Part shown: piece by piece, positions 1 through 64,000 of the stretch
Position numbering within the stretch: position 1 is the stretch's first letter
How the letters are laid out: every line of letters starts with the position of its first letter
NCBI RefSeq assembly: GCF_005576615.1
Contig: NZ_CP040330.1
Coordinates: 1-64,000 of the forward strand
DNA length: 64,000 nucleotides
DNA from: Natrinema versiforme
Lineage (GTDB): Archaea > Halobacteriota > Halobacteria > Halobacteriales > Natrialbaceae
Direction of reading: 5' to 3'
Translations under genes and position numbers: made by a program
The notes under the pieces: generated by a model
What the model was told of the DNA's origin: nothing
The model's input: the letters and a program-made list of their open reading frames with translations, nothing else
The model's database searches: none

Positions 1-174
1 AGATAGTTGCTGCGAAGATGAGTCGAATTTCGATAATCGGGATACTCGTTGCCGAAGAACGATACCGGCGCTCTCACTCGAGACGAGTACGCATTGTGAT
101 AGTTTCTCGGCCAGCAACAGAGAAAGGGAAGTGAGAATAAATATCATTCTAGTACTCCGGAGACCATCTCGAAG

Positions 175-201
175 CCCCCACCCCTTCGTTTCAACTGGAG
201 A
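175..201 (-). promoter_or_regulatory. ORB element, minus strand
   Basis: Read on the minus strand this is CTCCAGTTGAAACGAAGGGG followed by a longer G-run, matching the haloarchaeal origin recognition box layout: a short dyad, GAAAC, then a G-string. It probably binds Orc1. It is the left partner of the ORB at 516-541, with the A+T-rich core between them. Confidence 0.8.
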
Positions 202-256
202 CTGTCGAGGGCGTGGCTGGTCGGACGGATTGATTCGGAGTGATTGGAGAGGTTCC

Positions 257-277
257 TCACCCTCCTTTCGACTCGAG
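257..277 (-). promoter_or_regulatory. Weak ORB-like element
   Basis: The minus strand reads CTCGAGTCGAAAGGAGGGTG, which keeps the CTCGAA-like core and a short G-string but is less complete than the neighbouring boxes. It has the same orientation as the element at 175-201, so it may be a second left-side box. It is called from resemblance only. Confidence 0.45.
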
Positions 278-319
278 CCGCCGTTCAGGGGGATGAGACG
301 GGCGAATCGGTTGAAAGAG

Positions 320-475
320 ACGGTTCTAGTAACCCTGACGCTGGTCTAGTAACACATGGAACAATGAGAACCGATTCTAGCAGGAACTAGCAACAACAAA
401 AACAACTCTAGTAGAATTATTTGGTCTGCTAGTTCTGCGGATACTGTTTCTAGCCTATCCAAATAAAGCTTCCCG
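320..475. other. A+T-rich origin core with helically phased CTAG repeats
   Basis: This is the A+T-rich part of the origin and the likely duplex-unwinding element. CTAG starts at 326, 346, 377, 387, 408, 429 and 450, giving steps of 20, 31, 10, 21, 21 and 21 bases, each close to a whole number of helical turns. Most copies extend to CTAGYA. CTAG is sparse in the rest of the window, so seven copies in 128 bases is unusual. The unwinding role is inferred from composition and position between inverted ORBs. The role of the phased motif is unknown. Confidence 0.65.
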
Positions 476-515
476 TCCTAAATGCCCGTCCTCCCCCTCC
501 CCCGCCCTTTGGCTC

Positions 516-541
516 GTTCCACTCGAAACAAAGGGGTGGGG
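516..541 (+). promoter_or_regulatory. ORB element, plus strand
   Basis: The sequence GTTCCACTCGAAACAAAGGG, followed by more G, is the most complete ORB in the window. It lies on the right of the A+T-rich core, inverted relative to the box at 175-201, with its G-string pointing toward orc1. Orc1 binding is expected from family knowledge. Confidence 0.85.
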
Positions 542-1238
542 GGCTTCCACCCTTGGGAGCTAACCGTTAGCGTGGAACACACTCTAATTCGATCTCCGAG
601 ATCGTTTTCCGTCTGATCGCATGAACCTGACTGATATCTTATACAAAGACACAGTTCGAATCCGATACCTCCCGAATGAGTCATCTCGCCGTCGACTCAC
701 AGATCGCCTGAACAGAGGGGGAGTCGAAGCCACCGGTCAACCAGCGGGTCGAATCTTGATACGAACTTCGCACACAGTAGCAGTCGCTGTACTCGCTCGA
801 GAGAAGAGACCCTATGTAACTGAGTCCCGTCGACTCGAAACGATCCCCAATGGGACACCGTTTCGGCCGTCACCACGACCGAGAGTTGACGAGAACAGCA
901 GCGGAGTGACACGCATCCCGATCTTCACCGTGACCGGTCCCGTTTCGTCTCGAGCGAGAACATCCTCGTGTCGCTCGTACGCACGTTCAATTATATATTT
1001 ATCTTCAAACGATATCGTTCGGCAGCGTTGCGATCGAACACCGGACGTGACTTTCAGAGACCGATAGACGTGGCGGCGAAACAGTTCGGTCGATCGGAAC
1101 GAGGGGGGAAGGGAAGGCTTTATTAGCGTGGTTTTCCTCTGTTTCGTTTGCATCAACTGGACCCGAATCGGGTATCTGGAACCGTGGATCATCCCACGGA
1201 GGCCATCATACCGTAATATTCCTGCTCCCCGGTCCGGC

Positions 1239-1261
1239 GTTCCACTCGAAATAAGGGGGTG
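1239..1261 (+). promoter_or_regulatory. ORB element abutting the orc1 start
   Basis: GTTCCACTCGAAATAAGGGG followed by GTG ends 11 bases before the orc1 start codon. An Orc1 site here would overlap the orc1 promoter or transcript start, so it could both load Orc1 and repress orc1. The match to the ORB is direct; autoregulation is inference. Confidence 0.8.
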
Positions 1262-1272
1262 CTGAATGACGG

Positions 1273-3090
1273 ATGTCAGACGATAACTCAGAGATCACTG
1301 GCTCAGACGAGGTCGAGGTCGACGGAACGAGCGGGTTCTCGTCGAATTTCGAGAACGCGGATCTCGGCGACGAAGAGTCGAATCAGGGGTTATTCGACGA
1401 CCTTCTCAGCGGAGAACCGATCTTCGAGAACAAGGAGGTTCTCCGCCCGTCCTATACGCCACACGAACTCCCCCATCGGAGCGACCAGATCAACAAGATG
1501 GCGACGATTCTCGTCGCCGCGCTTCGGGGCGAAACGCCGTCGAACATCCTCATCTACGGGAAGACGGGGACCGGCAAGACCGCCAGTGCGAAGTTCGTCA
1601 GCAAGGAACTCGAGAGCACCTCCCAGAAGTACAGCGTCCCGTGTGACGTCGAGTACATCAACTGCGAGGTCACCGATACCCAGTACCGCGTGCTCGCACA
1701 GCTCGCGAACAAGTTCATCGAGAAGAACAAAGAGCGTATCGACGATCGAGTCGCGGACCTCGAGTCGCTGTTCGAGGCCCTCGAGGAGTACGACGCCGAT
1801 GCGGAACGCCGGCGTGCTGACACGGCCGACTCGACCGATCGAACTGACGAGGGAACGGCATCGGACCCCTTCGATTTCGTCTCGAGCGAGGAGACGCGAA
1901 CAGAGACCGAGAAGACGGTGTCGGAGACCGACATTTCGACTGGAGACAATATAAGCGACATCGACGCGACGTCGAGCGATCTTCCACTCGAAGCAGGGGG
2001 GTCTTCGGACGAGCCATCACAGCCGCCCGATACATCGCCCGCGGAGAACCCCGTGCCGACGGATACCGACGCTTCCGATCGCGACGAGGCGATGACCGAT
2101 TCGGCCGCGCTCCCGCCGGATCACCCACTCGAGTCGACGCCGTTCGGGAGCCGATCCGAGGTCGAAGACCGGATCGACGAACTCGAGGCCGACAAGGACT
2201 CCTTCGAGGAGGTCCCGATGACCGGCTGGCCGACCGATCGGGTCTACAGCGTCTTCTTCGACGCCGTCGACTACGACGAGCGGGTCGTCGTCATCATGTT
2301 AGACGAGATCGACAAACTCGTCGAGAAAAGCGGTGACGACACGCTCTATAACCTCTCGCGGATGAACTCCGAACTGGAGAACTCGCGGGTGTCGATCATC
2401 GGCATCTCGAACGATCTGAAGTTCACCGACTTCCTCGATCCGCGGGTCAAGTCCTCGCTGGGCGAGGAAGAGATCGTCTTCCCGCCCTACGACGCGAATC
2501 AGCTGCGGGATATCCTCAAACACCGATCGGAGGTCGCGTTCAAGGGCAACGCACTCTCCGACGACGTGATCCCGCTGTGTGCGGCCTTCGCCGCGCAGGA
2601 ACACGGCGACGCGCGACGCGCGCTGGATCTGCTTCGGACCGCGGGCGAACTGGCCGAGCGATCGCAGGCCGAAACGATCATCGAGGAACACGTCCGGCAG
2701 GCCCAGGACAAGATCGAACTCGACCGCGTCGTCGAGGTCGTCCGCACCCTGCCCACCCAGAGCAAGCTCGTCCTCTTCGCGATCATCCTCCTCGAGAAAA
2801 ACGGCGTCCACAGCATCAACACGGGCGAGGTGTTCAACATCTACAAGCGCCTCTGCGAGGAGATCGACGCGGACGTCCTGACCCAGCGGCGCGTGACGGA
2901 TCTGATCAGCGAACTCGACATGCTCGGGATCGTCAACGCCGTCGTCGTCTCGAAGGGGCGGTACGGCCGGACTAAGGAAATCAGTCTCTCCGTTCCACTC
3001 GAAGAGACGGAGGCTGTCTTACTGAGCGACTCCCGACTGAGCGATATCGACGACATCCAGCCGTTCGTTCAGGCGCGGTTCGAGAACTGA
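1273..3090 (+). CDS. orc1: Orc1/Cdc6 replication initiator
   Basis: This is an AAA+ origin-binding initiator that recognises ORB boxes and helps load MCM helicase. Walker A (GKTGTGKTA) lies near residue 97, Walker B (VVIMLDEIDKL) near 341 and a sensor-1 region (IGISND) near 376, followed by a C-terminal winged helix. At 605 residues it is well above the usual 400 or so, because residues of about 174-304 form an acidic, Ser/Thr/Asp-rich linker inside the AAA+ domain. That linker DNA contains an ORB-like site at 1980-2003. The ATG follows the ORB at 1239-1261, and the origin lies upstream. Identification is firm. Confidence 0.96.
   Translation: MSDDNSEITGSDEVEVDGTSGFSSNFENADLGDEESNQGLFDDLLSGEPIFENKEVLRPSYTPHELPHRSDQINKMATILVAALRGETPSNILIYGKTGTGKTASAKFVSKELESTSQKYSVPCDVEYINCEVTDTQYRVLAQLANKFIEKNKERIDDRVADLESLFEALEEYDADAERRRADTADSTDRTDEGTASDPFDFVSSEETRTETEKTVSETDISTGDNISDIDATSSDLPLEAGGSSDEPSQPPDTSPAENPVPTDTDASDRDEAMTDSAALPPDHPLESTPFGSRSEVEDRIDELEADKDSFEEVPMTGWPTDRVYSVFFDAVDYDERVVVIMLDEIDKLVEKSGDDTLYNLSRMNSELENSRVSIIGISNDLKFTDFLDPRVKSSLGEEEIVFPPYDANQLRDILKHRSEVAFKGNALSDDVIPLCAAFAAQEHGDARRALDLLRTAGELAERSQAETIIEEHVRQAQDKIELDRVVEVVRTLPTQSKLVLFAIILLEKNGVHSINTGEVFNIYKRLCEEIDADVLTQRRVTDLISELDMLGIVNAVVVSKGRYGRTKEISLSVPLEETEAVLLSDSRLSDIDDIQPFVQARFEN
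1980..2003 (+). promoter_or_regulatory. ORB-like element inside orc1
   Basis: Within the linker-coding part of orc1 the DNA reads CTTCCACTCGAAGCAGGGGG followed by GTC. This matches the ORB core and G-string with one change in GAAAC. It encodes part of the low-complexity acidic insert, where codon choice is little constrained. Whether it binds Orc1 is untested. Confidence 0.55.
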
Positions 3091-3225
3091 CGAACTGCCG
3101 CCCGTCGGCCAGTCGCCCACTGTCTGTCCCGTTCAGTGTCACTCTCTCGTCACCTATCCTTCGTGACTGCTCACTGTTATCGGCCTGTCCGGGCCGGTGA
3201 GAACACTCAATCTGTGGTTCGCGGC

Positions 3226-3246
3226 AACCCCCTTGCTTCCACTCGA
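3226..3246 (-). promoter_or_regulatory. ORB-like element in the orc1 downstream gap
   Basis: The minus strand reads CTCGAGTGGAAGCAAGGGGG followed by TT, with the GTGGAA dyad half, GAAGC and a full G-string. It sits in the otherwise empty interval 3091-3424 between orc1 and a convergent signal peptidase gene. I see nothing else in that interval. It may extend the Orc1-binding domain on the downstream side of orc1. Confidence 0.55.
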
Positions 3247-3424
3247 GACCGTCCTACTCTAGGCCGTTGTCGCTGTCGTTGACTGTCGTCGGCTACTCAG
3301 TCAACTCGCCACATTGAGATGGACGCGGGAGAACGAGTCGGGCGACGAGCGAGTACGAGGATGCTCAGAGAGAAAGAGAGCGGCGAACCGGAACGAGACG
3401 AGTCGAAGCGACCACGCGGCCGAC

Positions 3425-4420
3425 TCAGCGACGGGACCGGCCGATCGCGACCGTGGCACCGGCTCCGACACTGGCGATGCCGACGACGCCGGCTAGTTCA
3501 CCGTGCAGGCCGGAGCCGGAAGCATCGGGACCGTTCGGCGTCGGCGTCGATGTCATCGTCGCCGATGCCGGGTCCTGTAGCGGCTGGCTCGAGGGCGACG
3601 TGGGAGCGAGCATCCCGCCGAGGAGTTTATCGAACGTCAGGCGGACGTTGCCGAGCCACGGAATGCGGTACATCGCTTTGCCGGTGACCCACTCGGGTTT
3701 GACGACGTCGCTGATCCCGTTCCCGTACTGATCGTAGCCGTCGTTGGCGTCACCTTTCGTGACGAAACCGGCGTGATCGGCGGGACAGGTGGTGACTTCC
3801 GCACAGGTCGCGTCGCCGACGATTTCTTCGCTCGCCTTCGTATCGACCCAGTGCTCGTCCTCCTCGACCCAGAAGTGGGCGCGATGGATTACCGGAACCT
3901 CCGATGCATCGCCGTTCGGTTGATAGACGATCACGTCTCCGGGGTTGCTGAACTTATCGTAGCCGCTTTCCTGGCCGTTCTCGAGCGTGACGACGCCAGT
4001 TCCGGCAGCGGGGTTGTCACCGACGAATCGGTCATCGTCGACGACGAAGATGAGGTCGCCCGTGTGCATGTTCGGTTCCATGCTCCCGCTCTCGACGGCG
4101 ACCAGTGGCGGCCAGATGCCGCTGACCGCGAACAGGAGGAGACCGACGGCTGCGACGATGGCGACGCTGCTCAGCACGTCTCGAGCCATCATCACGGTCT
4201 CGTCGTCGGTTTTGAGGAACCAGCGGAGAACACCGTCGTCCTCGATCGTTACGGCATCGGCGTCGGAATCGGAAACGGAAGCGGGGTCGCGTTCGGGACC
4301 GTTCCGTGACGGTTCCTCGGCCGCGGGTGGTGACTGTGACGCGCCGGCGCTTCGATCCCGTTGCTCGCGATCGTTGTCGCCGGAATCGTCCGGGGGATCC
4401 CCGGAGTTAGAACCGCTCAT
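3425..4420 (-). CDS. sec11: Signal peptidase I (Sec11/S26B type), copy 1
   Basis: This membrane serine protease removes signal peptides from Sec-exported proteins. The nucleophile motif ESGSMEPN lies about 116 residues in, followed by VIHRAHFW with the catalytic His typical of archaeal/ER enzymes in place of the bacterial Lys, and TKGDAND with the acidic partner. A hydrophobic helix precedes the Ser motif and another lies at the extreme C-terminus. The first 80 or so residues are charged and probably cytoplasmic. I prefer the internal ATG at 4420; an upstream in-frame start at 4447 would add nine residues. It is followed upstream by a same-strand paralogue. Confidence 0.9.
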   Translation of the reverse strand: MSGSNSGDPPDDSGDNDREQRDRSAGASQSPPAAEEPSRNGPERDPASVSDSDADAVTIEDDGVLRWFLKTDDETVMMARDVLSSVAIVAAVGLLLFAVSGIWPPLVAVESGSMEPNMHTGDLIFVVDDDRFVGDNPAAGTGVVTLENGQESGYDKFSNPGDVIVYQPNGDASEVPVIHRAHFWVEEDEHWVDTKASEEIVGDATCAEVTTCPADHAGFVTKGDANDGYDQYGNGISDVVKPEWVTGKAMYRIPWLGNVRLTFDKLLGGMLAPTSPSSQPLQDPASATMTSTPTPNGPDASGSGLHGELAGVVGIASVGAGATVAIGRSRR

Positions 4421-4507
4421 CGTCACCCGTTTTACCGGGCCCGACAATCAACTTTCTGTTCGAACGAGTCGGTACCGATCGGCGGCGACTCCGTGCCACC
4501 GATACCG

Positions 4508-5413
4508 TTACGGGTCGCGCTCGCTGGCGGCCATCGCGAACAGAACGAGTGCGAGGACGCCCGCCCCGGCGAGGACGGCGATCGAGCCGACGCCGGTCAG
4601 CGACCGCACCGAACCGACCGCGAGCGTGATTCCGCCGATCCACGGCACTCGAGCCATTGCTTTCCCGGTGACCCAGTCCGCGCTGACGACGGTCGTGTCC
4701 GCGCCCGACCGCGGCAGTTGGTCGTAGCCGGGATTGGCGTCGCCTTTCGTGATGAAGCCGTCGTGCGGTGCCGGACACGAGACGATCTCGTTGCAGGTCG
4801 CACCGTTCGTGAAACTGGAATCGGCCTTGGTCTCGATCCAGTTTTCGCCCGTCTCGACCCAGAAGTGGGCGCGGTGGATCGTCGGCGTCTCGGTCGGATC
4901 GCCGTTCGGCAGGAAGACGATCACGTCCCCGCTGGTGGCGAATTTCTCGTGATCGGTCGCCTGCCCGCTCTGGAACGTGACTATACCGGTTCCCGCGACG
5001 GCACCGTCCCCGACGAACCGGTCATCGTCGGCAATAAAGACGAGGTCTCCCTGCGCGATATTCGGTTCCATGCTCCCGCTCTCGACGGCGACGAACGCCG
5101 GCCAGACGCCGCTGCTGCCGAACAGGAGGAGGCTGATGACCGCCACGATAGCGAGACACGTCGCGATATCTCGACCGACGGTGACCGTCCAGTCGTCAGT
5201 CTCGAGCAGCCAGCGGACGATCCCGTCGTCCTCGATCGTGACCGTCTCGTCGCGATCGGCTCGCGCTCGAGTGCCCGGCTTCGGTTGGCGGTCGGCAGCG
5301 GCGTTCGGATCGCGATGATCGGGAGACTCCGTCGGAAACGGCTTCGATCCGGAGCGTTCGTCGCGAGTTCCGGACCGCTCGCCGTTCCGTTCGCCGCCGT
5401 CGGGGCCGTCCAT
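4508..5413 (-). CDS. sec11: Signal peptidase I (Sec11/S26B type), copy 2
   Basis: This is a paralogue of the neighbouring enzyme with the same plan: a charged N-terminal region, a membrane helix, ESGSMEPN with the catalytic Ser, TIHRAHFW with the catalytic His, ITKGDANPGYDQ, and a second hydrophobic helix at the C-terminus. It lies 87 bases upstream of copy 1 on the same strand, so the pair is a tandem duplication. The N-terminal 70 residues differ from copy 1, which suggests different partners or regulation. It is divergent from the PolD small-subunit gene. Confidence 0.9.
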   Translation of the reverse strand: MDGPDGGERNGERSGTRDERSGSKPFPTESPDHRDPNAAADRQPKPGTRARADRDETVTIEDDGIVRWLLETDDWTVTVGRDIATCLAIVAVISLLLFGSSGVWPAFVAVESGSMEPNIAQGDLVFIADDDRFVGDGAVAGTGIVTFQSGQATDHEKFATSGDVIVFLPNGDPTETPTIHRAHFWVETGENWIETKADSSFTNGATCNEIVSCPAPHDGFITKGDANPGYDQLPRSGADTTVVSADWVTGKAMARVPWIGGITLAVGSVRSLTGVGSIAVLAGAGVLALVLFAMAASERDP

Positions 5414-5550
5414 CGGTAGTCGGTTTCGCGGACCGAGCTATCAACCTTCCGGCAGACTCGTCGCCGCGTGCGGGTCGCTCGCGAGAACGCGGCACCCGCC
5501 TGAGACGGCGAGTCGCTACCCTTTTTGCCTCCCTCGCGAATGCGAGGTGT

Positions 5551-7152
5551 GTGCCACTCGAGGCCCCCGCTCGGATCGTCAGCGAACTCACGAGCCGCGG
5601 GTACAACGCCGAACGCGAGGCGGTGACCCGGCTCGCGTCGGCGGCGGACCCCGGCGCGGCCCTCGAGCGCGTGCTCGAGGACATCCCGAACGACGCGCTG
5701 GTCGTCCGTACCGAGCACGTGGAGGCGGCCCTCTCGACGGACGACGCGGGCGGCTCGGCCGAACCCAGTTCCGAGTCCGCCGCCGTCGGAGACGGTCCCA
5801 CGCCTGTGGACCACTCCTCCACGGACCCCTCCCCAACCCCCTCCGCTTCGACTGGAACTGGTGGGGCCAGCGGCGGCGAACGGGCCGATCCCGCTCCAGT
5901 TGAAACGGAGGGGTCCCCGTCGGCGAATCGGTCCGCCGATCCGGCCCAACGGTCGGTCGAGATCGTCGGCGATATGACCGGCCAGAGCACGGGAACGGGC
6001 GAATACAGCGACTTCGTCTCCGTCTTTCGGGATCGCCTCGATCGACTCGGAGCGAAACTGCGCGGGCGGATCAATCACCGACCGGCGACGGCAATTCAGA
6101 GTATGCCGGGCGGCAGCGAGGTCGCGATGGTCGGGTTGGTCAACGACATCCGCTCGACGGCCAGCGGCCACTGGCTGGTCGAACTCGAGGACGCGACCGG
6201 GACCTTCCCGTGGCTGGTGATGAAGGATCGGGAGTACGTCGATCTGGTCGACGAACTGCTCTGTGACGAGGTGTTGGCGATGGAGGGGACGCTGGCGGAC
6301 GATTCGGGAATCGCCTTCGTCGACTCGATGCACTTCCCGGACGTTCCGCGGACCCACGAGCCGTCGACGGCGGACCGTCACGTGCAGGCGGCGCTGATCA
6401 GCGACGTCCACGTCGGCAGTCAGGAGTTCATGGCCGACGCGTGGAACGCCTTCGCCGACTGGTTGCACACGCCGGAGGCCGAACACGTCGAGTACCTGCT
6501 GCTCGCCGGCGATATGGTCGAGGGCGTCGGCGTCTATCCCGATCAGGACGACGAACTCGACATCGTCGACATCTACGAGCAGTACGAGGCGTTCAGCGAG
6601 CATCTGAAGAAGATCCCCGGCGACATCGAGATCGTCATGATCCCGGGGAACCACGACGCGGTCCGTCTCGCCGAACCCCAGCCCGGCTTCGACGAGGAGC
6701 TCCGGGAGATCATGTCCGCACACGACCCCCAGATCGTGAGCAACCCGTCGATGGTGACCGTCGAGGGCGTCTCCGTACTGATGTACCACGGCGTCTCGCT
6801 GGACGAGGTCATCGCGGAACTGCCCGAGGACAAAGCGAGCTACGACGACCCGCACAAGGCGATGTACCACCTCCTCAAGAAGCGCCACGTCGCGCCCCAG
6901 TTCGGGGGCCACACCCGGCTCGCACCCGAGGAGAAAGACTATCTGATCATCGACGAGGTGCCCGACATCTTCCATACGGGCCACGTCCACAAACTCGGCT
7001 TCGGCAAGTACCACGACGTGCTCGCGATCAACTCCGGCTGCTGGCAGGCTCAGACCGACTTCCAGAAGAGCGTCAACATCGATCCCGACGCCGGCTTCGC
7101 ACCGATCGTCGATCTGGACACGCTCGACGTGACGGTCCAGAAGTTCTCCTAA
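5551..7152 (+). CDS. polD1: DNA polymerase II (PolD) small subunit, DP1
   Basis: This is the proofreading subunit of the archaeal replicative polymerase PolD. After an N-terminal helical region comes a Ser/Pro/Thr-rich linker (residues about 75-140), an OB fold around VAMVGLVNDI (from residue 191), then a calcineurin-like 3'-5' exonuclease domain. Metal-binding motifs are ISDVHVGS, LLAGDMVEG, PGNHDAVR and TGHVHKLG. The length of 533 residues is normal for haloarchaea. The start is GTG, directly after an A+T-poor leader. The linker DNA contains an inverted pair of ORB elements. A hairpin repeat follows the stop codon. Confidence 0.95.
   Translation: MPLEAPARIVSELTSRGYNAEREAVTRLASAADPGAALERVLEDIPNDALVVRTEHVEAALSTDDAGGSAEPSSESAAVGDGPTPVDHSSTDPSPTPSASTGTGGASGGERADPAPVETEGSPSANRSADPAQRSVEIVGDMTGQSTGTGEYSDFVSVFRDRLDRLGAKLRGRINHRPATAIQSMPGGSEVAMVGLVNDIRSTASGHWLVELEDATGTFPWLVMKDREYVDLVDELLCDEVLAMEGTLADDSGIAFVDSMHFPDVPRTHEPSTADRHVQAALISDVHVGSQEFMADAWNAFADWLHTPEAEHVEYLLLAGDMVEGVGVYPDQDDELDIVDIYEQYEAFSEHLKKIPGDIEIVMIPGNHDAVRLAEPQPGFDEELREIMSAHDPQIVSNPSMVTVEGVSVLMYHGVSLDEVIAELPEDKASYDDPHKAMYHLLKKRHVAPQFGGHTRLAPEEKDYLIIDEVPDIFHTGHVHKLGFGKYHDVLAINSGCWQAQTDFQKSVNIDPDAGFAPIVDLDTLDVTVQKFS
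5831..5857 (-). promoter_or_regulatory. ORB element inside polD1, left arm
   Basis: The minus strand reads GTTCCAGTCGAAGCGGAGGG followed by GGTTGGGG, a near-complete ORB. It lies in the low-complexity linker of polD1 and faces away from a plus-strand ORB 35 bases to the right, the same outward arrangement as in the origin upstream of orc1. Confidence 0.65.
5893..5916 (+). promoter_or_regulatory. ORB element inside polD1, right arm
   Basis: The plus strand reads CTCCAGTTGAAACGGAGGGG followed by T and a C-run. The CTCCAGTTGAAAC part is identical to the box at 175-201 in the origin. With the minus-strand box at 5831-5857 it makes an inverted pair within coding DNA. Confidence 0.7.
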
Positions 7153-7290
7153 CGAAATTTTGCTCTGCGGTCGCGGCGAAGCCGCTCCCTCGGCAAAATT
7201 TCGATCAAAAGCACTCCTCTTTCCCCTCCGCTACGCTCCGGGTCAGTCGTCGGCCCGCTCGTTCGCTTCGCTCACTCGCGGTACGAATAC
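7153..7290. repeat. Dispersed hairpin repeat, copy 1
   Basis: Immediately after the polD1 stop, CGAAATTTTGC (7153-7163) pairs perfectly with GCAAAATTTCG (7193-7203), and an inner GCGGC/GCCGC hairpin sits between them. The right-hand block beginning at 7206 shares a 24-base identity and further similarity with 46804 onward. It lies between convergent genes and may act as a transcription terminator, but the conserved flank suggests a mobile or repeated intergenic element. Confidence 0.65.
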
Positions 7291-7303
7291 GCTGTTCTCC
7301 TCG

Positions 7304-7741
7304 CTATGGCTCGAGTCGGAACCGCGTCGTCGGCGAGCCGTTGAACCGCGGACCTCGGCCGCGGCGGTCGAAGCCGAGGTCTTCGGCGGCGTTCTCGATG
7401 GGGTCGGCGTCCTGTGACGCCAGCACTTCGACGGCCATCGACTCGCGTTCGGCGAATCGGACGGGTTCGGCCAGCAGCCGCTTGCAGGCCTCGTCCGTGC
7501 CGTCGAGTTGGGTGACGTGGACGGTGTCCTCGCGCGCGTCGAAGCTGATGAAGCCGAGCAGGTCCTCCGGATCGGAGCCGTCGTACTGCGATCCCGAGAC
7601 GTCCGCGTTGGGATCGTTGCTCCCGTCCTCCGCGACGCGCACCGTTCGGTCGTGGACGAGATTCCGCATCACGTCCGTCGGGGAGTCGGCGATCGACGCG
7701 AGCGCGTCGGCATCGGCCTCGAGTGCGTCCCGTACGTTCAT
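7304..7741 (-). CDS. GNAT-like hypothetical protein
   Basis: The product has about 145 residues and begins MNVRDALEADADALA, the usual opening of GNAT acetyltransferases, with a central strand pair (LLGFISFDAR, VHVTQLDG) and a C-terminal segment on altered residues ending GFDRRGRGPRF. The acetyl-CoA loop (Q/RxxGxG/A) is not clear, so enzymatic activity is uncertain. I chose the ATG at 7741 rather than an upstream one at 7789 because family similarity begins there. It converges on polD1. Confidence 0.7.
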   Translation of the reverse strand: MNVRDALEADADALASIADSPTDVMRNLVHDRTVRVAEDGSNDPNADVSGSQYDGSDPEDLLGFISFDAREDTVHVTQLDGTDEACKRLLAEPVRFAERESMAVEVLASQDADPIENAAEDLGFDRRGRGPRFNGSPTTRFRLEP

Positions 7742-7957
7742 CGACGTATGGTAATGCGGCGCACGAACATAAATCCCGTCGCGGATCACCGTCGACAGCG
7801 ATCGTTCGGGACCGATCGTCGGCCCGGTCGGGCGGCCCCGCGCTCGAGCGGGGGCGGATAAAAATGCGAACGATGGGACACAGTTATCTGCACGCTCTGG
7901 TAACGGACCGAGTATGAGTCATACCACCGTAACGCACGCGGCCAGTGAGGTGTCGGC

Positions 7958-9136
7958 ATGCGCGTCGTAGCCAAGTTCGGCGGGACGAGTCTCGGTAGCG
8001 GGGACCGGATCAACCGCGCCGCGGATTCGATCGCCGCGGCCGTCGAGGACGGCCACGAGATCGCCGTCGTCGCCAGCGCGATGGGGTCGACCACCGACGA
8101 ACTGCTCGACGAGATTTCCTTCGAGACCGACGAGGCAGACCGCGCCCAGATCGTCAGCATGGGCGAGCGGACCTCCGTTCGCATGCTCAAGGCCGCGCTG
8201 TCGGCCCGCGGCATCGACGCGATCTTCCTCGAGCCCGGCAGCGATCGGTGGCCCGTGGTCACCGACGAGTACGGCGAGGTCAACGTCGAGGAAACCCGAG
8301 AACGCGCCGCGGAGGTCGCGGCGGATCTCGACGGTACGGTTCCGGTCATCACCGGCTTCCTCGCGGAGGGGCCGGACGGCTCGATCACGACGCTGGGACG
8401 GGGCGGCAGCGATACCACGGCGGTCATGATGGGCAAGTACATGGACGCCGACGAGGTCGTCATCGTGACCGACGTCGAGGGCGTCATGACCGGCGACCCC
8501 CACGTCGTCGAAGGGGCCCGGAACGTCGGCGAGATTTCGGTCGACGAACTCCGGAACCTCTCCTTCCGCGGGGCCGAGGTCGTCGCGCCCTCCGCGCTCT
8601 CCTACAAGGAGGGCAACTTGGACGTCCGCGTCGTCCACTACCAGCACGGCGACCTGCTCTCGGGCGGGACGAGTATCGAAGGCGAATTCAAGAACCTCGT
8701 CGACCTGCGCGAGCGGCCGCTGGCCTGCCTGACCGTCGCCGGTCGGGCGATCCGAAACGAGCCCGGTATCTTCCATCACCTCTCGGAGGCGCTCGACGAG
8801 AGCGACGTCAACATCGACGCCGTCGCCAGCGGAATGGACACCATCACGTTCTACATCGACGAGGAGGAGGCCGAACGCGCAGAGAACATCCTCCACCGCG
8901 AGGTCATCGCACGCGACGAACTCTCGAGTGTCACCGTCGACTCGCCGATCGCCGTCATCCGCGTGACCGGCGGCGAACTTCCCAACCAGCCGGGGATCAT
9001 CAGCGAGATCGTCAACCCCCTCGCCGAGGCCCGCATCCACCTGCAGGACATCATCACGAGCGCGACCAGCGTCGCCCTCTTCGTCAACTGGGACGACCGC
9101 GAGGAGACCCTCGAGTTGACCCAGGACCTGTTCTAG
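7958..9136 (+). CDS. lysC: Aspartate kinase
   Basis: Catalyses ATP-dependent phosphorylation of aspartate, the first step toward lysine, threonine and methionine. The N-terminus has the family signature KFGGTSL, followed by a kinase core with TTLGRGGSDTTA near residue 145. Two ACT regulatory domains occupy the last 150 residues, starting near VAGRAIRNEPG and RVTGGELPNQPG, so feedback control by an amino acid is expected. Length (392) is lower than the 450-470 of many homologues but typical for haloarchaeal forms. It stands alone, with no clear operon partner. Confidence 0.94.
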   Translation: MRVVAKFGGTSLGSGDRINRAADSIAAAVEDGHEIAVVASAMGSTTDELLDEISFETDEADRAQIVSMGERTSVRMLKAALSARGIDAIFLEPGSDRWPVVTDEYGEVNVEETRERAAEVAADLDGTVPVITGFLAEGPDGSITTLGRGGSDTTAVMMGKYMDADEVVIVTDVEGVMTGDPHVVEGARNVGEISVDELRNLSFRGAEVVAPSALSYKEGNLDVRVVHYQHGDLLSGGTSIEGEFKNLVDLRERPLACLTVAGRAIRNEPGIFHHLSEALDESDVNIDAVASGMDTITFYIDEEEAERAENILHREVIARDELSSVTVDSPIAVIRVTGGELPNQPGIISEIVNPLAEARIHLQDIITSATSVALFVNWDDREETLELTQDLF

Positions 9137-9289
9137 GGAGCGCGCCTCGAGTCGGGACCGGAACCGATCCCGTCGGCCGATTTCGCGGCGACGTTCTCGC
9201 GATCGAAACACTGTTTTAGTCGTTGATTAGCCGCTCGAAATCTCGGTAACGGGGTCGTAACGAAGGGGAACGGGATGGGAGTCGCACCT

Positions 9290-10012
9290 ATGAGCACAGA
9301 GCAGCCGGGCACGGACGTGTTCGAAGAGATCGACCCCGATCCCGACGCGGTGCTGGCCGAGTTCGGCGTCGAATCGCCCGACGAACTCGCCGCCGAGGGC
9401 GGCGCACACGATACGGTCCCGGACGACCGGATCGATGTCGACGACACGACGGCCGCCGAACTGTTCGCCGATCTCGAGGCCCAGGCCACTGAGACTCGAG
9501 CGGCCGAGCTCGAGGACCGGGACTCCGACGGCTCGACCGACTCGACCGACTCGACCGACGCGCCGGCCGATCAGATCGACGGAGCATCCCCGTCCGAATT
9601 CGAGGAGTTCGAGGCGGCTGTCGTCGCCGGCCGCGAGGACGAGGGCCTCGTCGAGTCGACGGCTGCTGAACTCAACGCGGTCGCCGAGCGCGTGGTCGGG
9701 TCCGACGAGACGGCCGCTGCCGACGAGACCGAAGCGCCGCTCGAGTCCGGAGTGATACTCGAGGCCGAAGCGCCGACCGGTTCCGAAGAACCGGCTGCTG
9801 CGGACGAGGGCGACGGCGAACCGGTGCCAGAGGCCCGAAGCGCCGCGGGGACGGACACTCGAGACACTGCTCGGAGCGACGATTCCGCGTCCGACCGGTC
9901 GCTCACCGTTTCCCACGCGACGGCGGACGAGCTGGAACTCGTCGGTCCCGACCCGACGACGACGCGAATCGATACCGACGCCTTCGGTCGCGCCGGCGCG
10001 GACGGGAACTGA
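9290..10012 (+). CDS. Acidic low-complexity haloarchaeal protein
   Basis: This protein of about 240 residues is dominated by Asp, Glu, Ala, Ser and Thr and lacks a recognisable domain. A conserved-looking N-terminus (EEIDPDPDAVLAEFGVESPDEL) and a short C-terminal segment (ADELELVGPDPTTTRIDTDAFG) frame a disordered, repetitive middle containing DSTDSTDST. I chose the ATG at 9290; another lies at 9275. The middle probably evolves freely. Similar acidic linker proteins are frequent in haloarchaea, but I know no function for this one. Confidence 0.7.
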   Translation: MSTEQPGTDVFEEIDPDPDAVLAEFGVESPDELAAEGGAHDTVPDDRIDVDDTTAAELFADLEAQATETRAAELEDRDSDGSTDSTDSTDAPADQIDGASPSEFEEFEAAVVAGREDEGLVESTAAELNAVAERVVGSDETAAADETEAPLESGVILEAEAPTGSEEPAAADEGDGEPVPEARSAAGTDTRDTARSDDSASDRSLTVSHATADELELVGPDPTTTRIDTDAFGRAGADGN

Positions 10013-10143
10013 TGGGGTCGCACAACGGGCCGTCGCTACGTTCGCCCGTCGATGATCCGATCCGGTCCGAAACGGACGGTTCGACTCATCGATGAACACG
10101 AACTCTCAGCTAGACTGAACACGCGCGACGGCGTTGCGTGGGT

Positions 10144-11490
10144 ATGGTCGCGTACAAGACGAAAGTAGCCGAACGAATCCGGCTCCCCTCGCGGGACCAG
10201 CGCGAACGAGCACTCGCCGAAGCCGGGTACAACGCCTTCAATCTCGACGCCGAGGACGTCTTCGTCGATCTCCTGACCGACAGCGGTACCGGTGCGATGA
10301 GCGACGCCCAGTGGGCGGCGCTGATGCGCGGCGACGAGTCCTACGCCGGCTCGCGGAGCTTCGACGAACTCGAGTCGGCCGTCCGGGACGTGATGGGATT
10401 CGAGCGGGTCGTGCCGACCCATCAGGGACGGGGCGCGGAGAACGTCCTCTACGGCACCCTCCTCGAGGAGGGCGATGTCGCGCTCAACAACACCCACTTC
10501 GACACGACGCGGGCCCACGTCGCGAATCAGGGGGCCGACCCGGTTGACTGCCCGGCCGAGGGGGCTCACGACCTCGCAACCGACGCGCCGTTCAAGGGAA
10601 ACCTCTCGCTCGAGCGCGCCCGGTCGGTCGTCGACGAGGTAGGCACCGAGCGCGTGCCGCTGGTGATTTCGACGATCACGAACAACTCGACGGCGGGGCA
10701 ACCGGTCTCCGTCGAGAACACCCGTCGCGTACGGGACTTCGCCGACGAGATCGACGCGACGTTCGTCATCGACGCTTGCCGGTTCGCCGAGAACGCCGGC
10801 TTCGTCCGGCGGCGCGAAGCGGAGTTCGCCGGGGCCGATATCGACGAAATCGCCCGCGAACAGCTCTCCTACGCCGACGCCATCGTCATGAGCGGCAAGA
10901 AGGACGGACTGGCCAACGCGGGCGGCTTCGTCGCGACCGACGACGAGGCGCTGTTCGAGCGGTGCAAGCAGCGAGCGATCCTCTACGAGGGCTTCCCCAC
11001 CTACGGCGGGATGTCCGGACGAGACGTCGCCGCGCTGGCTGTCGGTCTCCGCGAGGCCGTCGAGGAGGCGTACGTGGCCGACCGCCTCGACGGCGTCCGG
11101 GAGTTCGCCGCGCTGCTCGAGGACGCCGGCGTGCCGATCTACACGCCGCCCGGCGGCCACGCCGTCTACCTCGACGCCGGCGCGGCGCTCCCCCACCTCT
11201 CGGACGACGAGTTCCCGGGGCAGGCGCTGGTCTGCGAACTGTATCGAGAGGGCGGCGTCCGCGGGGTCGAACTCGGGAGCTTCGCGTTCCCCGATACGGA
11301 CCGACCGGAACTGGTCCGCCTCGCGGTGCCGCGCCGTACGTATCACACCGAACACTTCGAACACGTCGCGGAGACCGCCGCAGCCGTCCTCGAGAAGCGC
11401 GAGGGGGTCGACGGACTCGAGATCGTCTCCGAACCCGAAAACCGCGAGTTACGTCACTTTACGGCCGACCTCGAGCCGGTTTTGGCCTGA
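10144..11490 (+). CDS. tnaA: Tryptophanase (beta-eliminating lyase)
   Basis: A PLP-dependent enzyme expected to cleave tryptophan, or a related amino acid such as tyrosine, to pyruvate, ammonia and indole. The start (YKTKVAERI), the SRSFDELE and PTHQGRGAE segments, and MSGKKDGLANAGG with the PLP-binding Lys are typical of tryptophanase. A C-terminal PPGGHAVYLDA region also fits. Length of 448 residues is normal. I selected ATG at 10144 over the GTG two codons earlier. It is monocistronic here, with no permease neighbour. Substrate choice between Trp and Tyr cannot be settled by eye. Confidence 0.9.
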   Translation: MVAYKTKVAERIRLPSRDQRERALAEAGYNAFNLDAEDVFVDLLTDSGTGAMSDAQWAALMRGDESYAGSRSFDELESAVRDVMGFERVVPTHQGRGAENVLYGTLLEEGDVALNNTHFDTTRAHVANQGADPVDCPAEGAHDLATDAPFKGNLSLERARSVVDEVGTERVPLVISTITNNSTAGQPVSVENTRRVRDFADEIDATFVIDACRFAENAGFVRRREAEFAGADIDEIAREQLSYADAIVMSGKKDGLANAGGFVATDDEALFERCKQRAILYEGFPTYGGMSGRDVAALAVGLREAVEEAYVADRLDGVREFAALLEDAGVPIYTPPGGHAVYLDAGAALPHLSDDEFPGQALVCELYREGGVRGVELGSFAFPDTDRPELVRLAVPRRTYHTEHFEHVAETAAAVLEKREGVDGLEIVSEPENRELRHFTADLEPVLA

Positions 11491-11643
11491 CAGTAGCAGT
11501 ACTACGGCTTCGGTATCGAGAATCTTCTGTAAAGCCCTGTTCAGTCCAAATGGGGTATATTCCAAATCTCTATGTTCTAACGATTTCTGCCCGTCGCTGA
11601 GTAATCCACCTCTATAATCGCTATGCAGAAAATTGGGGCCCGA

Positions 11644-11853
11644 CTATCGGATCGCTACCCAAATCAGAGCGATCAAAGCGAGTAGGCCGTTTATCGCCCC
11701 TGTCACGAAGATGGACGTTTCCCAAAAGCTTTCCACCTCCACGATTCCATCCCAGCCCACGAAATGAACGGCTGAGGCCATGAGAAAGATGGAGAAAAAG
11801 ATCATGAACACGGACAGCTTCGGGTATTTCGTGTATCCTGTTTCAAATGTCAT
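11644..11853 (-). CDS. Small two-helix membrane protein
   Basis: A 69-residue protein with two hydrophobic segments (KLSVFMIFFSIFLMASAVHF and FVTGAINGLLALIALIWVAI) joined by an acidic loop. It is the last of three same-strand small genes in an A+T-rich patch (11.5-12.8 kb) unlike the flanking GC-rich housekeeping DNA. I recognise no family. Position after a Tat-signal gene and a hydrophobic small protein would suit an immunity or membrane partner, but this is inference. Confidence 0.55.
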   Translation of the reverse strand: MTFETGYTKYPKLSVFMIFFSIFLMASAVHFVGWDGIVEVESFWETSIFVTGAINGLLALIALIWVAIR

Positions 11854-11909
11854 TATATTTTTTACTATGGATAGAGTGAAGTATTTTGTGGTGGAGTGTG
11901 CTGTTCGAA

Positions 11910-12194
11910 TTACTGCGGTTCGAGTCCTTTTGGGGTCAGATCATCGCCCAGAATACCAGATGTCGCTATGATTACGATGCCTTCTCCCTCATCATTGTTG
12001 TCGATTAGCTGTTTCCCAACCCGAAGGAGGAACGTTGCGGTTGCACTCGCAACTACCACCGGGAGGTTTCCAACATAACCACTGATAACCGTCGCGAGCG
12101 CCCCTGCCTCAACGCCGACAGTCAGCATATCGATAATGTCGTTACAGTTGCAGTGATCCACATAGAGTCTATGCTCCATCTCAGAGCCGGTCAA
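11910..12194 (-). CDS. Small hydrophobic protein with CNC motif
   Basis: The product has 94 residues with a HCNCND motif near the N-terminus, a glycine/valine-rich hydrophobic middle (VGVEAGALATVISGYVGNLP, then VVVASATATFLL) and a charged C-terminus. Its ATG overlaps the stop of the upstream Tat-signal gene (ATGA), so the two are translationally coupled. An internal start at 12179 (MEHRLY) is possible. No family recognised. Composition resembles small secreted or pore-forming peptides of haloarchaea, but there is no demonstrated homology. Confidence 0.55.
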   Translation of the reverse strand: MTGSEMEHRLYVDHCNCNDIIDMLTVGVEAGALATVISGYVGNLPVVVASATATFLLRVGKQLIDNNDEGEGIVIIATSGILGDDLTPKGLEPQ

Positions 12195-12601
12195 TTTCGT
12201 TTTGTAGTCGTTATCTCCTTCGCACCCGGTGGTAGTAACACTGTTCGGAGTGGCGACACTCTTGGTGGTCGTTGCTTCGTCATCACAGTCCCGTTCTCCA
12301 TCGAGAACTCTATCTCGCCTTTGTCATGCTTCTTATTCAGGCCCTCGACTGCTGCGGCCATGTAGGACTTATCGCCATTGTAGGCGAGATCGCCGTCTTC
12401 GGTAATCACATAGCCGTACTTTCCTCGAGTACCACTAGATGTCGCCGCTCCTGTGCCGGAAGCAAAGAGGGAGACACCGCCCAAACTGGCTATCCCTGCT
12501 GTTGAACGAATAATACTCCTCCGCGATCGGCCATTTCTATTGGATGCCACGTCTGTAAATAATGGGAAGTTATATTCAATCTTCCCGGTATTTTCTGACA
12601 T
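12191..12601 (-). CDS. Tat-signal small exported protein
   Basis: A 136-residue protein with a twin-arginine signal (SRRSIIR followed by STAGIASLGGVSLFASG) and likely cleavage near GAATS. The mature part of about 85 residues is Lys/Gly-rich, without Cys, and lacks a known domain. It is first in a three-gene, same-strand cluster and overlaps the next gene by four bases. The A+T-rich composition and lack of recognisable family point to horizontally acquired DNA. Export is well supported; function is unknown. Confidence 0.65.
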   Translation of the reverse strand: MSENTGKIEYNFPLFTDVASNRNGRSRRSIIRSTAGIASLGGVSLFASGTGAATSSGTRGKYGYVITEDGDLAYNGDKSYMAAAVEGLNKKHDKGEIEFSMENGTVMTKQRPPRVSPLRTVLLPPGAKEITTTKRN

Positions 12602-12845
12602 AGAATACTCTCATTGGTGATGTCATGTGCTACCGGAAACGTTGTAGAAAAGCCTCCTCAATCTAGCAGTGCCCACCCTCAACTATTCTAATTCCTTGAG
12701 AATGCCGTTATGAGTTGATTCCGGTATGATATGCGATAGTGACCGTACGTGTTTCATCCGTAGACGTAGCTATCGAACGACTCGACCCAATTTTTAATCC
12801 GTAGTAAGAATCCGAGGCCCGCTCGAGACGCTCCCAGACCCGTGA

Positions 12846-13208
12846 TCAGCGACTCAAGAGCGCGCGCTGGGCCCGATCCTTCAGGCTCGGCTCCGGTTCG
12901 GACTGCCGCCCCATCCGCTGTTTCGCAAGGCTCCGGACGCCCTGCTGGGCCTGTTCGGAGGTCGCGATGTCGATCGCCCAGTCGGGGACCTGCGATTCGA
13001 GCTCCTGTCGTTTCTCGGCTTTGAGCTGACTGTACTGGCGCAACGCGAGGCCGACGCCGATGAACATAGCGGCGTCGGTCAGTTCCCGCCGGAACCGGTT
13101 TCGGTCGTTGCGGACCGCGACCGCCTTCACCAGCGAGACGAGACCGATCCCGAGGTAGAGTTTGGCGTTTCGCGACGGATTGCCGCTGAGTAACCCTTTG
13201 AGTGCCAT
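12846..13208 (-). CDS. Conserved haloarchaeal hypothetical protein
   Basis: The protein has 120 residues with two weakly hydrophobic segments (LYLGIGLVSLVKAVAV and LTDAAMFIGVGLALRQY) followed by a charged helical C-terminus (KAEKRQELESQ, then QQGVRSLAKQRM). It may be a small membrane-associated protein. It has normal haloarchaeal composition and lies 57 bases downstream of an acetyltransferase on the same strand. I recognise no family or function. Confidence 0.65.
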   Translation of the reverse strand: MALKGLLSGNPSRNAKLYLGIGLVSLVKAVAVRNDRNRFRRELTDAAMFIGVGLALRQYSQLKAEKRQELESQVPDWAIDIATSEQAQQGVRSLAKQRMGRQSEPEPSLKDRAQRALLSR

Positions 13209-13265
13209 GCGGCGGTGGCTACCACGTTCTCTCGGGAGAAAGCTCCGCCAGCAGGCGACGGGTCG

Positions 13266-13700
13266 TTAGTCGGACTCGGTCTCGGGACTGCCCTTGATGC
13301 CGCGGTGTCGCTGCTCGTCGATCGGTTCGATCGCGAAGCCGACCCGCTCGTAGAACGGGCGGACGCCGTCGTCGAACCGCGCCGTCAGCCGCCCTTCTCG
13401 GTCGATGGCGCGGTCGATCAACGCCCGGCCGATGCCGCGCCCGCGGTGACGGCGACGAACACCGATCGCCGAGACGTGGGCACCGCGGTCGCCGTCTTCG
13501 CCCTCCTCGAGGGACTCGAGCACGACCGTGCCGAGCACCCGTTCGCGGTTCGTGTCGGTCGTCCCGCCGCGCTCGTCGCCGGCGACCAGAACGTTTCCCT
13601 CCGCGATTCGGCTCTCAACGTTTCCCGGCTCGAGCATGGCCGCGTCGAGGATGCGCCGCACCTCGAGGGCGTCGTCCGGGGTGGCGGTGCGGACGAACAT
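13266..13700 (-). CDS. GNAT family N-acetyltransferase
   Basis: Predicted to transfer an acetyl group from acetyl-CoA to an amine. The acetyl-CoA loop appears as RHRGRGIGRALIDRA near residue 89, preceded by the strand HVSAIGVRRR and followed by a C-terminal FYERVGFAIEP, all classical GNAT motifs. Length (144) is typical. It lies three bases downstream of the redoxin-like gene on the same strand, so the two are probably cotranscribed. The acceptor substrate is unknown. Confidence 0.88.
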   Translation of the reverse strand: MFVRTATPDDALEVRRILDAAMLEPGNVESRIAEGNVLVAGDERGGTTDTNRERVLGTVVLESLEEGEDGDRGAHVSAIGVRRRHRGRGIGRALIDRAIDREGRLTARFDDGVRPFYERVGFAIEPIDEQRHRGIKGSPETESD

Positions 13701-13703
13701 TCG

Positions 13704-14246
13704 TCAGGAGCGTCGGTCGGCGTGGGCTAACAACGCGTCGATCGCGGGTCGGTCGAGCATCGTTCGGCCGCGGTAGGCCGCGGTGACCGCCAGCTCGTCG
13801 GGATCCGCGGCCCGGACGTCGAAGATGATCGCGGCCGGCATCCGGCCGACGAGATCGAAGCGGCGACCGAGCGACCCGAGGCGAACGGGCTGGTCGAAGG
13901 CGTCGCCGAGGGTCGCGTCCGGATCCGCACAGATGGGATAGGGGAGGTCGTACCGCTCTTGCCACTCTCGGACTCGCTCGCGCGGTTCGGGAACGACCGA
14001 GACGACCGCACAGCCCCGCTCGCGGAACTCGTCGTAGCGGTCGGCGACGGCCCGGACCTGCCGGCGACACTGTCCCGCGTGGTGGTCGCGGTGGAGCAAC
14101 AGAACGACGGCGTCGTAGGCGGGGTCCGGCTCGTCGCCCGTCGTCGGGTCCGCCGGTTCGACCGGTGCCGTCAGGTCCGCGAGCGCCAGTCGATCCGGTC
14201 CCGAGCCGACGTTCGGCAGCGTCACCTCGAGGGCGGGTTCGGCCAT
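13704..14246 (-). CDS. Thioredoxin-fold redoxin-like protein
   Basis: This 180-residue protein follows the AhpC/TSA plan: VVLLLHRDHHAGQCRRQVRAV at the active-site helix, CAVVSVVPEPRERVREW, PYPICADPDATLGDAF and a PAAIIFDV strand. The usual peroxidatic position reads HHAGQC, with one Cys at its end, so a one-Cys or altered active site is possible. It shares an operon with a GNAT enzyme and diverges from the HTH-10 gene. It may be a peroxidase or a redox chaperone; the fold is more secure than the reaction. Confidence 0.75.
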   Translation of the reverse strand: MAEPALEVTLPNVGSGPDRLALADLTAPVEPADPTTGDEPDPAYDAVVLLLHRDHHAGQCRRQVRAVADRYDEFRERGCAVVSVVPEPRERVREWQERYDLPYPICADPDATLGDAFDQPVRLGSLGRRFDLVGRMPAAIIFDVRAADPDELAVTAAYRGRTMLDRPAIDALLAHADRRS

Positions 14247-14351
14247 ACGCCGCGTACCGTGTCGACCGGGAAAGCGACTGGGCTTTCACCGGTGGCTCGG
14301 AGAGCGTTCCCCGGGAGCCGACGATGAACCGATACCGGTTTCGTTCGTCGT

Positions 14352-14403
14352 GTTACGTCCGAAGTAACGATTAAGTAATCGTGTGTGGTACTGTCTGACA
14401 GTA
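14352..14403. promoter_or_regulatory. Three adjacent palindromes upstream of HTH-10 gene
   Basis: GTTAC/GTAAC arms (14352-14368), ACGATTA-AG-TAATCGT (14367-14382) and TACTGTC-T-GACAGTA (14389-14403) lie within 52 bases in the gap between two divergent genes. The last two are perfect. The block is a good candidate operator region for the redoxin operon, the HTH-10 regulator, or both. The rest of the gap shows nothing else. Confidence 0.55.
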
Positions 14404-14507
14404 TGGGTGCCGAACACGTCCGCTTCGTTGACAGTCAGTCGAAAAACAGCCGTTCGGAAGTCGATCTCCGAACCGAAACGCGCCACGAAGAGCCGATGTG
14501 ACAACCC

Positions 14508-15152
14508 GTGAGTCTGATCGCAATCCTCGATGTCGCCCACCCCGATCTCGCGCTGACGCCGACGATTCGCGACTGCCCGGAGGCGTCCATCGAGGTCGTG
14601 CCCCACTCCACGACGGACCCCGAGACGGGACTGTTCTTCTACCTCGTCGAGGGTGCGGACGAGACGTTCGAGGATGTCCTCGAGCGCGATCACACGGTCG
14701 CGGACTGGATGCTCGTCGACGACCTCGGATCGACGCGCATCTATCGGCTCCAGCACCCTGCAGACACTACGCTGATCTCGCCGATGACGACCGAACTCGG
14801 CGGGCTACTGTTGAAAGCCCAGAGCAACGACCGAGGGTGGACCAATCGCCTCCACCTCCCCGATCGAGAAGCCCTCGCCGAACTCTGGGAGTGCTGCGAG
14901 GAAACGGACATCGCCTTCGATCTCCACCGGATGTTCCGGCAGGACGAGTGGACCGGCGAGGCGGTCCCGGCGGTGACCGACGAACAGCGCGCCGCGCTGG
15001 TGACCGCCTACGAGGAGGGCTACTTCGAGGAACCCCGCGAAACGTCGCTCGAGGAACTCGCAGACAGCCTCGGCATCTCCCCGACGGCCGTCGGCGGGCG
15101 CATCCGTCGCGGAACCGGCCAACTGGTCGAGACGACGCTCCTCGAGGAGTAA
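14508..15152 (+). CDS. HTH-10 family transcriptional regulator (Bat-like)
   Basis: A 214-residue regulator of the bacterio-opsin activator type. The N-terminal 150 residues form a sensor-like domain, and the last 55 residues contain the HTH-10 motif: EQRAALVTAYEEGYFEEPR then TSLEELADSLGISPTAVGGR. Such proteins are one-component DNA-binding regulators common in haloarchaea. GTG start at 14508 fits the family N-terminus (SLIAILDVAHPDLAL). The palindromes upstream may be its own operator. Ligand and targets are unknown. Confidence 0.88.
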   Translation: MSLIAILDVAHPDLALTPTIRDCPEASIEVVPHSTTDPETGLFFYLVEGADETFEDVLERDHTVADWMLVDDLGSTRIYRLQHPADTTLISPMTTELGGLLLKAQSNDRGWTNRLHLPDREALAELWECCEETDIAFDLHRMFRQDEWTGEAVPAVTDEQRAALVTAYEEGYFEEPRETSLEELADSLGISPTAVGGRIRRGTGQLVETTLLEE

Positions 15153-15198
15153 CGCGGCCGCGAAACCGAGACGGTGCGAACGGTTCGGTCCGCTCCGC

Positions 15199-15552
15199 TC
15201 AGACGGCGGCGAGGTGGTCGTCCCGGGGCTCGTAGAGCGCACCGGTCATCCGAACGTCGTAAATCTCCGCGAGCGTGTCGCCGACGGAGACGCCCTGCTC
15301 GTCCATCGCCGCGGCGACGACGCCGATCGGGACGCCGTCATCGTAGCGGCTCTCGAGGTCGGCGACGACGGTCTCGAGGTCGCCGTCGGTCGGCAGTTCG
15401 AACGCGAGGTCGACACGCGTGATCGTCGCGTCGTGGCCCGTCAACCGGTGATGTCGGCGGTAGAAGTCGACGATTCCGTTCGCCGACTCGAGGTCCGCGT
15501 CGACGCCGCACTCCTCGCACGCGACCGTGAACGCGGGGCGTTGGTGGCTCAT
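15199..15552 (-). CDS. Conserved hypothetical, Cys pair and winged-helix-like C-terminus
   Basis: The 117-residue product begins with a Cys pair (VACEECGVDADLE) in a zinc-ribbon-like context with a nearby RRHHRLTGHDATI segment. Its C-terminal part (VPIGVVAAAMDEQGVSVGDT then GALYEPRDDHL) resembles winged-helix tails seen in haloarchaeal replication and regulatory proteins. It lies 21 bases downstream of the Rieske gene stop side on the same strand as that gene, so readthrough is possible. I assign no function. Confidence 0.6.
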   Translation of the reverse strand: MSHQRPAFTVACEECGVDADLESANGIVDFYRRHHRLTGHDATITRVDLAFELPTDGDLETVVADLESRYDDGVPIGVVAAAMDEQGVSVGDTLAEIYDVRMTGALYEPRDDHLAAV

Positions 15553-15572
15553 AGTAGAAAGCTGTGGCTCGA

Positions 15573-16712
15573 TCAGGCCTCGTAGGCCTCCTGTGCGAGG
15601 CGGTGGAGCTTGTGGACGGTGTGTTCGTTCGGCCCGAGTCTGGCTTGGGCGATTGCGCCCGACTCGAGGCCGCGTTGCTGGCGCTCGACGAGTTCGAAGT
15701 CCTCCTCCTGGAGTTGCCTGCTCGTCCGAACGAACGTCTCCTCTTCGTCGGTCAGGTCGGGGTTCCTAAAGTAGTAGTCCGCGACGAGTTGGAACCGCCC
15801 CTCGTCGATGGGGTCGATGATGTAGGTGCCGTAGCCGTCGGCGGTCCCGTACATGTTGACCGTGAAGTTCGGCCAGAAGTAGTAGAACTTCGCCTCGTGT
15901 TCCTCGTGGATACGCATCTCGTCGTCGACGTCTTCCTTGTGCTGGTAGTGGAGGATCCAGTGGTAGTCGTTGACCTCGAGTTTGGAGTCGAGGAGTTCGA
16001 GGTCTTTCACCCAGTCCTGGTGGTTCGCCTGACAGTGGTCGCACTCGGAGTAGTTGCCGCCGAAGACCTTCCAGTTGCACTCGACCTCCGAGACGATGCG
16101 TCTGGCGAGGTGGTACTCCTCGAGCGGGAGCGCCTCGAGTTCGGTCTTCATCGAGCCGGCCTGTTCGGCGAGGGACATCGGCTCCTCGGCGAAGTTGACG
16201 AAGACGAACGGCCCGATTCGATCCGTGTGAACGTCCATAAGGGCGTTTTCCTCGGCGTCTAACTCGGGGACGTCGTCGTCCTCGAGGTCGGGGTTCAGCC
16301 GCGCCTCCTCGAAGCTCTTCGGCGTGCTCGCGAGGTCGCCCTCGAGGTCGTACGTCCAGAGGTGGTACGGACACTGGATGCGGTTCGCGTTGCCCGGATC
16401 GGTTATCGGCGTCTCCTCGACCATCGCCGACCCGCGGTGGGCGCAGACGTTGTAAAACGCCTGCACGTCGCCGCCGTTGGTCCGGACGACGATGATCTCT
16501 CGATCGCCGACCGTCCGGGTGAAGTAATCGCCCGGCTCGGGAATACAGTTCGTGTGACCCGCGTACACCCAGTACCGACCGAACACCGTCTCCTTCTCCA
16601 TCTCGTGGACGTCCGGATCGGTGAAGTACCGCGCCGGCAGCGCGTTCGTCTCGTCGGTGATGTCGGGACTGACCGGTTCGACCTCGTCGCGGCCGTTGTT
16701 CCACCGTGACAT
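15573..16712 (-). CDS. Rieske non-heme iron oxygenase, betaine demethylase-like
   Basis: This 379-residue protein is an aromatic-ring-hydroxylase-type alpha subunit. The Rieske cluster ligands are CAHRGSAMVEE and CPYHLWTYDLEG (about residues 90-115), and the mononuclear iron ligands are in NYSECDHCQANH near residue 215. The GbcA/stachydrine demethylase subfamily removes a methyl group from glycine betaine as formaldehyde, and the neighbouring downstream-pathway genes strongly favour this role. No reductase partner (GbcB type) is in the window, so electrons must come from elsewhere. It is divergent from the sarcosine oxidase-like gene. Family is firm; substrate is inferred. Confidence 0.85.
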   Translation of the reverse strand: MSRWNNGRDEVEPVSPDITDETNALPARYFTDPDVHEMEKETVFGRYWVYAGHTNCIPEPGDYFTRTVGDREIIVVRTNGGDVQAFYNVCAHRGSAMVEETPITDPGNANRIQCPYHLWTYDLEGDLASTPKSFEEARLNPDLEDDDVPELDAEENALMDVHTDRIGPFVFVNFAEEPMSLAEQAGSMKTELEALPLEEYHLARRIVSEVECNWKVFGGNYSECDHCQANHQDWVKDLELLDSKLEVNDYHWILHYQHKEDVDDEMRIHEEHEAKFYYFWPNFTVNMYGTADGYGTYIIDPIDEGRFQLVADYYFRNPDLTDEEETFVRTSRQLQEEDFELVERQQRGLESGAIAQARLGPNEHTVHKLHRLAQEAYEA

Positions 16713-17369
16713 ACTATGTGGTATGTCTTGCCGTATCGTTCAATAAGGGTTGATCGCAGGTAGTTCGTACCTATAAGTGATGACCGACGAGACGGTCCGC
16801 AGAGACCGCCGACGGCTCGAGGTGGGAATCAAGCCGCGTCGCTATCGACGGACGAGCTCGAGGCGCGTCGCGAATGGGAAGACCAGTACGTCGGTGGGTT
16901 GTTGTCGGACAGGGAGTCGAACCGGCGGCTGCCGCGGTTGAATGGTACGGATACACGCGACCGGTGGGCTTTTTCTGCCGCCCGACCAACCGGATGGGTG
17001 TGGTCTCTGACCACTTCACGTACGGCTGAATTACGTGGCTAAACAAGAGAGTCAGCAGGGGTGAGAATCGATCACTCCGAAAGTGAAAGCGGCGTTCGCG
17101 ACAGGCGGCATTGCCCTGATAGGACAGGGAAATCATCTTGGCTGGATGTTCGTTGCCGTCGCGATCGCCGCACCGACTGAGGAATCGGCCGACGACTAAT
17201 CTGACCGTGGCCGCGGTCAGATTCCTTTTCTCGATCGAGTGTAGGCTGCGTTGGTATGCCGACTGGCCTACAGGTAGTAGTAGTAGTACCACCACCAAAA
17301 AGTATTGCTATACTTTCTCCCGATTGCATAGCCTAGAAATGTCCACGCGACCGATAGACGGTTTCAAAC

Positions 17370-17403
17370 GGCACTGTCTAGTTGAGCCGGTTTGAGAAAC
17401 GAG
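17370..17403. mobile_element. Solo terminal relic of an IS6-type element
   Basis: GGCACTGTCTAGTTGAGCCG followed by GTTTGAGAAACGAG matches the end of the decayed element at 43.6 kb (minus strand: AGTTGAGCC, TTTGAG, AACGAG with the same spacing) and its other end GGCGCTGTTTAG. There is no transposase nearby. The surrounding gap 16713-17516 holds the two divergent promoters of the betaine genes and some fragments of open frame with no family match. I see nothing else there. Confidence 0.5.
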
Positions 17404-17516
17404 CCCCGGAGACTGCCAACCGCCGTTCCCGACCCGGTCGCTCGCCGACGCTTCAAAAAGGCACGATATGAGACGGACTAACAATCAAGGGCTGTGTCGT
17501 CGAATCGGTCGGCAGT

Positions 17517-18665
17517 ATGAGCGCGAGCGAAGACCGATACGACGTCGTCGTGATCGGCGTCGGCGGGATGGGCAGCGCGACGACGGCCCACCTCGCCGAC
17601 CGCGGACTCGATGTGCTGGGACTCGAGCGCTACGACGTGCCCCACACGATGGGCTCGTCACACGGCATCACGCGGATCATCCGGCGGGCCTACTACGAGC
17701 ACCCCTCCTACATTCCGCTGATCGAGCGGGCCTACGAGCTCTGGGACGATCTCGCGGCGGAAACCGGCCGCGAGGTGATCCACCGGACGGGCTCGATCGA
17801 CGCCGGCCCCTCGGACAACGTCGTCTTCGAGGGATCGCTGCGCTCCTGCGAGGAACACGACATCCCCCACGAAGTGCTCACGAGCGAGGCAGTCTCCGAG
17901 CGGTTCCCCGGCTACGACCTCCCGGAGGGGTACAGAGCGTTGTACCAGCCCGACGGCGGGTTCGTCGTCCCCGAACAGTCGATCGTCGGCCACGTCGAGA
18001 CGGCCCAAGCGGCGGGTGCCGAGGTCCGCGCCCGCGAGCGGGTCCTCGAGTGGGAGCCGACGCCCGACGGCGGCGTCCGGGTCGAGACCGACCGCGGCAC
18101 CTACGCGGCCGAGCGGCTGGTGCTCGCCGCCGGGGCGTGGAACTACAAGTTCACCGACGCGCTCTCGGGCCTCGCGGTCCCCGAGCGGCAGGTGCTCGGT
18201 TGGTTCCAGCCCGACCGCCCGGCGACGTTCGAACCGGAGAACTTCCCGGTCTGGAACCTCAAAGTGCCCGAGGGGCGGTTCTACGGGCTGCCGATCTACG
18301 ACGTGCCGGGGTTCAAGATCGGCAAGTACCACCACCGCGACGAGCGGGTCGATCCGGACGACTACGACACCGAGCCCGGTCCGGAAGACGAGCGACTCCT
18401 CCGCGAGGTCACGACGAACTACTTCCCCGAGGCGGCCGGGCCGACGATGCGGCTCGCGACCTGCATGTTCACGAACTCCCCCGACGAGCACTTCATCCTC
18501 GACACGCTGCCCGACCACCCGCAGGTGGCCGTCGGCGCGGGCTTTTCGGGCCACGGATTCAAGTTCGCCAGCGTCATCGGCGAGATCCTCGCCGATCTCG
18601 CGGTCGACGGCGAGACCGACCACCCGATCGAGATGTTTCGGCTGGATCGGTTCGACGACGAGTAG
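17517..18665 (+). CDS. Monomeric sarcosine oxidase / N-methyl amino acid oxidase
   Basis: FAD-dependent amine oxidase of 382 residues, expected to demethylate sarcosine (or N-methyl amino acids) to glycine, formaldehyde and hydrogen peroxide. The N-terminal Rossmann motif is VVVIGVGGMGSATTAHL. SSHGITRIIRRAYYEHP and TCMFTNSPDEHFILD, which holds the Cys used for covalent FAD in MSOX, are close to the monomeric sarcosine oxidase/SolA family. It lies between the Rieske oxygenase and the DMGDH-like gene, consistent with betaine breakdown. N-methyltryptophan oxidase activity is the main alternative. Confidence 0.85.
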   Translation: MSASEDRYDVVVIGVGGMGSATTAHLADRGLDVLGLERYDVPHTMGSSHGITRIIRRAYYEHPSYIPLIERAYELWDDLAAETGREVIHRTGSIDAGPSDNVVFEGSLRSCEEHDIPHEVLTSEAVSERFPGYDLPEGYRALYQPDGGFVVPEQSIVGHVETAQAAGAEVRARERVLEWEPTPDGGVRVETDRGTYAAERLVLAAGAWNYKFTDALSGLAVPERQVLGWFQPDRPATFEPENFPVWNLKVPEGRFYGLPIYDVPGFKIGKYHHRDERVDPDDYDTEPGPEDERLLREVTTNYFPEAAGPTMRLATCMFTNSPDEHFILDTLPDHPQVAVGAGFSGHGFKFASVIGEILADLAVDGETDHPIEMFRLDRFDDE

Positions 18666-18867
18666 TCTCCCGCCGTTCGGTCCCCGATTCGATACCATCG
18701 ATTCCCCCGCTCACAGCGTCGGAACCGCCGCTCGAGTCGATTTTCGTCGCCGTCGTCCGGTTCGAGTTTCGGTGATCGCGTTCCGATCCCACGCCGTCCG
18801 GTTGTTATACGGCACAGATTATCCACCCGGATAGCTATGCTCGGCCGTCTGGCAGTAACCATGACAC

Positions 18868-21384
18868 ATGAGTACAGGGACCACGATTCCCGACAGCGCA
18901 GGAACCGTTATCGTCGGTGCCGGTTGCGTCGGCTGTAGCGCCGCCTACCACCTCGCCGCCCTCGGGCGCGAAGACGTCGTCGTCGTCGATCAGGGGCCGC
19001 TATTCGAGACCGGCGGCTCCACCTCCCACGCCCCGGGGCTGGTCTTCCAGACGGGCGGCAACAAGCTGATGACGCGGATGGCGTCGTACACGCGCGAACT
19101 GTACGAGGACCTCGAGAGCTTCCGGACCTGCGGGGGCATCGAGGTCGCCTACACCGAGGACCGCTGGGAGTTCCTCAAACGAAAGCGCGAGCGGGGCCAG
19201 TCCTACGGGATCGAGGACGGTGAACTCCTCTCGCCCGCCGAGGTGGCCGACCGCGTTCCCCAGATCGACGAATCGGTCATCCGCGGCGGCTACTACGTTC
19301 CGACGGACGGCAAGGCCCACGCCGTCGACGCCTCGGCCGCGATGGCCGAACGGGCTCGAGCGGCCGGCGTCGAGTTCTACGGCGAGACGACGGTGACCGA
19401 CCTCGCGGTCGAGGGCGGCGAGATCCGGGCGGTCGACACGGACCGCGGACGCATCGCGGCCGACGAGGTGCTGCTGGCAACGAACATCTGGGGGCCGCTG
19501 TTCGGCGACATGGTCGACATCGACGTGCCGCTGGTGCCCTGTGCCCACCAGTACCTCGTCTCGGACGACCTCCCGGAACTCGCGGGCGCGAGCGGCGAGA
19601 TCGAACAGCCGCTGCTTCGGCATCAGGACCGGTCGCTGTACTTCCGCCAGCACGGCGAGCGCTACGGGATCGGTTCGTACAATCACGAACCGCTGCTCGT
19701 CGATCCCGCGGACATCTACGGCCCGGACAAACTCGAGGATCTGGGCCTCGAGTACCCGTCGCTGCGGGAGTTCACGTCGGAGCACTTCTACGAGAACACC
19801 CACCCGGACCACGAGCAGACGGCTTACGACGCGGCCTGCGAACTCGTCCCTTCTCTGCGGGACGCCGAGTTCGAGTCCGGCATCAACGGAATGTTCTGTT
19901 TCACCCCAGACGGGATGCCGATCCTCGGGCCGACCGAGGAGATCGACGGGCTCTGGTGGGCGCTCGCGATCTGGGTCACCCAGTCGGGCGGGGCCGGGAA
20001 CATCGTGGCCCACTGGATGGAAGACGGCGTCCCCCGCCTCGACGGCGAGCGCGTCGACCCCACGGGCGCACATATTTCGCGGTTCCAGCCCCACGCGGGG
20101 TCGCGGGAGTACACGCAGGGTCGCGGCGCACAGCAGTATCAGGAGGTCTACCAACTGATCCACCCGCGCGAACAGCCCGAGGGTCAGCGCGGGCTTCGCC
20201 GGAGCCCGTTCTACCGCCGACAGGACGAACTCGGCGCGGAGTTCTACGACTCAGGCGGCTGGGAGACCCCGCAGTGGTACGAGACGAACGAGGCCCTGCT
20301 CGAGGAGTACGACGTGCCGGACAGGCCCGACTGGCTCGAGCGCGGCTGGTCGAAGGCTCACGGCGTCGAACATCAGGCCGTCCGCGACCGCGTCGGAATG
20401 GTCGACATGACCACCTACACCGGAATCGAGGTGACCGGCGAGGGCGCGACCGACCTCCTCCAGGGGCTGCTGACCAACGATGTCGACGTCTCGCCGGGCC
20501 GGATCCGCTACGCGGCGATGTGCAACGAGGACGGCGGGGTTCTCGCGGACGTGACCGTCGCGCGGCTCGCCGAGGATCGCTACACGGTGTTTACGGGCGG
20601 CGGCAACTCCGCGACGCTGCACTCGCGGTGGATCCGCGAGCACGCGCCCGACGACGGCTCGGTGTCGGTGCGGACCCGCGACTCGGACATGTGCGGCATC
20701 GGCGTCTTCGGCCCCGAGGCGCGCAACGTCCTCTCGTCGCTCGTCGAGACGGACCTCTCGAACGACGCGTTCCCGTTCTACACCGCCGAGGAGACCTACC
20801 TCGAGGGCGTTCCGGTCACGATGCTCCGGCTCTCCTACGCCGGCGAACTGGGCTGGGAACTGTACGCGCCGACGGAGTACGGCGCGCGGCTCTGGGAGCT
20901 GATCGAGGACGCCGGCGAGGAGCACGGCATCGTTCCGATCGGCTGGGCGGCGCTCGACTCGACGAGCATGGAGAAGGGATACCGGCTGTGGGGGACCGAC
21001 GTGACCCCCGAGTACGACCCCTACGAGGCCGGGATCGGTTTCGCGGTCGACCTCGAGACGGACTTCGTCGGGAAAGACGCGCTGCTCGAGGCCCGGGAGA
21101 ACGGGATCGACCGCGAGCTCGTTCCGATCACGCTCGACGAGCGGGGCGCGATCGTCGACACTGGACATCCGGTGCTCGAGCCCGGCGGCGACGACGCGCT
21201 CGGCTACGTCACGCGGGCGGACTATGGCTACTCGATCGACGCCGGGATCGCGTACGCCTACCTGCCGACGAATGACGCCGAACCCGGCCGCGAGGTCGAG
21301 ATCAGTTACGAGAACGAACGCCACGCCGCGACGGTACGGGACGAACCGCTGTTCGATCCCGACCGCGAGAAGCTGATCCGCTGA
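18868..21384 (+). CDS. Dimethylglycine/sarcosine dehydrogenase with GcvT domain
   Basis: An 838-residue fusion of an FAD oxidoreductase and a folate-binding aminomethyltransferase, as in mammalian DMGDH/SARDH. The FAD motif VIVGAGCVGCSAAYHLA is at residue 11, and GGSTSHAPGLVF carries the His used for covalent FAD. The linker domain occupies about 390-440, and GcvT plus its C-terminal barrel occupy the rest (TGIEVTGEGATDLLQG onward). It should oxidise dimethylglycine or sarcosine and pass the methyl carbon to tetrahydrofolate, feeding the SHMT at 25.4 kb. The stop is three bases before the ammonia-lyase start, so they are one operon. Confidence 0.88.
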   Translation: MSTGTTIPDSAGTVIVGAGCVGCSAAYHLAALGREDVVVVDQGPLFETGGSTSHAPGLVFQTGGNKLMTRMASYTRELYEDLESFRTCGGIEVAYTEDRWEFLKRKRERGQSYGIEDGELLSPAEVADRVPQIDESVIRGGYYVPTDGKAHAVDASAAMAERARAAGVEFYGETTVTDLAVEGGEIRAVDTDRGRIAADEVLLATNIWGPLFGDMVDIDVPLVPCAHQYLVSDDLPELAGASGEIEQPLLRHQDRSLYFRQHGERYGIGSYNHEPLLVDPADIYGPDKLEDLGLEYPSLREFTSEHFYENTHPDHEQTAYDAACELVPSLRDAEFESGINGMFCFTPDGMPILGPTEEIDGLWWALAIWVTQSGGAGNIVAHWMEDGVPRLDGERVDPTGAHISRFQPHAGSREYTQGRGAQQYQEVYQLIHPREQPEGQRGLRRSPFYRRQDELGAEFYDSGGWETPQWYETNEALLEEYDVPDRPDWLERGWSKAHGVEHQAVRDRVGMVDMTTYTGIEVTGEGATDLLQGLLTNDVDVSPGRIRYAAMCNEDGGVLADVTVARLAEDRYTVFTGGGNSATLHSRWIREHAPDDGSVSVRTRDSDMCGIGVFGPEARNVLSSLVETDLSNDAFPFYTAEETYLEGVPVTMLRLSYAGELGWELYAPTEYGARLWELIEDAGEEHGIVPIGWAALDSTSMEKGYRLWGTDVTPEYDPYEAGIGFAVDLETDFVGKDALLEARENGIDRELVPITLDERGAIVDTGHPVLEPGGDDALGYVTRADYGYSIDAGIAYAYLPTNDAEPGREVEISYENERHAATVRDEPLFDPDREKLIR

Positions 21385-21387
21385 CCC

Positions 21388-22623
21388 ATGAACCGAGAGC
21401 GACACGCCGTCGCGTTCGAGGACATCGAAGCGGCCCGGGACCGCCTCGACGACGAGTCGGTCGTCAAGCCCACGCCGGTCGAACGGAGCACGTCGCTCGA
21501 CGAACTGACCGGCGGCGAGGTCCACCTCAAGATGGAGCACCTGCAGTGGACGGGGTCGTTCAAGACTCGCGGCGCGTACAACAAGATCGCCCAGTGCGTC
21601 GCCGAGGGCGAGACCGAGCGGGTCGTCGCGGCCAGCGCCGGCAACCACGCCCAAGGCGTCGCGCTCGCCGCGACGGAACTCGGCGTCGACTCGACCATCG
21701 TCATGCCCCGCGGCGCGCCGCAGGCGAAAGTCGACGCGACCCGCGGCTACGGTGCCGACGTCGAACTCGTCGGCAGCGACTTCCGCGAGGCGATGGCACA
21801 CGCGCGGGGACTCGTCGACGACGAGCGGACGACGTTCGTCCACGCCTACGACGATCCGGCGATCGTCGCCGGGCAGGGGACCCTCGGCCTCGAGATGTAC
21901 GACGACCTCTCGTCGGTCGACACGGTCGTCGTCCCGATCGGCGGCGGCGGGCTGATCTCGGGGATCGCGACGGCCTTCGCCGAGCGCTCGCCGGAGACGC
22001 GCATCGTCGGCGTGCAGGCGGCCGGTGCGTCGACCGTCTCCGAGAGCCTCCGGAAGGGAACGGCCGTCTCGCTCGACTCGGTCGACACGATCGCTGACGG
22101 CATCGCGACGGGCGGTATCTCCGACCTGACGCTCTCGCTGATCGAGGACCGCGTCGACGAGGTCGTCACCGTCACCGACGGCGAGATCGCCCGTGCAGTG
22201 CTCCTCCTACTCGAGCGGGCGAAACAGGTGGTCGAGGGGGCCGGAGCGGCGTCGGTCGCCGCGATCGTCAGCGACGAACTCGACGTGCGCGGCGAGACGG
22301 TGATGCCGCTGCTGAGCGGCGGCAACCTCGACATGACGATGTTACAGACGGTGCTCGTCCACGCGCTGACCGACCGCGAGCAACTGTTGCGGCTCCGGGT
22401 CAGGATCGACGACCGACCCGGCAAGATGGAGGAGGTGTCGGGACTCATCGCGGAACGCGGTGCGAACATCCAGACCGTCCGCCACGACCGCTCGGCGCCC
22501 GAACTCGACGTGGGTGAAGCCCACCTCGTCTTCCAGATCGAGACGAGCGGCTCGGGCCAATCGCGGGCGATCGTTCGGTCGATACGCGACCGCGGCTACG
22601 AGGTCAAGCACGTGAACGCGTGA
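21388..22623 (+). CDS. Threonine/serine ammonia-lyase with ACT domain
   Basis: PLP-dependent deaminase of 411 residues converting threonine to 2-oxobutanoate or serine to pyruvate. The PLP Lys lies in WTGSFKTRGAYNKI near residue 57, the Gly-rich phosphate loop in VVPIGGGGLISGIA, and a single ACT-like domain (RVRIDDRPGKMEEVSGLIAE) forms the C-terminus. Length fits the TdcB/ACT catabolic form rather than the 500-residue biosynthetic IlvA. Its tight coupling to the DMGDH gene suggests that serine made from betaine-derived glycine is a main substrate here. That is inference from context. Confidence 0.88.
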   Translation: MNRERHAVAFEDIEAARDRLDDESVVKPTPVERSTSLDELTGGEVHLKMEHLQWTGSFKTRGAYNKIAQCVAEGETERVVAASAGNHAQGVALAATELGVDSTIVMPRGAPQAKVDATRGYGADVELVGSDFREAMAHARGLVDDERTTFVHAYDDPAIVAGQGTLGLEMYDDLSSVDTVVVPIGGGGLISGIATAFAERSPETRIVGVQAAGASTVSESLRKGTAVSLDSVDTIADGIATGGISDLTLSLIEDRVDEVVTVTDGEIARAVLLLLERAKQVVEGAGAASVAAIVSDELDVRGETVMPLLSGGNLDMTMLQTVLVHALTDREQLLRLRVRIDDRPGKMEEVSGLIAERGANIQTVRHDRSAPELDVGEAHLVFQIETSGSGQSRAIVRSIRDRGYEVKHVNA

Positions 22624-22892
22624 CCACGTTTTCGATCCTCCGGATCTCGTTTCGTCACCGAAACCGTCCGGGCCGCTACTATGTTCGGTCCTGAGTATAA
22701 AAGTGGCACCGGTTATTAAGATAAACGTTGATTGATACCCTTGGTATCTTATGCCGTGGTGCATGTCACCATGGAATGGAACGACGCGGAACCGGTGCCG
22801 TCGCGGGGCGACGGTGCGTCCGTCGGCCCGTCAGCGAGTGTGACTGAATCGAACACGACCGCCGTCTCACCGTCGCTGGCGCGTGATCCCCC

Positions 22893-24524
22893 ATGAGCGA
22901 TGCCGATCGCACGACGGACGAAACCGGGCCGATCCGTACCTTTCTCGACGAACTCGACCCCGTCGTCTTCGGGGTCGGCTTCGTCGTCGCCGCGCTGATC
23001 GTCGTGGCGTTTCTCTTCCGGGAGAGTCGAACGCTCGAGGTCATGGAGGGGACGAACGAGTTCCTGTGGACGAGCTTCGGTTGGGCGTACCTCGTGTCGA
23101 TGTTCGCCCTCGTGGCGTTCGTGTTGTACCTCATCTTCGGCCCGTGGGGCAATATCAAGCTGGGGGAGGACGACGAAGATCCGGAGTTCAGTTTCCTCGG
23201 ATACTTCGCGATGTTGTACTCCGCGGGGATCGCCGCCGGTATCGTCTTCTGGGGGCCGGCGGAGGCGATCTTCCACTACTCGACGCCCTCGCCGTTTTCC
23301 GGGGCCGAAGCCGAGTCGACGGGGGCCGCCGTCAGCGCGCTCCAGTACACGTTCTTCCACTGGGGGCTCTCGGCGTGGTCGGCCTACGTGATCGTGGCGA
23401 TCCCGATCGCCTACTTCGCGTACCGCCGGGACGCGCCGCTGCGCATCTCGACGATCATCGGCCCGATCGTCGGGTTCGACAACCTCGACGGCCCGTGGGC
23501 GAAACTCGTGGACGTCCTCGCCGTCTTCGCCACCATCGGCGGCATCGCGACGACGCTGGGGCTGGTCGGCAACCAGTTCCTCATCGGCCTCGAGTACGCC
23601 GCCGGCGTCTCCTTCGGCGACGCCGGCACGGTGCTCGTGATCACGGGGCTGACGGTGGCCTTTACGATCTCGGTCGCGCTGGGCGTCGAGCGAGGCATCC
23701 GCCGCATTTCGTACTTCAACATGGGGCTGTTCGTCGTCCTGACGGCCGCGGCGTTCGTCCTCGGACCGACGGTGTACATCATGACCGTCGGCACGCAGGC
23801 GCTGGGGGCGTACATCAACGAGTTCGTCTCGATGAGCTTCTTCATGGGTGCGGGCGAGACCGGCGGGCAGGGTGCCGACGCCGGCTTCGTCGGCGCGTGG
23901 ACCGTCTTCTACTGGGCGTGGTGGTTCTCGTGGGCCCCGTTCGTCGGCCTCTTTATCGCCCGCATTTCCCGAGGGCGAACCGTCCGGCAGGTCGCCGCCA
24001 CCGGCGTCGTCGCCTCGACGGCCATCACGATCCCGTGGTTCGCGACGATGGGCGGCACCTCGATCTTCATGCAGTCGAGCGGGCAGGCCGACATCCTCGG
24101 CACGCTCGAGGCGTGGGGCTACCAGGAGGCCGTCGCCGGCTACCCGCTGTTCGAGGCGCTGCCGGCCGGCGAGTTGCTCACCGCCCTCTTCTTGGTGCTG
24201 GTGACGACGTTCTTCGTGACATCGGCGGACTCCTCGACGCTCGCGCTGGGGATGCTCACCACCGGGGGCAAGGAGAAGCCGTCGACGATCAACCGGGTCA
24301 TCTGGAGCGTTCTCATGGGGACGCTGGCCTCGCTGCTGATGGTCGCCGGCGGCACCGCCGCGTTGCAACAGGCCGCGATCATCGCCGGCGGCCCCTTCGC
24401 GATCATCACGCTGCTCGCCGTCGGCGTCATGATCTGGGTCTTCGGCAGCCGTCGGGCGGTCTTCCTCCGCGAAGAGGACCGGTCGACCACTCCGACCGGT
24501 TCGGCCGCCTCCGACGACGATTGA
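22893..24524 (+). CDS. BCCT family transporter (betaine/carnitine/choline)
   Basis: A 543-residue secondary transporter with about 12 membrane helices. The family signature is YWAWWFSWAPFVGLF followed by IARISRGRTVR near residue 335, and the Gly-rich helix SAGIAAGIVFWGPAEAIFHY is present. BCCT carriers import betaine and related quaternary amines driven by Na+ or H+. The gap before it (22624-22892) contains a TATA-like GTATAAAA at about 22695 and no gene. The position next to betaine-degradation genes suggests uptake for catabolism as well as osmoprotection. Substrate is inferred. Confidence 0.92.
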   Translation: MSDADRTTDETGPIRTFLDELDPVVFGVGFVVAALIVVAFLFRESRTLEVMEGTNEFLWTSFGWAYLVSMFALVAFVLYLIFGPWGNIKLGEDDEDPEFSFLGYFAMLYSAGIAAGIVFWGPAEAIFHYSTPSPFSGAEAESTGAAVSALQYTFFHWGLSAWSAYVIVAIPIAYFAYRRDAPLRISTIIGPIVGFDNLDGPWAKLVDVLAVFATIGGIATTLGLVGNQFLIGLEYAAGVSFGDAGTVLVITGLTVAFTISVALGVERGIRRISYFNMGLFVVLTAAAFVLGPTVYIMTVGTQALGAYINEFVSMSFFMGAGETGGQGADAGFVGAWTVFYWAWWFSWAPFVGLFIARISRGRTVRQVAATGVVASTAITIPWFATMGGTSIFMQSSGQADILGTLEAWGYQEAVAGYPLFEALPAGELLTALFLVLVTTFFVTSADSSTLALGMLTTGGKEKPSTINRVIWSVLMGTLASLLMVAGGTAALQQAAIIAGGPFAIITLLAVGVMIWVFGSRRAVFLREEDRSTTPTGSAASDDD

Positions 24525-24765
24525 GCGGGGACGCGTCGGAGCGACCGTCTCGGCCTGCGCTCGTCTTTCTCGCTTCGTCTCGGATAGCCGTGATCAGTCG
24601 CGATCCGCTCGCGTGACTCGCGATCCGAGAATACCACTGTGCGTTTCGCTATCGGTCCCGACGAACGATCCGTACAGAATGTATTGATAGCGTCAGCTTG
24701 GACGTGTAACCGTCTGAAAAATCAAGGTCGTTGTTCGTCGCTGTGAGCGACGGTGTGTCTCGGTC

Positions 24766-24972
24766 TTACTGCCGGACGACGTTCGCCGCGCGAGGGCCCT
24801 TCGGTGAGGACTCGATGTCGAACTCGACCTCAGTACCTTCTTCGAGGTCCGGACCGCCGACATCCTCCATGTGGAAGAAAACGTCTTCGTCGTCGTCGAG
24901 GTCGCCGTCATCCGTCGAAATGAAACCGTAGCCGCCTGTGTCGTTGAAGAAATCAACGTTACCGTTTGCCAT
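24766..24972 (-). CDS. cspA: Cold shock domain protein
   Basis: A 68-residue single-stranded nucleic-acid-binding OB fold. The start MANGNVDFFNDTGGYGFIST contains RNP1-like residues (the bacterial KGFGFI is here GGYGFI), and DEDVFFHMEDV is RNP2-like. It ends with GPRAANVV. Proteins of this type are abundant in haloarchaea and often constitutive rather than cold-specific. I chose the ATG at 24972, where the conserved fold begins, not an upstream in-frame start. It is not functionally linked to its metabolic neighbours. Confidence 0.93.
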   Translation of the reverse strand: MANGNVDFFNDTGGYGFISTDDGDLDDDEDVFFHMEDVGGPDLEEGTEVEFDIESSPKGPRAANVVRQ

Positions 24973-25438
24973 TACAAACAAGTGTAGGGGTGACTGAGGG
25001 ATAACCCTTCCGAGAGTCGAGGTACCACGACCCTCCATAATACATTCGACCACATACCTGACGGAGATTTCGAAACCAAGGTTGGTGAAACATAGTTCGA
25101 GAGTTCCTCCAAAGTCGGACAGCAACTTCGTTCAATACAGGCGGAGGCGTTACCGCTGCGGTCGAAACGCAAGCGCTGCACCCGCGAGCGACCGAAGGGA
25201 GTGAGCGGCCTTTTTAGCGTAGATTTTTGCGCCGAGAGGTGAGTGAGCACAGCGAACGAACCCGAGGCGGAAAAAGGTACTTGCGCATCTGTAGTGTGCG
25301 ACTGATTCGCCGAAACTCGAGTGGAAGCGTTTCGCGGAAGAATGCGATAGTATCCTCATACTGCTCGTTCAGGATCGATCCCCGCTCCAGCGGTCTTCCT
25401 GAGACAGTCCCTCGAGTCGACCGCGGCTGTCGCGGCGG
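24973..25438. other. Intergenic region with purine/pyrimidine-biased repeat-like segment
   Basis: Between cspA and glyA there is no credible gene. The first part carries the cspA promoter and leader. Around 25175-25275 is a segment built from CGAGCGA/GAGTGAGCG/GAGTGAGC-type words with GGCCTTTTTAGCG, the sort of intergenic sequence that recurs in many haloarchaeal genomes; no second copy is obvious in this window. A possible transcription-stop role is not supported by a clear hairpin. Confidence 0.4.
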
Positions 25439-26683
25439 CTACCCGTATACGGGGAACGAGTCACAGAGGTCGTCGACCGCCGTCGAGACCCGCTCGAGCG
25501 TCGCGTCGTCGTCGGGCGCGTCGATGACGTCGGCGATGCAGTGGGCGACCGTCTCGATCTCCTCGGGGCCGAACCCGCGGGTCGTCAGCGCGGGTGTGCC
25601 GATCCGGATTCCGCTGGTGACGAACGGCGACCGGGTCTCCCCCGGGACGGTGTTCTTGTTGATGACGATGCCGACCTCCGAGAGCGCCGCTTCCGCGTCG
25701 TCGCCGGTGAGGTCGGGGTGGGACTCCCGCAGATCGACGAGTACGAGGTGCTTGTCGGTGCCGCCGGAGACCAGCGACAGCCCCCGGTCGCGGAGGACGG
25801 CCGCGAGCGTGGCCGCGTTCTCGACGGTTCGTTCGGCGTAGTCCTCAAATTCGGGCTCGAGGGCGTCCCCGAAGCCGACGGCCTTGCCGGCGATGTTGTG
25901 CATGAGCGGGCCGCCCTGACTCCCGGGGAAGACGGCGCTGTCGACGTCGTCGGCGTAGGCCTCGTCGCACATGATGATCCCGCCCCGACCGGCGCGGACG
26001 GTCTTGTGCGTGCTGCCGGTGACGAAGTCCGCGTGCTCGACCGGACTCGAGTGGACGCCGGCCGCGACGAGGCCGGTGATGTGGGCGATGTCGGCGAGGT
26101 GGACGGCGTCGACGGCGTCGGCGATTTCGCCGACGCGCTCCCAGTCGAACTCGCGGGGGTACGCCGAGGAGCCGCTGACGATCATCGCCGGCTCGACCTC
26201 GCGGGCCCGTTCTTCGAGCGCGGCGTAGTCGATGTAGCCCGTCTCCGGATCGACCTCGTACTGGTCGACGTCGTAGAGCTGTCCGGAGAAGTTGACGTGG
26301 TGGCCGTGACTGAGGTGGCCGCCGTGGGCGAGATCCAGCGAGAGGATCGTCTCGCCCGGCTCGAGGGCGGCGAAGTAGACGCCCATGTTCGCCTGCGTTC
26401 CGGAGTGGGGCTGGACGTTGACGTGGTCGGCTCCCCACAGCGACTTCGCCCGCTCGATCGCCGTTCGCTCGACCTCATCGACGTGTTCGCAGCCGCCGTA
26501 GTAGCGCGCGCCGGGGTACCCCTCGGCGTACTTGTTGGTCAGTGCGGTCCCCTGTGCGGCGAGGACGGCTTCGGAGGCGTGGTTCTCCGAGGCGATCATT
26601 CCCAGCGTCGACTCCTGCCGGTCGCGCTCGCGGTCGACGGCGTCGGCGACCGACGGGTCGGACTCCCTGAGCGGGTTCGACAT
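25439..26683 (-). CDS. glyA: Serine hydroxymethyltransferase
   Basis: PLP enzyme of 414 residues interconverting glycine plus 5,10-methylene-tetrahydrofolate with serine. Clear motifs are LGMIASENHAS near the start, NKYAEGYPGARYYGGCEHVD, and VTGSTHKTVRAGRGG with the PLP Lys near residue 230. It is a full-length haloarchaeal form. With the DMGDH-type enzyme supplying both glycine and methylene-folate, it can make serine for the neighbouring ammonia-lyase. It may also be the only housekeeping copy, so its location could be coincidental. It is transcribed toward cspA. Confidence 0.95.
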   Translation of the reverse strand: MSNPLRESDPSVADAVDRERDRQESTLGMIASENHASEAVLAAQGTALTNKYAEGYPGARYYGGCEHVDEVERTAIERAKSLWGADHVNVQPHSGTQANMGVYFAALEPGETILSLDLAHGGHLSHGHHVNFSGQLYDVDQYEVDPETGYIDYAALEERAREVEPAMIVSGSSAYPREFDWERVGEIADAVDAVHLADIAHITGLVAAGVHSSPVEHADFVTGSTHKTVRAGRGGIIMCDEAYADDVDSAVFPGSQGGPLMHNIAGKAVGFGDALEPEFEDYAERTVENAATLAAVLRDRGLSLVSGGTDKHLVLVDLRESHPDLTGDDAEAALSEVGIVINKNTVPGETRSPFVTSGIRIGTPALTTRGFGPEEIETVAHCIADVIDAPDDDATLERVSTAVDDLCDSFPVYG

Positions 26684-26815
26684 ACCACGCTAATCAGGGA
26701 CGCCGACCAAGTATCTTGATCGCAGGTGATCGACCCGTTCAAGGGCGTCTCGAGCCGTTCGGTGGAACCCCTCGAAGCCGCCGCGGCGCTCACGTCGCCG
26801 CGCGAGTCGACGGCG

Positions 26816-27097
26816 TTACCCGCCCTTGATCAGCCGCAGTACCGTCACGTGGTCGCTCTCGACGGGCTGGTCCTCGGGGACCGGGCGACCGTCGACGAGG
26901 ACGCTCACCTCGTGGGGGCTCAGGTCGACCTCGCGGAGCAGGTCCGCGTAGGTCGGCGTTGCGCCGGCGGGACCGCTGGCGTCGTCGGCGTCGTCGACCC
27001 CGCCAGCGGTATCAGCGTCGGCGGCTGCGGCCCCCGCCACCGCCTCGAGATCGAGTTCGTAGGTGTCCTCGCCCTTGATGTCGACGGTGACGTGCAT
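26816..27097 (-). CDS. samp2: Small archaeal modifier protein (SAMP2-like) with insertion
   Basis: Ubiquitin-fold protein used for protein conjugation and sulfur transfer (tRNA thiolation) in haloarchaea. The N-terminal strand MHVTVDIKGEDTYELDLE and the block TYADLLREVDLSPHEVSVLV then DGRPVPEDQ, ending HVTVLRLIKGG, match SAMP2 with its C-terminal diglycine. The family is usually about 66 residues; this one has 93 because an Ala/Asp/Gly-rich stretch of about 27 residues is inserted after the second strand. The C-terminus needed for adenylation by UbaA is intact. The gene lies 57 bases downstream of the bactofilin-like gene. Confidence 0.88.
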   Translation of the reverse strand: MHVTVDIKGEDTYELDLEAVAGAAAADADTAGGVDDADDASGPAGATPTYADLLREVDLSPHEVSVLVDGRPVPEDQPVESDHVTVLRLIKGG

Positions 27098-27154
27098 ACC
27101 TCGCGTTACGCGAGCGCGGCCTTGAGCGCATCGCTCGAGGCCCGCGGATCGGCC

Positions 27155-28255
27155 TCAATCGGCGGTCGGTTCGTCCGGATCGGGACCGACGGGCCGGTCC
27201 TGCTCGCGGTTTCGGGCGGCCCGCCAGTGGCCGACCAGCCCGCGAACGAGCGCCCCGAGGCCGAGCAGGAGGACGAGCAGGTTGATCGCGTCGCCGACGA
27301 TCGGTATCGGCAGCCGACCGAGGGCGGCACCGGCGACCAGCCCGACGACGAGTGCGAGCCAGCGGTTGCCCAGGCCGACCAGCGAGAGGAGCCACGCGGC
27401 GATGGCAAAACGGCCGTAGATGACGCCGATCCAGAGCAACAGGGCGAACGCGAAGCCGCCGATCAGCGACAGCGGGATGCCGACGACGGTGATCGCGAGT
27501 GCGACCAAGAGCACGGGAACCCCGACGAGGACCCCCAGTCCGACCAGCCCGGAACGGAGCGGTCCCGACGCGACGCGGTCGGCGACGCCGTCGGAGAACC
27601 GCGGGAACAGCGCGAGCAACAGGGCACCGATCAGCAGGTTCACCGCGAGGACGTAGGCTGCGAACAGCCACGACGCGAAGGGCTGGATCGTCGGCGCGAC
27701 GTCGACGCCGAGCGAGGCGTCCTCCTCGATCTCGCCCGCGACCGCGTCGGTGTTGCCCTCGAGGTCGCCGTCGTAGCGCAGATCGCCCGCGATCGAGGCG
27801 CTCTCGCCCAGCCGGATCGTCTCGGCCCCGATTTCGGCGTCGCCCTCGATCGTGCCGTCGATCGTCGCGCTCCCGACGCCGGCCATCACGGTACCGCCGA
27901 CGGTGCCAGACTCGGTGATCGTGAGACTCCCCGCACCGGTCTCGACGTCACCGTCGACGGTGCCGGCGATGGTCACGCTCCCGCCGGCCGCCTCGAGGTC
28001 GCCGCCGACCTCGCCAGTGTTTTCGATTCGCACATCGCCCCCGACGGCGCTGACGTCGCCGGTGACGGTGCCGCGCACGACGACGCTTCCGCCGAACGCC
28101 TCGAGGCTGTCGACGGTTTCGTCCTCCTCGACGACGACCGTCCCGCCGGTCTGGCCGTTCGTCTGGGCGGCGGCCGTGGCCGGGACGATGCTACAGGCGA
28201 CGAGCGCGACCAACACCACGACGACGAGTTGCGATAGTGAATGTGTCCCACACAT
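27155..28255 (-). CDS. Bactofilin-like polymer-forming membrane protein
   Basis: A 366-residue protein with an N-terminal signal or anchor helix ([20 protein letters not shown]), then about 150 residues of short beta-helix repeats ([20 protein letters not shown] and variants such as [16 protein letters not shown]), and four or five C-terminal membrane helices. The repeats match bactofilin/polymer-forming cytoskeletal folds, here facing outside the membrane. The ending is Pro/Asp/Arg-rich. A scaffold or envelope role is likely, but no function is established. It diverges from the RFC gene. Confidence 0.8.
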
Positions 28256-28518
28256 CTCGTCTCTCGCTTCGCCGAGCAGGGAGTAAAACCTGTTACACAG
28301 ATATCAGGAATCGGACCGGTCACGCGGCGGTAGATCGGCTCTCGAGCGATTTCTCGGGTGCGGTCGTCAGTCGCGGGGCTCCCCGTCCGTCGCCGCCGAC
28401 CGGTCGCCGCTGGCCGGTCGACATAGGTAGTCGCCGTCGGCGCTCGATGCGGTTGCGATCGGACGGACTCGAGAGCGACCTTCGGGCGATTTATCTTCCG
28501 GCCGCCCCTTCGGCCGGT

Positions 28519-31500
28519 ATGAGCGAGGCCGACGCCGAGGCGGCGGAGCCCACACCCGGGAAGACCGAAGTCTGGATCGAGAAGTACCGACCGGAGCGCC
28601 TCGACGAGATCAAGGGCCACGAGAACATCGTTCCGCGCCTGCAAAACTACGTCGAGCAGGACGACCTCCCGCATCTCATGTTCGCGGGGCCGGCGGGCAC
28701 GGGGAAGTGTGTCACCGGCGAGACACCGGTGCTGACGAACAAAGGTGTCGCTCCGATCTCCACTGTCGTCGGTGATGTCGACGGATTCGGAACGCCGGAC
28801 GACGACCTCGAGATTCTGACGTACGACAACGACGGTTCGTTCGAATACGTCTCCCCATCTCACGTCTTCTCGAAGGAAGCGACCAATCTCGTCTCGATTA
28901 CAACGCGAGACGGAAACGAGTTCACGGTCACGCCGGAACACAAACTTCTCGTGGCCGACGAGACAGGCCTCGAGTGGCGGGAAGCCGGATCGCTGTCCGG
29001 CGATGAGCGGATCGTCCGGCCACTGGAAACGCCACTCGCTCCTGACGACACATCCGCATCGCTCGACTGGCTCTCGTCGATGGATGGCGACAGAACGTTC
29101 GTCACCGTCTCGGAATCGTTCGCCGAGCGATACGAAATCCCAGCCGAAGAGAATTACGTCGGACAGAAGAAGACAGTAATTGGCTGTCTTCGACGAGGCT
29201 ATTCGGTCGCCGAGATCGCCACCGAATACGAGATCACTCGTAAGACGGCGCAGAATTACGCACGAGACGTCTCGATCGATCTCGAGGAGCCGTCGGCAAC
29301 CTGTTCGCTTGCGTACCTCCGATCGCTCGATGTTGCAGAATCCGAGCTTCGATCCAACGTAGAGGCCGTACAGTACGTCACGCCGTACAACAAACGATCC
29401 GGTCCGATCACGCCGCCGTGGGAACTCACGCCGGATCTGGCGCGGTTCGTCGGGCTGGCGATCAGCGAAGCACGTATCGAGAACGGCCGTATCAAATTCT
29501 ACAATACGGACGAGGCTCTCCGTGAGTCGTTCGAACGCATCGCACAGGAACTGTTCGACCTCGAGACGACCCGGGGCATACAGAAAGACGTCCCGTACGT
29601 CGAACTGCGGACCAAGTCGCTTCACCACTTCCTCGAATCTTGTTTCGACGTCTTCGGTGAGTCGTCGGAATCGGGGATCGGCTCGACACTCGTTCACGCT
29701 CCTGACGACGCTCGGGCAGCGTTCTTGCAGGCCGTCTTCGATTCGGAAGCGTACGTCGCGGAGCAGGGAACGATCGAACTGACACAGAAAGACGAATCGC
29801 TGATCACGCTCTGTTCGTACCTGCTCGCTTCGTTTGGGATTCCGACGCGGCGAAAGCGCGTCGAGAAGGCGGCGACGAACGGTTCAGGATCGAAAACGGA
29901 GTACCACCAGTTGTACGTTTCCGGAGTTTCGGCGCTCTCGCGTTTCGAAGATGCAGTCGGATTCACGCTCTCTCATAAACGGGACCGGCTCGCTGACGCG
30001 ACGACCGGTTCCGGGAATCCGAATTACGACACGATGCCCGCACAGACGTCCGTCGACGACCTCTGTCGAACGCTCGCACTGAAAAAGGAGCCGTTGGTGA
30101 GGGAGACGCTGAATCCTGATAACCCCGGTCGTGAGGCCTATCTCGAGGATGTCGACAGCGTGCTTGAGGCTGCGTCGGACCGTCTCGAGGCCGCCCAACA
30201 GGTCAAGCAGGAAATCGAACAGGTTCGATCCGACCTTCGTTCGTTGAGTGCCGTTCCAACTGAATGGATCAGCCAGCGGGATGCGTTGGAACCGATCGAG
30301 GCGCGAAAGGAAGTCGAAGCGTCAACCGATATTCGGACGGATCGGCTTCTCGAATACGCTGACGGCCGACGGTCGCCGACTGCGAGTCGTACTGGGGAGT
30401 TACTCGTCACGCTCGACTCCCGTACCGAAACGCCGGAGACCGATTCAGTCCAGGAATCGCTCCGGAATGCGATTGACGCACTCGGCGTCTCAGACAATCG
30501 AATCGCGGAAGAGACGGAGTTACTCGGCAGTGATGTCCGTGCCCTCGTTGAGAACGACGATCACGACCTCGCGTCACTACCGCGGTTCGAGACTGTTGCC
30601 GATCGAGTTCTCGATGTGGCCGACGAGATGTGCTCGATGGCGGTCGTCGAACAGTTGGTCACACTCGACCGACTCTCGCGTGAAACGCTTTATTTCGACC
30701 GCGTGACGGATATCGAGCGAATACAGGACGAGCAGCGTGTTTACGACCTGACGGTACCCGGAACGCGGAACTACGTTGCAGGGGACGTTCCAACGGTCAT
30801 GCACAACACGACGGCCGCGCAGGCCATCGCCCGCGAGGTCTACGACGACGACTGGCGCGAGAACTTCCTCGAGTTGAACGCCTCCGACCAGCGCGGGATC
30901 GACGTCGTCCGCGACCGGATCAAGGACTTCGCGCGCTCTTCGTTCGGCGGCTACGACCACCGCATCATCTTCCTGGACGAGGCCGACGCGCTGACCTCCG
31001 ACGCCCAGTCCGCGCTGCGCCGGACGATGGAGCAGTTCTCCAACAACACCCGCTTCATCCTCTCGTGTAACTACTCGAGCCAGATCATCGACCCCATCCA
31101 ATCTCGCTGTGCGGTCTTCCGCTTTACCGAACTCTCCGGAAAAGCAATCGAAGCGCAGGTCCGGGAGATCGCCGCCACCGAGGACATCGAAGTGACCGAC
31201 GACGGCGTCGACGCGCTGGTCTACGCGGCCGACGGCGACATGCGGAAGGCGATCAACGCCCTGCAGGCCGCCGCCGTGATGGGCGAGACCGTCGACGAGG
31301 AAACTGTCTTCGCGATCACCGCGACCGCCCGTCCCGAGGAGGTCGAGGCGATGGTCGACCACGCCATCGACGGCGACTTCACCGCCGCCCGCGCCGCCTT
31401 GGAGGACCTGCTGACCGAGCGCGGTCTCGCCGGCGGCGACGTCATCGACCAACTCCACCGCTCCGCGTGGGAGTTCGACATCCCCGAGCAGGCGACGGTC

Positions 31501-31611
31501 CGCCTGCTCGAGCGACTCGGCGAGGTTGACTTCCGGATCACCGAGGGCGCGAACGAGCGCCTGCAACTCGAGGCGATGCTGGCGTCGCTGGCGCTCGACG
31601 ACGACAATTAA
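28519..31611 (+). CDS. rfcS: Replication factor C small subunit, intein-containing
   Basis: AAA+ clamp loader subunit that places PCNA on primed DNA. The mature protein is about 330 residues: [12 protein letters not shown] at the N-terminus, Walker A split as GPAGTGK and TTAAQ, Walker B FLDEADAL, and a SRC motif [10 protein letters not shown] 700-residue intein (28708-30807) interrupts the P-loop between Lys and Thr. The ATG at 28519 was chosen because WIEKYRP follows shortly after, and a TATA-like TTTATC at about 28491 predicts a leaderless transcript. Its stop overlaps the convergent sensor gene by four bases. Confidence 0.95.
28708..30807 (+). mobile_element. Intein with HTH and LAGLIDADG-type endonuclease in RFC P-loop
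   Basis: The intein starts with Cys ([10 protein letters not shown]), has a block B TPEHKLLV, and ends [17 protein letters not shown] followed by VPTVMHN before Thr+1. The splice residues Cys1, His, Asn and Thr+1 are intact. A helix-turn-helix ([20 protein letters not shown]) sits near residue 164, endonuclease motifs [14 protein letters not shown] near 243 and [12 protein letters not shown] near 337, and a long helical region, with coiled-coil-like [20 protein letters not shown], between about 470 and 640. Glu occupies the usual Asp positions in both endonuclease motifs. Composition is visibly richer in A+T than the exteins. Confidence 0.93.
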
Positions 31612-33866
31612 CGGTCACTCTTTGCTGCTGCGTCTCCGCCGCCACCGTTGACGCCGCGGAACGCGAACGCGACGCGGTCGTCGTCCTCGGCGACCCCGAC
31701 GCTCCAGCCGTGAGCGTCGGCGATGCGCTCGACGGTACCGAGCCCGAACCCGGTGCCGTCAGCCGCGGCCAGTCGGCCGGGGACGGCGTTCGTCTCGAGT
31801 CCGTCGTCGACGGTCGCGGCGTCGCCGTCGGGGGTGCGCCGGGCGACGTAGAAGCCGTCCTCGGTCGCGCCGACGGTGACGACCGGTGCGCCGTCGCCCG
31901 CGTCACCCGCCCCGATTTCGGCGTCGGCGTCTTCCTCCGCGCCGTCGACGACGGCCTGCAGCAGGTGTTCGAACAGTTCTCGCAGCCGCGCTTTGTCCGC
32001 CTCGAGCACGCGATCGTTCGCCGCCCGGGTGACGAGCCGCGCGTCGCCGGTGTCGACGGCGACCCACGCTCGCCGCGCGACGTCGTGGACGGCGACGGGT
32101 TCGGTCTCGACGAGCACGTCGTCCCGCCGGGCGATCGCGACCAACTGATCGACGAGTTCGCGGAGCCGCTCCTGTGCGTCGTCGACCTCCGCGAAGTGCT
32201 CCGGATCGCCGGTCTCGGCGGCCAACTCGAGGTAGCCCCGGGCGACGTTCAGCGGCGTTCGGATGTCGTCGTCGACCAGTTCCGCGATCGTCTCGAGGCG
32301 CGCTTCGGCGGCGGCGGCCTCACGCTCCCGGCGGTTCGCCTCGGTCACGTCGCTGTAGACGATCAGCCCCTCGGGGTTGTGATCGGGCGTCCGCTCCGCC
32401 CCGTTCTCGTCGGTGGCCGCGTCTCCGCTCGCGCCCGCCTCGACCGGCACCAGCGTCAGCAGGAATTCGCGGACGCCGTCGTCGGTCACCCGGCGACTGA
32501 CGAACTGACGGCGCTCGCCCGCCCGCAGCGACTCGAGCAGCGTCGCCCGCCGGGCCTCGAGGCCCGGCGGGACGGTGTCCTCGTCGACGGGCGCGCCGAC
32601 GATCGCCTCGGGATCGGTGCCAAAGACATCGGCGAAGGTGTCGTTGACCGTCCGGACGATCGGCCGCCCGTCGTCGATCTCGTAGCGGACCGCCGGTTCC
32701 GGCACGTTCGCGAACAGGGTTCGGAGACGGTCGCGTTCGGTCGCTATCCGGTCCCGTTCCGTCCGCAGTCGATCGCGCTCCCGGCGCAGCCGTTCGCGCG
32801 CCGTGTCGTGGCTCGCGTCGGCGTCGATCCGCTCGAGGACCGCGGCGGCACCTCGACACCACGTCGCGAGCAGGTCGCAGTCGCCCTCGTCGAACGCCGC
32901 CTGCTCCGCGGCGGCGATCTGCAGGATACCCACGTCGCCGACCGGGACACAGCACAGCGACGCGATCCCCTCGAGCGGGGTCGGTAGCCGGTCGTCGGCC
33001 GTGATATCGTCGATCCGAAGCACCTCGCCCGTTCGGAGGGCCTCGCCGAGCGGTCCCTCGCGCGACAGCGGCTCGAGGTCGGCCTCGGAAACCGTCGGCG
33101 CGGTCGCTCGCGGCGTGAACTCCCCGAAGTGTACGGTCGACAGCCAGCAGGACTCGCGCTCGAGGGCGTCGGCCGCGCTCTCGACCAGCAACTCGAAGAG
33201 CCGGTCGCGGTCGCGACAGGCCACCAGTTCGGGGACCGACTCGAGGAGCCGGGCGGCCGGCCCGGTCGAGTCGGCCGGATCGCCGGTCGACGGCGCTCGC
33301 TCGCCGCCCATCGCGATCACGTCGTCTTCGCTATCTGTCTCCGGTTCCGTCTCGGTATCGGCGTCGGCGGTCGCCCCGTTCTCGCCCCTGCAGACCCACT
33401 CGATCTCGTCCGCGAGATGTGCGACGGCGTCGTCGGTATCACGGCGGACGTAGCCGTCGATCCCGCCCGTCGAGCGGGCGGCCGTCGGCGCGAACGACGA
33501 CTCGGTAAAGAGGATCACGGGCGTCGCGCCGCAGGCGTCGACGACCTCGAGCAGCGCGGAGCCGGCCGCCGTCGTCGGCGTCTCGGCGAAGACGACGCAG
33601 TCGGCCTCCGGGGCCCAACTCCGGACCCGCTCGACCGCGGTGATGGCGTGGACCGACCGCTTCGGACCCGAGGGATGGGCCTCGAGTTGCGCAGCGCCGT
33701 CGCTGGCGGCGCTCTCCGAGCCGGCCACGTAGAGTACCGTCCGCGGTCGCGGGTTCGCCGGTGTGGTCGTCGTGCCGTCGCCGTTCAAGTGTCTGTGTTG
33801 CGTGAGACTCTCGCCCGGTAAAACGGTATCCCCGATATCGATCGCTGAGTCGTCCCTCGCGATCAC
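31608..33866 (-). CDS. GAF/PAS sensor protein, degenerate histidine-kinase type
   Basis: A receiver-like N-terminal domain ([11 protein letters not shown] to [13 protein letters not shown]), a GAF domain, a coiled linker, a PAS domain around [20 protein letters not shown] and a C-terminal HisKA/HATPase-like part make up about 750 residues. In place of the H-box HDLRNPL it has [17 protein letters not shown], so the phosphoacceptor His is absent. The N-box ([12 protein letters not shown]) is altered, the DxGxG box is lost and only GTGFGLGTV remains. It is probably a non-phosphorylating sensor. The start is uncertain: GTG at 33866 or TTG at 33788 both fit. It converges on rfcS with a four-base overlap. 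Confidence 0.72.
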
Positions 33867-33913
33867 CGGATTCAAACCGAGACGACGGTGACCGGTTCGC
33901 AGTCGGAGCGGGG

Positions 33914-34606
33914 CTACGAATCCGCCGGATCGTGACCGCCGGCAGCCCCCAGCGCCGATCGAGCCCAGACGATCCAGTAGCCGCCGACGAGCGCGGCGGT
34001 CACGAGCCAGCAGCCGCCGAGGGGCGCGTACCACTCGAGCATGTAGGCGGGTGCGGTGTCGACGAAGCGGCCGACGCCGACGGCGGCGACGACCGCGGCT
34101 GCGGTGACGAACAGCAACCGGTCCTCGTCCACGCCGGCCCGCCAGAACCGCAGCGAGTCGGCCCGGCGGACGTCCACGGCGACGAGCGCGACTGCGGCCG
34201 CGGTCGCGCCGACGGTCAGGCCGATCGCGATGTCGAGATCGAGCACGTACGCGCCGGCGATGACGTCTCCGATACCGACCGGCACGAGCGGGAGGACGAA
34301 GGAGAGTCCCGGTCCACCGTTCCAGATTGCATAGCACAACGGCACGAGCAGGATCGTCGGGGTCACCAGCGCGATGAAGACCATGCTGAGCGTGTCCAGC
34401 CCCGTCGTCAGCGTATTGCGCAGCGCGTCGGTGACCGGCACCCGCGTTCCGAGGTAGCTGGCCCAGAACATCGCGACCAGCCCCAACAGGTACACCACGG
34501 TGAGCGCCGTTCGTCGCCGCTCGAGTCCGAGCAGCGGGTGCTCGAGGACGGTCCCGATAGCCGCTCGCGTGTCGAGCGATCGACGGTCGTCGGTTTCGGT
34601 GCTCAC
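33914..34606 (-). CDS. Multi-pass membrane protein
   Basis: About 230 residues with six hydrophobic segments (TALTVVYLLGLVAMFWASYL, SMVFIALVTPTILLVPLCYA, FVLPLVPVGIGDVIAGAYVL and others). The GTG start overlaps the stop of the upstream Tat-signal gene (GTGA), so the pair is translationally coupled and probably works together. I recognise no transporter or enzyme motif. It lies 48 bases or more upstream of the sensor protein on the same strand. Confidence 0.72.
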   Translation of the reverse strand: MSTETDDRRSLDTRAAIGTVLEHPLLGLERRRTALTVVYLLGLVAMFWASYLGTRVPVTDALRNTLTTGLDTLSMVFIALVTPTILLVPLCYAIWNGGPGLSFVLPLVPVGIGDVIAGAYVLDLDIAIGLTVGATAAAVALVAVDVRRADSLRFWRAGVDEDRLLFVTAAAVVAAVGVGRFVDTAPAYMLEWYAPLGGCWLVTAALVGGYWIVWARSALGAAGGHDPADS

Positions 34607-35259
34607 GGCTCCTCCGCGATGACCGTCGCGAGCCCGTCGTGGTCGGGCCCCTTTTCGTTTCGCAGGTCGATCGTGCCGGGGGAGATTTCCCAGCCGTCCT
34701 CGGCGAAGATCGCCTCGACGGTGTCCCGACCGCGCTCGTAGGAGGCGATACCGTGTTTCGGGCGGGCGCTCGTGTCCTCGTGGGCCTGCATCGAGACGAT
34801 GCTCTCGAACGACCAGCACCGGACGTGTCGCCGGCCGTTGGTCCCGTAGTAGGTCTGGGCGGCCGTCGCCTGTTGGCGCACGAACGCCTCGCGTTCCCGA
34901 TCCCACGCGAACCGGGTGTACTCTTCGGGACTGCGGACCCACCCCTCGTCGTCGAGGACGGACATGACGCGCTCGAGGCCCCGTTCGCCGTCGGCCTCGG
35001 GGAGGAGCACGACGTTGAACGGTGCGGTCGCGCGGAACCCGTTTCTGGTCGGCTCGTAGTGGTAGCGGCCGATCGGCGCGTCGCTCTCGTCGGTGATCGG
35101 TTCGTCGAGCCAGTCGGCGACTTCCTCGGGGGGTTCGGCGGCCTCGACCGTGCCGCTGGGGTCCGTCGCGTTCGGCGGCGAGGGGAGGAGCGTCACGCCG
35201 ATCGTCGTTCCGATACCGGTCAGGCCCGCCTTCCGGAGCAGGGACCGTCGCGTCGACAT
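34603..35259 (-). CDS. Tat-exported protein, LssY-C-like
   Basis: A 218-residue protein with a twin-arginine start (STRRSLLRKAGLTGIGTTIG). The mature region resembles the LssY C-terminal family: APFNVVLLPEADGERGLERV, DDEGWVRSPEEY, RRHVRCWSFESI and a final GWEI segment. Family members are putative cell-envelope proteins without proven activity. It is followed by a membrane protein with a GTGA overlap, so a membrane-plus-exported pair is likely. The LssY assignment is by eye from motif spacing and should be held loosely. Confidence 0.65.
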   Translation of the reverse strand: MSTRRSLLRKAGLTGIGTTIGVTLLPSPPNATDPSGTVEAAEPPEEVADWLDEPITDESDAPIGRYHYEPTRNGFRATAPFNVVLLPEADGERGLERVMSVLDDEGWVRSPEEYTRFAWDREREAFVRQQATAAQTYYGTNGRRHVRCWSFESIVSMQAHEDTSARPKHGIASYERGRDTVEAIFAEDGWEISPGTIDLRNEKGPDHDGLATVIAEEP

Positions 35260-35646
35260 GATCAGCGGTCGCCCCTGTTTCGGGACCCGTCACCGCGCCC
35301 GTGTCCGTCCGCAGGAGGGTTCGGAACCGTCCGATCGCACCTCCCGGATCGACTCACCTGTCCACCCGTCCGACTCCGTTCCATTCCCACCATTATCCGT
35401 GTATTTTATCGGCAGATACTTATTATTTTCCTATCACTTCTCTCGGCACTGGCGGCGCAACTGTGCATCGACGAGCCGCCGCGCGAGCGCCGCGAGGGAT
35501 TGACGGACACCGTCTATCCGCGGTACCGGCGTTCCGGTACGAGGTGTTCCCGTTCACAACTGTCTCGCTCATAGTCGCGTCGGATGCTGGTTTCGCGACG
35601 GCAGTTGCGGAACTGTTTTACGCGCTGCAGGGCGAATACACGCGTA
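35260..35646. promoter_or_regulatory. alaS upstream region
   Basis: This 390-base gap has no convincing gene. Its middle (about 35395-35450) is A+T-rich. Near the alaS start, GTTTTAC at 35615-35621 lies about 29 bases before the ATG, a plausible TATA box for a leaderless transcript. Nothing resembling a T-box or riboswitch was seen. Confidence 0.45.
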
Positions 35647-38424
35647 ATGAGCGAACTGGCGGAGGAATACCGCCTCGAGTACTTCGAGGAAGAAGGGTTC
35701 GAGCGCAAGGAGTGCCCGGAGTGTGGCGCTCACTTCTGGACGCGCGACCACGACCGGGTGACCTGCGGTGAGCCGCCCTGCGAAGAGTACGGCTTCATCG
35801 ACAACTCGGGCTTCGATGGGTCGTACAGCCTCACCGAGATGCGCGAGGCCTTTCTCTCTTACTTCGAGGCCAACGACCACGAGCGAATCGATCCCTACCC
35901 CGTCGCGGCGAACCGCTGGCGCGACGACGTCCTGTTGACCCAGGCGTCGATCTACGACTTCCAGCCGCTGGTCACCAGCGGCGAGACGCCGCCGCCGGCG
36001 AACCCGCTGACGGTCTCCCAGCCCTGCATTCGGATGCAGGACATCGACAACGTCGGCAAGACCGGCCGACACACGATGGCCTTCGAGATGATGGCCCACC
36101 ACGCGTTCAACACGCGCGAGGATGTCCCCGAGGACAAGTACGCCTACCACGGCGAGGTCTACTGGAAGGACCACACCGTCGAACTCTGCGACGGCTTCTT
36201 CGACTCGATGGGCGTCGACCTCGAGGAAGTCATCTACATCGAGGACCCGTGGGTCGGCGGCGGCAACGCCGGCCCCGCCATCGAGGTCATCTACCGCGGC
36301 GTCGAACTCGCCACGCTGGTCTTCATGTCCATGGAGCAAGACCCCGACGGCGAGTACGAGATGAAAGACGGGAACCGCTACAGCCCGATGGACACCTACA
36401 TCGTCGACACCGGCTACGGGCTCGAGCGGTGGACGTGGGTCTCCCAAGGGACGCCGACCGTCTACGAGGCGGTCTACCCCGACATGATCGCCTTTTTGAA
36501 GGAGAACGCCGGGCTCGACCACACCGACGAGCAGGAGGAACTGATCCATCGGGCCGCGAAACTCGCGGGCCACATGGACATCGACGAGGCCGAGGACATG
36601 GAGACCGCCCGCGGCGATATCGCCGCCGAACTCGACGTCGACATCGCGGAACTCGAGGCGCTGATGGAACCCCTCGAGGACATCTACGCCATCGCCGACC
36701 ACTGCCGCACGCTCGCCTATATGCTGGGCGACGGCATCGTTCCCTCGAACGTCGGCACGGGCTATCTCGCGCGGATGGTCCTCCGACGCACCAAGCGGCT
36801 CTGTGACACCGTCGGCATCGACGCGCCGCTGGACGAACTGGTCGACATGCAGGCCGAGCGCCTCGAGTACGAGAACCGCGACACGATCCGGGACATCGTC
36901 CGCACCGAGGTCGAGAAGTACCGCGAGACGCTCGAGCGGGGCGGTCGCCGGGTCGAGACGCTGGCCGAGGAGTACGCGAAGAAAGGCGAGCCCATTCCGA
37001 CCGAGGAGTTGATCGAACTCTACGACTCCCACGGCATCCAGCCCGATATGGTCGCCGAGATCGCCGAGGAGACGGGCGCGGACGTCGATATCCCCGACGA
37101 CTTCTACAGCCTCGTCGCGAAGCGCCACGACACGCCCGAGGCGGCCGCCGAAGACGAGGACGAGGCGGACGAGCGCTTCGAGGACCTGCCAGAGACGGAG
37201 AAACTCTACTACGACGACCAGCAGCGCACGCAGTTCGAGGCGGTCGTGCTCGATGTCTTCGAGCGCGAGGACGGCTACGACGTCGTCTTGGACCAGACGA
37301 TGTTCTATCCCGAGGGCGGTGGCCAACCGGCCGATACGGGGACGCTCTCGACCGACGATACGACCGTGGAGGTCGCGGACGTCCAGATCGAGGACGGCGT
37401 CATCCTCCACCGGACCGACGAGGATCCCGGCAAGGGCGAACTGGTCAACGGACAGATCGACGGCGGTCGACGCCGTCAGCTCATGCGCCACCACACGGCG
37501 ACCCACATCGTCATCCACGCCGCGCGACAGGTGCTGGGCGAGCACATCCGGCAGGCCGGTGCCCAGAAGGGCGTCGAGAGTTCGCGGATCGACGTTCGCC
37601 ACTACGACCGGATCTCCCGCGAGGACGTCAAGCGGATCGAGCAACGGGCAAACGAGATCGTCATGGACAACACGCAGGTCACCCAGGAGTGGCCCGACCG
37701 CCACGATGCCGAGTCCGAACACGGCTTCGACCTCTATCAGGGCGGCATCCCCCCGGGCGAGCAGATCCGGCTGATTCACGTCGAGGAAGACGTCCAGGCC
37801 TGCGGTGGCACACACGTCGCCCGAACCGGCGATATCGGCTCGATCAAGGTCCTCAACACCGAGCGAGTCCAAGACGGCGTCGAGCGAATCACCTTCGCCG
37901 CCGGCGAGGCCGCCATCGAGGCCACCCAGACCAAAGAGGACGCGCTGTACGACGCCGCCGCGGTCCTCGACGTGTCCCCCGAAGACGTGCCCGAGACCGC
38001 CGAACGGTTCTTCGACGAGTGGAAGGCTCGAGGCAAGGAGATCGAGGACCTCAAAGAACAACTCGCCGAGGCCCGCGCCGGCGGCGGTGGCGGCGGCGAG
38101 GAAGTCGACATCGGCGAGACGACGGCCGTCATCGACCGGATCGACGCCGATATGGGCGAACTCCGTGCGACCGCCAACGCCCTCGTCGAAGAGGGCAAAA
38201 TCGCAGTGCTGGGCAGCGGCGAGAGCGGCGCCCAGTTCGTCGTCGCGGTGCCCGACGACGTGGGCGTCAACGCCGGCGAGGTCGTCGGCGAACTCGCCGC
38301 CAAGGTCGGCGGCGGCGGCGGCGGCCCGCCGGACTTCGCACAGGGCGGCGGCCCGAACGTCGATGACTTAGACGCGGCGCTCGAGGACGCCCCGGACGTG
38401 TTGCGCCAGATCCTGAACGCCTGA
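35647..38424 (+). CDS. alaS: Alanyl-tRNA synthetase
   Basis: Charges tRNA-Ala. The archaeal-type N-terminus carries a Cys cluster ([20 protein letters not shown]), then class II motifs ([35 protein letters not shown]), and the editing domain with [11 protein letters not shown] (HxxxH) and [14 protein letters not shown] glycine-rich C-Ala domain follows, with GGGGGG stretches in its linkers. The 925-residue length is normal for archaeal AlaRS. I chose the ATG at 35647, since the upstream in-frame extension has no similarity. Identification is firm. Confidence 0.97.
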
Positions 38425-38500
38425 TTCGGCGGTCTCGCTAGGCCGATCGCTCGAGTCGAAATCGATCCCTTCTTTCGGTACCCGTCCCGTCGATTCTCCC

Positions 38501-39283
38501 ATGCCCACTGCATCGAACGGATCGGTCTCGCTGTACTACGATCGCGCGGGGGAGGGCGAGCCCGTCGTCTTCGTCCCCGAGGCCGGCCTCGGCGGCTGGC
38601 TCTGGGGCTGGCAACACGCTGCCATCGTCGGCCCCCACGAGGCCGTCGTCTGGGATCTCCGCGGAACCGGCCGCTCGGACGCACCGCCCGGACCGTATTC
38701 CCTCGAGGCGCTCGTCGCCGACCTCGAGGCGGTCCTCGCCGACTGCGAGATCACCAACGCTCACCTCGTGGGCTGCGGGCTCGGCGGCGCGATCGCGCTG
38801 GCGGCGGCCCGGACCTCGAGTCGCGTCGAGACGCTGACGCTGTTCGGGACGGGGGCTGAGGGATCGGCGTTCGACCTTGAACCCCTCTTCGCGCCCCCGG
38901 GCGATCCCGATGCGCTCCGGGAATCGCTCGAGGCGGCCCTCTCCGCGGACTTCCACGAGGCCCAGCCCGACGCAGTGGAAGGAATCGTCGACTGGCGGGC
39001 CGACGGCGACGCCGACCGGGCGGGCTGGGCGGCACAGGTCGCGGCCCTCGAGGAGTTCGACGCGACCGAGTGGCTGGTCGAGGTGACCCAGCCGACGCGG
39101 GTGATCCACGGCGAGGCGGACGAACTGGTGTCGCCCGCGGCCGGACGGGAACTGGCTCGCGGGCTTCCGCGCGGGGAGTTCAGCGGACTCGAGGATGCGG
39201 GCCACCTCGCATTCGTCGAGCGCTCGCGGACGGTCAACGATCTGTTGCTGGGGGCTCTCGCGGAACACACTGACGACGACTGA
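38501..39283 (+). CDS. Alpha/beta hydrolase
   Basis: A 260-residue hydrolase fold. It starts SVSLYYDRAGEGEPVVFVPE, has the oxyanion/HG-like region followed by VVWDLRGTGRSDAPPG, and the nucleophile elbow reads GCGLGG, with Cys where Ser is usual. The acid and base appear near VIHGEADELVSP and DAGHLAFVERS. A Cys nucleophile is known in dienelactone-type hydrolases, so activity is possible but atypical. It precedes an AMP-ligase-like gene by about 105 bases on the same strand. Substrate is unknown. Confidence 0.82.
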   Translation: MPTASNGSVSLYYDRAGEGEPVVFVPEAGLGGWLWGWQHAAIVGPHEAVVWDLRGTGRSDAPPGPYSLEALVADLEAVLADCEITNAHLVGCGLGGAIALAAARTSSRVETLTLFGTGAEGSAFDLEPLFAPPGDPDALRESLEAALSADFHEAQPDAVEGIVDWRADGDADRAGWAAQVAALEEFDATEWLVEVTQPTRVIHGEADELVSPAAGRELARGLPRGEFSGLEDAGHLAFVERSRTVNDLLLGALAEHTDDD

Positions 39284-39388
39284 GTCGACTCGCCGCTGCT
39301 CGGTGCGCGGTCTCTCTGTACACGTCGCCGTCCCGTGCTTGCGACTGACCCCCTATCTACTACGTACTCGAGCGTTGGAGGTCCCGCC

Positions 39389-40636
39389 GTGACCCTCTCG
39401 TTGGCTCGCCGGGCCGAGCAGTTCCCGGATCGGACGGCGGTCGTCGATATCTCAGAGCAGCGGCTGTACGCGCCGGCGGAGACGATCCACGAGGATCGGG
39501 TCTCCTACGACGAGTTATCGACGATCGCGACGCGGACGGCCGAGCGGCTCGCGGCGCTGGATGTCGGCCCGGGAGACACCGTCTGTCTCGTCACGCGAAA
39601 CCGGGTCGCCGCGCTCGCGCTGGTTTTCGCCTGTCGGCGACTCGGTGCGACGTTCGCGCCAATTTCGCACCTGCTGACGCCGGCCTCCGTCGAGCGCCCG
39701 TTCGACGTCCTCGATCCCGATCTGGTCGTTTCGGAGGCGGCCCAACGGGATCTGGTGCGGTCGATTCCCTTCGATCGGACGGTGACACTCGCGGAACTCG
39801 CCGACGCTGACCGCGCCGCTGTCGATTTCGACGAGCGGCACGCGGCGGCGGGCGACAACCCACTACTGGCTCTCCACGGCGACACGGGGCGTCCGATCGC
39901 CGGGTATTCCGCCGCGGCCGTCGAGCGCAACTGCTCTACGGCCGTCGCGGCGTGGGGGCTCGCCGCGAACGATATCGTCCCGCTGACCACACCGCTGTCG
40001 GCCGCGGACGCCCTCGTTCGCGTCGCACTGTCGGTGCTATACGCCGGCGGCACCCTCTTGCTCGATCGTGCGTTCGATCCCGGTGACACGCTCGCCGCGA
40101 TCGAGTCCGAGTCGGCGACGTTCTTGCCCGGCCGGGCGACGACCCTTCGTGATCTCGCCGCCGAATCCGGTTTCGACGCCGCCGTCGACTCGCTCGAGCG
40201 AGCGGTCTGTGCGGCCCCGGTCAGCGAGGACGTGATCGCGGCCTACCGCGATCGGGCGGTTCCGGTCGCGCGGGTCTACGGCCGCCTCGAGTGTCCGACC
40301 GCGCTGAGCCAGGGGTTCGAGACGGGGACGAACGGAGCCGATACCGACGAGACCGCCGTCGGCCGGCCGGTTCCCGACTGTCGAGTTCGCCTGGTCGACG
40401 ACGACGGAACGGTGCTGGACGGTCAGGCGACCGGCCGACTTCAGCTCTCCGGGCCGATGGTCGCCGACGGATACGTCAACGCCGCCGGGACCGAGGAGGA
40501 GAACTGGTACGAGCCCGCGGAACTGCACAGTGAGGACCACGACGAGGCCGATGATCGCGGCGAGTTTGCCGACGGGTGGTTCGACGCCGGCGACCGAGTC
40601 CGCCGCGACGCGGACGGTCGGTATTATCTCCAGTGA
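39389..40636 (+). CDS. Shortened AMP-binding (acyl-CoA ligase-like) protein
   Basis: About 415 residues of the ANL adenylating fold: DRVSYDELSTIATRTAERLA, GDTVCLVTRNRVAALALVFA, and near the end GRPVPDCRVRLVDDDG, GPMVADGYVNA and GWFDAGDRVRRDADGRYYLQ. The phosphate loop, normally TSGTTGxPKG, reads LHGDTGRPIAGYS. The protein stops at the A8 motif, so the hinge, the C-terminal domain and the catalytic Lys are missing. The GTG at 39389 was chosen because similarity starts just after it. It is either a remodelled non-ligase or a decayed gene. Downstream DNA shows no leftover C-terminal domain. Confidence 0.75.
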   Translation: MTLSLARRAEQFPDRTAVVDISEQRLYAPAETIHEDRVSYDELSTIATRTAERLAALDVGPGDTVCLVTRNRVAALALVFACRRLGATFAPISHLLTPASVERPFDVLDPDLVVSEAAQRDLVRSIPFDRTVTLAELADADRAAVDFDERHAAAGDNPLLALHGDTGRPIAGYSAAAVERNCSTAVAAWGLAANDIVPLTTPLSAADALVRVALSVLYAGGTLLLDRAFDPGDTLAAIESESATFLPGRATTLRDLAAESGFDAAVDSLERAVCAAPVSEDVIAAYRDRAVPVARVYGRLECPTALSQGFETGTNGADTDETAVGRPVPDCRVRLVDDDGTVLDGQATGRLQLSGPMVADGYVNAAGTEEENWYEPAELHSEDHDEADDRGEFADGWFDAGDRVRRDADGRYYLQ

Positions 40637-40803
40637 GGCGTCGCGGATCGGCCGCGGTCGTTTCGCGTCGGATTTTCGACTGCGACCGCGACCGGCTTCC
40701 ATTCACTCGACGGCCACGGAACGCCGGTCCTAGCCGTCAGCGGTTGCGGCAACGGCGGCGTGGGACGGAAAGTCTATGCGTCTCGAGTGGCCACTAGCGT
40801 CCC

Positions 40804-41508
40804 GTGAGTCAGCTCCGAATTGCCGTCCTGAACGCGGCCCATCGGGACGAGAACACGACGCGGAACTTCCGACGCGAACTCGACGCTTCGCTCGCCGAAT
40901 TCGACGCCACCGACGGCACGGTCCCCGACGACTTCGCGTACGACGGGGCCGTCGTCACCGGCTCTCGAGCGTCGGTCTACTGGGACGAAGAGTGGATGGC
41001 CCCCATCAAGGAGTGGGTCGGCGAGGCGATCGATCGCGGCGTTCCCTTCCTCGGCGTCTGTTGGGGCCACCAGCTACTGGCCGACGTCCTCGGCGGAACC
41101 GTCGCGGACATGGGCGTCTACGAAGTCGGCTACAGCGAGATCGAGCACACCGGCGAGTCGCGGCTGTTCGACGGCATCGACGAGTCCTTTACCGCCTTCA
41201 CCAGCCACTCCGACGAGGTCGCCGACCTCCCGCCGGGTGCCGAGCCCCTCGCCGAAAACGACTACTCGAACCACGGCTTCCGCAAGGACCGGGTCTTCGG
41301 CGTCCAGTTCCACCCCGAGTACGACACCAAGACCGCCCGCGAACTCGTCCACCGGAAGGAACTCTCCGACGAGCGCCTCGAGTCGATCCTCGGCGAGATT
41401 ACCGAGGCGAACTACCAGCAGGCGTGCGAGGCGAAACTGGTCTTCGACAACTTCCTCGAGTTCGTCCGGGAGGTAAAAGAACAGATAGAGAGCAGGCCAA
41501 TGGTATGA
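40804..41508 (+). CDS. Class I glutamine amidotransferase-like protein
   Basis: A 234-residue stand-alone amidotransferase of the GMP synthase-like type. The catalytic triad appears as Cys in FLGVCWGHQLLADVLGG and His/Glu in FGVQFHPEYDT, with TSHSDEVADLP between. Such proteins hydrolyse glutamine or gamma-glutamyl compounds; in bacteria relatives act on gamma-glutamyl-putrescine or are of unknown role. Start GTG at 40804. It marks the left border of an A+T-rich accessory patch that begins right after its stop. Confidence 0.87.
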   Translation: MSQLRIAVLNAAHRDENTTRNFRRELDASLAEFDATDGTVPDDFAYDGAVVTGSRASVYWDEEWMAPIKEWVGEAIDRGVPFLGVCWGHQLLADVLGGTVADMGVYEVGYSEIEHTGESRLFDGIDESFTAFTSHSDEVADLPPGAEPLAENDYSNHGFRKDRVFGVQFHPEYDTKTARELVHRKELSDERLESILGEITEANYQQACEAKLVFDNFLEFVREVKEQIESRPMV

Positions 41509-41558
41509 TTATATATTATTAAAAATTGCAAAAATAGCATTTTGACGTATATGTGGTC

Positions 41559-41930
41559 TCATTCTCCATTGTAAATAATATCTATTTTTTGTGAGGATTT
41601 CACTATGGCGCAGGCCGTAGTCTCTGAAACTTTGAACTCTGCATCAAGTGATTCGACTTTAAGTGTGACTTCATATTCCTTCAGAGAAGATAATAAATGA
41701 CTGAAATCCTTTTGTTTATTTGGGCCAACTGCCCTGACCTCTTCAAATACTATCTCTGAGGTTTCTGAATCTGTTATTTTTATTTCTATGTTATGGGTGA
41801 TATCATCATTATTTTTTATAATGAATCGTCTCTCAGTCGGACAACTGACAGAGTCCTCCCGAAAATAGCCACACCCTGATAACGCTGCTAGTATGGAAAT
41901 AGCGAACGTCCTACGATATTCTCGTCCCAT
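41559..41930 (-). CDS. Predicted lipoprotein, unknown function
   Basis: A 123-residue protein whose N-terminus has an RR pair and a lipobox (ISILAALSGCGYF), so export and lipid attachment to Cys are likely. The mature part looks like a small beta-sandwich (RRFIIKNNDDITHNIEIKIT, VTLKVESLDAEFKV). Base composition is clearly A+T-rich compared with neighbours, and no family is recognised. It is one of several accessory genes between the amidotransferase and the Hdr-like gene. Confidence 0.7.
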   Translation of the reverse strand: MGREYRRTFAISILAALSGCGYFREDSVSCPTERRFIIKNNDDITHNIEIKITDSETSEIVFEEVRAVGPNKQKDFSHLLSSLKEYEVTLKVESLDAEFKVSETTACAIVKSSQKIDIIYNGE

Positions 41931-42017
41931 AATTATAAAGAAACAATATATTATCTACCGGTAATTCACGTTGGCCAATACCAAACTTCCTTTGGTTTCG
42001 TTGCTAGAGACTTAACC

Positions 42018-42854
42018 TCAAATCGTACAGGAAGTTGCGTCTTGATCGTTCATTATAAGTTGCTCTCCTTCTTCATTCGTATGGCGTTGCCATGCTATTG
42101 GATCATTAGCTGTTGAATATGATATGGCCCCAAAGTTCAGTTGGAGATCACCCAGGTATTTCGCGACATTTTGATGGCTATAAACTGCCCAAACTTGGCG
42201 AGACCCAGGTTCGAAGTCACCGTCTGCGAATTTGAGAGGGGCAGCGAAATACCAGTGCTTTCCTTTGTTTTCTTTATCACAGACTTCCCCTAATGATTCA
42301 TCATCAAACTTACATGCAATTCCGTTTTCTTGATAGTATTTTGGTGAAACTGAGACCTTGTCGGACATCCAAGATCCGTCAGCCCCATCTGGGACATACC
42401 ACGCATCCTCTTTGTATGTCAGACCTATACAGTCTTTCGCACCGAATGTATTACTCCGGCCACACTCACTTTCGTTGCCGTCAAATTCCCAGCCAATATA
42501 TGCGTAAAATGAGTCCTCATACCCATGTTCATTAGCTCTTTCACATGATGGGCCGAATAGTGAAATATAAATATCTAGAGATGATTTGTTTATTTCTGAT
42601 TGTTGTGTCGATACACCATTTCTTTCATTGATGTAATTCTAGGTTATTCTTCCCCTAAGACTGTCATGACCGTGACCTCTTTTTTCCATATATTTAATCA
42701 TTTTATCTACACTAGATGTTTCCTCAACAATTTCTAATGCATTTTCGAAAACACGATGTTCATTATCCGGTGATCCACTGACGGAGTTTGCGGATAGACC
42801 GATAATTGCTGCACTACTAACCGACTTCAATATGGTCCTTCTGGATTCTCTCAT
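42018..42854 (-). pseudogene. Tat-exported protein split by an in-frame TAG
   Basis: The 5' part encodes 71 residues with a twin-arginine signal (SRRTILKSVSSAAIIGLSAN) and ends at TAG (42639-42641). The same frame then stays open without another stop to 42018, giving about 206 more residues with several Cys (FGPSCERA, SECGRSN, KDCIGLTY) and a plausible continuous domain. The longest ATG-initiated remnant starts at 42368. Frame continuity implies one ancestral gene of about 278 codons inactivated by a nonsense change. The gene is A+T-rich and beside a decayed IS. No family is recognised. Confidence 0.7.
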
Positions 42855-42930
42855 GCTCCATATAATAGGTTGGTAATCCTGAATAAAAATCTTTCTAACT
42901 ATATTGAATTAAATAATATCTACTAAATAG

Positions 42931-43671
42931 GGCGCTGTTTAGTCCTGTACCTCCTCGATTGGTGTCTTTCCGTCGAGAGCGTGGTACGGTCCCTGACGGT
43001 TGTAGTAGTGTATTAATTGTTCAAAGCATTCGCGTGCGCTCAACCGACTTCCCACCCACGAGTTTGGAAGCGGTCGATGCGAATTTTGAGGGTGTGAAAC
43101 TACGTTTCGATGAGGTTTCGCTCGGTGTAGTTGACCCGCCCGCTTAATCTGAATCGAGCAAGGGCAGTCCGATTGCCGAATTGGTCCACGAGAAATACGG
43201 TATCGGTGAGATCGTATTTCTCGTCGAGTCGATGCAGAAACGCAGCTGCCGGATCGGTGGCATGCCGACCAAATAACAGGACATCGAGAATCAGCTTCGT
43301 CTCAGTGTCTATTGCAGCGTATAACCAAGACCACTCGCTGTTGATCTTGACAGCAGTCTCGTCAACTGCGACCCGCTTCGGTTGCGCCTCAGGCGGGTCG
43401 TACCCGCTGTCAGCCAGCCGATGCACCAATTCTAATCCGCTCCATGCGAGCGTTCAACGCTTAATTCCGCCAAGTTGTTGTTGTCTCGCGGAGCGAACAA
43501 CCGGTTTCGTGGAGGCGGACGGCGAATGTCCTGACGGGCGTCGCCGTCCGCTCATTCTTCCAAGGTCCTTTTAAATCTGCGTCATAGAACTCGCTGAGCA
43601 GGTCTGCGAGCATTCTAGTTCAAGTCACTCAACGACCAGCTCGTTCCTCAAATTGGCTCAACTGGTAAGAT
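42931..43671 (-). mobile_element. Decayed IS6-type (ISH14-like) insertion sequence
   Basis: The element spans a degenerate transposase and remnants of both ends. The plus-strand end GGCGCTGTTTAG at 42931 and the opposite end, with AGTTGAGCC and TTTGAG on the minus strand at about 43645-43663, match the solo relic at 17370. No intact terminal repeat pair or target duplication could be identified. It cannot transpose on its own. Confidence 0.7.
42939..43613 (-). pseudogene. IS6-family transposase pseudogene
   Basis: Starting at the ATG at 43613, the frame gives MLADLLSEFYDADLKGPWK and TFAVRLHETGCSLRET, then breaks. The central part (PKRVAVDETAVKINSEWSWL, then LYAAIDTETKLILDV and HRLDEKYDLTDTVFLVDQF) carries the DDE-type catalytic region of IS6-like elements. 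The next block ends at ATC GAA ACG TAG, where a Trp codon is expected, and a frameshift follows before SWVGSRLSARECFEQLIHYY and the end TPIEEVQD. At least two frameshifts and two nonsense changes make it non-functional. Confidence 0.85.
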
Positions 43672-43774
43672 TATAAGAATAGTTAGAATAGAGATATTTT
43701 GACAAAGTACGTCAGTCTCAGGAGGGAGCGATCGAAACGGTAGCGTTGCAAAACCCGAGGTGGCTGCGAATCGA

Positions 43775-45967
43775 TCAGTCCGCCGTGACTTCGACTTGTG
43801 CCTCGTCTGCCTTCCCGATCGCTTCGACGATGAGTTCGGCCACGTCGACGACCTCGATCTCGTCCTCGTAGCCGCCGGTCTTGCGGCCGTCCTCGTACAT
43901 CGTCATGCACATCGGACAGGCGACGACGAACTTCTCGACGCCGCTGCCGGCGTCGGTGTCCTCGAGCGCTTCCCGGATCCGCTCCTCGCTGGGTTTGGGC
44001 TCCTCTTCGAAGTCCATCCAGAGGCCGCCACCGCCGCCGCCACAGCAGAAGGAGTTGCTGCGGTTGCGGGGCATCTCGTCTAACGTACAGCCCGTGGCCG
44101 TGATGAGTTCGCGCGGGGCCTCGTACTCGTCGTTGTACCGCCCGAGGTGACACGGGTCGTGGTAGGTGACGGTGTAGTCGAGTTCGGTACCGTTCAGGTC
44201 GAGCTTGCCCTCCTCGACGAGTTCCTCGACGGCTTGGGTCCAGTGGTAGACGTCGATCTCGCCGTCCTCGTTCCACTGCTCTTCGTAGTCGAAGGGCATC
44301 ATTGGGTCGTCGGCGAACTCCTCGAAGTCGACCTCCGGATACTCGTTCTTGAAGGTGTTGTACGAGTGGGGATCGGTACAGACGATCTTGTCGAACTCGC
44401 AGTCGTCCCACGTCTCGACGTGGTGGCCGGCGAGTTCGATGTAGAGGAACTCCTCGCCGACGCGGCGGATGTCGTTGCCGTCGAACTTCTCGTCGTCGAA
44501 GAGGATGCCGAAGCTCACGTCGGCCTCTTTGAGGATGGTCGCCAGCGAGCGGGCGACCTGCTTGTTGCGCTCGTCGTAGCTCGGAAAGTCGCCGACGTAC
44601 CAGAGGTAGTCGACTTCCTCCTCGCGGGCGTCGGTGACGTCGAACTCGAGTTCGTCGGCCCAGTCACCGCGATTGCGCGGCGAGTCGCCGAAGGTGTTGC
44701 CGTTTTGCATGACGTTCTGGAAGACGTCCTGCATGCTGGGGGCGACGTCGCCCTGATCGGCCATCTGGCGGTTGAGCCGCGTAAAGCTCTTGAGGTGCTC
44801 GATTTCGACGGGGCAGGCGTCCATACAGGCCATACAGGCCATGCAGGACTCCATGGTCTCCGAGTTGATGACGCTCGTCCCGCCGTCGGCGATGATGGGT
44901 TGCTCCTCGCCGCCGGCCTCGAGGTCCTCGCGGTAGGATTTCAGGTCGAGGATGACGTTGCGCGGGTCGAGCGGGCGGTCGGACGCCTTCGCGGGACAGA
45001 CCGAGGAACACCGGCCGCACTTGGTACAGGCGTCCTGATCGAGGATTTCCTTCCACGTGAAGTCGTCGATGGACTCGGCGTTGGTCGCGTCCAGATCCGA
45101 GGGGATATTCGGCAGGCGCTGGCCGGCCTTCTCGTCGCGCGTGACGACGTTCGCGAAGGAGGAGATCATGTGAAACGGCTTGGCGTAGGGGATCCACGCG
45201 ATGAAGAAGAACGCGATCAGCGAGTGAGACCACCACGCGAGCCAGTGGAGGTTCTCGACGTTCAGCCCGGCCCCGTTGAGGCCGGCCTGTTCGGGCCCGA
45301 GCGTCGGGAGACCGATCGCGTCGAAGCCCAGCGCCATGCCGTAGGCGACGAAACTGACGATTTCGTGGTCCGGGATCCCGGCGCTGTAGACACGGAGGCC
45401 TTCGAGCAGGAAGCCGCCAACACCGAGCGCGAACAGCGTCCAGATGAAAAGATCGTCCTCGCTCGAGGTGTGGCGGTCCCAGAGGCGATGGTTGCGGACC
45501 CAGTACCGTCGGTACATGGCCATCCCGATGCCGACGACGAACAGCAGCCCCATGGCGTCGACGATGAACTGGTAGGCGAGATAGAAGTCACCGTTCCAGA
45601 AGGAGAGGTGGAGGAGTTTCTCCGCGGCGTACTCCTCGGCCATGAGGATGAGCGTCGCGATAAACAGCGTCAGGAATCCCCAGAGGATAAACGAGTGCAT
45701 CAGGCCGCCGTAGAGATCCCTGTTGAACTGTTTCTCGTTCGAGAGCACGATCTTGGCCGCGCTCGCGATACGGTTCTGCAGATCGTTCACACGAGGGAAC
45801 GAATCGTCGTCGCCCGCCGCATAGCGGGCGAACCGCCGGTAGACGCCGTACATGAAGACGGCGACGGCGGTAAACGCGAGGAGGTAGAACACCGCGTATT
45901 CCACGCTGGTGATTCCCCAGTACGTGTCCCTCGCGACATCTGACTGTGCTAACGCGTGCATGTCCAT
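43775..45967 (-). CDS. Membrane Hdr-like (Fe-S)-binding electron carrier
   Basis: A fused protein of about 730 residues. The N-terminal third has five to six membrane helices with conserved His, like the cytochrome-b-type subunit of HdrE/NarI. Two 4Fe-4S motifs follow (CTKCGRCSSVCPAKASDRP and CMACMACMDACPVEIEHLK), then a C-terminal CCG region (YHDPCHLGRYN, SFCCGGGGGG, CPMCMTMYED). The first CCG-like repeat has lost its Cys residues. It likely passes electrons between a cytoplasmic flavoprotein (ETF or 2-hydroxyacid oxidase) and menaquinone. The ATG at 45967 is preferred; 46000 is an alternative. Confidence 0.85.
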   Translation of the reverse strand: MDMHALAQSDVARDTYWGITSVEYAVFYLLAFTAVAVFMYGVYRRFARYAAGDDDSFPRVNDLQNRIASAAKIVLSNEKQFNRDLYGGLMHSFILWGFLTLFIATLILMAEEYAAEKLLHLSFWNGDFYLAYQFIVDAMGLLFVVGIGMAMYRRYWVRNHRLWDRHTSSEDDLFIWTLFALGVGGFLLEGLRVYSAGIPDHEIVSFVAYGMALGFDAIGLPTLGPEQAGLNGAGLNVENLHWLAWWSHSLIAFFFIAWIPYAKPFHMISSFANVVTRDEKAGQRLPNIPSDLDATNAESIDDFTWKEILDQDACTKCGRCSSVCPAKASDRPLDPRNVILDLKSYREDLEAGGEEQPIIADGGTSVINSETMESCMACMACMDACPVEIEHLKSFTRLNRQMADQGDVAPSMQDVFQNVMQNGNTFGDSPRNRGDWADELEFDVTDAREEEVDYLWYVGDFPSYDERNKQVARSLATILKEADVSFGILFDDEKFDGNDIRRVGEEFLYIELAGHHVETWDDCEFDKIVCTDPHSYNTFKNEYPEVDFEEFADDPMMPFDYEEQWNEDGEIDVYHWTQAVEELVEEGKLDLNGTELDYTVTYHDPCHLGRYNDEYEAPRELITATGCTLDEMPRNRSNSFCCGGGGGGLWMDFEEEPKPSEERIREALEDTDAGSGVEKFVVACPMCMTMYEDGRKTGGYEDEIEVVDVAELIVEAIGKADEAQVEVTAD

Positions 45968-46109
45968 TGAGGGGGAGGGCTGTAACTTAATTCTTGCCAC
46001 ACTGCTCGGCAGACCACCCCTACGCCGTCTTGCGGAAATTTTCGGACTATTTCGAGTTCATAATTGTCGACCATGTCAGTAGTCCGACCCAACGTGATCT
46101 GGCAACAGG

Positions 46110-46117
46110 TTTAAATA
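46110..46117 (+). promoter_or_regulatory. TATA box
   Basis: TTTAAATA sits about 29 bases before the ATG at 46142, the spacing expected for a leaderless haloarchaeal transcript. Flanking sequence is GC-rich, so the box stands out clearly. Confidence 0.65.
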
Positions 46118-46141
46118 GACTCCCGTCTGGAGTGTCCACCC

Positions 46142-46732
46142 ATGAACGATAAGACCGAGGAACTCCGGGATATCTTCACCGACGTCACCGACGGCGAGGA
46201 AACCGTCACCGAGTCCCAAGAGAACACGCGCGGCTCCCTCGAGCGAGACGAGCGATCGGACGAGGATCGCCTCGAGAGTGTCGTCCAGCAGATGCGGGAA
46301 CGCTATGCGTTCGAAACGCAGTTATCGGACGACGAGTTGATTGCGGTCGCCAGAGCGTTCTACGACGGCCGGAGCGACGAGGCGATCGCCGACGATCTCG
46401 GCGTCGATGCCGCGGACATCTTCGAGGCCCGAATGTCGCTGCACCTCGTCGGCGAGGACGACGCCGACGAAGTCGATCTCGCAGCGATCCGCAATCGCGA
46501 GGAAGACGACGCCACGCTCGCGGCGGAGTACGACGTCAGCGCCGACCGGATCCGTCGCTACCGGCGCATCGCCGCGGCCGAAGACGAGTCTCGAGCGGCC
46601 AACGACCGCTACCGCGACGAGTTCGACAGCATCCTCGCGGACTCGGAACTCTCCGAGCAGATGACCTCTGACCTCCGCGAGGACGGCCTCGAGGACGCGA
46701 CCGAGGGGATGGAGACGAACGTGGACTTCTAG
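46142..46732 (+). CDS. Cmi4-like HTH protein
   Basis: A 196-residue acidic protein resembling the haloarchaeal family named conditioned medium-induced protein 4, known from expression in dense cultures. The start NDKTEELRDIFTDVTDGEET and a central helix-turn-helix-like segment (ELIAVARAFYDGRSDEAIAD and LGVDAADIFEARMSL), then a second one (ATLAAEYDVSADRIRRYRR), suggest a nucleic-acid-binding regulator. A TATA box upstream predicts a leaderless mRNA. A strong hairpin repeat follows the stop codon. Family naming is from recall, and the molecular function is unknown. Confidence 0.75.
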   Translation: MNDKTEELRDIFTDVTDGEETVTESQENTRGSLERDERSDEDRLESVVQQMRERYAFETQLSDDELIAVARAFYDGRSDEAIADDLGVDAADIFEARMSLHLVGEDDADEVDLAAIRNREEDDATLAAEYDVSADRIRRYRRIAAAEDESRAANDRYRDEFDSILADSELSEQMTSDLREDGLEDATEGMETNVDF

Positions 46733-46735
46733 AAC

Positions 46736-46880
46736 CCACCTTTTACGCTGCGTGAGGTTTCGCTGGTTACTACCAGCGAAACCTCCCTCGGTAAAAGCTG
46801 GACCAAAAGCACTCCTCTTTCCCCTCCACTCGCTTCGCTCGCTCCGGATCAGTCGTCGGCCCGCTCGCTCACTCGACTCG
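46736..46880. repeat. Dispersed hairpin repeat, copy 2
   Basis: A 14-base perfect stem (GAGGTTTCGCTGGT at 46754-46767 with its complement at 46772-46785, four-base loop) sits within outer TTTTAC/GTAAAA arms. It is followed from 46804 by the 24-base block shared with 7206-7229 and a further similar stretch to about 46875. It could stop transcription after the Cmi4-like gene. The rest of the gap to 47009 is GC-rich and without a gene. Confidence 0.7.
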
Positions 46881-47009
46881 CGGCTTAGCCGCTCGTCTTT
46901 TCGCGGCGCTACGCGCCGCGCTTTCGTTCGCTCGCGGATGCATCGACGTTCGCTCCGCCTACCTGTAAGCTCACGAGACTTCTTATGCGAAGGCGCGGCC
47001 AGACGGTTC

Positions 47010-47693
47010 GTGACTGACACTCGAGTCTCATTTAGCGATTTGCGGACCGCAGCCTACTGCGCCCGGAAGTGTTACTACGAGCGGACCCGCGACGATGTCA
47101 ACCGCGAGCCACCGCCCGAGGTCGAGCGGGTTCGAGATCTCGAGCCCCGGTACGAATCCCTGCTCGAGGCCCCGCCGGACGACCTCGCGGCGGAACCGAT
47201 CGCCCGCTCGCCGACCCAATACCGCGATCGGCTGGCTGCGACCAAAGGGCGACTCGAGGACGCGGGCCAGTGGGACCGGCTCCGGAATCCCCGCGATCGG
47301 GAAGTGCTCGCGACCGGCCGGGACTGTCGCGGGATCGTCCACAAGGTACTCGCAGAGCCGCTCGAGCCGGTGGTTGTCTCGCCGGGCGAACCGCCCGACA
47401 ACGGCGTCTGGCGATCCCAATCGGTCCACGCGGTCGCGGCCGCCAAGGCGCTGGCGTGGGAGCACCAGGAACCGGTCGAACGGGCGTGGCTCGAGTATCC
47501 GGCCGCCGGGGTGATTCGGTCGGTGCGGATGACGACGCGACGGAAAGCCCAGTATCGGAGCGCGCTCCGTGCGGTTCGGGAACTGGACGGGCCGCCGTCC
47601 CGGACGAACAATCGCTCGAAGTGCGAGTCCTGCGAGTTCGCGGCGGAGTGTGGCGTCAAAACCCGGACCGTGCGGTCGCTGCTGGGATTGTAG
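47010..47693 (+). CDS. Cas4/Dna2-type Cys-cluster protein
   Basis: About 227 residues with the Cas4-like frame: SFSDLRTAAYCARKCYYERT at the N-terminus and CESCEFAAECGVKTR at the C-terminus, giving a four-to-five Cys set able to hold an Fe-S cluster. The expected nuclease residues (GxxD and ExK of the PD-D/ExK core) are not evident in the middle, where HAVAAAKALAWEHQEPVERA is present. There is no CRISPR array or cas gene nearby. GTG at 47010 starts the conserved part; the upstream frame is not similar. It may be an inactive or remodelled nuclease. Confidence 0.72.
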   Translation: MTDTRVSFSDLRTAAYCARKCYYERTRDDVNREPPPEVERVRDLEPRYESLLEAPPDDLAAEPIARSPTQYRDRLAATKGRLEDAGQWDRLRNPRDREVLATGRDCRGIVHKVLAEPLEPVVVSPGEPPDNGVWRSQSVHAVAAAKALAWEHQEPVERAWLEYPAAGVIRSVRMTTRRKAQYRSALRAVRELDGPPSRTNNRSKCESCEFAAECGVKTRTVRSLLGL

Positions 47694-47707
47694 CCCGTCG
47701 GCGCGAG

Positions 47708-47917
47708 CTACCGACCTAGCGCGTATTTCAGGATCGCGGTCGTGACGGCGAAGACGAGCCCGAAGGTGATGCCGATCAGCACCGCGCTCTCGAGGGACTG
47801 CCCGGCGAATACGATCCCACTGCCGGCGTACACACCGCCGGGGACCGCGACGGCGAGGAGGAACCACAGCACTGGTTGCGTCCCGAACCACGACTCGTTG
47901 GTGGGATGACTGCTCAT
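47708..47917 (-). CDS. Small two-helix membrane protein
   Basis: A 69-residue protein with two hydrophobic segments (QPVLWFLLAVAVPGGVYAG and AVLIGITFGLVFAVTTAILK). It converges with the Cas4-like gene, with 14 bases between stops. Composition is normal for the genome, and it has the look of a conserved haloarchaeal small membrane protein, but I recognise no family or function. Confidence 0.65.
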   Translation of the reverse strand: MSSHPTNESWFGTQPVLWFLLAVAVPGGVYAGSGIVFAGQSLESAVLIGITFGLVFAVTTAILKYALGR

Positions 47918-48024
47918 GGGGCGACGTATGCGAACCTATTGGATCGTTGTCTTATATAGCTACCGTCGCCCAACGGGACGGCAGCAGCGGGTACCGGGCG
48001 ATCGGCAGTCGCGGCTGTCGAGGT

Positions 48025-48612
48025 TCAGTGTCGCTCGAGCCAGACCTCTATCTCGTCGGCCATCGCGCCGCGTCGGTGGATCGTTTCGCTCGAGACGTCG
48101 ACGACGGTGCTCTCGGTCCCGCCGTCGGTCTCCCCGTCGTCGAGGACGACGGCCGCGGCCTCGCGGATCTCGGGATCGAGCTCGGCGGGTCGGCGGGCGC
48201 TCTCCCGCCCGCTGACGTTCGCGCTGGTCGACGTGATCGGCGTTCCGGCCCGCTCACAGAGTCGCAGCGCGACGGCGTGGTCCGGCACCCTGACTCCGAC
48301 GCGGTCCCGCCCCGCCGTGAGTTCGTCGGGGACGGAGTCGCGTCGCCGGCAGAGGACCGTCACGGGGCCGGGGAGAAACGTTCCCATGAACTGTCGCTCC
48401 CGCTCGGTCGCGCGGACGTGTCGCAGCGCCGACGGGACCGAGGGCACCGCGAAGGAGATCGGTTTCGAGCGGTCCCGGCCTTTCACCTCGAAGACGCGCT
48501 CGACGGCGGCGGGATCGAGGGCGTCCGCGGCGAGGCCGTAGACCGTCTCGGTCGGGTAGACGACGAGCTCCCCCGCCTCGATCGCCTCGGCTGCGCGGTC
48601 GAACTCGCTCAT
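48025..48612 (-). CDS. Sua5/YciO/YrdC threonylcarbamoyl-AMP synthase
   Basis: Makes threonylcarbamoyl-AMP from threonine, bicarbonate and ATP for the t6A modification of tRNA. The 195-residue product has the classical start AAEAIEAGELVVYPTETVYG followed by LAADA, then VKGRDRSKPISFAV, FLPGPVTVL and TSANVSGRES. It is a single YrdC domain without the Sua5 C-terminal domain. I chose the ATG at 48612; the open frame upstream is a shadow of the next gene. It may be cotranscribed with the redoxin and glutaredoxin genes upstream. Confidence 0.92.
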   Translation of the reverse strand: MSEFDRAAEAIEAGELVVYPTETVYGLAADALDPAAVERVFEVKGRDRSKPISFAVPSVPSALRHVRATERERQFMGTFLPGPVTVLCRRRDSVPDELTAGRDRVGVRVPDHAVALRLCERAGTPITSTSANVSGRESARRPAELDPEIREAAAVVLDDGETDGGTESTVVDVSSETIHRRGAMADEIEVWLERH

Positions 48613-48662
48613 TCGATTCGAAATCGGTGGATCGCGCGCAAAAAGCTGTCGCTCAGCGCCGG

Positions 48663-49178
48663 TTACTCGAGGCCGAGTTCCGCCTCGAGGGCGTCGTAGT
48701 CGGGGAAGTCGGGCCAGTCGGTGGCGACCCACGTGCCCTCGACCGTTCGATCGTCGCCGAGCGCGAAGAAGGCGACCCGCGGTTCGCTGATACCGGTCAT
48801 GCCGTCGAGGTCGTGGTCGATCCCGTACGATTCCGCGACCCTGTTGCCGGGGTCGGCGAAGAACGCGAAGGGGTAGTCGTTGTCCTCGAGGAACCGCTTG
48901 ACGCCGTAGGGCGTCGAGGCCGTGACGCCAACGACGCGGTCCGCACGTTCGTCCCAGTTGCGTTCTTCGAGTTCGTCCCAGACGTACTTGGCGAGGAACG
49001 AGCCGGTCATCGGGGTGAAGACGAGGATGGTTCGACTCTCGCCATCGCCGACGAGGTCCGACAGCGTTCGATCCTCCCAGAACTCGTCGGTGACGAACGG
49101 TCGGGTGAACTCGGGGGCTTCCTCGCCGGGTTCGGGGTGGTCCGCCGGACCCAATTCGACGACATCGAACTCCGGCAT
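48663..49178 (-). CDS. Peroxiredoxin-like protein without cysteine
   Basis: A 171-residue thioredoxin-fold protein of the AhpC/TSA type. GEEAPEFTRPFVTDEF, the TILVFTPMTGSFLAKYVWDE helix in the active-site position, VVGVTASTPYGVKRFLEDND, YPFAFFADPGNRVAESYGI and EPRVAFFALGDDRTVEGTWV follow the family closely. No Cys occurs anywhere in the sequence, so it cannot reduce peroxide in the usual way. Its ATG overlaps the stop of the glutaredoxin gene by one base, indicating coupled expression. A structural or chaperone-like role is one possibility. Confidence 0.82.
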   Translation of the reverse strand: MPEFDVVELGPADHPEPGEEAPEFTRPFVTDEFWEDRTLSDLVGDGESRTILVFTPMTGSFLAKYVWDELEERNWDERADRVVGVTASTPYGVKRFLEDNDYPFAFFADPGNRVAESYGIDHDLDGMTGISEPRVAFFALGDDRTVEGTWVATDWPDFPDYDALEAELGLE

Positions 49179-49480
49179 CAGTCGTCACCTCCGGCACCCG
49201 CCGCGGCCGCGTCGGGCCGGTCGCGCCCGTAGGTCGACTCGAGGTAGTCCACGATGTTGGCGCTCTCCGCCATCGTGACGCCGGTGTTCTCGTCGACGAC
49301 GACGGGAACGGTCCGGACGCCGGCGACGCGCTTGACGACGTTCCGTTCGGAGTGCATCGGTTCGACGAACCGCGACCGGTACGAGAGGTCGTACTCGTTG
49401 AGCAGCCGGGCGACCCGCTCGCAGTACGGACAGCCTTGGAGCCGGTAGAACGTGATCGGTGGCTCGGCGGTCTCGCTCAT
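49178..49480 (-). CDS. Glutaredoxin / GST N-terminal domain protein
   Basis: A 100-residue thioredoxin-fold protein with the dithiol active site CPYC in FYRLQGCPYCERVARLLN, a cis-Pro region RTVPVVVDENTG and a C-terminal MAESANIVDYLESTYG. It likely reduces mixed disulfides using gamma-glutamylcysteine-dependent or thioredoxin systems of haloarchaea. It is the first gene of the group leading to the Cys-free redoxin and the Sua5 gene. Assignment to the glutaredoxin fold is firm; the physiological thiol is inferred. Confidence 0.88.
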   Translation of the reverse strand: MSETAEPPITFYRLQGCPYCERVARLLNEYDLSYRSRFVEPMHSERNVVKRVAGVRTVPVVVDENTGVTMAESANIVDYLESTYGRDRPDAAAAGAGGDD

Positions 49481-49592
49481 ACTCGAACGTAGGGGAACGG
49501 ACCGGGTAAACGTGTCGTCGCCGGCGGCGATGTCCGTAACCCGTTGTAAAATGGGAAACGGTTAACCGATCCGGCTATAAGGCTGTATATCA

Positions 49593-50999
49593 ATGGCGTT
49601 GTCTCCGCTGTTTGCGGTTCCGTTGGCTGCCTATGAAGTCCCGTTCGTGGGACTCGAGTTCGATCAGTCGGTAGTGACGACTCTCGGCGCGCTCGCCGTC
49701 GTCGTCCTCATCGCCCTCTCCGGGTTCTTCTCCTCGTCCGAGATCGCGATGTTCAACCTGCCGAAACACCGGCTCGAGGGGATGATCGAGGACGACATCC
49801 CGGGTGCGGAGTTGGTCAAGGGGCTCAAGAACGACCCCCACCGGCTGCTCGTGACGATTCTGGTCGGCAACAACATCGTCAACATCGCGATGTCCTCGAT
49901 CGCGACGGCGATCCTGTCGATGCACTTCGGCGGGCTGGTCGGGGTCTTGCTGGCGACGTTCGGGATCACCGCGCTCGTTCTCCTCTTCGGCGAGAGCGTC
50001 CCCAAGTCCTACGCCGTCGAGAACGCCGAGACGTGGTCGATTCGCATCGCGAGGCCGCTGAAGGCGACGGAGTACTTGCTTTATCCGCTGATCGCCCTCT
50101 TCGATTACCTGACGCGCCAGATCAACAACCTCATCGGATCGACGGGTGCGATCGAGTCACCGTACGTGACCCGTGACGAAATTCAGGAGATGATCGAGTC
50201 CGGCGAGCGCGAGGGGGTCTTAGAGGAGGAGGAACACGAGATGCTCCAGCGGATCTTCCGCTTTAACAACACGATCGTCAAGGAGGTGATGACCCCGCGA
50301 CTCGACATGACGGCGGTTCCGAAAGACGCCGACATCGACGAGGCGATCGAGACCTGTATCCAGAGCGGTCACGCCCGCGTCCCCGTCTACGAGGGCAGCC
50401 TCGACAACGTCCAAGGCGTCGTCCACATCCGCGATCTGGTCCGCGACCTCAACTACGGCGAGACCGGCGACGCCGAACTCGAGCTGGCGGATCTCATCCA
50501 GCCGACCCTGCACGTGCCCGAATCGAAGAACGTCGACGAACTCCTGACCGAGATGCGGGAAAATCGGATGCACATGGCGATCGTCATCGACGAGTTCGGG
50601 ACCACGGAGGGGCTGGTGACGATGGAGGACATGATCGAGGAGATCATCGGCGAGATCCTCGAGGGCGGCGAGGAACAGCCCATCGAGGCAATCGACGACG
50701 ACACCGTCCTCGTCCGCGGCGAGGTCAACATCGAGGACGTCAACGAATCCCTCGAGATCGACCTCCCCGAGGGCCAGGAGTTCGAGACCATCGCCGGCTT
50801 CATCTTCAACCGCGCGGGCCGGCTGGTCGAGGAAGGCGAGGAGATAACCTACGACGGCGTCCGAATTACGGTCGAAACCGTCGAGAACACCCGCATTCTG
50901 AAAGCCCGGCTCAAGAAACTCGAGGTGCCGGACGAGGAGAGCGAAGCGGAGCCGGAAAGCGAGGCTGCGCCGATGGAAATCGACGAAAACGACGAGTGA
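49593..50999 (+). CDS. CorC/HlyC-type CBS membrane protein (DUF21)
   Basis: A 468-residue protein with an N-terminal DUF21 domain of four membrane helices (ALAVVVLIALSGFFSSSEIA, LLVTILVGNNIVNIAMSSIA), a pair of CBS domains (VMTPRLDMTAVPKDADIDEA and LTEMRENRMHMAIVIDEFGT) and a CorC_HlyC C-terminal domain. Relatives take part in Mg2+ or Co2+ efflux and are often mislabelled hemolysins. It diverges from the glutaredoxin gene. The acidic last 30 residues are probably disordered. Family is firm; the transported ion is not known. Confidence 0.92.
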   Translation: MALSPLFAVPLAAYEVPFVGLEFDQSVVTTLGALAVVVLIALSGFFSSSEIAMFNLPKHRLEGMIEDDIPGAELVKGLKNDPHRLLVTILVGNNIVNIAMSSIATAILSMHFGGLVGVLLATFGITALVLLFGESVPKSYAVENAETWSIRIARPLKATEYLLYPLIALFDYLTRQINNLIGSTGAIESPYVTRDEIQEMIESGEREGVLEEEEHEMLQRIFRFNNTIVKEVMTPRLDMTAVPKDADIDEAIETCIQSGHARVPVYEGSLDNVQGVVHIRDLVRDLNYGETGDAELELADLIQPTLHVPESKNVDELLTEMRENRMHMAIVIDEFGTTEGLVTMEDMIEEIIGEILEGGEEQPIEAIDDDTVLVRGEVNIEDVNESLEIDLPEGQEFETIAGFIFNRAGRLVEEGEEITYDGVRITVETVENTRILKARLKKLEVPDEESEAEPESEAAPMEIDENDE

Positions 51000-51026
51000 G
51001 CCGCGTCGTCCGAGTTCTTCGACCGG

Positions 51027-51776
51027 TCAGTCCCGCGATTCGACGATCGCCGCGATGTCGCGAGCGACCGCCGGCGGAACGACGATCCGGCGCGGCCCCT
51101 GTACGTACTGGCCGTCCGGCTGCGCGTACGTGAGCCCCAGCACTGCGGCGTCCCCGATTTCTCGGACCGACACGGCATCGATCACCGCGAGGTCGATCGC
51201 CTGCTCCGGTTCGTAGAGGTAGATCGTCCCCTCGTCGCGGTCGAGCGCGCCGACGGACTGCAGGAACGAGGCGAGGACGAGGGCGATGAGCGCGAGCGGG
51301 AGACAGAGGGCCGCCAGCCCGGTAAAGGGGCCGGCACCGGCCAGTAACCCGGTCTGGGAGACGTATCGGCCGATTCCCATCAGCCCGCCGATGACCGACC
51401 CCATCACGACCGTCCCAACGGCGGCGTCCATCGCCCGATTCAGGCTCGTTCCTGAGGGCACGTCGACCGGGAGCCGCCGGACGAGTCGCTCGAGGTGTCG
51501 TTCGGTTTGACTCGAGGCGGCCAGCGCGAGGACGGTCGCAGCGAGCGCGACGACGAGAGCAGTGACGACGGTTCGGCCGACTCCGCCGGCGGCTTCGCCG
51601 GCGACTCTGTACAGTCGCCACCAGATGACGATGCCGATCGCGGCGAAGAAGGTGCCGACCCCGAGCATCCACAGGAGGCGCACGGTGCGGGAGGTGCTCG
51701 CGTCCCGCCGCCACTGGATCGTCTCGTCGGGAGTGTCGGTGACATCGACGGCGTCCTCGTCCATACTCGAACTCAC
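51027..51776 (-). CDS. Membrane protein near phosphate permease
   Basis: A 249-residue protein with about four membrane helices (RLLWMLGVGTFFAAIGIVIW, TVVTALVVALAATVLALAAS, GTVVMGSVIGGLMGIGRYVS, LAALCLPLALIALVLASFL) and a C-terminal soluble segment of about 70 residues (IYLYEPEQAIDLAVIDAVSV). It lies 36 bases downstream of the phosphate permease gene on the same strand, so an accessory role in that operon is plausible. An internal ATG at 51764 is an alternative start. No family recognised. Confidence 0.72.
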   Translation of the reverse strand: MSSSMDEDAVDVTDTPDETIQWRRDASTSRTVRLLWMLGVGTFFAAIGIVIWWRLYRVAGEAAGGVGRTVVTALVVALAATVLALAASSQTERHLERLVRRLPVDVPSGTSLNRAMDAAVGTVVMGSVIGGLMGIGRYVSQTGLLAGAGPFTGLAALCLPLALIALVLASFLQSVGALDRDEGTIYLYEPEQAIDLAVIDAVSVREIGDAAVLGLTYAQPDGQYVQGPRRIVVPPAVARDIAAIVESRD

Positions 51777-51812
51777 GATCCGTCGTGTAAAGACCGTTCG
51801 ATGTCGGCCCGC

Positions 51813-53006
51813 TCAGAGGAGGATCGCGCCGACGGCGGTGTAGCCGACGTAGGAGACGACGATCGCACCGGCGAGCGACCCGATCCACGCGAGTACGGTA
51901 ACGCCCATCTTGCGGGCACTGACGCCGCCGCCGCTGCCGGCCGCGGCGTAGCCGCTCCCGATGATCGCGCTGACGATAATTTCGTTGAACGAGACCGGAA
52001 TGCCGTACAGGACCGCGGCCTGCGCGATGATAAAGGAGGGGATGAGCGCGGCGATCGACCGCCGCGGCCCCAGCGAGGAGTAGTCCTGCGAGATCGCCTT
52101 GATCATTCGCGGCGCGCCGGTCCACGACCCCAGTAACAGGCCGAAGCCGCCGCCGACGAGCATCGCGATCAGCGGCAGGTCCAGTTCGCCCGACAGCGGG
52201 ATCAGCGGCCCGATCGCGAGCCCGACCTGACTGCCGCCGGCGGAGAACGCGACGAGCCCGCCGAGGATCAGCAGGAAGTGGCGCTCGCCGCGTTCGGTTC
52301 CGCTTCTGAGATCGACCGCGATCGCGCCCGCCCACAGCGCCGCGATCACGAGCGTCGCGGCGGCGGTTCCGGCGACCGCCGGTCCGGGAATCCAGCCGCT
52401 CGAGGCCTGTGCGATCGACGCCCCGCCGGACCCCGACCCGAGGAGCGCGAACTCGATGTTGGCGACGATCGCGCCGACGACGGCGGCCAAGACGATGATG
52501 AGGTACTCCTCGGCGACCACCTCGGCGCGGAGCGCTCGGGCGACCGCGTAGGCGATCGAGCCCCCGACAAAGGGTGTCAGGACCCACAGCGTGGCGATCT
52601 GGGTGTACTTCGGCCACGCCGGGTCACCGCCCATCGCGAGACCGGTCCCGATGACTGCGCCGGTAACCGTAAACGCCGTCGCTATCGGATAGCCAGTGAA
52701 GATACCGATCGCGACCAGTCCGGCCGCGATGAGCAGGGCGAGCGTGGCGGCAAGCGACGAGAGCGTCACGTCGCCGGCGATCAGTCCGGTCCCGACCGCC
52801 TCGGAGACGTTCGCCCCCTGCAGAACTGCGCCGGCGAAACCCAGCAGTCCGACGAGAAAGCCCGCTCGCATCACCGAAATCGCGTTCGCGCCGACGGCCG
52901 GTGCGAACGGGGTGGAGCCGCTCGAGCCGGCACCGATCGCCCAGGCCATGAAGAGACTCGCGAGTGCGGCCACGAGAAAGGTTCCGAGCGTGGCGATTTC
53001 GACCAT
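51813..53006 (-). CDS. PiT family inorganic phosphate permease
   Basis: A 397-residue transporter with about ten membrane helices. Two PiT repeats are seen: N-terminal FMAWAIGAGSSGSTPFAPAV followed by GANAISVMRAG, and C-terminal FNEIIVSAIIGSGYAAAGSG followed by VSARKMG. Members import phosphate with H+ or Na+. Length is close to the archaeal norm. Gly/Ala-rich helices and the missing soluble loop are typical. It is transcribed with the membrane protein that follows. Confidence 0.9.
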   Translation of the reverse strand: MVEIATLGTFLVAALASLFMAWAIGAGSSGSTPFAPAVGANAISVMRAGFLVGLLGFAGAVLQGANVSEAVGTGLIAGDVTLSSLAATLALLIAAGLVAIGIFTGYPIATAFTVTGAVIGTGLAMGGDPAWPKYTQIATLWVLTPFVGGSIAYAVARALRAEVVAEEYLIIVLAAVVGAIVANIEFALLGSGSGGASIAQASSGWIPGPAVAGTAAATLVIAALWAGAIAVDLRSGTERGERHFLLILGGLVAFSAGGSQVGLAIGPLIPLSGELDLPLIAMLVGGGFGLLLGSWTGAPRMIKAISQDYSSLGPRRSIAALIPSFIIAQAAVLYGIPVSFNEIIVSAIIGSGYAAAGSGGGVSARKMGVTVLAWIGSLAGAIVVSYVGYTAVGAILL

Positions 53007-53181
53007 CTACTCGCCTCCTATTAGCGGATCGTACAAGTGTGTGCCGACCTGTGACTGCCAGCGGCGGCCGAGCAGAGAGCGCAATCGCACAGGTTCTGCT
53101 CGAGTCAATGCGGTTGGGAGATCCGCGAGCATCTGCCCGATTATCGTGTCCGTTTTCCGCCGCATCGGAACCTCGCGCGCA

Positions 53182-53583
53182 TTACTCGACTGGCTCGGAC
53201 TCGGTCGCGACGTGCTCGAGAAAGAACTCCCTGTGTTTGTACAGGATCCAGAGGCCGGTCAGCCAGAGCGTCGTGGCAGTCACGATACCCAGTAGTAGAT
53301 CGGTATTATCTTCGACGGTACCTGCGTTGAGAACGCCGAAGAACCCCGCTATAACGTGGTAACTCCAGGTAAGGAATCCGCCGGCGAGACCGATCGGTCG
53401 GCCGGTAATGATCGTCCAACCGAGAGCGACCGTGCACCCGCCTACGACGATCGATGGCCACGTCCCGAGAGAGGGAGCCCCACTACTGCCTCGAATAGCG
53501 ATTCGGATCCCGTTGAGAAGGATGAGCCAGCCCAGTATTCCGACGCTGAGTGGGGCTTTATTCATAGTTATTTGAGTGCCCAT
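53182..53583 (-). CDS. Four-helix membrane protein, unknown
   Basis: A 133-residue protein with four hydrophobic segments (SVGILGWLILLNGIRIAI, WPSIVVGGCTVALGWTIITG, IGLAGGFLTWSYHVIAGFFG, LLGIVTATTLWLTGLWILY). An internal ATG at 53565 is an alternative start. Composition is a little less GC-rich than the adjacent permease. I recognise no family; it may be a conserved haloarchaeal membrane protein. Confidence 0.65.
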   Translation of the reverse strand: MGTQITMNKAPLSVGILGWLILLNGIRIAIRGSSGAPSLGTWPSIVVGGCTVALGWTIITGRPIGLAGGFLTWSYHVIAGFFGVLNAGTVEDNTDLLLGIVTATTLWLTGLWILYKHREFFLEHVATESEPVE

Positions 53584-53920
53584 TTCTCTGTCCCGATATG
53601 AGTAAATACTATGCCAATAGTTATGATTTTCTAAGAGGTGGCTTACAGACGGTCATGGCTGAGGGGCTCGCAGACGGACTGATGGCTGCCACACTCACAG
53701 GGGTGTTACTCTAGAGAGTGCGCACCCGATTAGAGCGAGTCGCGACTTCTGCTGGCGAGTGATGTCGGTACCGTACCCGACGTCGAAGACTGTCGCACGT
53801 CGGTTTCGTCTGCACCCCCTGATCGCTAGGTTCGGCTAGCTATTCGTCACGCTGGTGCGTTCGAGATATCACTCCGCGTGGTAGGCTCGCCGATCCCGAT
53901 ACCATGATCTGCGTTCTCGC
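53584..53920. other. Intergenic gap with one possible short peptide
   Basis: No clear gene. An open frame at 53598-53714 on the plus strand would encode 38 residues (begins MSKYYANSYDFLRGG) with no detectable family; I do not annotate it as a gene. The rest is unremarkable apart from an A+T-rich start near 53585-53640 that may hold promoter elements for the membrane protein. Confidence 0.35.
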
Positions 53921-54643
53921 TCAGTTCGTCGTCGACCGCGAGTTATCGTCGGGCTCTGGCGGCGGCTCGGCGCCCTCGATGGCTTCGGCCGCGTCGGTGT
54001 CCTTCTCGATCTCGACGTGCCAGCGGTCGACCTCGTCCTCGTAGTCGGCGAGCCGGTCGGAGACGCTCTCCTTGAGCACGTCGTCGTTGACGTTGACCTC
54101 GAAGACGAACTGCTCGCCGTTCCCGCCGTTGCGCGCGGCCTGCTGGATGTTGGCGCTAATGAGTTCGTTGTCGAAGTAGTAGGGCGCGAGTTGAGTCATC
54201 ACGTTCTGATAGACCGTGTCCTCAACGCGGCGCAGTGCCTTCCGGCTCGCGGAGTCGGCCGCGCGCGCGACGTAATCGATCGACTCCTTCCAGTTGTCGA
54301 CCGCGGCCTCGGCGTCGTCGTCCTCGAGTTGCTCGTAGGACTCCGAGAGCTTCTCGCCGGCGGTCTTGATGTCTTCGTCCGGCTCTTTGCCGGCTTTCTC
54401 GCCTTTCCCTTCCTCGACGCTGGCCTGATCGGCGGTCTTTTCGCTGACGTCGGAATCGAGGGTTTCGTGGGCCTTGGGACGCCACTCGTCCCACTCCTCG
54501 AAGGCGCGTGCAAAGCGCGCGCCGTACTCCTGGTCAGGATCATGGACATCGACGTCTCGAAGCGCGCGCGTGATGCGCTCGCCGTGTTCGACGATGTCGC
54601 CCCAGTCACCGCGAACTTTGAACCCCGAGATACTCTCTTCCAT
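53921..54643 (-). CDS. DUF5828-like haloarchaeal protein
   Basis: A 240-residue acidic, mainly helical protein. It starts MEESISGFKVRGDWGDIVEH, with a Lys/Glu-rich linker (VEEGKGEKAGKEPDEDIKT) and a later domain (LAPYYFDNELISANIQQAAR, QFVFEVNVNDDVLKESVSDR). It resembles a haloarchaeal conserved family I recall as DUF5828. I chose the ATG at 54643; the upstream frame is not similar. It lies downstream of the Gln/Met-rich protein on the same strand. Function is unknown. Confidence 0.7.
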   Translation of the reverse strand: MEESISGFKVRGDWGDIVEHGERITRALRDVDVHDPDQEYGARFARAFEEWDEWRPKAHETLDSDVSEKTADQASVEEGKGEKAGKEPDEDIKTAGEKLSESYEQLEDDDAEAAVDNWKESIDYVARAADSASRKALRRVEDTVYQNVMTQLAPYYFDNELISANIQQAARNGGNGEQFVFEVNVNDDVLKESVSDRLADYEDEVDRWHVEIEKDTDAAEAIEGAEPPPEPDDNSRSTTN

Positions 54644-54716
54644 TCGGCTGGCCGAGTGGTAGCGTGCGGATAGGTATAAACTTCTCTGCCGTGACTCGCC
54701 TGTCCGGCCGGTGGCC

Positions 54717-55460
54717 TTAGCGCTGGCCGCCCCGCTGCTGGCCGCCACTCATCGGTTGCTGTCCGCCCATTTGCTGGCTCCCCATGGGTTGCTGTCCGCT
54801 CATCTGTTGGCCGCCCATGGGTTGCTGTCCGCTCATCTGTTGGCCGCCCATGGGTTGCTGTCCGCTCATCTGCTGGCCGCCCATCTGCTGGCCGCCACCG
54901 ACCATCTCGAGGAGCGTCGTACAGGAGTCGATCGTGCGGTCGATCGCCGAAATCGTCTCGGCGACGTGGGGGTGCTGCTGGAACTGCTGGAGTTCGGGCA
55001 GGCTCTCCTGAGCGATCCGGACGAACGTGTCCGCGATCTCGGGCCCGAACATCGAGTCGCGCGCGATCAGCTTCTCGTTGAACTCGGCCAGCTCCGCGAT
55101 GTCGCGACAGATAGCCGCACACGTCGCGAGCTGTGGCCCCTCCGACGCGCACATCTTCGCACACCAGTCGGCGATGTGGGACAGTTCGGTGAAGTCCTCG
55201 AGCGCGATCCGGAGCTCGTTCGTGAGGTGGTTCTCGAACGACTGTCGGCCCTGCGTTCCCTGTCCGGCCATCCCCTGACCGCCCATTTGCTGGCCGCTCC
55301 CCATCGACTGCTGACCGCCCGTCTGTTGGCCGCCCATGGGTTGCTGGCCGCCGCTCATCCCTTGGCCCCCCATCTGTTGGCCGCCGGGGGTCCCGCGCTC
55401 GCCCGTCATCCGTGTCGGCTGCTGTCCGCCCTGCCGTGGCTGTTGGTTCTGGTGACTCAT
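54717..55460 (-). CDS. Csp/DUF326-like helical bundle with Gln/Met/Gly-rich tails
   Basis: A 247-residue protein. The central 115 residues form a four-helix-type domain with DWCAKMCASEGPQLATCAAI then CRDIAEL, LIARDSMFGPEIADTF, HPHVAETISAIDRTIDSC, closely following the layout of cytosolic copper-storage/DUF326 bundles but with only five Cys. Both tails are low complexity, with GGQQMSGQQPM-type repeats rich in Gln, Gly and Met. The C-terminal tail is encoded by 33-base tandem repeats. Metal or redox binding by Met and Cys is plausible but unproven. It is upstream of the DUF5828-like gene. Confidence 0.78.
   Translation of the reverse strand: MSHQNQQPRQGGQQPTRMTGERGTPGGQQMGGQGMSGGQQPMGGQQTGGQQSMGSGQQMGGQGMAGQGTQGRQSFENHLTNELRIALEDFTELSHIADWCAKMCASEGPQLATCAAICRDIAELAEFNEKLIARDSMFGPEIADTFVRIAQESLPELQQFQQHPHVAETISAIDRTIDSCTTLLEMVGGGQQMGGQQMSGQQPMGGQQMSGQQPMGGQQMSGQQPMGSQQMGGQQPMSGGQQRGGQR
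54781..54879. repeat. 33-base tandem repeat, three units, coding
   Basis: Units at 54781, 54814 and 54847 begin CCCATGGGTTGCTGTCCGCT and continue to GGCCG; the third differs by one base. They encode the 11-residue GGQQMSGQQPM repeats of the Csp-like protein on the minus strand. Near identity at the DNA level points to recent duplication or slippage. Confidence 0.85.
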
Positions 55461-55736
55461 TGGAATGCAGTGCCCGTGATGGAGCGTCGGGGCCTACGCC
55501 GATCGAGCGATTAAACCGGTCCCACCGTTTCGTCCGTTTCCGGTACCCAAGCACGGTTTTCGATCCGTGCGATCAGCGCTCGAATTCGACCCGCAGCGTC
55601 GATCACAGCTCGGTAACATCGGATTAGCGGTCTCAAGCCGATCTTTCGCGAGCCGTCGATGCCTCGAGATCGCGTTCCGGCGCGGGGCTCGTGGGTGATC
55701 GATACTGTGAACTACCCGGCGAGTGGCTGTAGGGAT

Positions 55737-56414
55737 ATGCCGATCGAAGACCGGGACAACGCGTATCTCATCACGCATGCATTGGCGAAGGACACGCTCT
55801 CGCGTCTGCGCGACGTCGAGACCGAACAGGTCAGCTTCCGAAAGGGGCTGGTCAAACTCGGCCGGATCTGTGGCTACGAGATCATCGACGGCCGCATGGA
55901 GACCGAGTACGTCGAGATCGAGACGCCCCTCGAGCAGACGATGGGCGAGCGCGTCCGCGGGCTCGACGACGTCGTGATCATCAACGTGCTCCGCGCCGCG
56001 ACGCCCTTTGTCGAGGGACTGCTGAAGGCGTTCCCGCGAGCGCGACAGGGCGTCATCAGCGCGAGCCGCAACGAGGAGGCCGGCCGCGCCGAGGACGGCT
56101 CGTTCCCCATCACCGTCGACTACGTGAAACTGCCCGAGATCCACGAGGAGGACACGGTCATCATCGCCGATCCGATGCTCGCGACGGGGAGTACGATGTG
56201 TACCGTCCTCGAGCACGTCGTCGAGAACGCCGTGCAACCGGAGAACCTGATCGTCCTCTCCGCGGTGTCGGCACCCGAAGGACTGCTCCGGGTCAACGAA
56301 GCGGTCGACGAGGCCGACCTGCTGACGGTCTCGATCGACGATCGCCTCGACGAGGACGGCTTCATCGTCCCCGGCCTCGGCGACGCCGGTGACCGGGCGT
56401 TCCGGACGACCTGA
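55737..56414 (+). CDS. upp: Uracil phosphoribosyltransferase
   Basis: Pyrimidine salvage enzyme converting uracil and PRPP to UMP. The 225-residue product has the family course: [47 protein letters not shown], and the PRPP loop [17 protein letters not shown] near residue 145, ending [17 protein letters not shown]. The ATG at 55737 was chosen since similarity begins there. It is 74 bases upstream of a cupin gene on the same strand, possibly an operon. Confidence 0.95.
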
Positions 56415-56488
56415 GCGGCGAAGCGGCGGATATGGCGTCCCGAACGGGTGGCGACGGACTTTTGCTGATCGCTCCGAATCGACTTCCT

Positions 56489-56866
56489 ATGAGTTACACC
56501 GTCGTCGATCCGGACGACCTCGAGCGAGTCGATGAACGGCCCTGCGATCTCCGCCGACTGAGCGACGCGGCGGGCATGGAAACCGTCGCGATCAATCGGT
56601 TCGACGCCGAACCGGGCGAGCAGTTGCCGCTCGCCTACCACTATCACGAAACCCAAGAGGAGGCGTTCGTCGTCCTCTCGGGAACGCTTCACGTCGAGAC
56701 GCCCGACGAGGAGTTTACGGTCCCGCAGGGGTCGCTGTTCGCGGTCGAACCCGGCGCGCCCCAGCGAGCGTACAACCCCGCCGACGCCGACGACGCGGTC
56801 TCGGTGATCGCGGTCGGCGCGCCGCCGGTCGACGGCGACGCCGTCCCGTACGAGCCCGAGGAGTGA
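56489..56866 (+). CDS. Cupin domain protein
   Basis: A 125-residue single cupin barrel. Metal-binding motif 1 appears as PLAYHYHETQEEAFVVLSG (HxH, then E) and motif 2 as PQGSLFAVEPGAPQRAYN, where the usual His is not obvious. Such proteins can be small isomerases, dioxygenases or regulators. I chose the ATG at 56489, 74 bases after the upp stop. Function cannot be assigned. Confidence 0.82.
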   Translation: MSYTVVDPDDLERVDERPCDLRRLSDAAGMETVAINRFDAEPGEQLPLAYHYHETQEEAFVVLSGTLHVETPDEEFTVPQGSLFAVEPGAPQRAYNPADADDAVSVIAVGAPPVDGDAVPYEPEE

Positions 56867-56938
56867 GCGTCGCGCGATTCTCGACCGGTCTCGAGCGGTT
56901 GTCTCGCCTCGTGCACCCGGTCGTCTCGTCCCAGATCG

Positions 56939-57142
56939 TTACTCTCTGGTCCCGCAGGTGTCGATTCCCAGCACCGCGTTCGCCGGACACCGCTGGATGA
57001 TCGCGGTTGCGAGGACGTCGCTACCGGCGATGAACGCCAGCGTGCCGAGCGTTCGATCCCGATTTCGGTAGCCGACGACGAGGAGTATCGCCGCGAGGAC
57101 GAGGCGGCCGAGCCGGTCGAATCCGCCGACGTTTCGGTCCAT
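56939..57142 (-). CDS. DUF2892 (YgaP-like) membrane protein
   Basis: A 67-residue protein starting MDRNVGGFDRLGRLVLAAIL, with two membrane helices (LGRLVLAAILLVVGY and LGTLAFIAGSDVLATAII) and an ending CPANAVLGIDTCGTRE. This matches the DUF2892 inner-membrane family that often accompanies rhodanese or thioredoxin domains. The true start is the internal ATG at 57142. It converges with the cupin gene. Function is unknown. Confidence 0.82.
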   Translation of the reverse strand: MDRNVGGFDRLGRLVLAAILLVVGYRNRDRTLGTLAFIAGSDVLATAIIQRCPANAVLGIDTCGTRE

Positions 57143-57345
57143 GGGCGAGCGGACGACCCCGATGCGGGAATAACTGGTCCCGAGTTCCGCCGTTTCGATC
57201 ACGTTCGGCCAGTTCATGGCCATAATACACGTTTAAGGATATAAGGTTATGAGAACTGATTTACTAGTGAACGAACATCTGCTAATCAACCTCAACCGTG
57301 TGTGTATCCGTAGCAGTATCCGAATTATGATTGACAATCAAAAAT

Positions 57346-57354
57346 CTATATATG
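57346..57354 (+). promoter_or_regulatory. TATA box of the TRAP operon
   Basis: CTATATATG lies about 28-30 bases before the chosen ATG of the TAXI receptor at 57378, predicting an almost leaderless transcript that covers the three TRAP genes. The region from 57224 upward is otherwise A+T-rich and empty. Confidence 0.6.
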
Positions 57355-57377
57355 GTTCCGTTACTACGGCATGGAGT

Positions 57378-58322
57378 ATGTCACATGATTTCAACAGACG
57401 ATCTTTCGTGAAGGCGGCAGGTATTACTGGGATTGCCGGCCTCGCCGGCTGTCTCGGTGGGGACGGTAACACGCTCTCGTGGGACGCCGGCGGCACCGGC
57501 GGAACGTACTATCCGCTTTCGGGGAATTTCAAGGATATCCTCGAGGACAACACGGATTACTCTCTGCAGGTGAAGTCGACCGGGGCCAGCGTCGAGAACG
57601 TCAGCAGCCTCAACCGAGAGGAGGCCGACTTCGCGCTGATCCAGAACGATATCGCGTACTTCGCGACGAACGGAACCGGTATCGAGGAACTCCAAGGCGA
57701 GGGGATGGATAACATCCGCGGCGTCGCGACGCTGTACCCCGAGACGATCCACGTCATCACGCAGGCCGATTCGGGAATCGAGTCCGTCGAGGATCTCGAC
57801 GGCGCGGCGATCAACACCGGCGCTCCCGGTAGCGGGACGCAGGTCAACGCCCTCCAGATCCTCGAGACCGCGGGGATCACGGAAGACGACTTCGAGGAGC
57901 AAAACGCCAACTTCGATACGGCGGCCGACCAGATCCGGGACGGCGATATCGACGCGGCGTTCGTCGTCGGCGGCTGGCCGGTCGGTTCCATCGAGGACCT
58001 CGCGACGAGCAACGATATCAGTCTGGTCGAAATCTCGGGCGACCTCCGAGAGGACATTCGATCCGAGGCCGAGTGGTTCGCCGACGATACCGTTCCCGCC
58101 GGCACCTACAACGGCGTCGACGCCGATGTCGAGACCGTCTCCGTCCAGGCGATGATCGCGACCCACGACGGGGTCGAAGACGATGTCGTCGAAACGGTGA
58201 CGGCGGCGATCTTCGACAACACTGACGATCTCAACTACAAGGCGGACTTCATCAGCGCCGACTCGGCCCAAGAGGGGATGCCGATCGACCTCCACCCCGG
58301 CGCCGAAGCGTACTTCGGATAA
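57378..58322 (+). CDS. TAXI-family TRAP transporter solute receptor
   Basis: Extracellular substrate-binding lipoprotein of 314 residues. It starts with a twin-arginine signal (FNRRSFVKAAGITGIAG) and a lipobox LAGCLGG. TAXI features include AGGTGGTYYPLSGNFKDIL, TGASVENVSSLNREEADFAL and INTGAPGSGTQVNALQILE. It delivers an organic acid or amino-acid-like ligand to the fused permease two genes downstream. The ATG at 57378, just after the TATA box, begins the signal peptide. Substrate is unknown, although some TAXI receptors bind glutamate. Confidence 0.93.
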   Translation: MSHDFNRRSFVKAAGITGIAGLAGCLGGDGNTLSWDAGGTGGTYYPLSGNFKDILEDNTDYSLQVKSTGASVENVSSLNREEADFALIQNDIAYFATNGTGIEELQGEGMDNIRGVATLYPETIHVITQADSGIESVEDLDGAAINTGAPGSGTQVNALQILETAGITEDDFEEQNANFDTAADQIRDGDIDAAFVVGGWPVGSIEDLATSNDISLVEISGDLREDIRSEAEWFADDTVPAGTYNGVDADVETVSVQAMIATHDGVEDDVVETVTAAIFDNTDDLNYKADFISADSAQEGMPIDLHPGAEAYFG

Positions 58323-58349
58323 CGCACCGGGTCACCTTCGATAAGTTAT

Positions 58350-58901
58350 ATGCAACGACCGACCAGACGGTCCGTCGCTATCGCCGCACTCGTAGTGGTT
58401 GCCGCCCTCCTCGGATCGGCAGCCGTCGTGTCATCGGCTTCGGGCGGGCAGACGCTCGTCGTCACCGATGCCGATTCGGGCGAGCGCCTGCTCGAGGTCC
58501 CCGTCGACGACGGTGACGAGGTAACGCTGGCGTACACCCATAGTGTCGAAAAGACGCCGGTCGAGGACGTGTACGTCGTCGAGGATGACATCCTCCGGAT
58601 GGATCGGATGGTGTTCCATTCTCACGGCGCGGGGCTCCCGGCCGCCGAGTCGATGGAACGGACCGACGAGGGACTCGTCGTGACGCGCAACGATACCTAC
58701 GAGGCGGTCCCGGTCGCGCCCGGCTCGATCGCCGGTCACGAACTCGTGATCGACGGCGAGCGGTACGATCTGGTCGAGCGGTCCGACGGGCCCGTCGATA
58801 TCTCCGTCGACGGCGGACTGTTCGATACGACCCTCCTGACCGACCGTTTCACGGCGGCCGATTCGAAACTCGACGACGGACGATATTCTGACTCCCTATG
58901 A
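58350..58901 (+). CDS. DUF1850 protein of the TRAP operon
   Basis: A 183-residue protein with an N-terminal membrane anchor or signal (SVAIAALVVVAALLGSAAVV) and a DUF1850 domain (YTHSVEKTPVEDVYVVEDDI, HSHGAGLPAAESMERTDEGL). DUF1850 proteins regularly occur between TAXI receptors and fused TRAP permeases, so it is likely an assembly or accessory factor. The next gene's ATG overlaps its stop (ATGA). It may be exported or anchored outside the cell. Confidence 0.88.
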   Translation: MQRPTRRSVAIAALVVVAALLGSAAVVSSASGGQTLVVTDADSGERLLEVPVDDGDEVTLAYTHSVEKTPVEDVYVVEDDILRMDRMVFHSHGAGLPAAESMERTDEGLVVTRNDTYEAVPVAPGSIAGHELVIDGERYDLVERSDGPVDISVDGGLFDTTLLTDRFTAADSKLDDGRYSDSL

Positions 58902-61600
58902 GCATTGATACGAATACGGACGCGGTTTCGGAAGAAGAGCAAGAAGAAATCATGCAGGAAGTCGAGCGCCGCCGCACCCTTCAGGGCCCCGCGGTCGTCG
59001 CCGTCGCGCTGGTCGGCATCCTGTTTTCGGCGTTTCAACTGTGGCTCGCCGCGCGCAGCCGTGAGTTCGGCGCGACGCTGCCGGTCGTCGGCGAATTCTC
59101 CCTCGGTTCGCTCCAACAGCTACAGGTCAACGCGATCCACGTCACGTTCGCGTTGATCCTCGCGTTCCTGCTCTTCCCGGGGAGCCGGGGAGACGGGTTC
59201 GTCGCCAGACGGCTCGGTCGGATTCCGCCCGCCGTCCGGTCGAGATTCGGGCCGGAGCACCCGCTCTCGAGAGCGGCGACGCGACTTGCAGACGGGATAC
59301 GCTGGGCCGCCGTCGATCCCTCGATGAACCGGATCACTCCGGTGGACATCGCGCTCGTCGTCCTCTCGGTCCTTCCCACGTACTACATCGTCACCGAGAT
59401 CGACGAGATTCAGCGGCTCGCGATCCTCGGGATCCACGGTGCCCGCCCGATACACGAGATGTATCCCGCGCTCGAGCCGCTGGTCACTGCCGCCACGATG
59501 GTCGGCATTCCGCTCGATAGCGTCTCCTACGCGTTCCTCCTCGGGACGCTCGGCATCCTGCTGGTCCTCGAGGCGACCAGACGGACCCTCGGTGTGCACC
59601 TCATGTCGCTAGTCGGCCTGTTCATCGTCTACGCCCGGTGGGGATACGTCATCCCGAGCGATTCGCCGATCGGCGCGCTCTCGATCCTCCCCGAAACGTG
59701 GGGCAGCATCGTCTACAACCTCTGGTACACGGTCGAAGCGGGCGTCTTCAGCGTGCCCGTCACCGTCAGCGTTCGGTTCATCTACATCTTCGTCCTCTTC
59801 GGCGCGTTCCTCGAGATGAGCGGTGCCGGCAAGTGGTTCATCGACCTCGCCTACTCGGCGACCGGGACCCGGAAGGGCGGCCCGGCGAAGGCGAGCGTCG
59901 TCTCGAGCGGGTTCATGGGGATGCTCAGCGGCTCGTCGATCGCGAACACGGTCACGACCGGCGCGTTCACGATTCCGCTGATGAAGCGGTCGGGCTACTC
60001 GCCCGAGTTCTCCGGGGCCGTCGAATCCTCCGCCTCGTCGGGCGGGCAGATCCTGCCGCCGGTGATGGGGGCGGCCGCGTTCCTCATCGTCGAGTACACC
60101 GGCACACCGTACCCGGACGTGATCGTTGCCGCGACCCTGCCCGCCATCGCGTTCTTCTTCGGGATGTGGGTGATGGTCCACTTCGAGGCCGTCCGCGGCG
60201 GTATCGGCGGACTGCCGCGCGCGGAACTGCCCGACGCCCTCGACGCGCTCCGGACCGGCTGGTTCTATCTGGTGCCGATCGCGCTCCTGATCTACTTCCT
60301 CGTCTTCGCCCGCCTCTCGATCGCCCGCGCCGGCTGGTACACGATCGTCGCCATCGTCGCGCTGATCGCAGTCGTCGCCGCCTACAACGAGCGGAACGCC
60401 GTCCCGCTTCTGGGATCGATCGCCGCGCTCTTCGTCGCCCAAACCGCGGCCTTCGCGACCTACGGAGTCGGACTCGCGAGTGCGGGACAGGTCCTCCTCG
60501 GCCTCGAGTCGGCGGCCGATCCGTACTCGCTCGGTGCCGCAGCGACCGCCGCGGTGTCGGATCTCGGGCTGATCGCGATCCTCGTCAGCGTCGCCTTCCT
60601 GCTCGCTCGCCCGCACGCGGACTCGCCGCTGCTCGAGTTGGACGAGGCGGTCGACGAGTCCGCACAGCGGTCCGCGGCGGCGATCAACCGGCCGTCGCTC
60701 GCCGAGAACACCGGCTATCGACTCGGCGCGTTCGTGCTGAAATCGATGGAGTCCGGCGCACGCACCGCGACGACGGTCGTTATCGCGGTCGCCGCGGCGG
60801 GCGTCGTCCCCGGCGTCATCAGCGTCTCCGGACTGGGGCCGAACCTCGCCGCGCTCATCTCGGCCGTCAGCGGCGGTTCGATCCTGCTCTTGCTCGTCCT
60901 CACCGGGATCGCGTCGATCATCTTCGGGATGGGGATGCCCACGACCGCGATGTACATCATCCTGGTCGCGATGCTCGGCGGGCCGATCGAGGAGGCCGTC
61001 GGTACGGTCCTCGCTGCCCACCTCTTCGTGCTCTACTTCGGGCTGATGGCGGACGTGACACCGCCCGTCGCCGTCGCCGCCTTCGCCGGTGCGGGCATCG
61101 CCAAGGCCGACGAACTCAAGACCGCGATCAGCGCGTTCCTGCTCTCGCTGAACAAGATCCTCGTCCCCTTCGCCTTCGTCTTCTCGCCGGGCGTCCTGCT
61201 CGTCCGCGAAACGGGCGACGGGTGGGGCGTTATCGGCTGGGCCGACGTCTCGGATCTCGGCTTCTTCCTCCCCGAAGTCGTGGTCCCGGTCCTCGGGATG
61301 TTCCTCGGGGTCTACGCCCTCGGCGTGACGATCATCGGCTGTCAGTTCTCGCCGGTCGACTCCGGTAATCGCACGCTGTACGCGATCGCGTCGATCCTGC
61401 TGATGGTCCCCGAGATTCCCCTGCTCATCGTCGAGGCAGTCCTCTCGCTGGCCGGCGTCTCCGTCGGCCTCACCGGTCTCACGGTCACGCTCCTGTTGCG
61501 GGCCGTCGGGCTGGTGATCCTCGTCACGCTGTCCCAGCGCAACCGCTCTCGACTGACGGGGTCCGAGACGGACGTCTCCGTGCCGACTCCGGACGCGTAA
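58898..61600 (+). CDS. TRAP transporter fused permease (4TM-12TM)
   Basis: A 900-residue membrane protein combining the small (DctQ-like) and large (DctM-like) TRAP subunits. The segment FGAFLEMSGAGKWFIDLAYS and the conserved GGQILPPVMGAAAFLIVEYT and GMGMPTTAMYIILVAMLGGP motifs identify the DctM part. It is driven by the Na+ gradient and takes substrate from the TAXI receptor. It is translationally coupled to the DUF1850 gene. About 17-19 hydrophobic segments are present, and the N-terminal 25 residues are cytoplasmic and acidic. Confidence 0.94.
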   Translation: MSIDTNTDAVSEEEQEEIMQEVERRRTLQGPAVVAVALVGILFSAFQLWLAARSREFGATLPVVGEFSLGSLQQLQVNAIHVTFALILAFLLFPGSRGDGFVARRLGRIPPAVRSRFGPEHPLSRAATRLADGIRWAAVDPSMNRITPVDIALVVLSVLPTYYIVTEIDEIQRLAILGIHGARPIHEMYPALEPLVTAATMVGIPLDSVSYAFLLGTLGILLVLEATRRTLGVHLMSLVGLFIVYARWGYVIPSDSPIGALSILPETWGSIVYNLWYTVEAGVFSVPVTVSVRFIYIFVLFGAFLEMSGAGKWFIDLAYSATGTRKGGPAKASVVSSGFMGMLSGSSIANTVTTGAFTIPLMKRSGYSPEFSGAVESSASSGGQILPPVMGAAAFLIVEYTGTPYPDVIVAATLPAIAFFFGMWVMVHFEAVRGGIGGLPRAELPDALDALRTGWFYLVPIALLIYFLVFARLSIARAGWYTIVAIVALIAVVAAYNERNAVPLLGSIAALFVAQTAAFATYGVGLASAGQVLLGLESAADPYSLGAAATAAVSDLGLIAILVSVAFLLARPHADSPLLELDEAVDESAQRSAAAINRPSLAENTGYRLGAFVLKSMESGARTATTVVIAVAAAGVVPGVISVSGLGPNLAALISAVSGGSILLLLVLTGIASIIFGMGMPTTAMYIILVAMLGGPIEEAVGTVLAAHLFVLYFGLMADVTPPVAVAAFAGAGIAKADELKTAISAFLLSLNKILVPFAFVFSPGVLLVRETGDGWGVIGWADVSDLGFFLPEVVVPVLGMFLGVYALGVTIIGCQFSPVDSGNRTLYAIASILLMVPEIPLLIVEAVLSLAGVSVGLTGLTVTLLLRAVGLVILVTLSQRNRSRLTGSETDVSVPTPDA

Positions 61601-61652
61601 CCCGCTCTCCGATTCGGTTACTATTTTAACACGAGCGGTCGAACGCGTACCC

Positions 61653-62534
61653 GTGTCCGACCGGAAGCCGATCGCCTCGAGCGACACCGCTGGCAGCACC
61701 GACGACCGACCGGACGCGGCATTTCAACTCGCGTTCGGTGGATACGTCGGCGCGCTCCTCGCGGGCATCGCGGCGGTCGTCGCCGCGCTCACTACCGCCC
61801 CGTTACTGTTCGTGCCCGGTGCGGCCGTCGCCGGGTTCTCGAGTGGCTGTCTCGTTGGAATCGCGATCGCGAGGCGCGTCCGCGGCCTCGCGGAGCGGAT
61901 CGGTCGAACCCGTCGCCGTCGGGCGGCGCTTGTCGTGTTTTCCGTCCCGTTCGGGGCGGCAGCCCTCGCGTCGCTGGTCGGAGTTCTCGAGTCGCGGCTC
62001 GCGCCCGTTGCGCTCGTCGTGGCGGTCGCCGTCGCCGTCACCGGCTCGCTGCTGGGGTGGGTCGCACAGACCCGGTACGTCGACGCGATCACAGGTGACG
62101 ACCCCGCGGCCGCGTGGCCGTGGACCCCGCCGGGCAATCCGATACTGGATGTTGTCGTGTTCGCGATGTGGCTCCTGTTGGGTGGGACGAACGCCGCCGC
62201 GGGCGACTGGCTGCAGTCGATCGTGTGGTTCGGACTGGCGATATTCTGGGTCTGTGGCGGCCTCGCCGAGGGCCGCTGGCGCGTGGGATCGCTCGGCGAC
62301 GCGCCCGAAGTCCGCATCTACGACGCCGGCCTCGTCAAACGACGGCCGTACACGCGCTCGCTCGTCCCGTGGACCGACATCTCGCACGTGCGGCTGCGCG
62401 AGGACGAACTCGTGGTGGATCGCGGCTTCTTCGACGTTCGCTTCGACCGCGACGAACTCGAGGACCTCGAGGCGCTTCAGACCGAAATCGAGGGCCGCCT
62501 GCCGGACGACGCACCCGGCGTTTGGACACGGTAA
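61653..62534 (+). CDS. Membrane protein, unknown
   Basis: A 293-residue protein with two helix pairs in the first half (LAGIAAVVAALTTAPLLFVP, RAALVVFSVPFGAAALASLV, LVVAVAVAVTGSLLGWVAQT, VVVFAMWLLLGGTNAAAGDW) and a C-terminal soluble segment of about 80 residues (VRIYDAGLVKRRPYTRSLVP) resembling a PH-like or bPH domain. GTG start. It lies 52 bases downstream of the TRAP permease but has no evident link to it. Function unknown. Confidence 0.7.
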   Translation: MSDRKPIASSDTAGSTDDRPDAAFQLAFGGYVGALLAGIAAVVAALTTAPLLFVPGAAVAGFSSGCLVGIAIARRVRGLAERIGRTRRRRAALVVFSVPFGAAALASLVGVLESRLAPVALVVAVAVAVTGSLLGWVAQTRYVDAITGDDPAAAWPWTPPGNPILDVVVFAMWLLLGGTNAAAGDWLQSIVWFGLAIFWVCGGLAEGRWRVGSLGDAPEVRIYDAGLVKRRPYTRSLVPWTDISHVRLREDELVVDRGFFDVRFDRDELEDLEALQTEIEGRLPDDAPGVWTR

Positions 62535-62574
62535 CGGTCCGCCAGCGGCCGCCGTCTTTCAGCCGTCGGCCGCC

Positions 62575-63192
62575 TCACTCGAGGTCGGCGCGGTCGCTCG
62601 TCGCGCTCCGAATCCGGTCCCGGAGCGCCTCGCCGTCGGCGAGTGGCACACGCACGTCGAAACTGACCGCGGCCGCGTAGTCGGCTTCGAACTCGTAGCC
62701 CTCGCTTTCTAGAATCGACCGCACGGTCCCCGAATCGTCGTACTCGACGGTGATCCGCAGTTGCTCGTGGGGGTGTTCCTCGACGATACCGGCTTTCTCG
62801 ACCGCCTCTTTCACCGCGCGGGAGTACGCCCGGACGAGGCCGCCGACGCCGAGGTTCGTCCCGCCGTAGTAGCGGGTCACGACGACCGCGCAGTTCTCGA
62901 GGTCCTGCTGGGTCAGGACGTTCAGCGCCGGCTTGCCGGCCGAGCCGGAGGGCTCGCCGTCGTCGCTCGAGTACTCCCGGAGGAAGTGGCCCTCGGTCCC
63001 GTCGTCGCCGGTCCGCACGCGGTAGGCGGGGACGTTGTGGGTGGCATCGGCGTACTCCTCGCGGACGGTTTCGACGAACGATTCGGCGGCGTCGACTGAT
63101 TCGACGGGCCGAACGTGGCCGAGGAACTCGGACCCCTGGACGACGAACTCGGCGGTGGCGGATTCCGAGACGGTTCGGTACGCGTCGCTCAC
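62575..63192 (-). CDS. YigZ/IMPACT family protein
   Basis: A 205-residue protein with the IMPACT/UPF0029 N-terminal domain (SEFLGHVRPVESVDAAESFV, THNVPAYRVRTGDDGTEGHF, SAGKPALNVLTQQDLEN, VVTRYYGGTNLGVGGLVRAY) and a C-terminal ferredoxin-like DUF1949 domain (ITVEYDDSGTVRSILESEGY). Bacterial YigZ is a conserved protein of uncertain role, and the eukaryotic relative regulates GCN2. ATG at 63192. It is divergent from the next gene. Confidence 0.9.
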   Translation of the reverse strand: MSDAYRTVSESATAEFVVQGSEFLGHVRPVESVDAAESFVETVREEYADATHNVPAYRVRTGDDGTEGHFLREYSSDDGEPSGSAGKPALNVLTQQDLENCAVVVTRYYGGTNLGVGGLVRAYSRAVKEAVEKAGIVEEHPHEQLRITVEYDDSGTVRSILESEGYEFEADYAAAVSFDVRVPLADGEALRDRIRSATSDRADLE

Positions 63193-63384
63193 GCCCGCTC
63201 ACGCTCCGCGTCTCGTCGGCCGTGTCGCCGGTCTCGGTGCTCGAGGCTGGCCATAGCGATGGTCGGTGCTACCTCGGCCGGCGAAAAGAGCCCGTCGGTC
63301 CCCGCGGTTCGGTCGTCGGGGACGGTTGCAGGACGTTTCGCCCCGACCCGTACGCTATTACTGTTCCATGTGTTATCTGCACAC

Positions 63385-63795
63385 ATGGACGGCGAGACTA
63401 TCGACGCCGAACTGGCGGACGAACTCCGCAGCGTTTGCCGGACGACGGTCGGAGACGAACTGCGCAGTATCACCTACTTCACCGAGGCCGACGTCGAGCA
63501 ATTGTATCTGCGGTCGGACTTGGAGCAGACCGCCGACCTCATCGGCTTCGCCGAACACGAGCGGCTGGGCTTTCGCTCCCAGTCGGCCTACCGGAACACG
63601 CAACTCGGCGAGTATCAGGCAACGATCCGCATGTTCGAGAACGGCTACCTGTCGCGGGTCATCCGCGGCCCACACGGCGTCTGGGTGACGACCGACGACA
63701 TGTCCATGGAGCGCTTCGAGGAACTCACGACCGCCCTCGAGTCGATCCTCGACGACTTCGCGGACACCGTCGTCATCGACGGGGGCGGGGACTGA
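63385..63795 (+). CDS. Conserved haloarchaeal hypothetical protein
   Basis: A 136-residue protein, DGETIDAELADELRSVCRTT, then ELRSITYFTEADVEQLYLRS and a C-terminal half LGEYQATIRMFENGYLSRVI, HGVWVTTDDMSMERFEELTT. It is well conserved in style with haloarchaeal regulators of unknown function and has no transmembrane segment. The first in-frame ATG at 63385 follows an A+T-rich promoter-like segment near 63345-63380. I assign no function. Confidence 0.75.
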   Translation: MDGETIDAELADELRSVCRTTVGDELRSITYFTEADVEQLYLRSDLEQTADLIGFAEHERLGFRSQSAYRNTQLGEYQATIRMFENGYLSRVIRGPHGVWVTTDDMSMERFEELTTALESILDDFADTVVIDGGGD

Positions 63796-63813
63796 CCCCG
63801 GCCCGAACGCCGG

Positions 63814-64000
63814 TCACTGGATTTCGATCTTCCGGACGAACTCGAGGTCGCGGATCGCGGTGATCGTCTCGCCGGGGAGTTCCTCGTCGGTGATCAGGTA
63901 GAGCCGGGGCTCATCCGTGAACTCGGGGTCCTCGCTGATCGTCTGGCGGATCGAGATGCCGTGATCAGCCAGCGTCCCGGTGACCTGCGCGACGATCCCT
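63814..64000 (-). CDS. ACT-domain protein, 3' part only
   Basis: The last 61 codons of a minus-strand gene run off the right edge. The segment GIVAQVTGTLADHGISIRQT followed by DEPRLYLITDEELPGETIT and ending RDLEFVRKIEIQ is the C-terminal half of an ACT domain. In haloarchaea such ACT proteins often sit next to homoserine dehydrogenase, but the upstream part is outside the window, so the full identity is open. Confidence 0.7.
   Translation of the reverse strand, partial: GIVAQVTGTLADHGISIRQTISEDPEFTDEPRLYLITDEELPGETITAIRDLEFVRKIEIQ

Follow-up and report, generated by a model that had tools for sequence, protein, structure and literature searches.

The core of the replication origin oriC1 of Natrinema versiforme contains seven CTAG tetranucleotides on one face of the DNA helix, and in Natrialbaceae this array is a ruler with fixed spacing on one helix face. 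The helical theme holds deeper, between the left ORB and a core element found across the class, and it seems that the origin is organised along a single face of the helix. CTAG is the target of an orphan methylase that is nearly universal in haloarchaea, and we give an even chance to the reading in which an origin assembled on one helical face carries the sites as a methylation-target array, the methylation state of which would time re-firing.

The CTAG array and its setting in oriC1

The window, i.e., the whole stretch of DNA analysed (64,000 bp), begins at the start of the 3,747,116-bp main chromosome of the 4,674,473-bp genome. It opens with an origin of the archaeal ORB type, having inverted ORBs with G-strings, an AT-rich core between them, and orc1 alongside. 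The left ORB, inverted, was located by a position weight matrix scan at 177–200 on the minus strand, and the right one at 517–543 on the plus strand, each with its G-string; the ORB calls delimit the core at 201–516. The matrices for the ORBs and for the core element described below were built in this analysis. The initiator gene orc1/cdc6, coding for Orc1-1 of 605 aa, lies at 1273–3090 on the plus strand, and relatives of its product are encoded in 193 of the 194 genomes of the class. Orc1-1 of Natrialbaceae carries a long acidic low-complexity insertion (1740–2220 in the window), and the relatives from other families align mainly from about residue 243–290 onward. More ORB-like sequences (TTCCACTCGAA...GGGGG) are found at 1230–1252, just upstream of orc1, and at 1982–2003, within its coding sequence; these are possible autoregulation or titration sites. 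To the left of the window (C2:3744000-3747116), oriC1 is flanked by a divergent operon that resembles the oap genes and encodes a small GTPase, another small protein, and a zinc-ribbon protein; OapA has been named a vesicle-forming small GTPase (PMC10927574). An element at 490–507 on the minus strand was compared, by sequence, with oriC1 of Haloarcula hispanica and its G-rich inverted repeat enhancer (PMC3936714). Like the elements described here, this enhancer is a cis element inside the ORBs and belongs to the same origin family, but it is G-rich, adjoins the ORBs, and is unrelated to CTAG or to the core element.

The CTAGs of the core start at 326, 346, 377, 387, 408, 429, and 450, in steps of 20, 31, 10, 21, 21, and 21 bp, and an outlying copy is located at 149, outside the core. 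All these positions had been given exactly by a first-pass annotation of the sequence, which was also right in stating that the array fills the core between the inverted ORBs and that most copies read CTAGYA (five of the seven, the exceptions being CTAGTT at 429 and CTAGCC at 450). Its remark that CTAG is otherwise sparse in the window is borne out by a count of 33 versus 93.7 expected from dinucleotide shuffles, or 61 by a second-order Markov estimate. The core holds its seven copies against 1.37 in shuffled sequences, and at least seven were found in 0 of 5000 shuffles. All seven fit within 128 bp, while the densest 156-bp stretch of the window outside the array has three, and 19 other AT-rich segments of 156 bp (GC ≤ 0.46) hold nine in total, at most two each. 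The pair CTAG-N17-CTAG occurs six times in the whole genome (4.67 Mb), three of them in the array; gapped patterns were used to count CTAG clusters genome-wide. The helical phasing proposed by the annotation is strong, with a mean resultant length R of 0.98 at 10.35 bp and a scan-corrected p of 0.0002, i.e., the proportion of random placements that do equally well when every period between 6 and 16 bp is allowed; the value is post hoc, as the phasing was noticed before any test.

Conserved spacing in Natrialbaceae and across the class

Apart from that of the window, the oriC1 regions of 133 genomes, drawn from a sample of 194 across the class, were compared together with public contigs; families and genera are denoted by anonymous codes (f3, f4, f7, g1, etc.), f1 being taken as Natrialbaceae and g22 as Halorubrum on the basis of matching public contigs. 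The steps of the array are kept exactly in N. thermotolerans and in a second N. versiforme. Counted from the core element, the slots of the ancestral Natrialbaceae array are −89, −58, −48, −27/−26, −6, and +43. In the window the first five are occupied, all on the plus strand, by site 2 (346–349; slot −89, filled in 34 of 37 genomes), site 3 (377–380; −58, 36 of 37), site 4 (387–390; −48, 35 of 37), site 5 (408–411; −27/−26, 37 of 37), and site 6 (429–432; −6, 34 of 37), which abuts the core element. Sites 1 (326–329) and 7 (450–453), also on the plus strand, have a narrower distribution, the former being present in Natrinema and rare in the rest of the family and the latter only in some Natrinema.

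The 31-bp spacing is invariant in 33 of 33 Natrialbaceae genomes, with a spacer identity between genera of 0.44, and the 10-bp spacing of sites 3 and 4 in all 34 genomes having both (spacer identity 0.42). Overall, the array spacers of the family show 42–48% identity and their lengths are exact or nearly so; the site midway through the 42-bp interval (−27/−26) shifts by one base, and one genus has a 10-bp deletion between slots, equal to one helical turn. In the alignment, CTAG is intact at the well-aligned slots in 73–88% of genera, versus 10% on average for the array's other tetramers, two further CTAG sites being out of register by one base. Moreover, no palindromic tetramer is more enriched than CTAG in the cores of Natrialbaceae (245 versus 75 expected, 3.3-fold). 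Since slots and spacings were kept while the spacers diverged, the array reflects selection on CTAG and on distance, and not homologous drift. The first-pass annotation had regarded its idea as lost if homologous origins showed no conserved CTAG spacing or if comparable AT-rich gaps were equally rich in phased CTAG; the idea withstands both comparisons, because sites and spacing are conserved in Natrialbaceae, and the AT-rich segments counted above are poor in CTAG.

Six Natrialbaceae genomes (L257-L262: G005, G043, G045, G046, G071, G175) have kept orc1 and the right ORB, and beside orc1 the core element and the CTAG array are gone, with the left ORB either absent or over 7 kb away. These genomes, in which an intact oriC1 core was not found beside orc1, still carry the methylase gene; their oriC1 seems to have been broken or rearranged as a unit, the methylase remaining.

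The core element, nTRCGGATAYTGTT-N14-ATAAA, is present in 112 of 128 cores of the core alignment, from 40 genera. Its 33-bp copy in the window, CTGCGGATACTGTT-N14-ATAAA, lies at 435–467 on the plus strand (435–448 plus 463–467) and has 0 mismatches to the consensus pattern. Outside Natrialbaceae, 16 genera have a CTAG at +43 to +45 of the element versus 0.38 expected by shifting, and inside the family the same holds for 12 of 14 genera; N. versiforme has lost this copy, the class-wide position (478–481, plus strand) reading CTAA. The CTAG of slot −6 is likewise present in some genera of other families. The four left slots, tried as a feature common to other families, were rejected (8 observed versus 8.7 expected by shifting). 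A paralogous origin of the same genome (L239, C3:8302) contains the element with a CTAG directly before it and another at +44, and 10 of 30 further pattern matches, some of which are oriC1, have a CTAG at +42 to +46 (0.73 expected). In the cores of Halorubrum (g22) the place of slot −6 reads TCGAGGGTACTGTT in nearly all cases, a lineage-wide replacement adjoining the core element. On the minus strand (window 453–475) the element might also be read as a putative leftward promoter directed into the core, with ATAAA as a TATA-like TTTAT (GGGAAGCTTTATTTGG) and the CGGATACTGTT part at initiation distance from this candidate box. A possible analogue, the nearest one published, is the UBP-bound ucm element of Sulfolobus origins (PMC12141716): both are conserved, lie in the unwinding region between inverted ORBs, and occur in more than one origin per genome. 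UBP itself is reportedly restricted to Sulfolobales and Desulfurococcales (PMC12141716).

Across 40 genera, the left ORB and the core element are separated by whole turns of the helix. The distances cluster near 81–83, 90–93, 100–103, 110–113, 120–125, and 131–134 bp, then at 143–147 and 153–155 bp, and onward to 254–256 bp. The 69 distinct genus-distance pairs give an R of 0.71 near 10.2 bp, the maximum in 5000 jittered sets being 0.40; with one value per genus (n = 40) it is 0.72 (null 99th percentile 0.43), and when short and long distances are treated separately, 10.4 bp is the best of the periods listed for each (R 0.84 and 0.77, respectively). The element matrix had been trained on the same genomes as this first quantisation test, and therefore the held-out test matters: 21 of 26 held-out origins fall within 2 bp of the predicted phase versus 10.2 expected, a result equalled by 0 of 50,000 random sets, the 26 being those left after setting aside 8 of 34 held-out cores without a recognised core element. 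As the genomes are related, pooled-genome p-values overstate independence, and genus-level counts are given where possible. Within genera (g1, g2, g4, g14, g22, g29, g42, g49) the distances differ by about 1, 2, or 4 turns. The right half of the origin is near constant, at 79–86 bp in most families and 91–96 bp in f3 and f7. The ORB-to-ORB distance was rejected as the quantised quantity, its signal (R 0.36, held-out p 0.28) being much weaker than that of the left ORB and the core element. Because the latter distances are quantised in whole turns, it seems that the left ORB, however far away, must point to the same side of the helix as the core element. A mutational bias to 10-bp insertions and deletions is possible in principle; alone it would not align unrelated families. 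In a review, ORB spacing is said to vary among genera, with nothing further on spacing (PMC5333045), and nothing relevant came up in a literature search on helically spaced ORBs in haloarchaea.

The CTAG methylase and CTAG clusters outside the array

The genome encodes an N4/N6 methylase of 353 aa (PF01555; C2:1996347-1997405), considered an orphan, as no restriction enzyme was recognised on reading the ORFs in the surrounding 12 kb. Its specificity for CTAG is based on the published assignment in the strain and on inference; in N. versiforme BOL5-4, m4C was found on 97.0% of CTAG sites genome-wide (PMC6696651). The 12 kb around the gene (L240, C2:1991000-2003000) contain zero CTAG, about five being expected from the window average. 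Homologues of the methylase are present in 171 of the 194 class genomes and are lacking mainly in Halorubrum and a few relatives, which matches the published distribution of the orphan CTAG methylase (cHG U), patchy in Halorubrum (PMC6471742).

The presence of the methylase and the content of CTAG in the core do not follow each other closely. In f4, methylase-positive cores hold 54 CTAGs versus 29.5 expected (1.8-fold) and methylase-negative ones 10 versus 13.6 (0.7-fold), the genus-level test of CTAG against methylase presence being weak (p 0.026), and CTAG is absent from the core in Halorubrum genomes that do have the methylase. GATC as a substitute for CTAG in methylase-less Halorubrum was rejected (17 versus 14.6 expected in cores). 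In Haloferax volcanii, raised CTAG density was reported at oriC2 only, and deletion of the methylase together with other RM genes caused no growth defect (PMC5867850); in another haloarchaeon low-GC DNA was found to be under-methylated (PMC11001535).

Clusters of CTAG occur in other families too (the Haloarcula-like g25, g33, g36, and g63, and others), most of them unphased; in the cores of f3, CTAG is among the most enriched palindromic tetramers (89 versus 30 expected, 2.9-fold), and f7 has the 10-bp CTAG pair in common with the Natrialbaceae array. Phasing as a class-wide rule for CTAG was rejected, as on a common anchor the phase is uniform (p 0.29), and the faint signal obtained by pooling nine genera (p about 0.01) vanished. 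N. versiforme itself has six other dense CTAG clusters, two of them (L238, C2:2123139-2123166, and L239, C3:8265-8301) about 500–600 bp upstream of other orc/cdc6 genes, unphased and with steps of, e.g., 55, 10, 7, and 7 bp and 47, 24, and 9 bp. Within Natrialbaceae, the CTAG sites gained after the family's ancestor take any phase (20 positions, p 0.27), so that a phase restriction on newly gained sites was rejected as well. Since other families, other origins, and later sites are unphased, clustering is general and phasing is special to oriC1 of Natrialbaceae.

The first-pass annotation knew of no named element like the array; as regards the clustering, this was mistaken. In 2016 Blow et al. 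described clusters of CTAG upstream of orc1/cdc6 in haloarchaea, in association with an orphan CTAG methylase, and proposed a role for them in replication (PMC4752239, Fig. 6D; the motif is printed as CATG in the running text and as CTAG in the figure legend). The CTAG cluster as such is therefore already known, and the present array, a non-coding cluster upstream of orc1/cdc6 in a genome with the orphan methylase gene, is a member of that set, with the same motif, place, class, and methylase family. The description by Blow et al. deals with density and co-occurrence, and in the portion consulted there is no mention of fixed spacing, of helical phase, of conserved slots, or of the +43 site and core element (PMC4752239). 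New here are the ruler spacing, the lack of phase in later sites and in clusters of other families, the core element with its CTAG, and the whole-turn rule for the left ORB.

Possible role of the array and alternative readings

If the seven CTAGs are targets of the orphan methylase in the unwinding core of oriC1, departure of the forks would leave all of them hemimethylated together. Until remethylation, the altered face of the core might weaken or strengthen the binding of a factor, candidates being Orc1, the MCM loader, a nucleoid protein, or a reader of hemimethylated CTAG, and the altered binding could set the timing of the next firing. Owing to the phasing, a single protein assembly could contact many sites at once from one face; in other families clustering alone seems to be enough. 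This methylation-target reading, to which we assigned an even chance, is favoured by the enrichment of CTAG, the conservation of slots and spacings, the methylase gene, the m4C mapped in the strain, the clusters at other orc/cdc6 genes, and the whole-turn distances of the left ORB. Against it stand the loose tracking of methylase and array, seen in methylase-positive Halorubrum and in the six Natrialbaceae genomes mentioned above, a flank preference of Natrialbaceae (tCTAGYAA) exceeding the need of a CTAG methylase, the normal growth of Haloferax volcanii after deletion of the methylase with other RM genes, and the under-methylation of low-GC DNA elsewhere. To our knowledge there is no known reader protein for hemimethylated CTAG, which also counts against a methylation timer.

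A close parallel is Dam/SeqA at oriC of Escherichia coli, where the site of an orphan methylase is likewise clustered inside the origin. The two differ in the mark (GATC and m6A in E. coli, CTAG and m4C here) and in phasing, the GATCs of E. coli oriC being unphased (PMC5145175), and no SeqA-like reader is known in archaea. In vitro SeqA needs pairs of GATC separated by two to three 10.4-bp turns, although E. coli oriC itself departs from this rule (PMC5145175); most neighbours in the CTAG array do lie an integral two or three turns apart, one step being a single turn. The resemblance would thus be one of logic, not of membership. A bolder version, in which oriC1 is helically indexed (left ORB and core element on the same side, 8–25 turns apart) and a row of m4CTAG is read by a hemimethylation sensor that blocks or licenses Orc1/MCM, as an independently evolved archaeal counterpart of Dam/SeqA, is speculative and, taken whole, rather unlikely.

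A possible, if doubtful, alternative to the methylation-target reading is a phased binding array, in which an initiator or a nucleoid protein would read tCTAGYAA directly, methylation being incidental. It would explain the extended T-CTAG-Y-A-A consensus, found mostly in one orientation in Natrialbaceae, as well as the strong phase, the fixed spacing, and the helical theme in common with the ORB spacing. However, the extension is weak or missing in other families, where only CTAG is enriched, the later-gained sites disregard the phase, and CTAG is scarce in lineages devoid of the methylase.

Intrinsic unwinding or bending, suggested by the first-pass annotation, gives a poor account of the data and is quite unlikely; under this reading, TpA steps in phase would facilitate melting or bend the core. 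The array does lie in an AT-rich core (42% GC) and belongs to the least stable 1.2–1.4% of the window's stretches of 100–150 bp; nevertheless, it is not the minimum, and CTAG is not the weakest tetramer, being more stable than TTAA, TATA, and ATAT, all three missing from the array. TTAA is even depleted in the cores of the family (13 versus 47 expected), and Halorubrum cores are equally AT-rich without CTAG. The comparison with DnaA-trios made in this context does not hold either. DnaA-trios are tandem trinucleotides adjoining a DnaA box, and the likeness is limited to a short repeated motif containing TAG in an unwinding region, as the CTAG sites are palindromic, 10–31 bp apart, and free of tandem trinucleotides, 126 bp separate the left ORB from the first of them, and Orc1 is the initiator. 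Shared ancestry, chance, or a mere lack of the genome-wide suppression of CTAG, with no function at all, is very improbable, for even though the observation was post hoc and the phasing represents one ancestral arrangement in one family, shuffled sequences never reach seven CTAGs, the slots outlasted the divergence of their spacers, and the +43 site recurs outside the family far beyond expectation.

Two open questions are touched by these results, namely how archaea avoid immediate re-firing of an origin and what purpose is served by the near-universal haloarchaeal CTAG methylase (PMC6471742). The whole-turn rule for the left ORB and the core element, not found in the literature searched, is a geometric constraint on Orc1/MCM assembly, and the 33-bp core element offers a new named target for mutation. 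With methylase targets set at fixed spacing in the origin of a strain already known to be methylated, the questions of re-firing and of the role of the methylase become directly testable.
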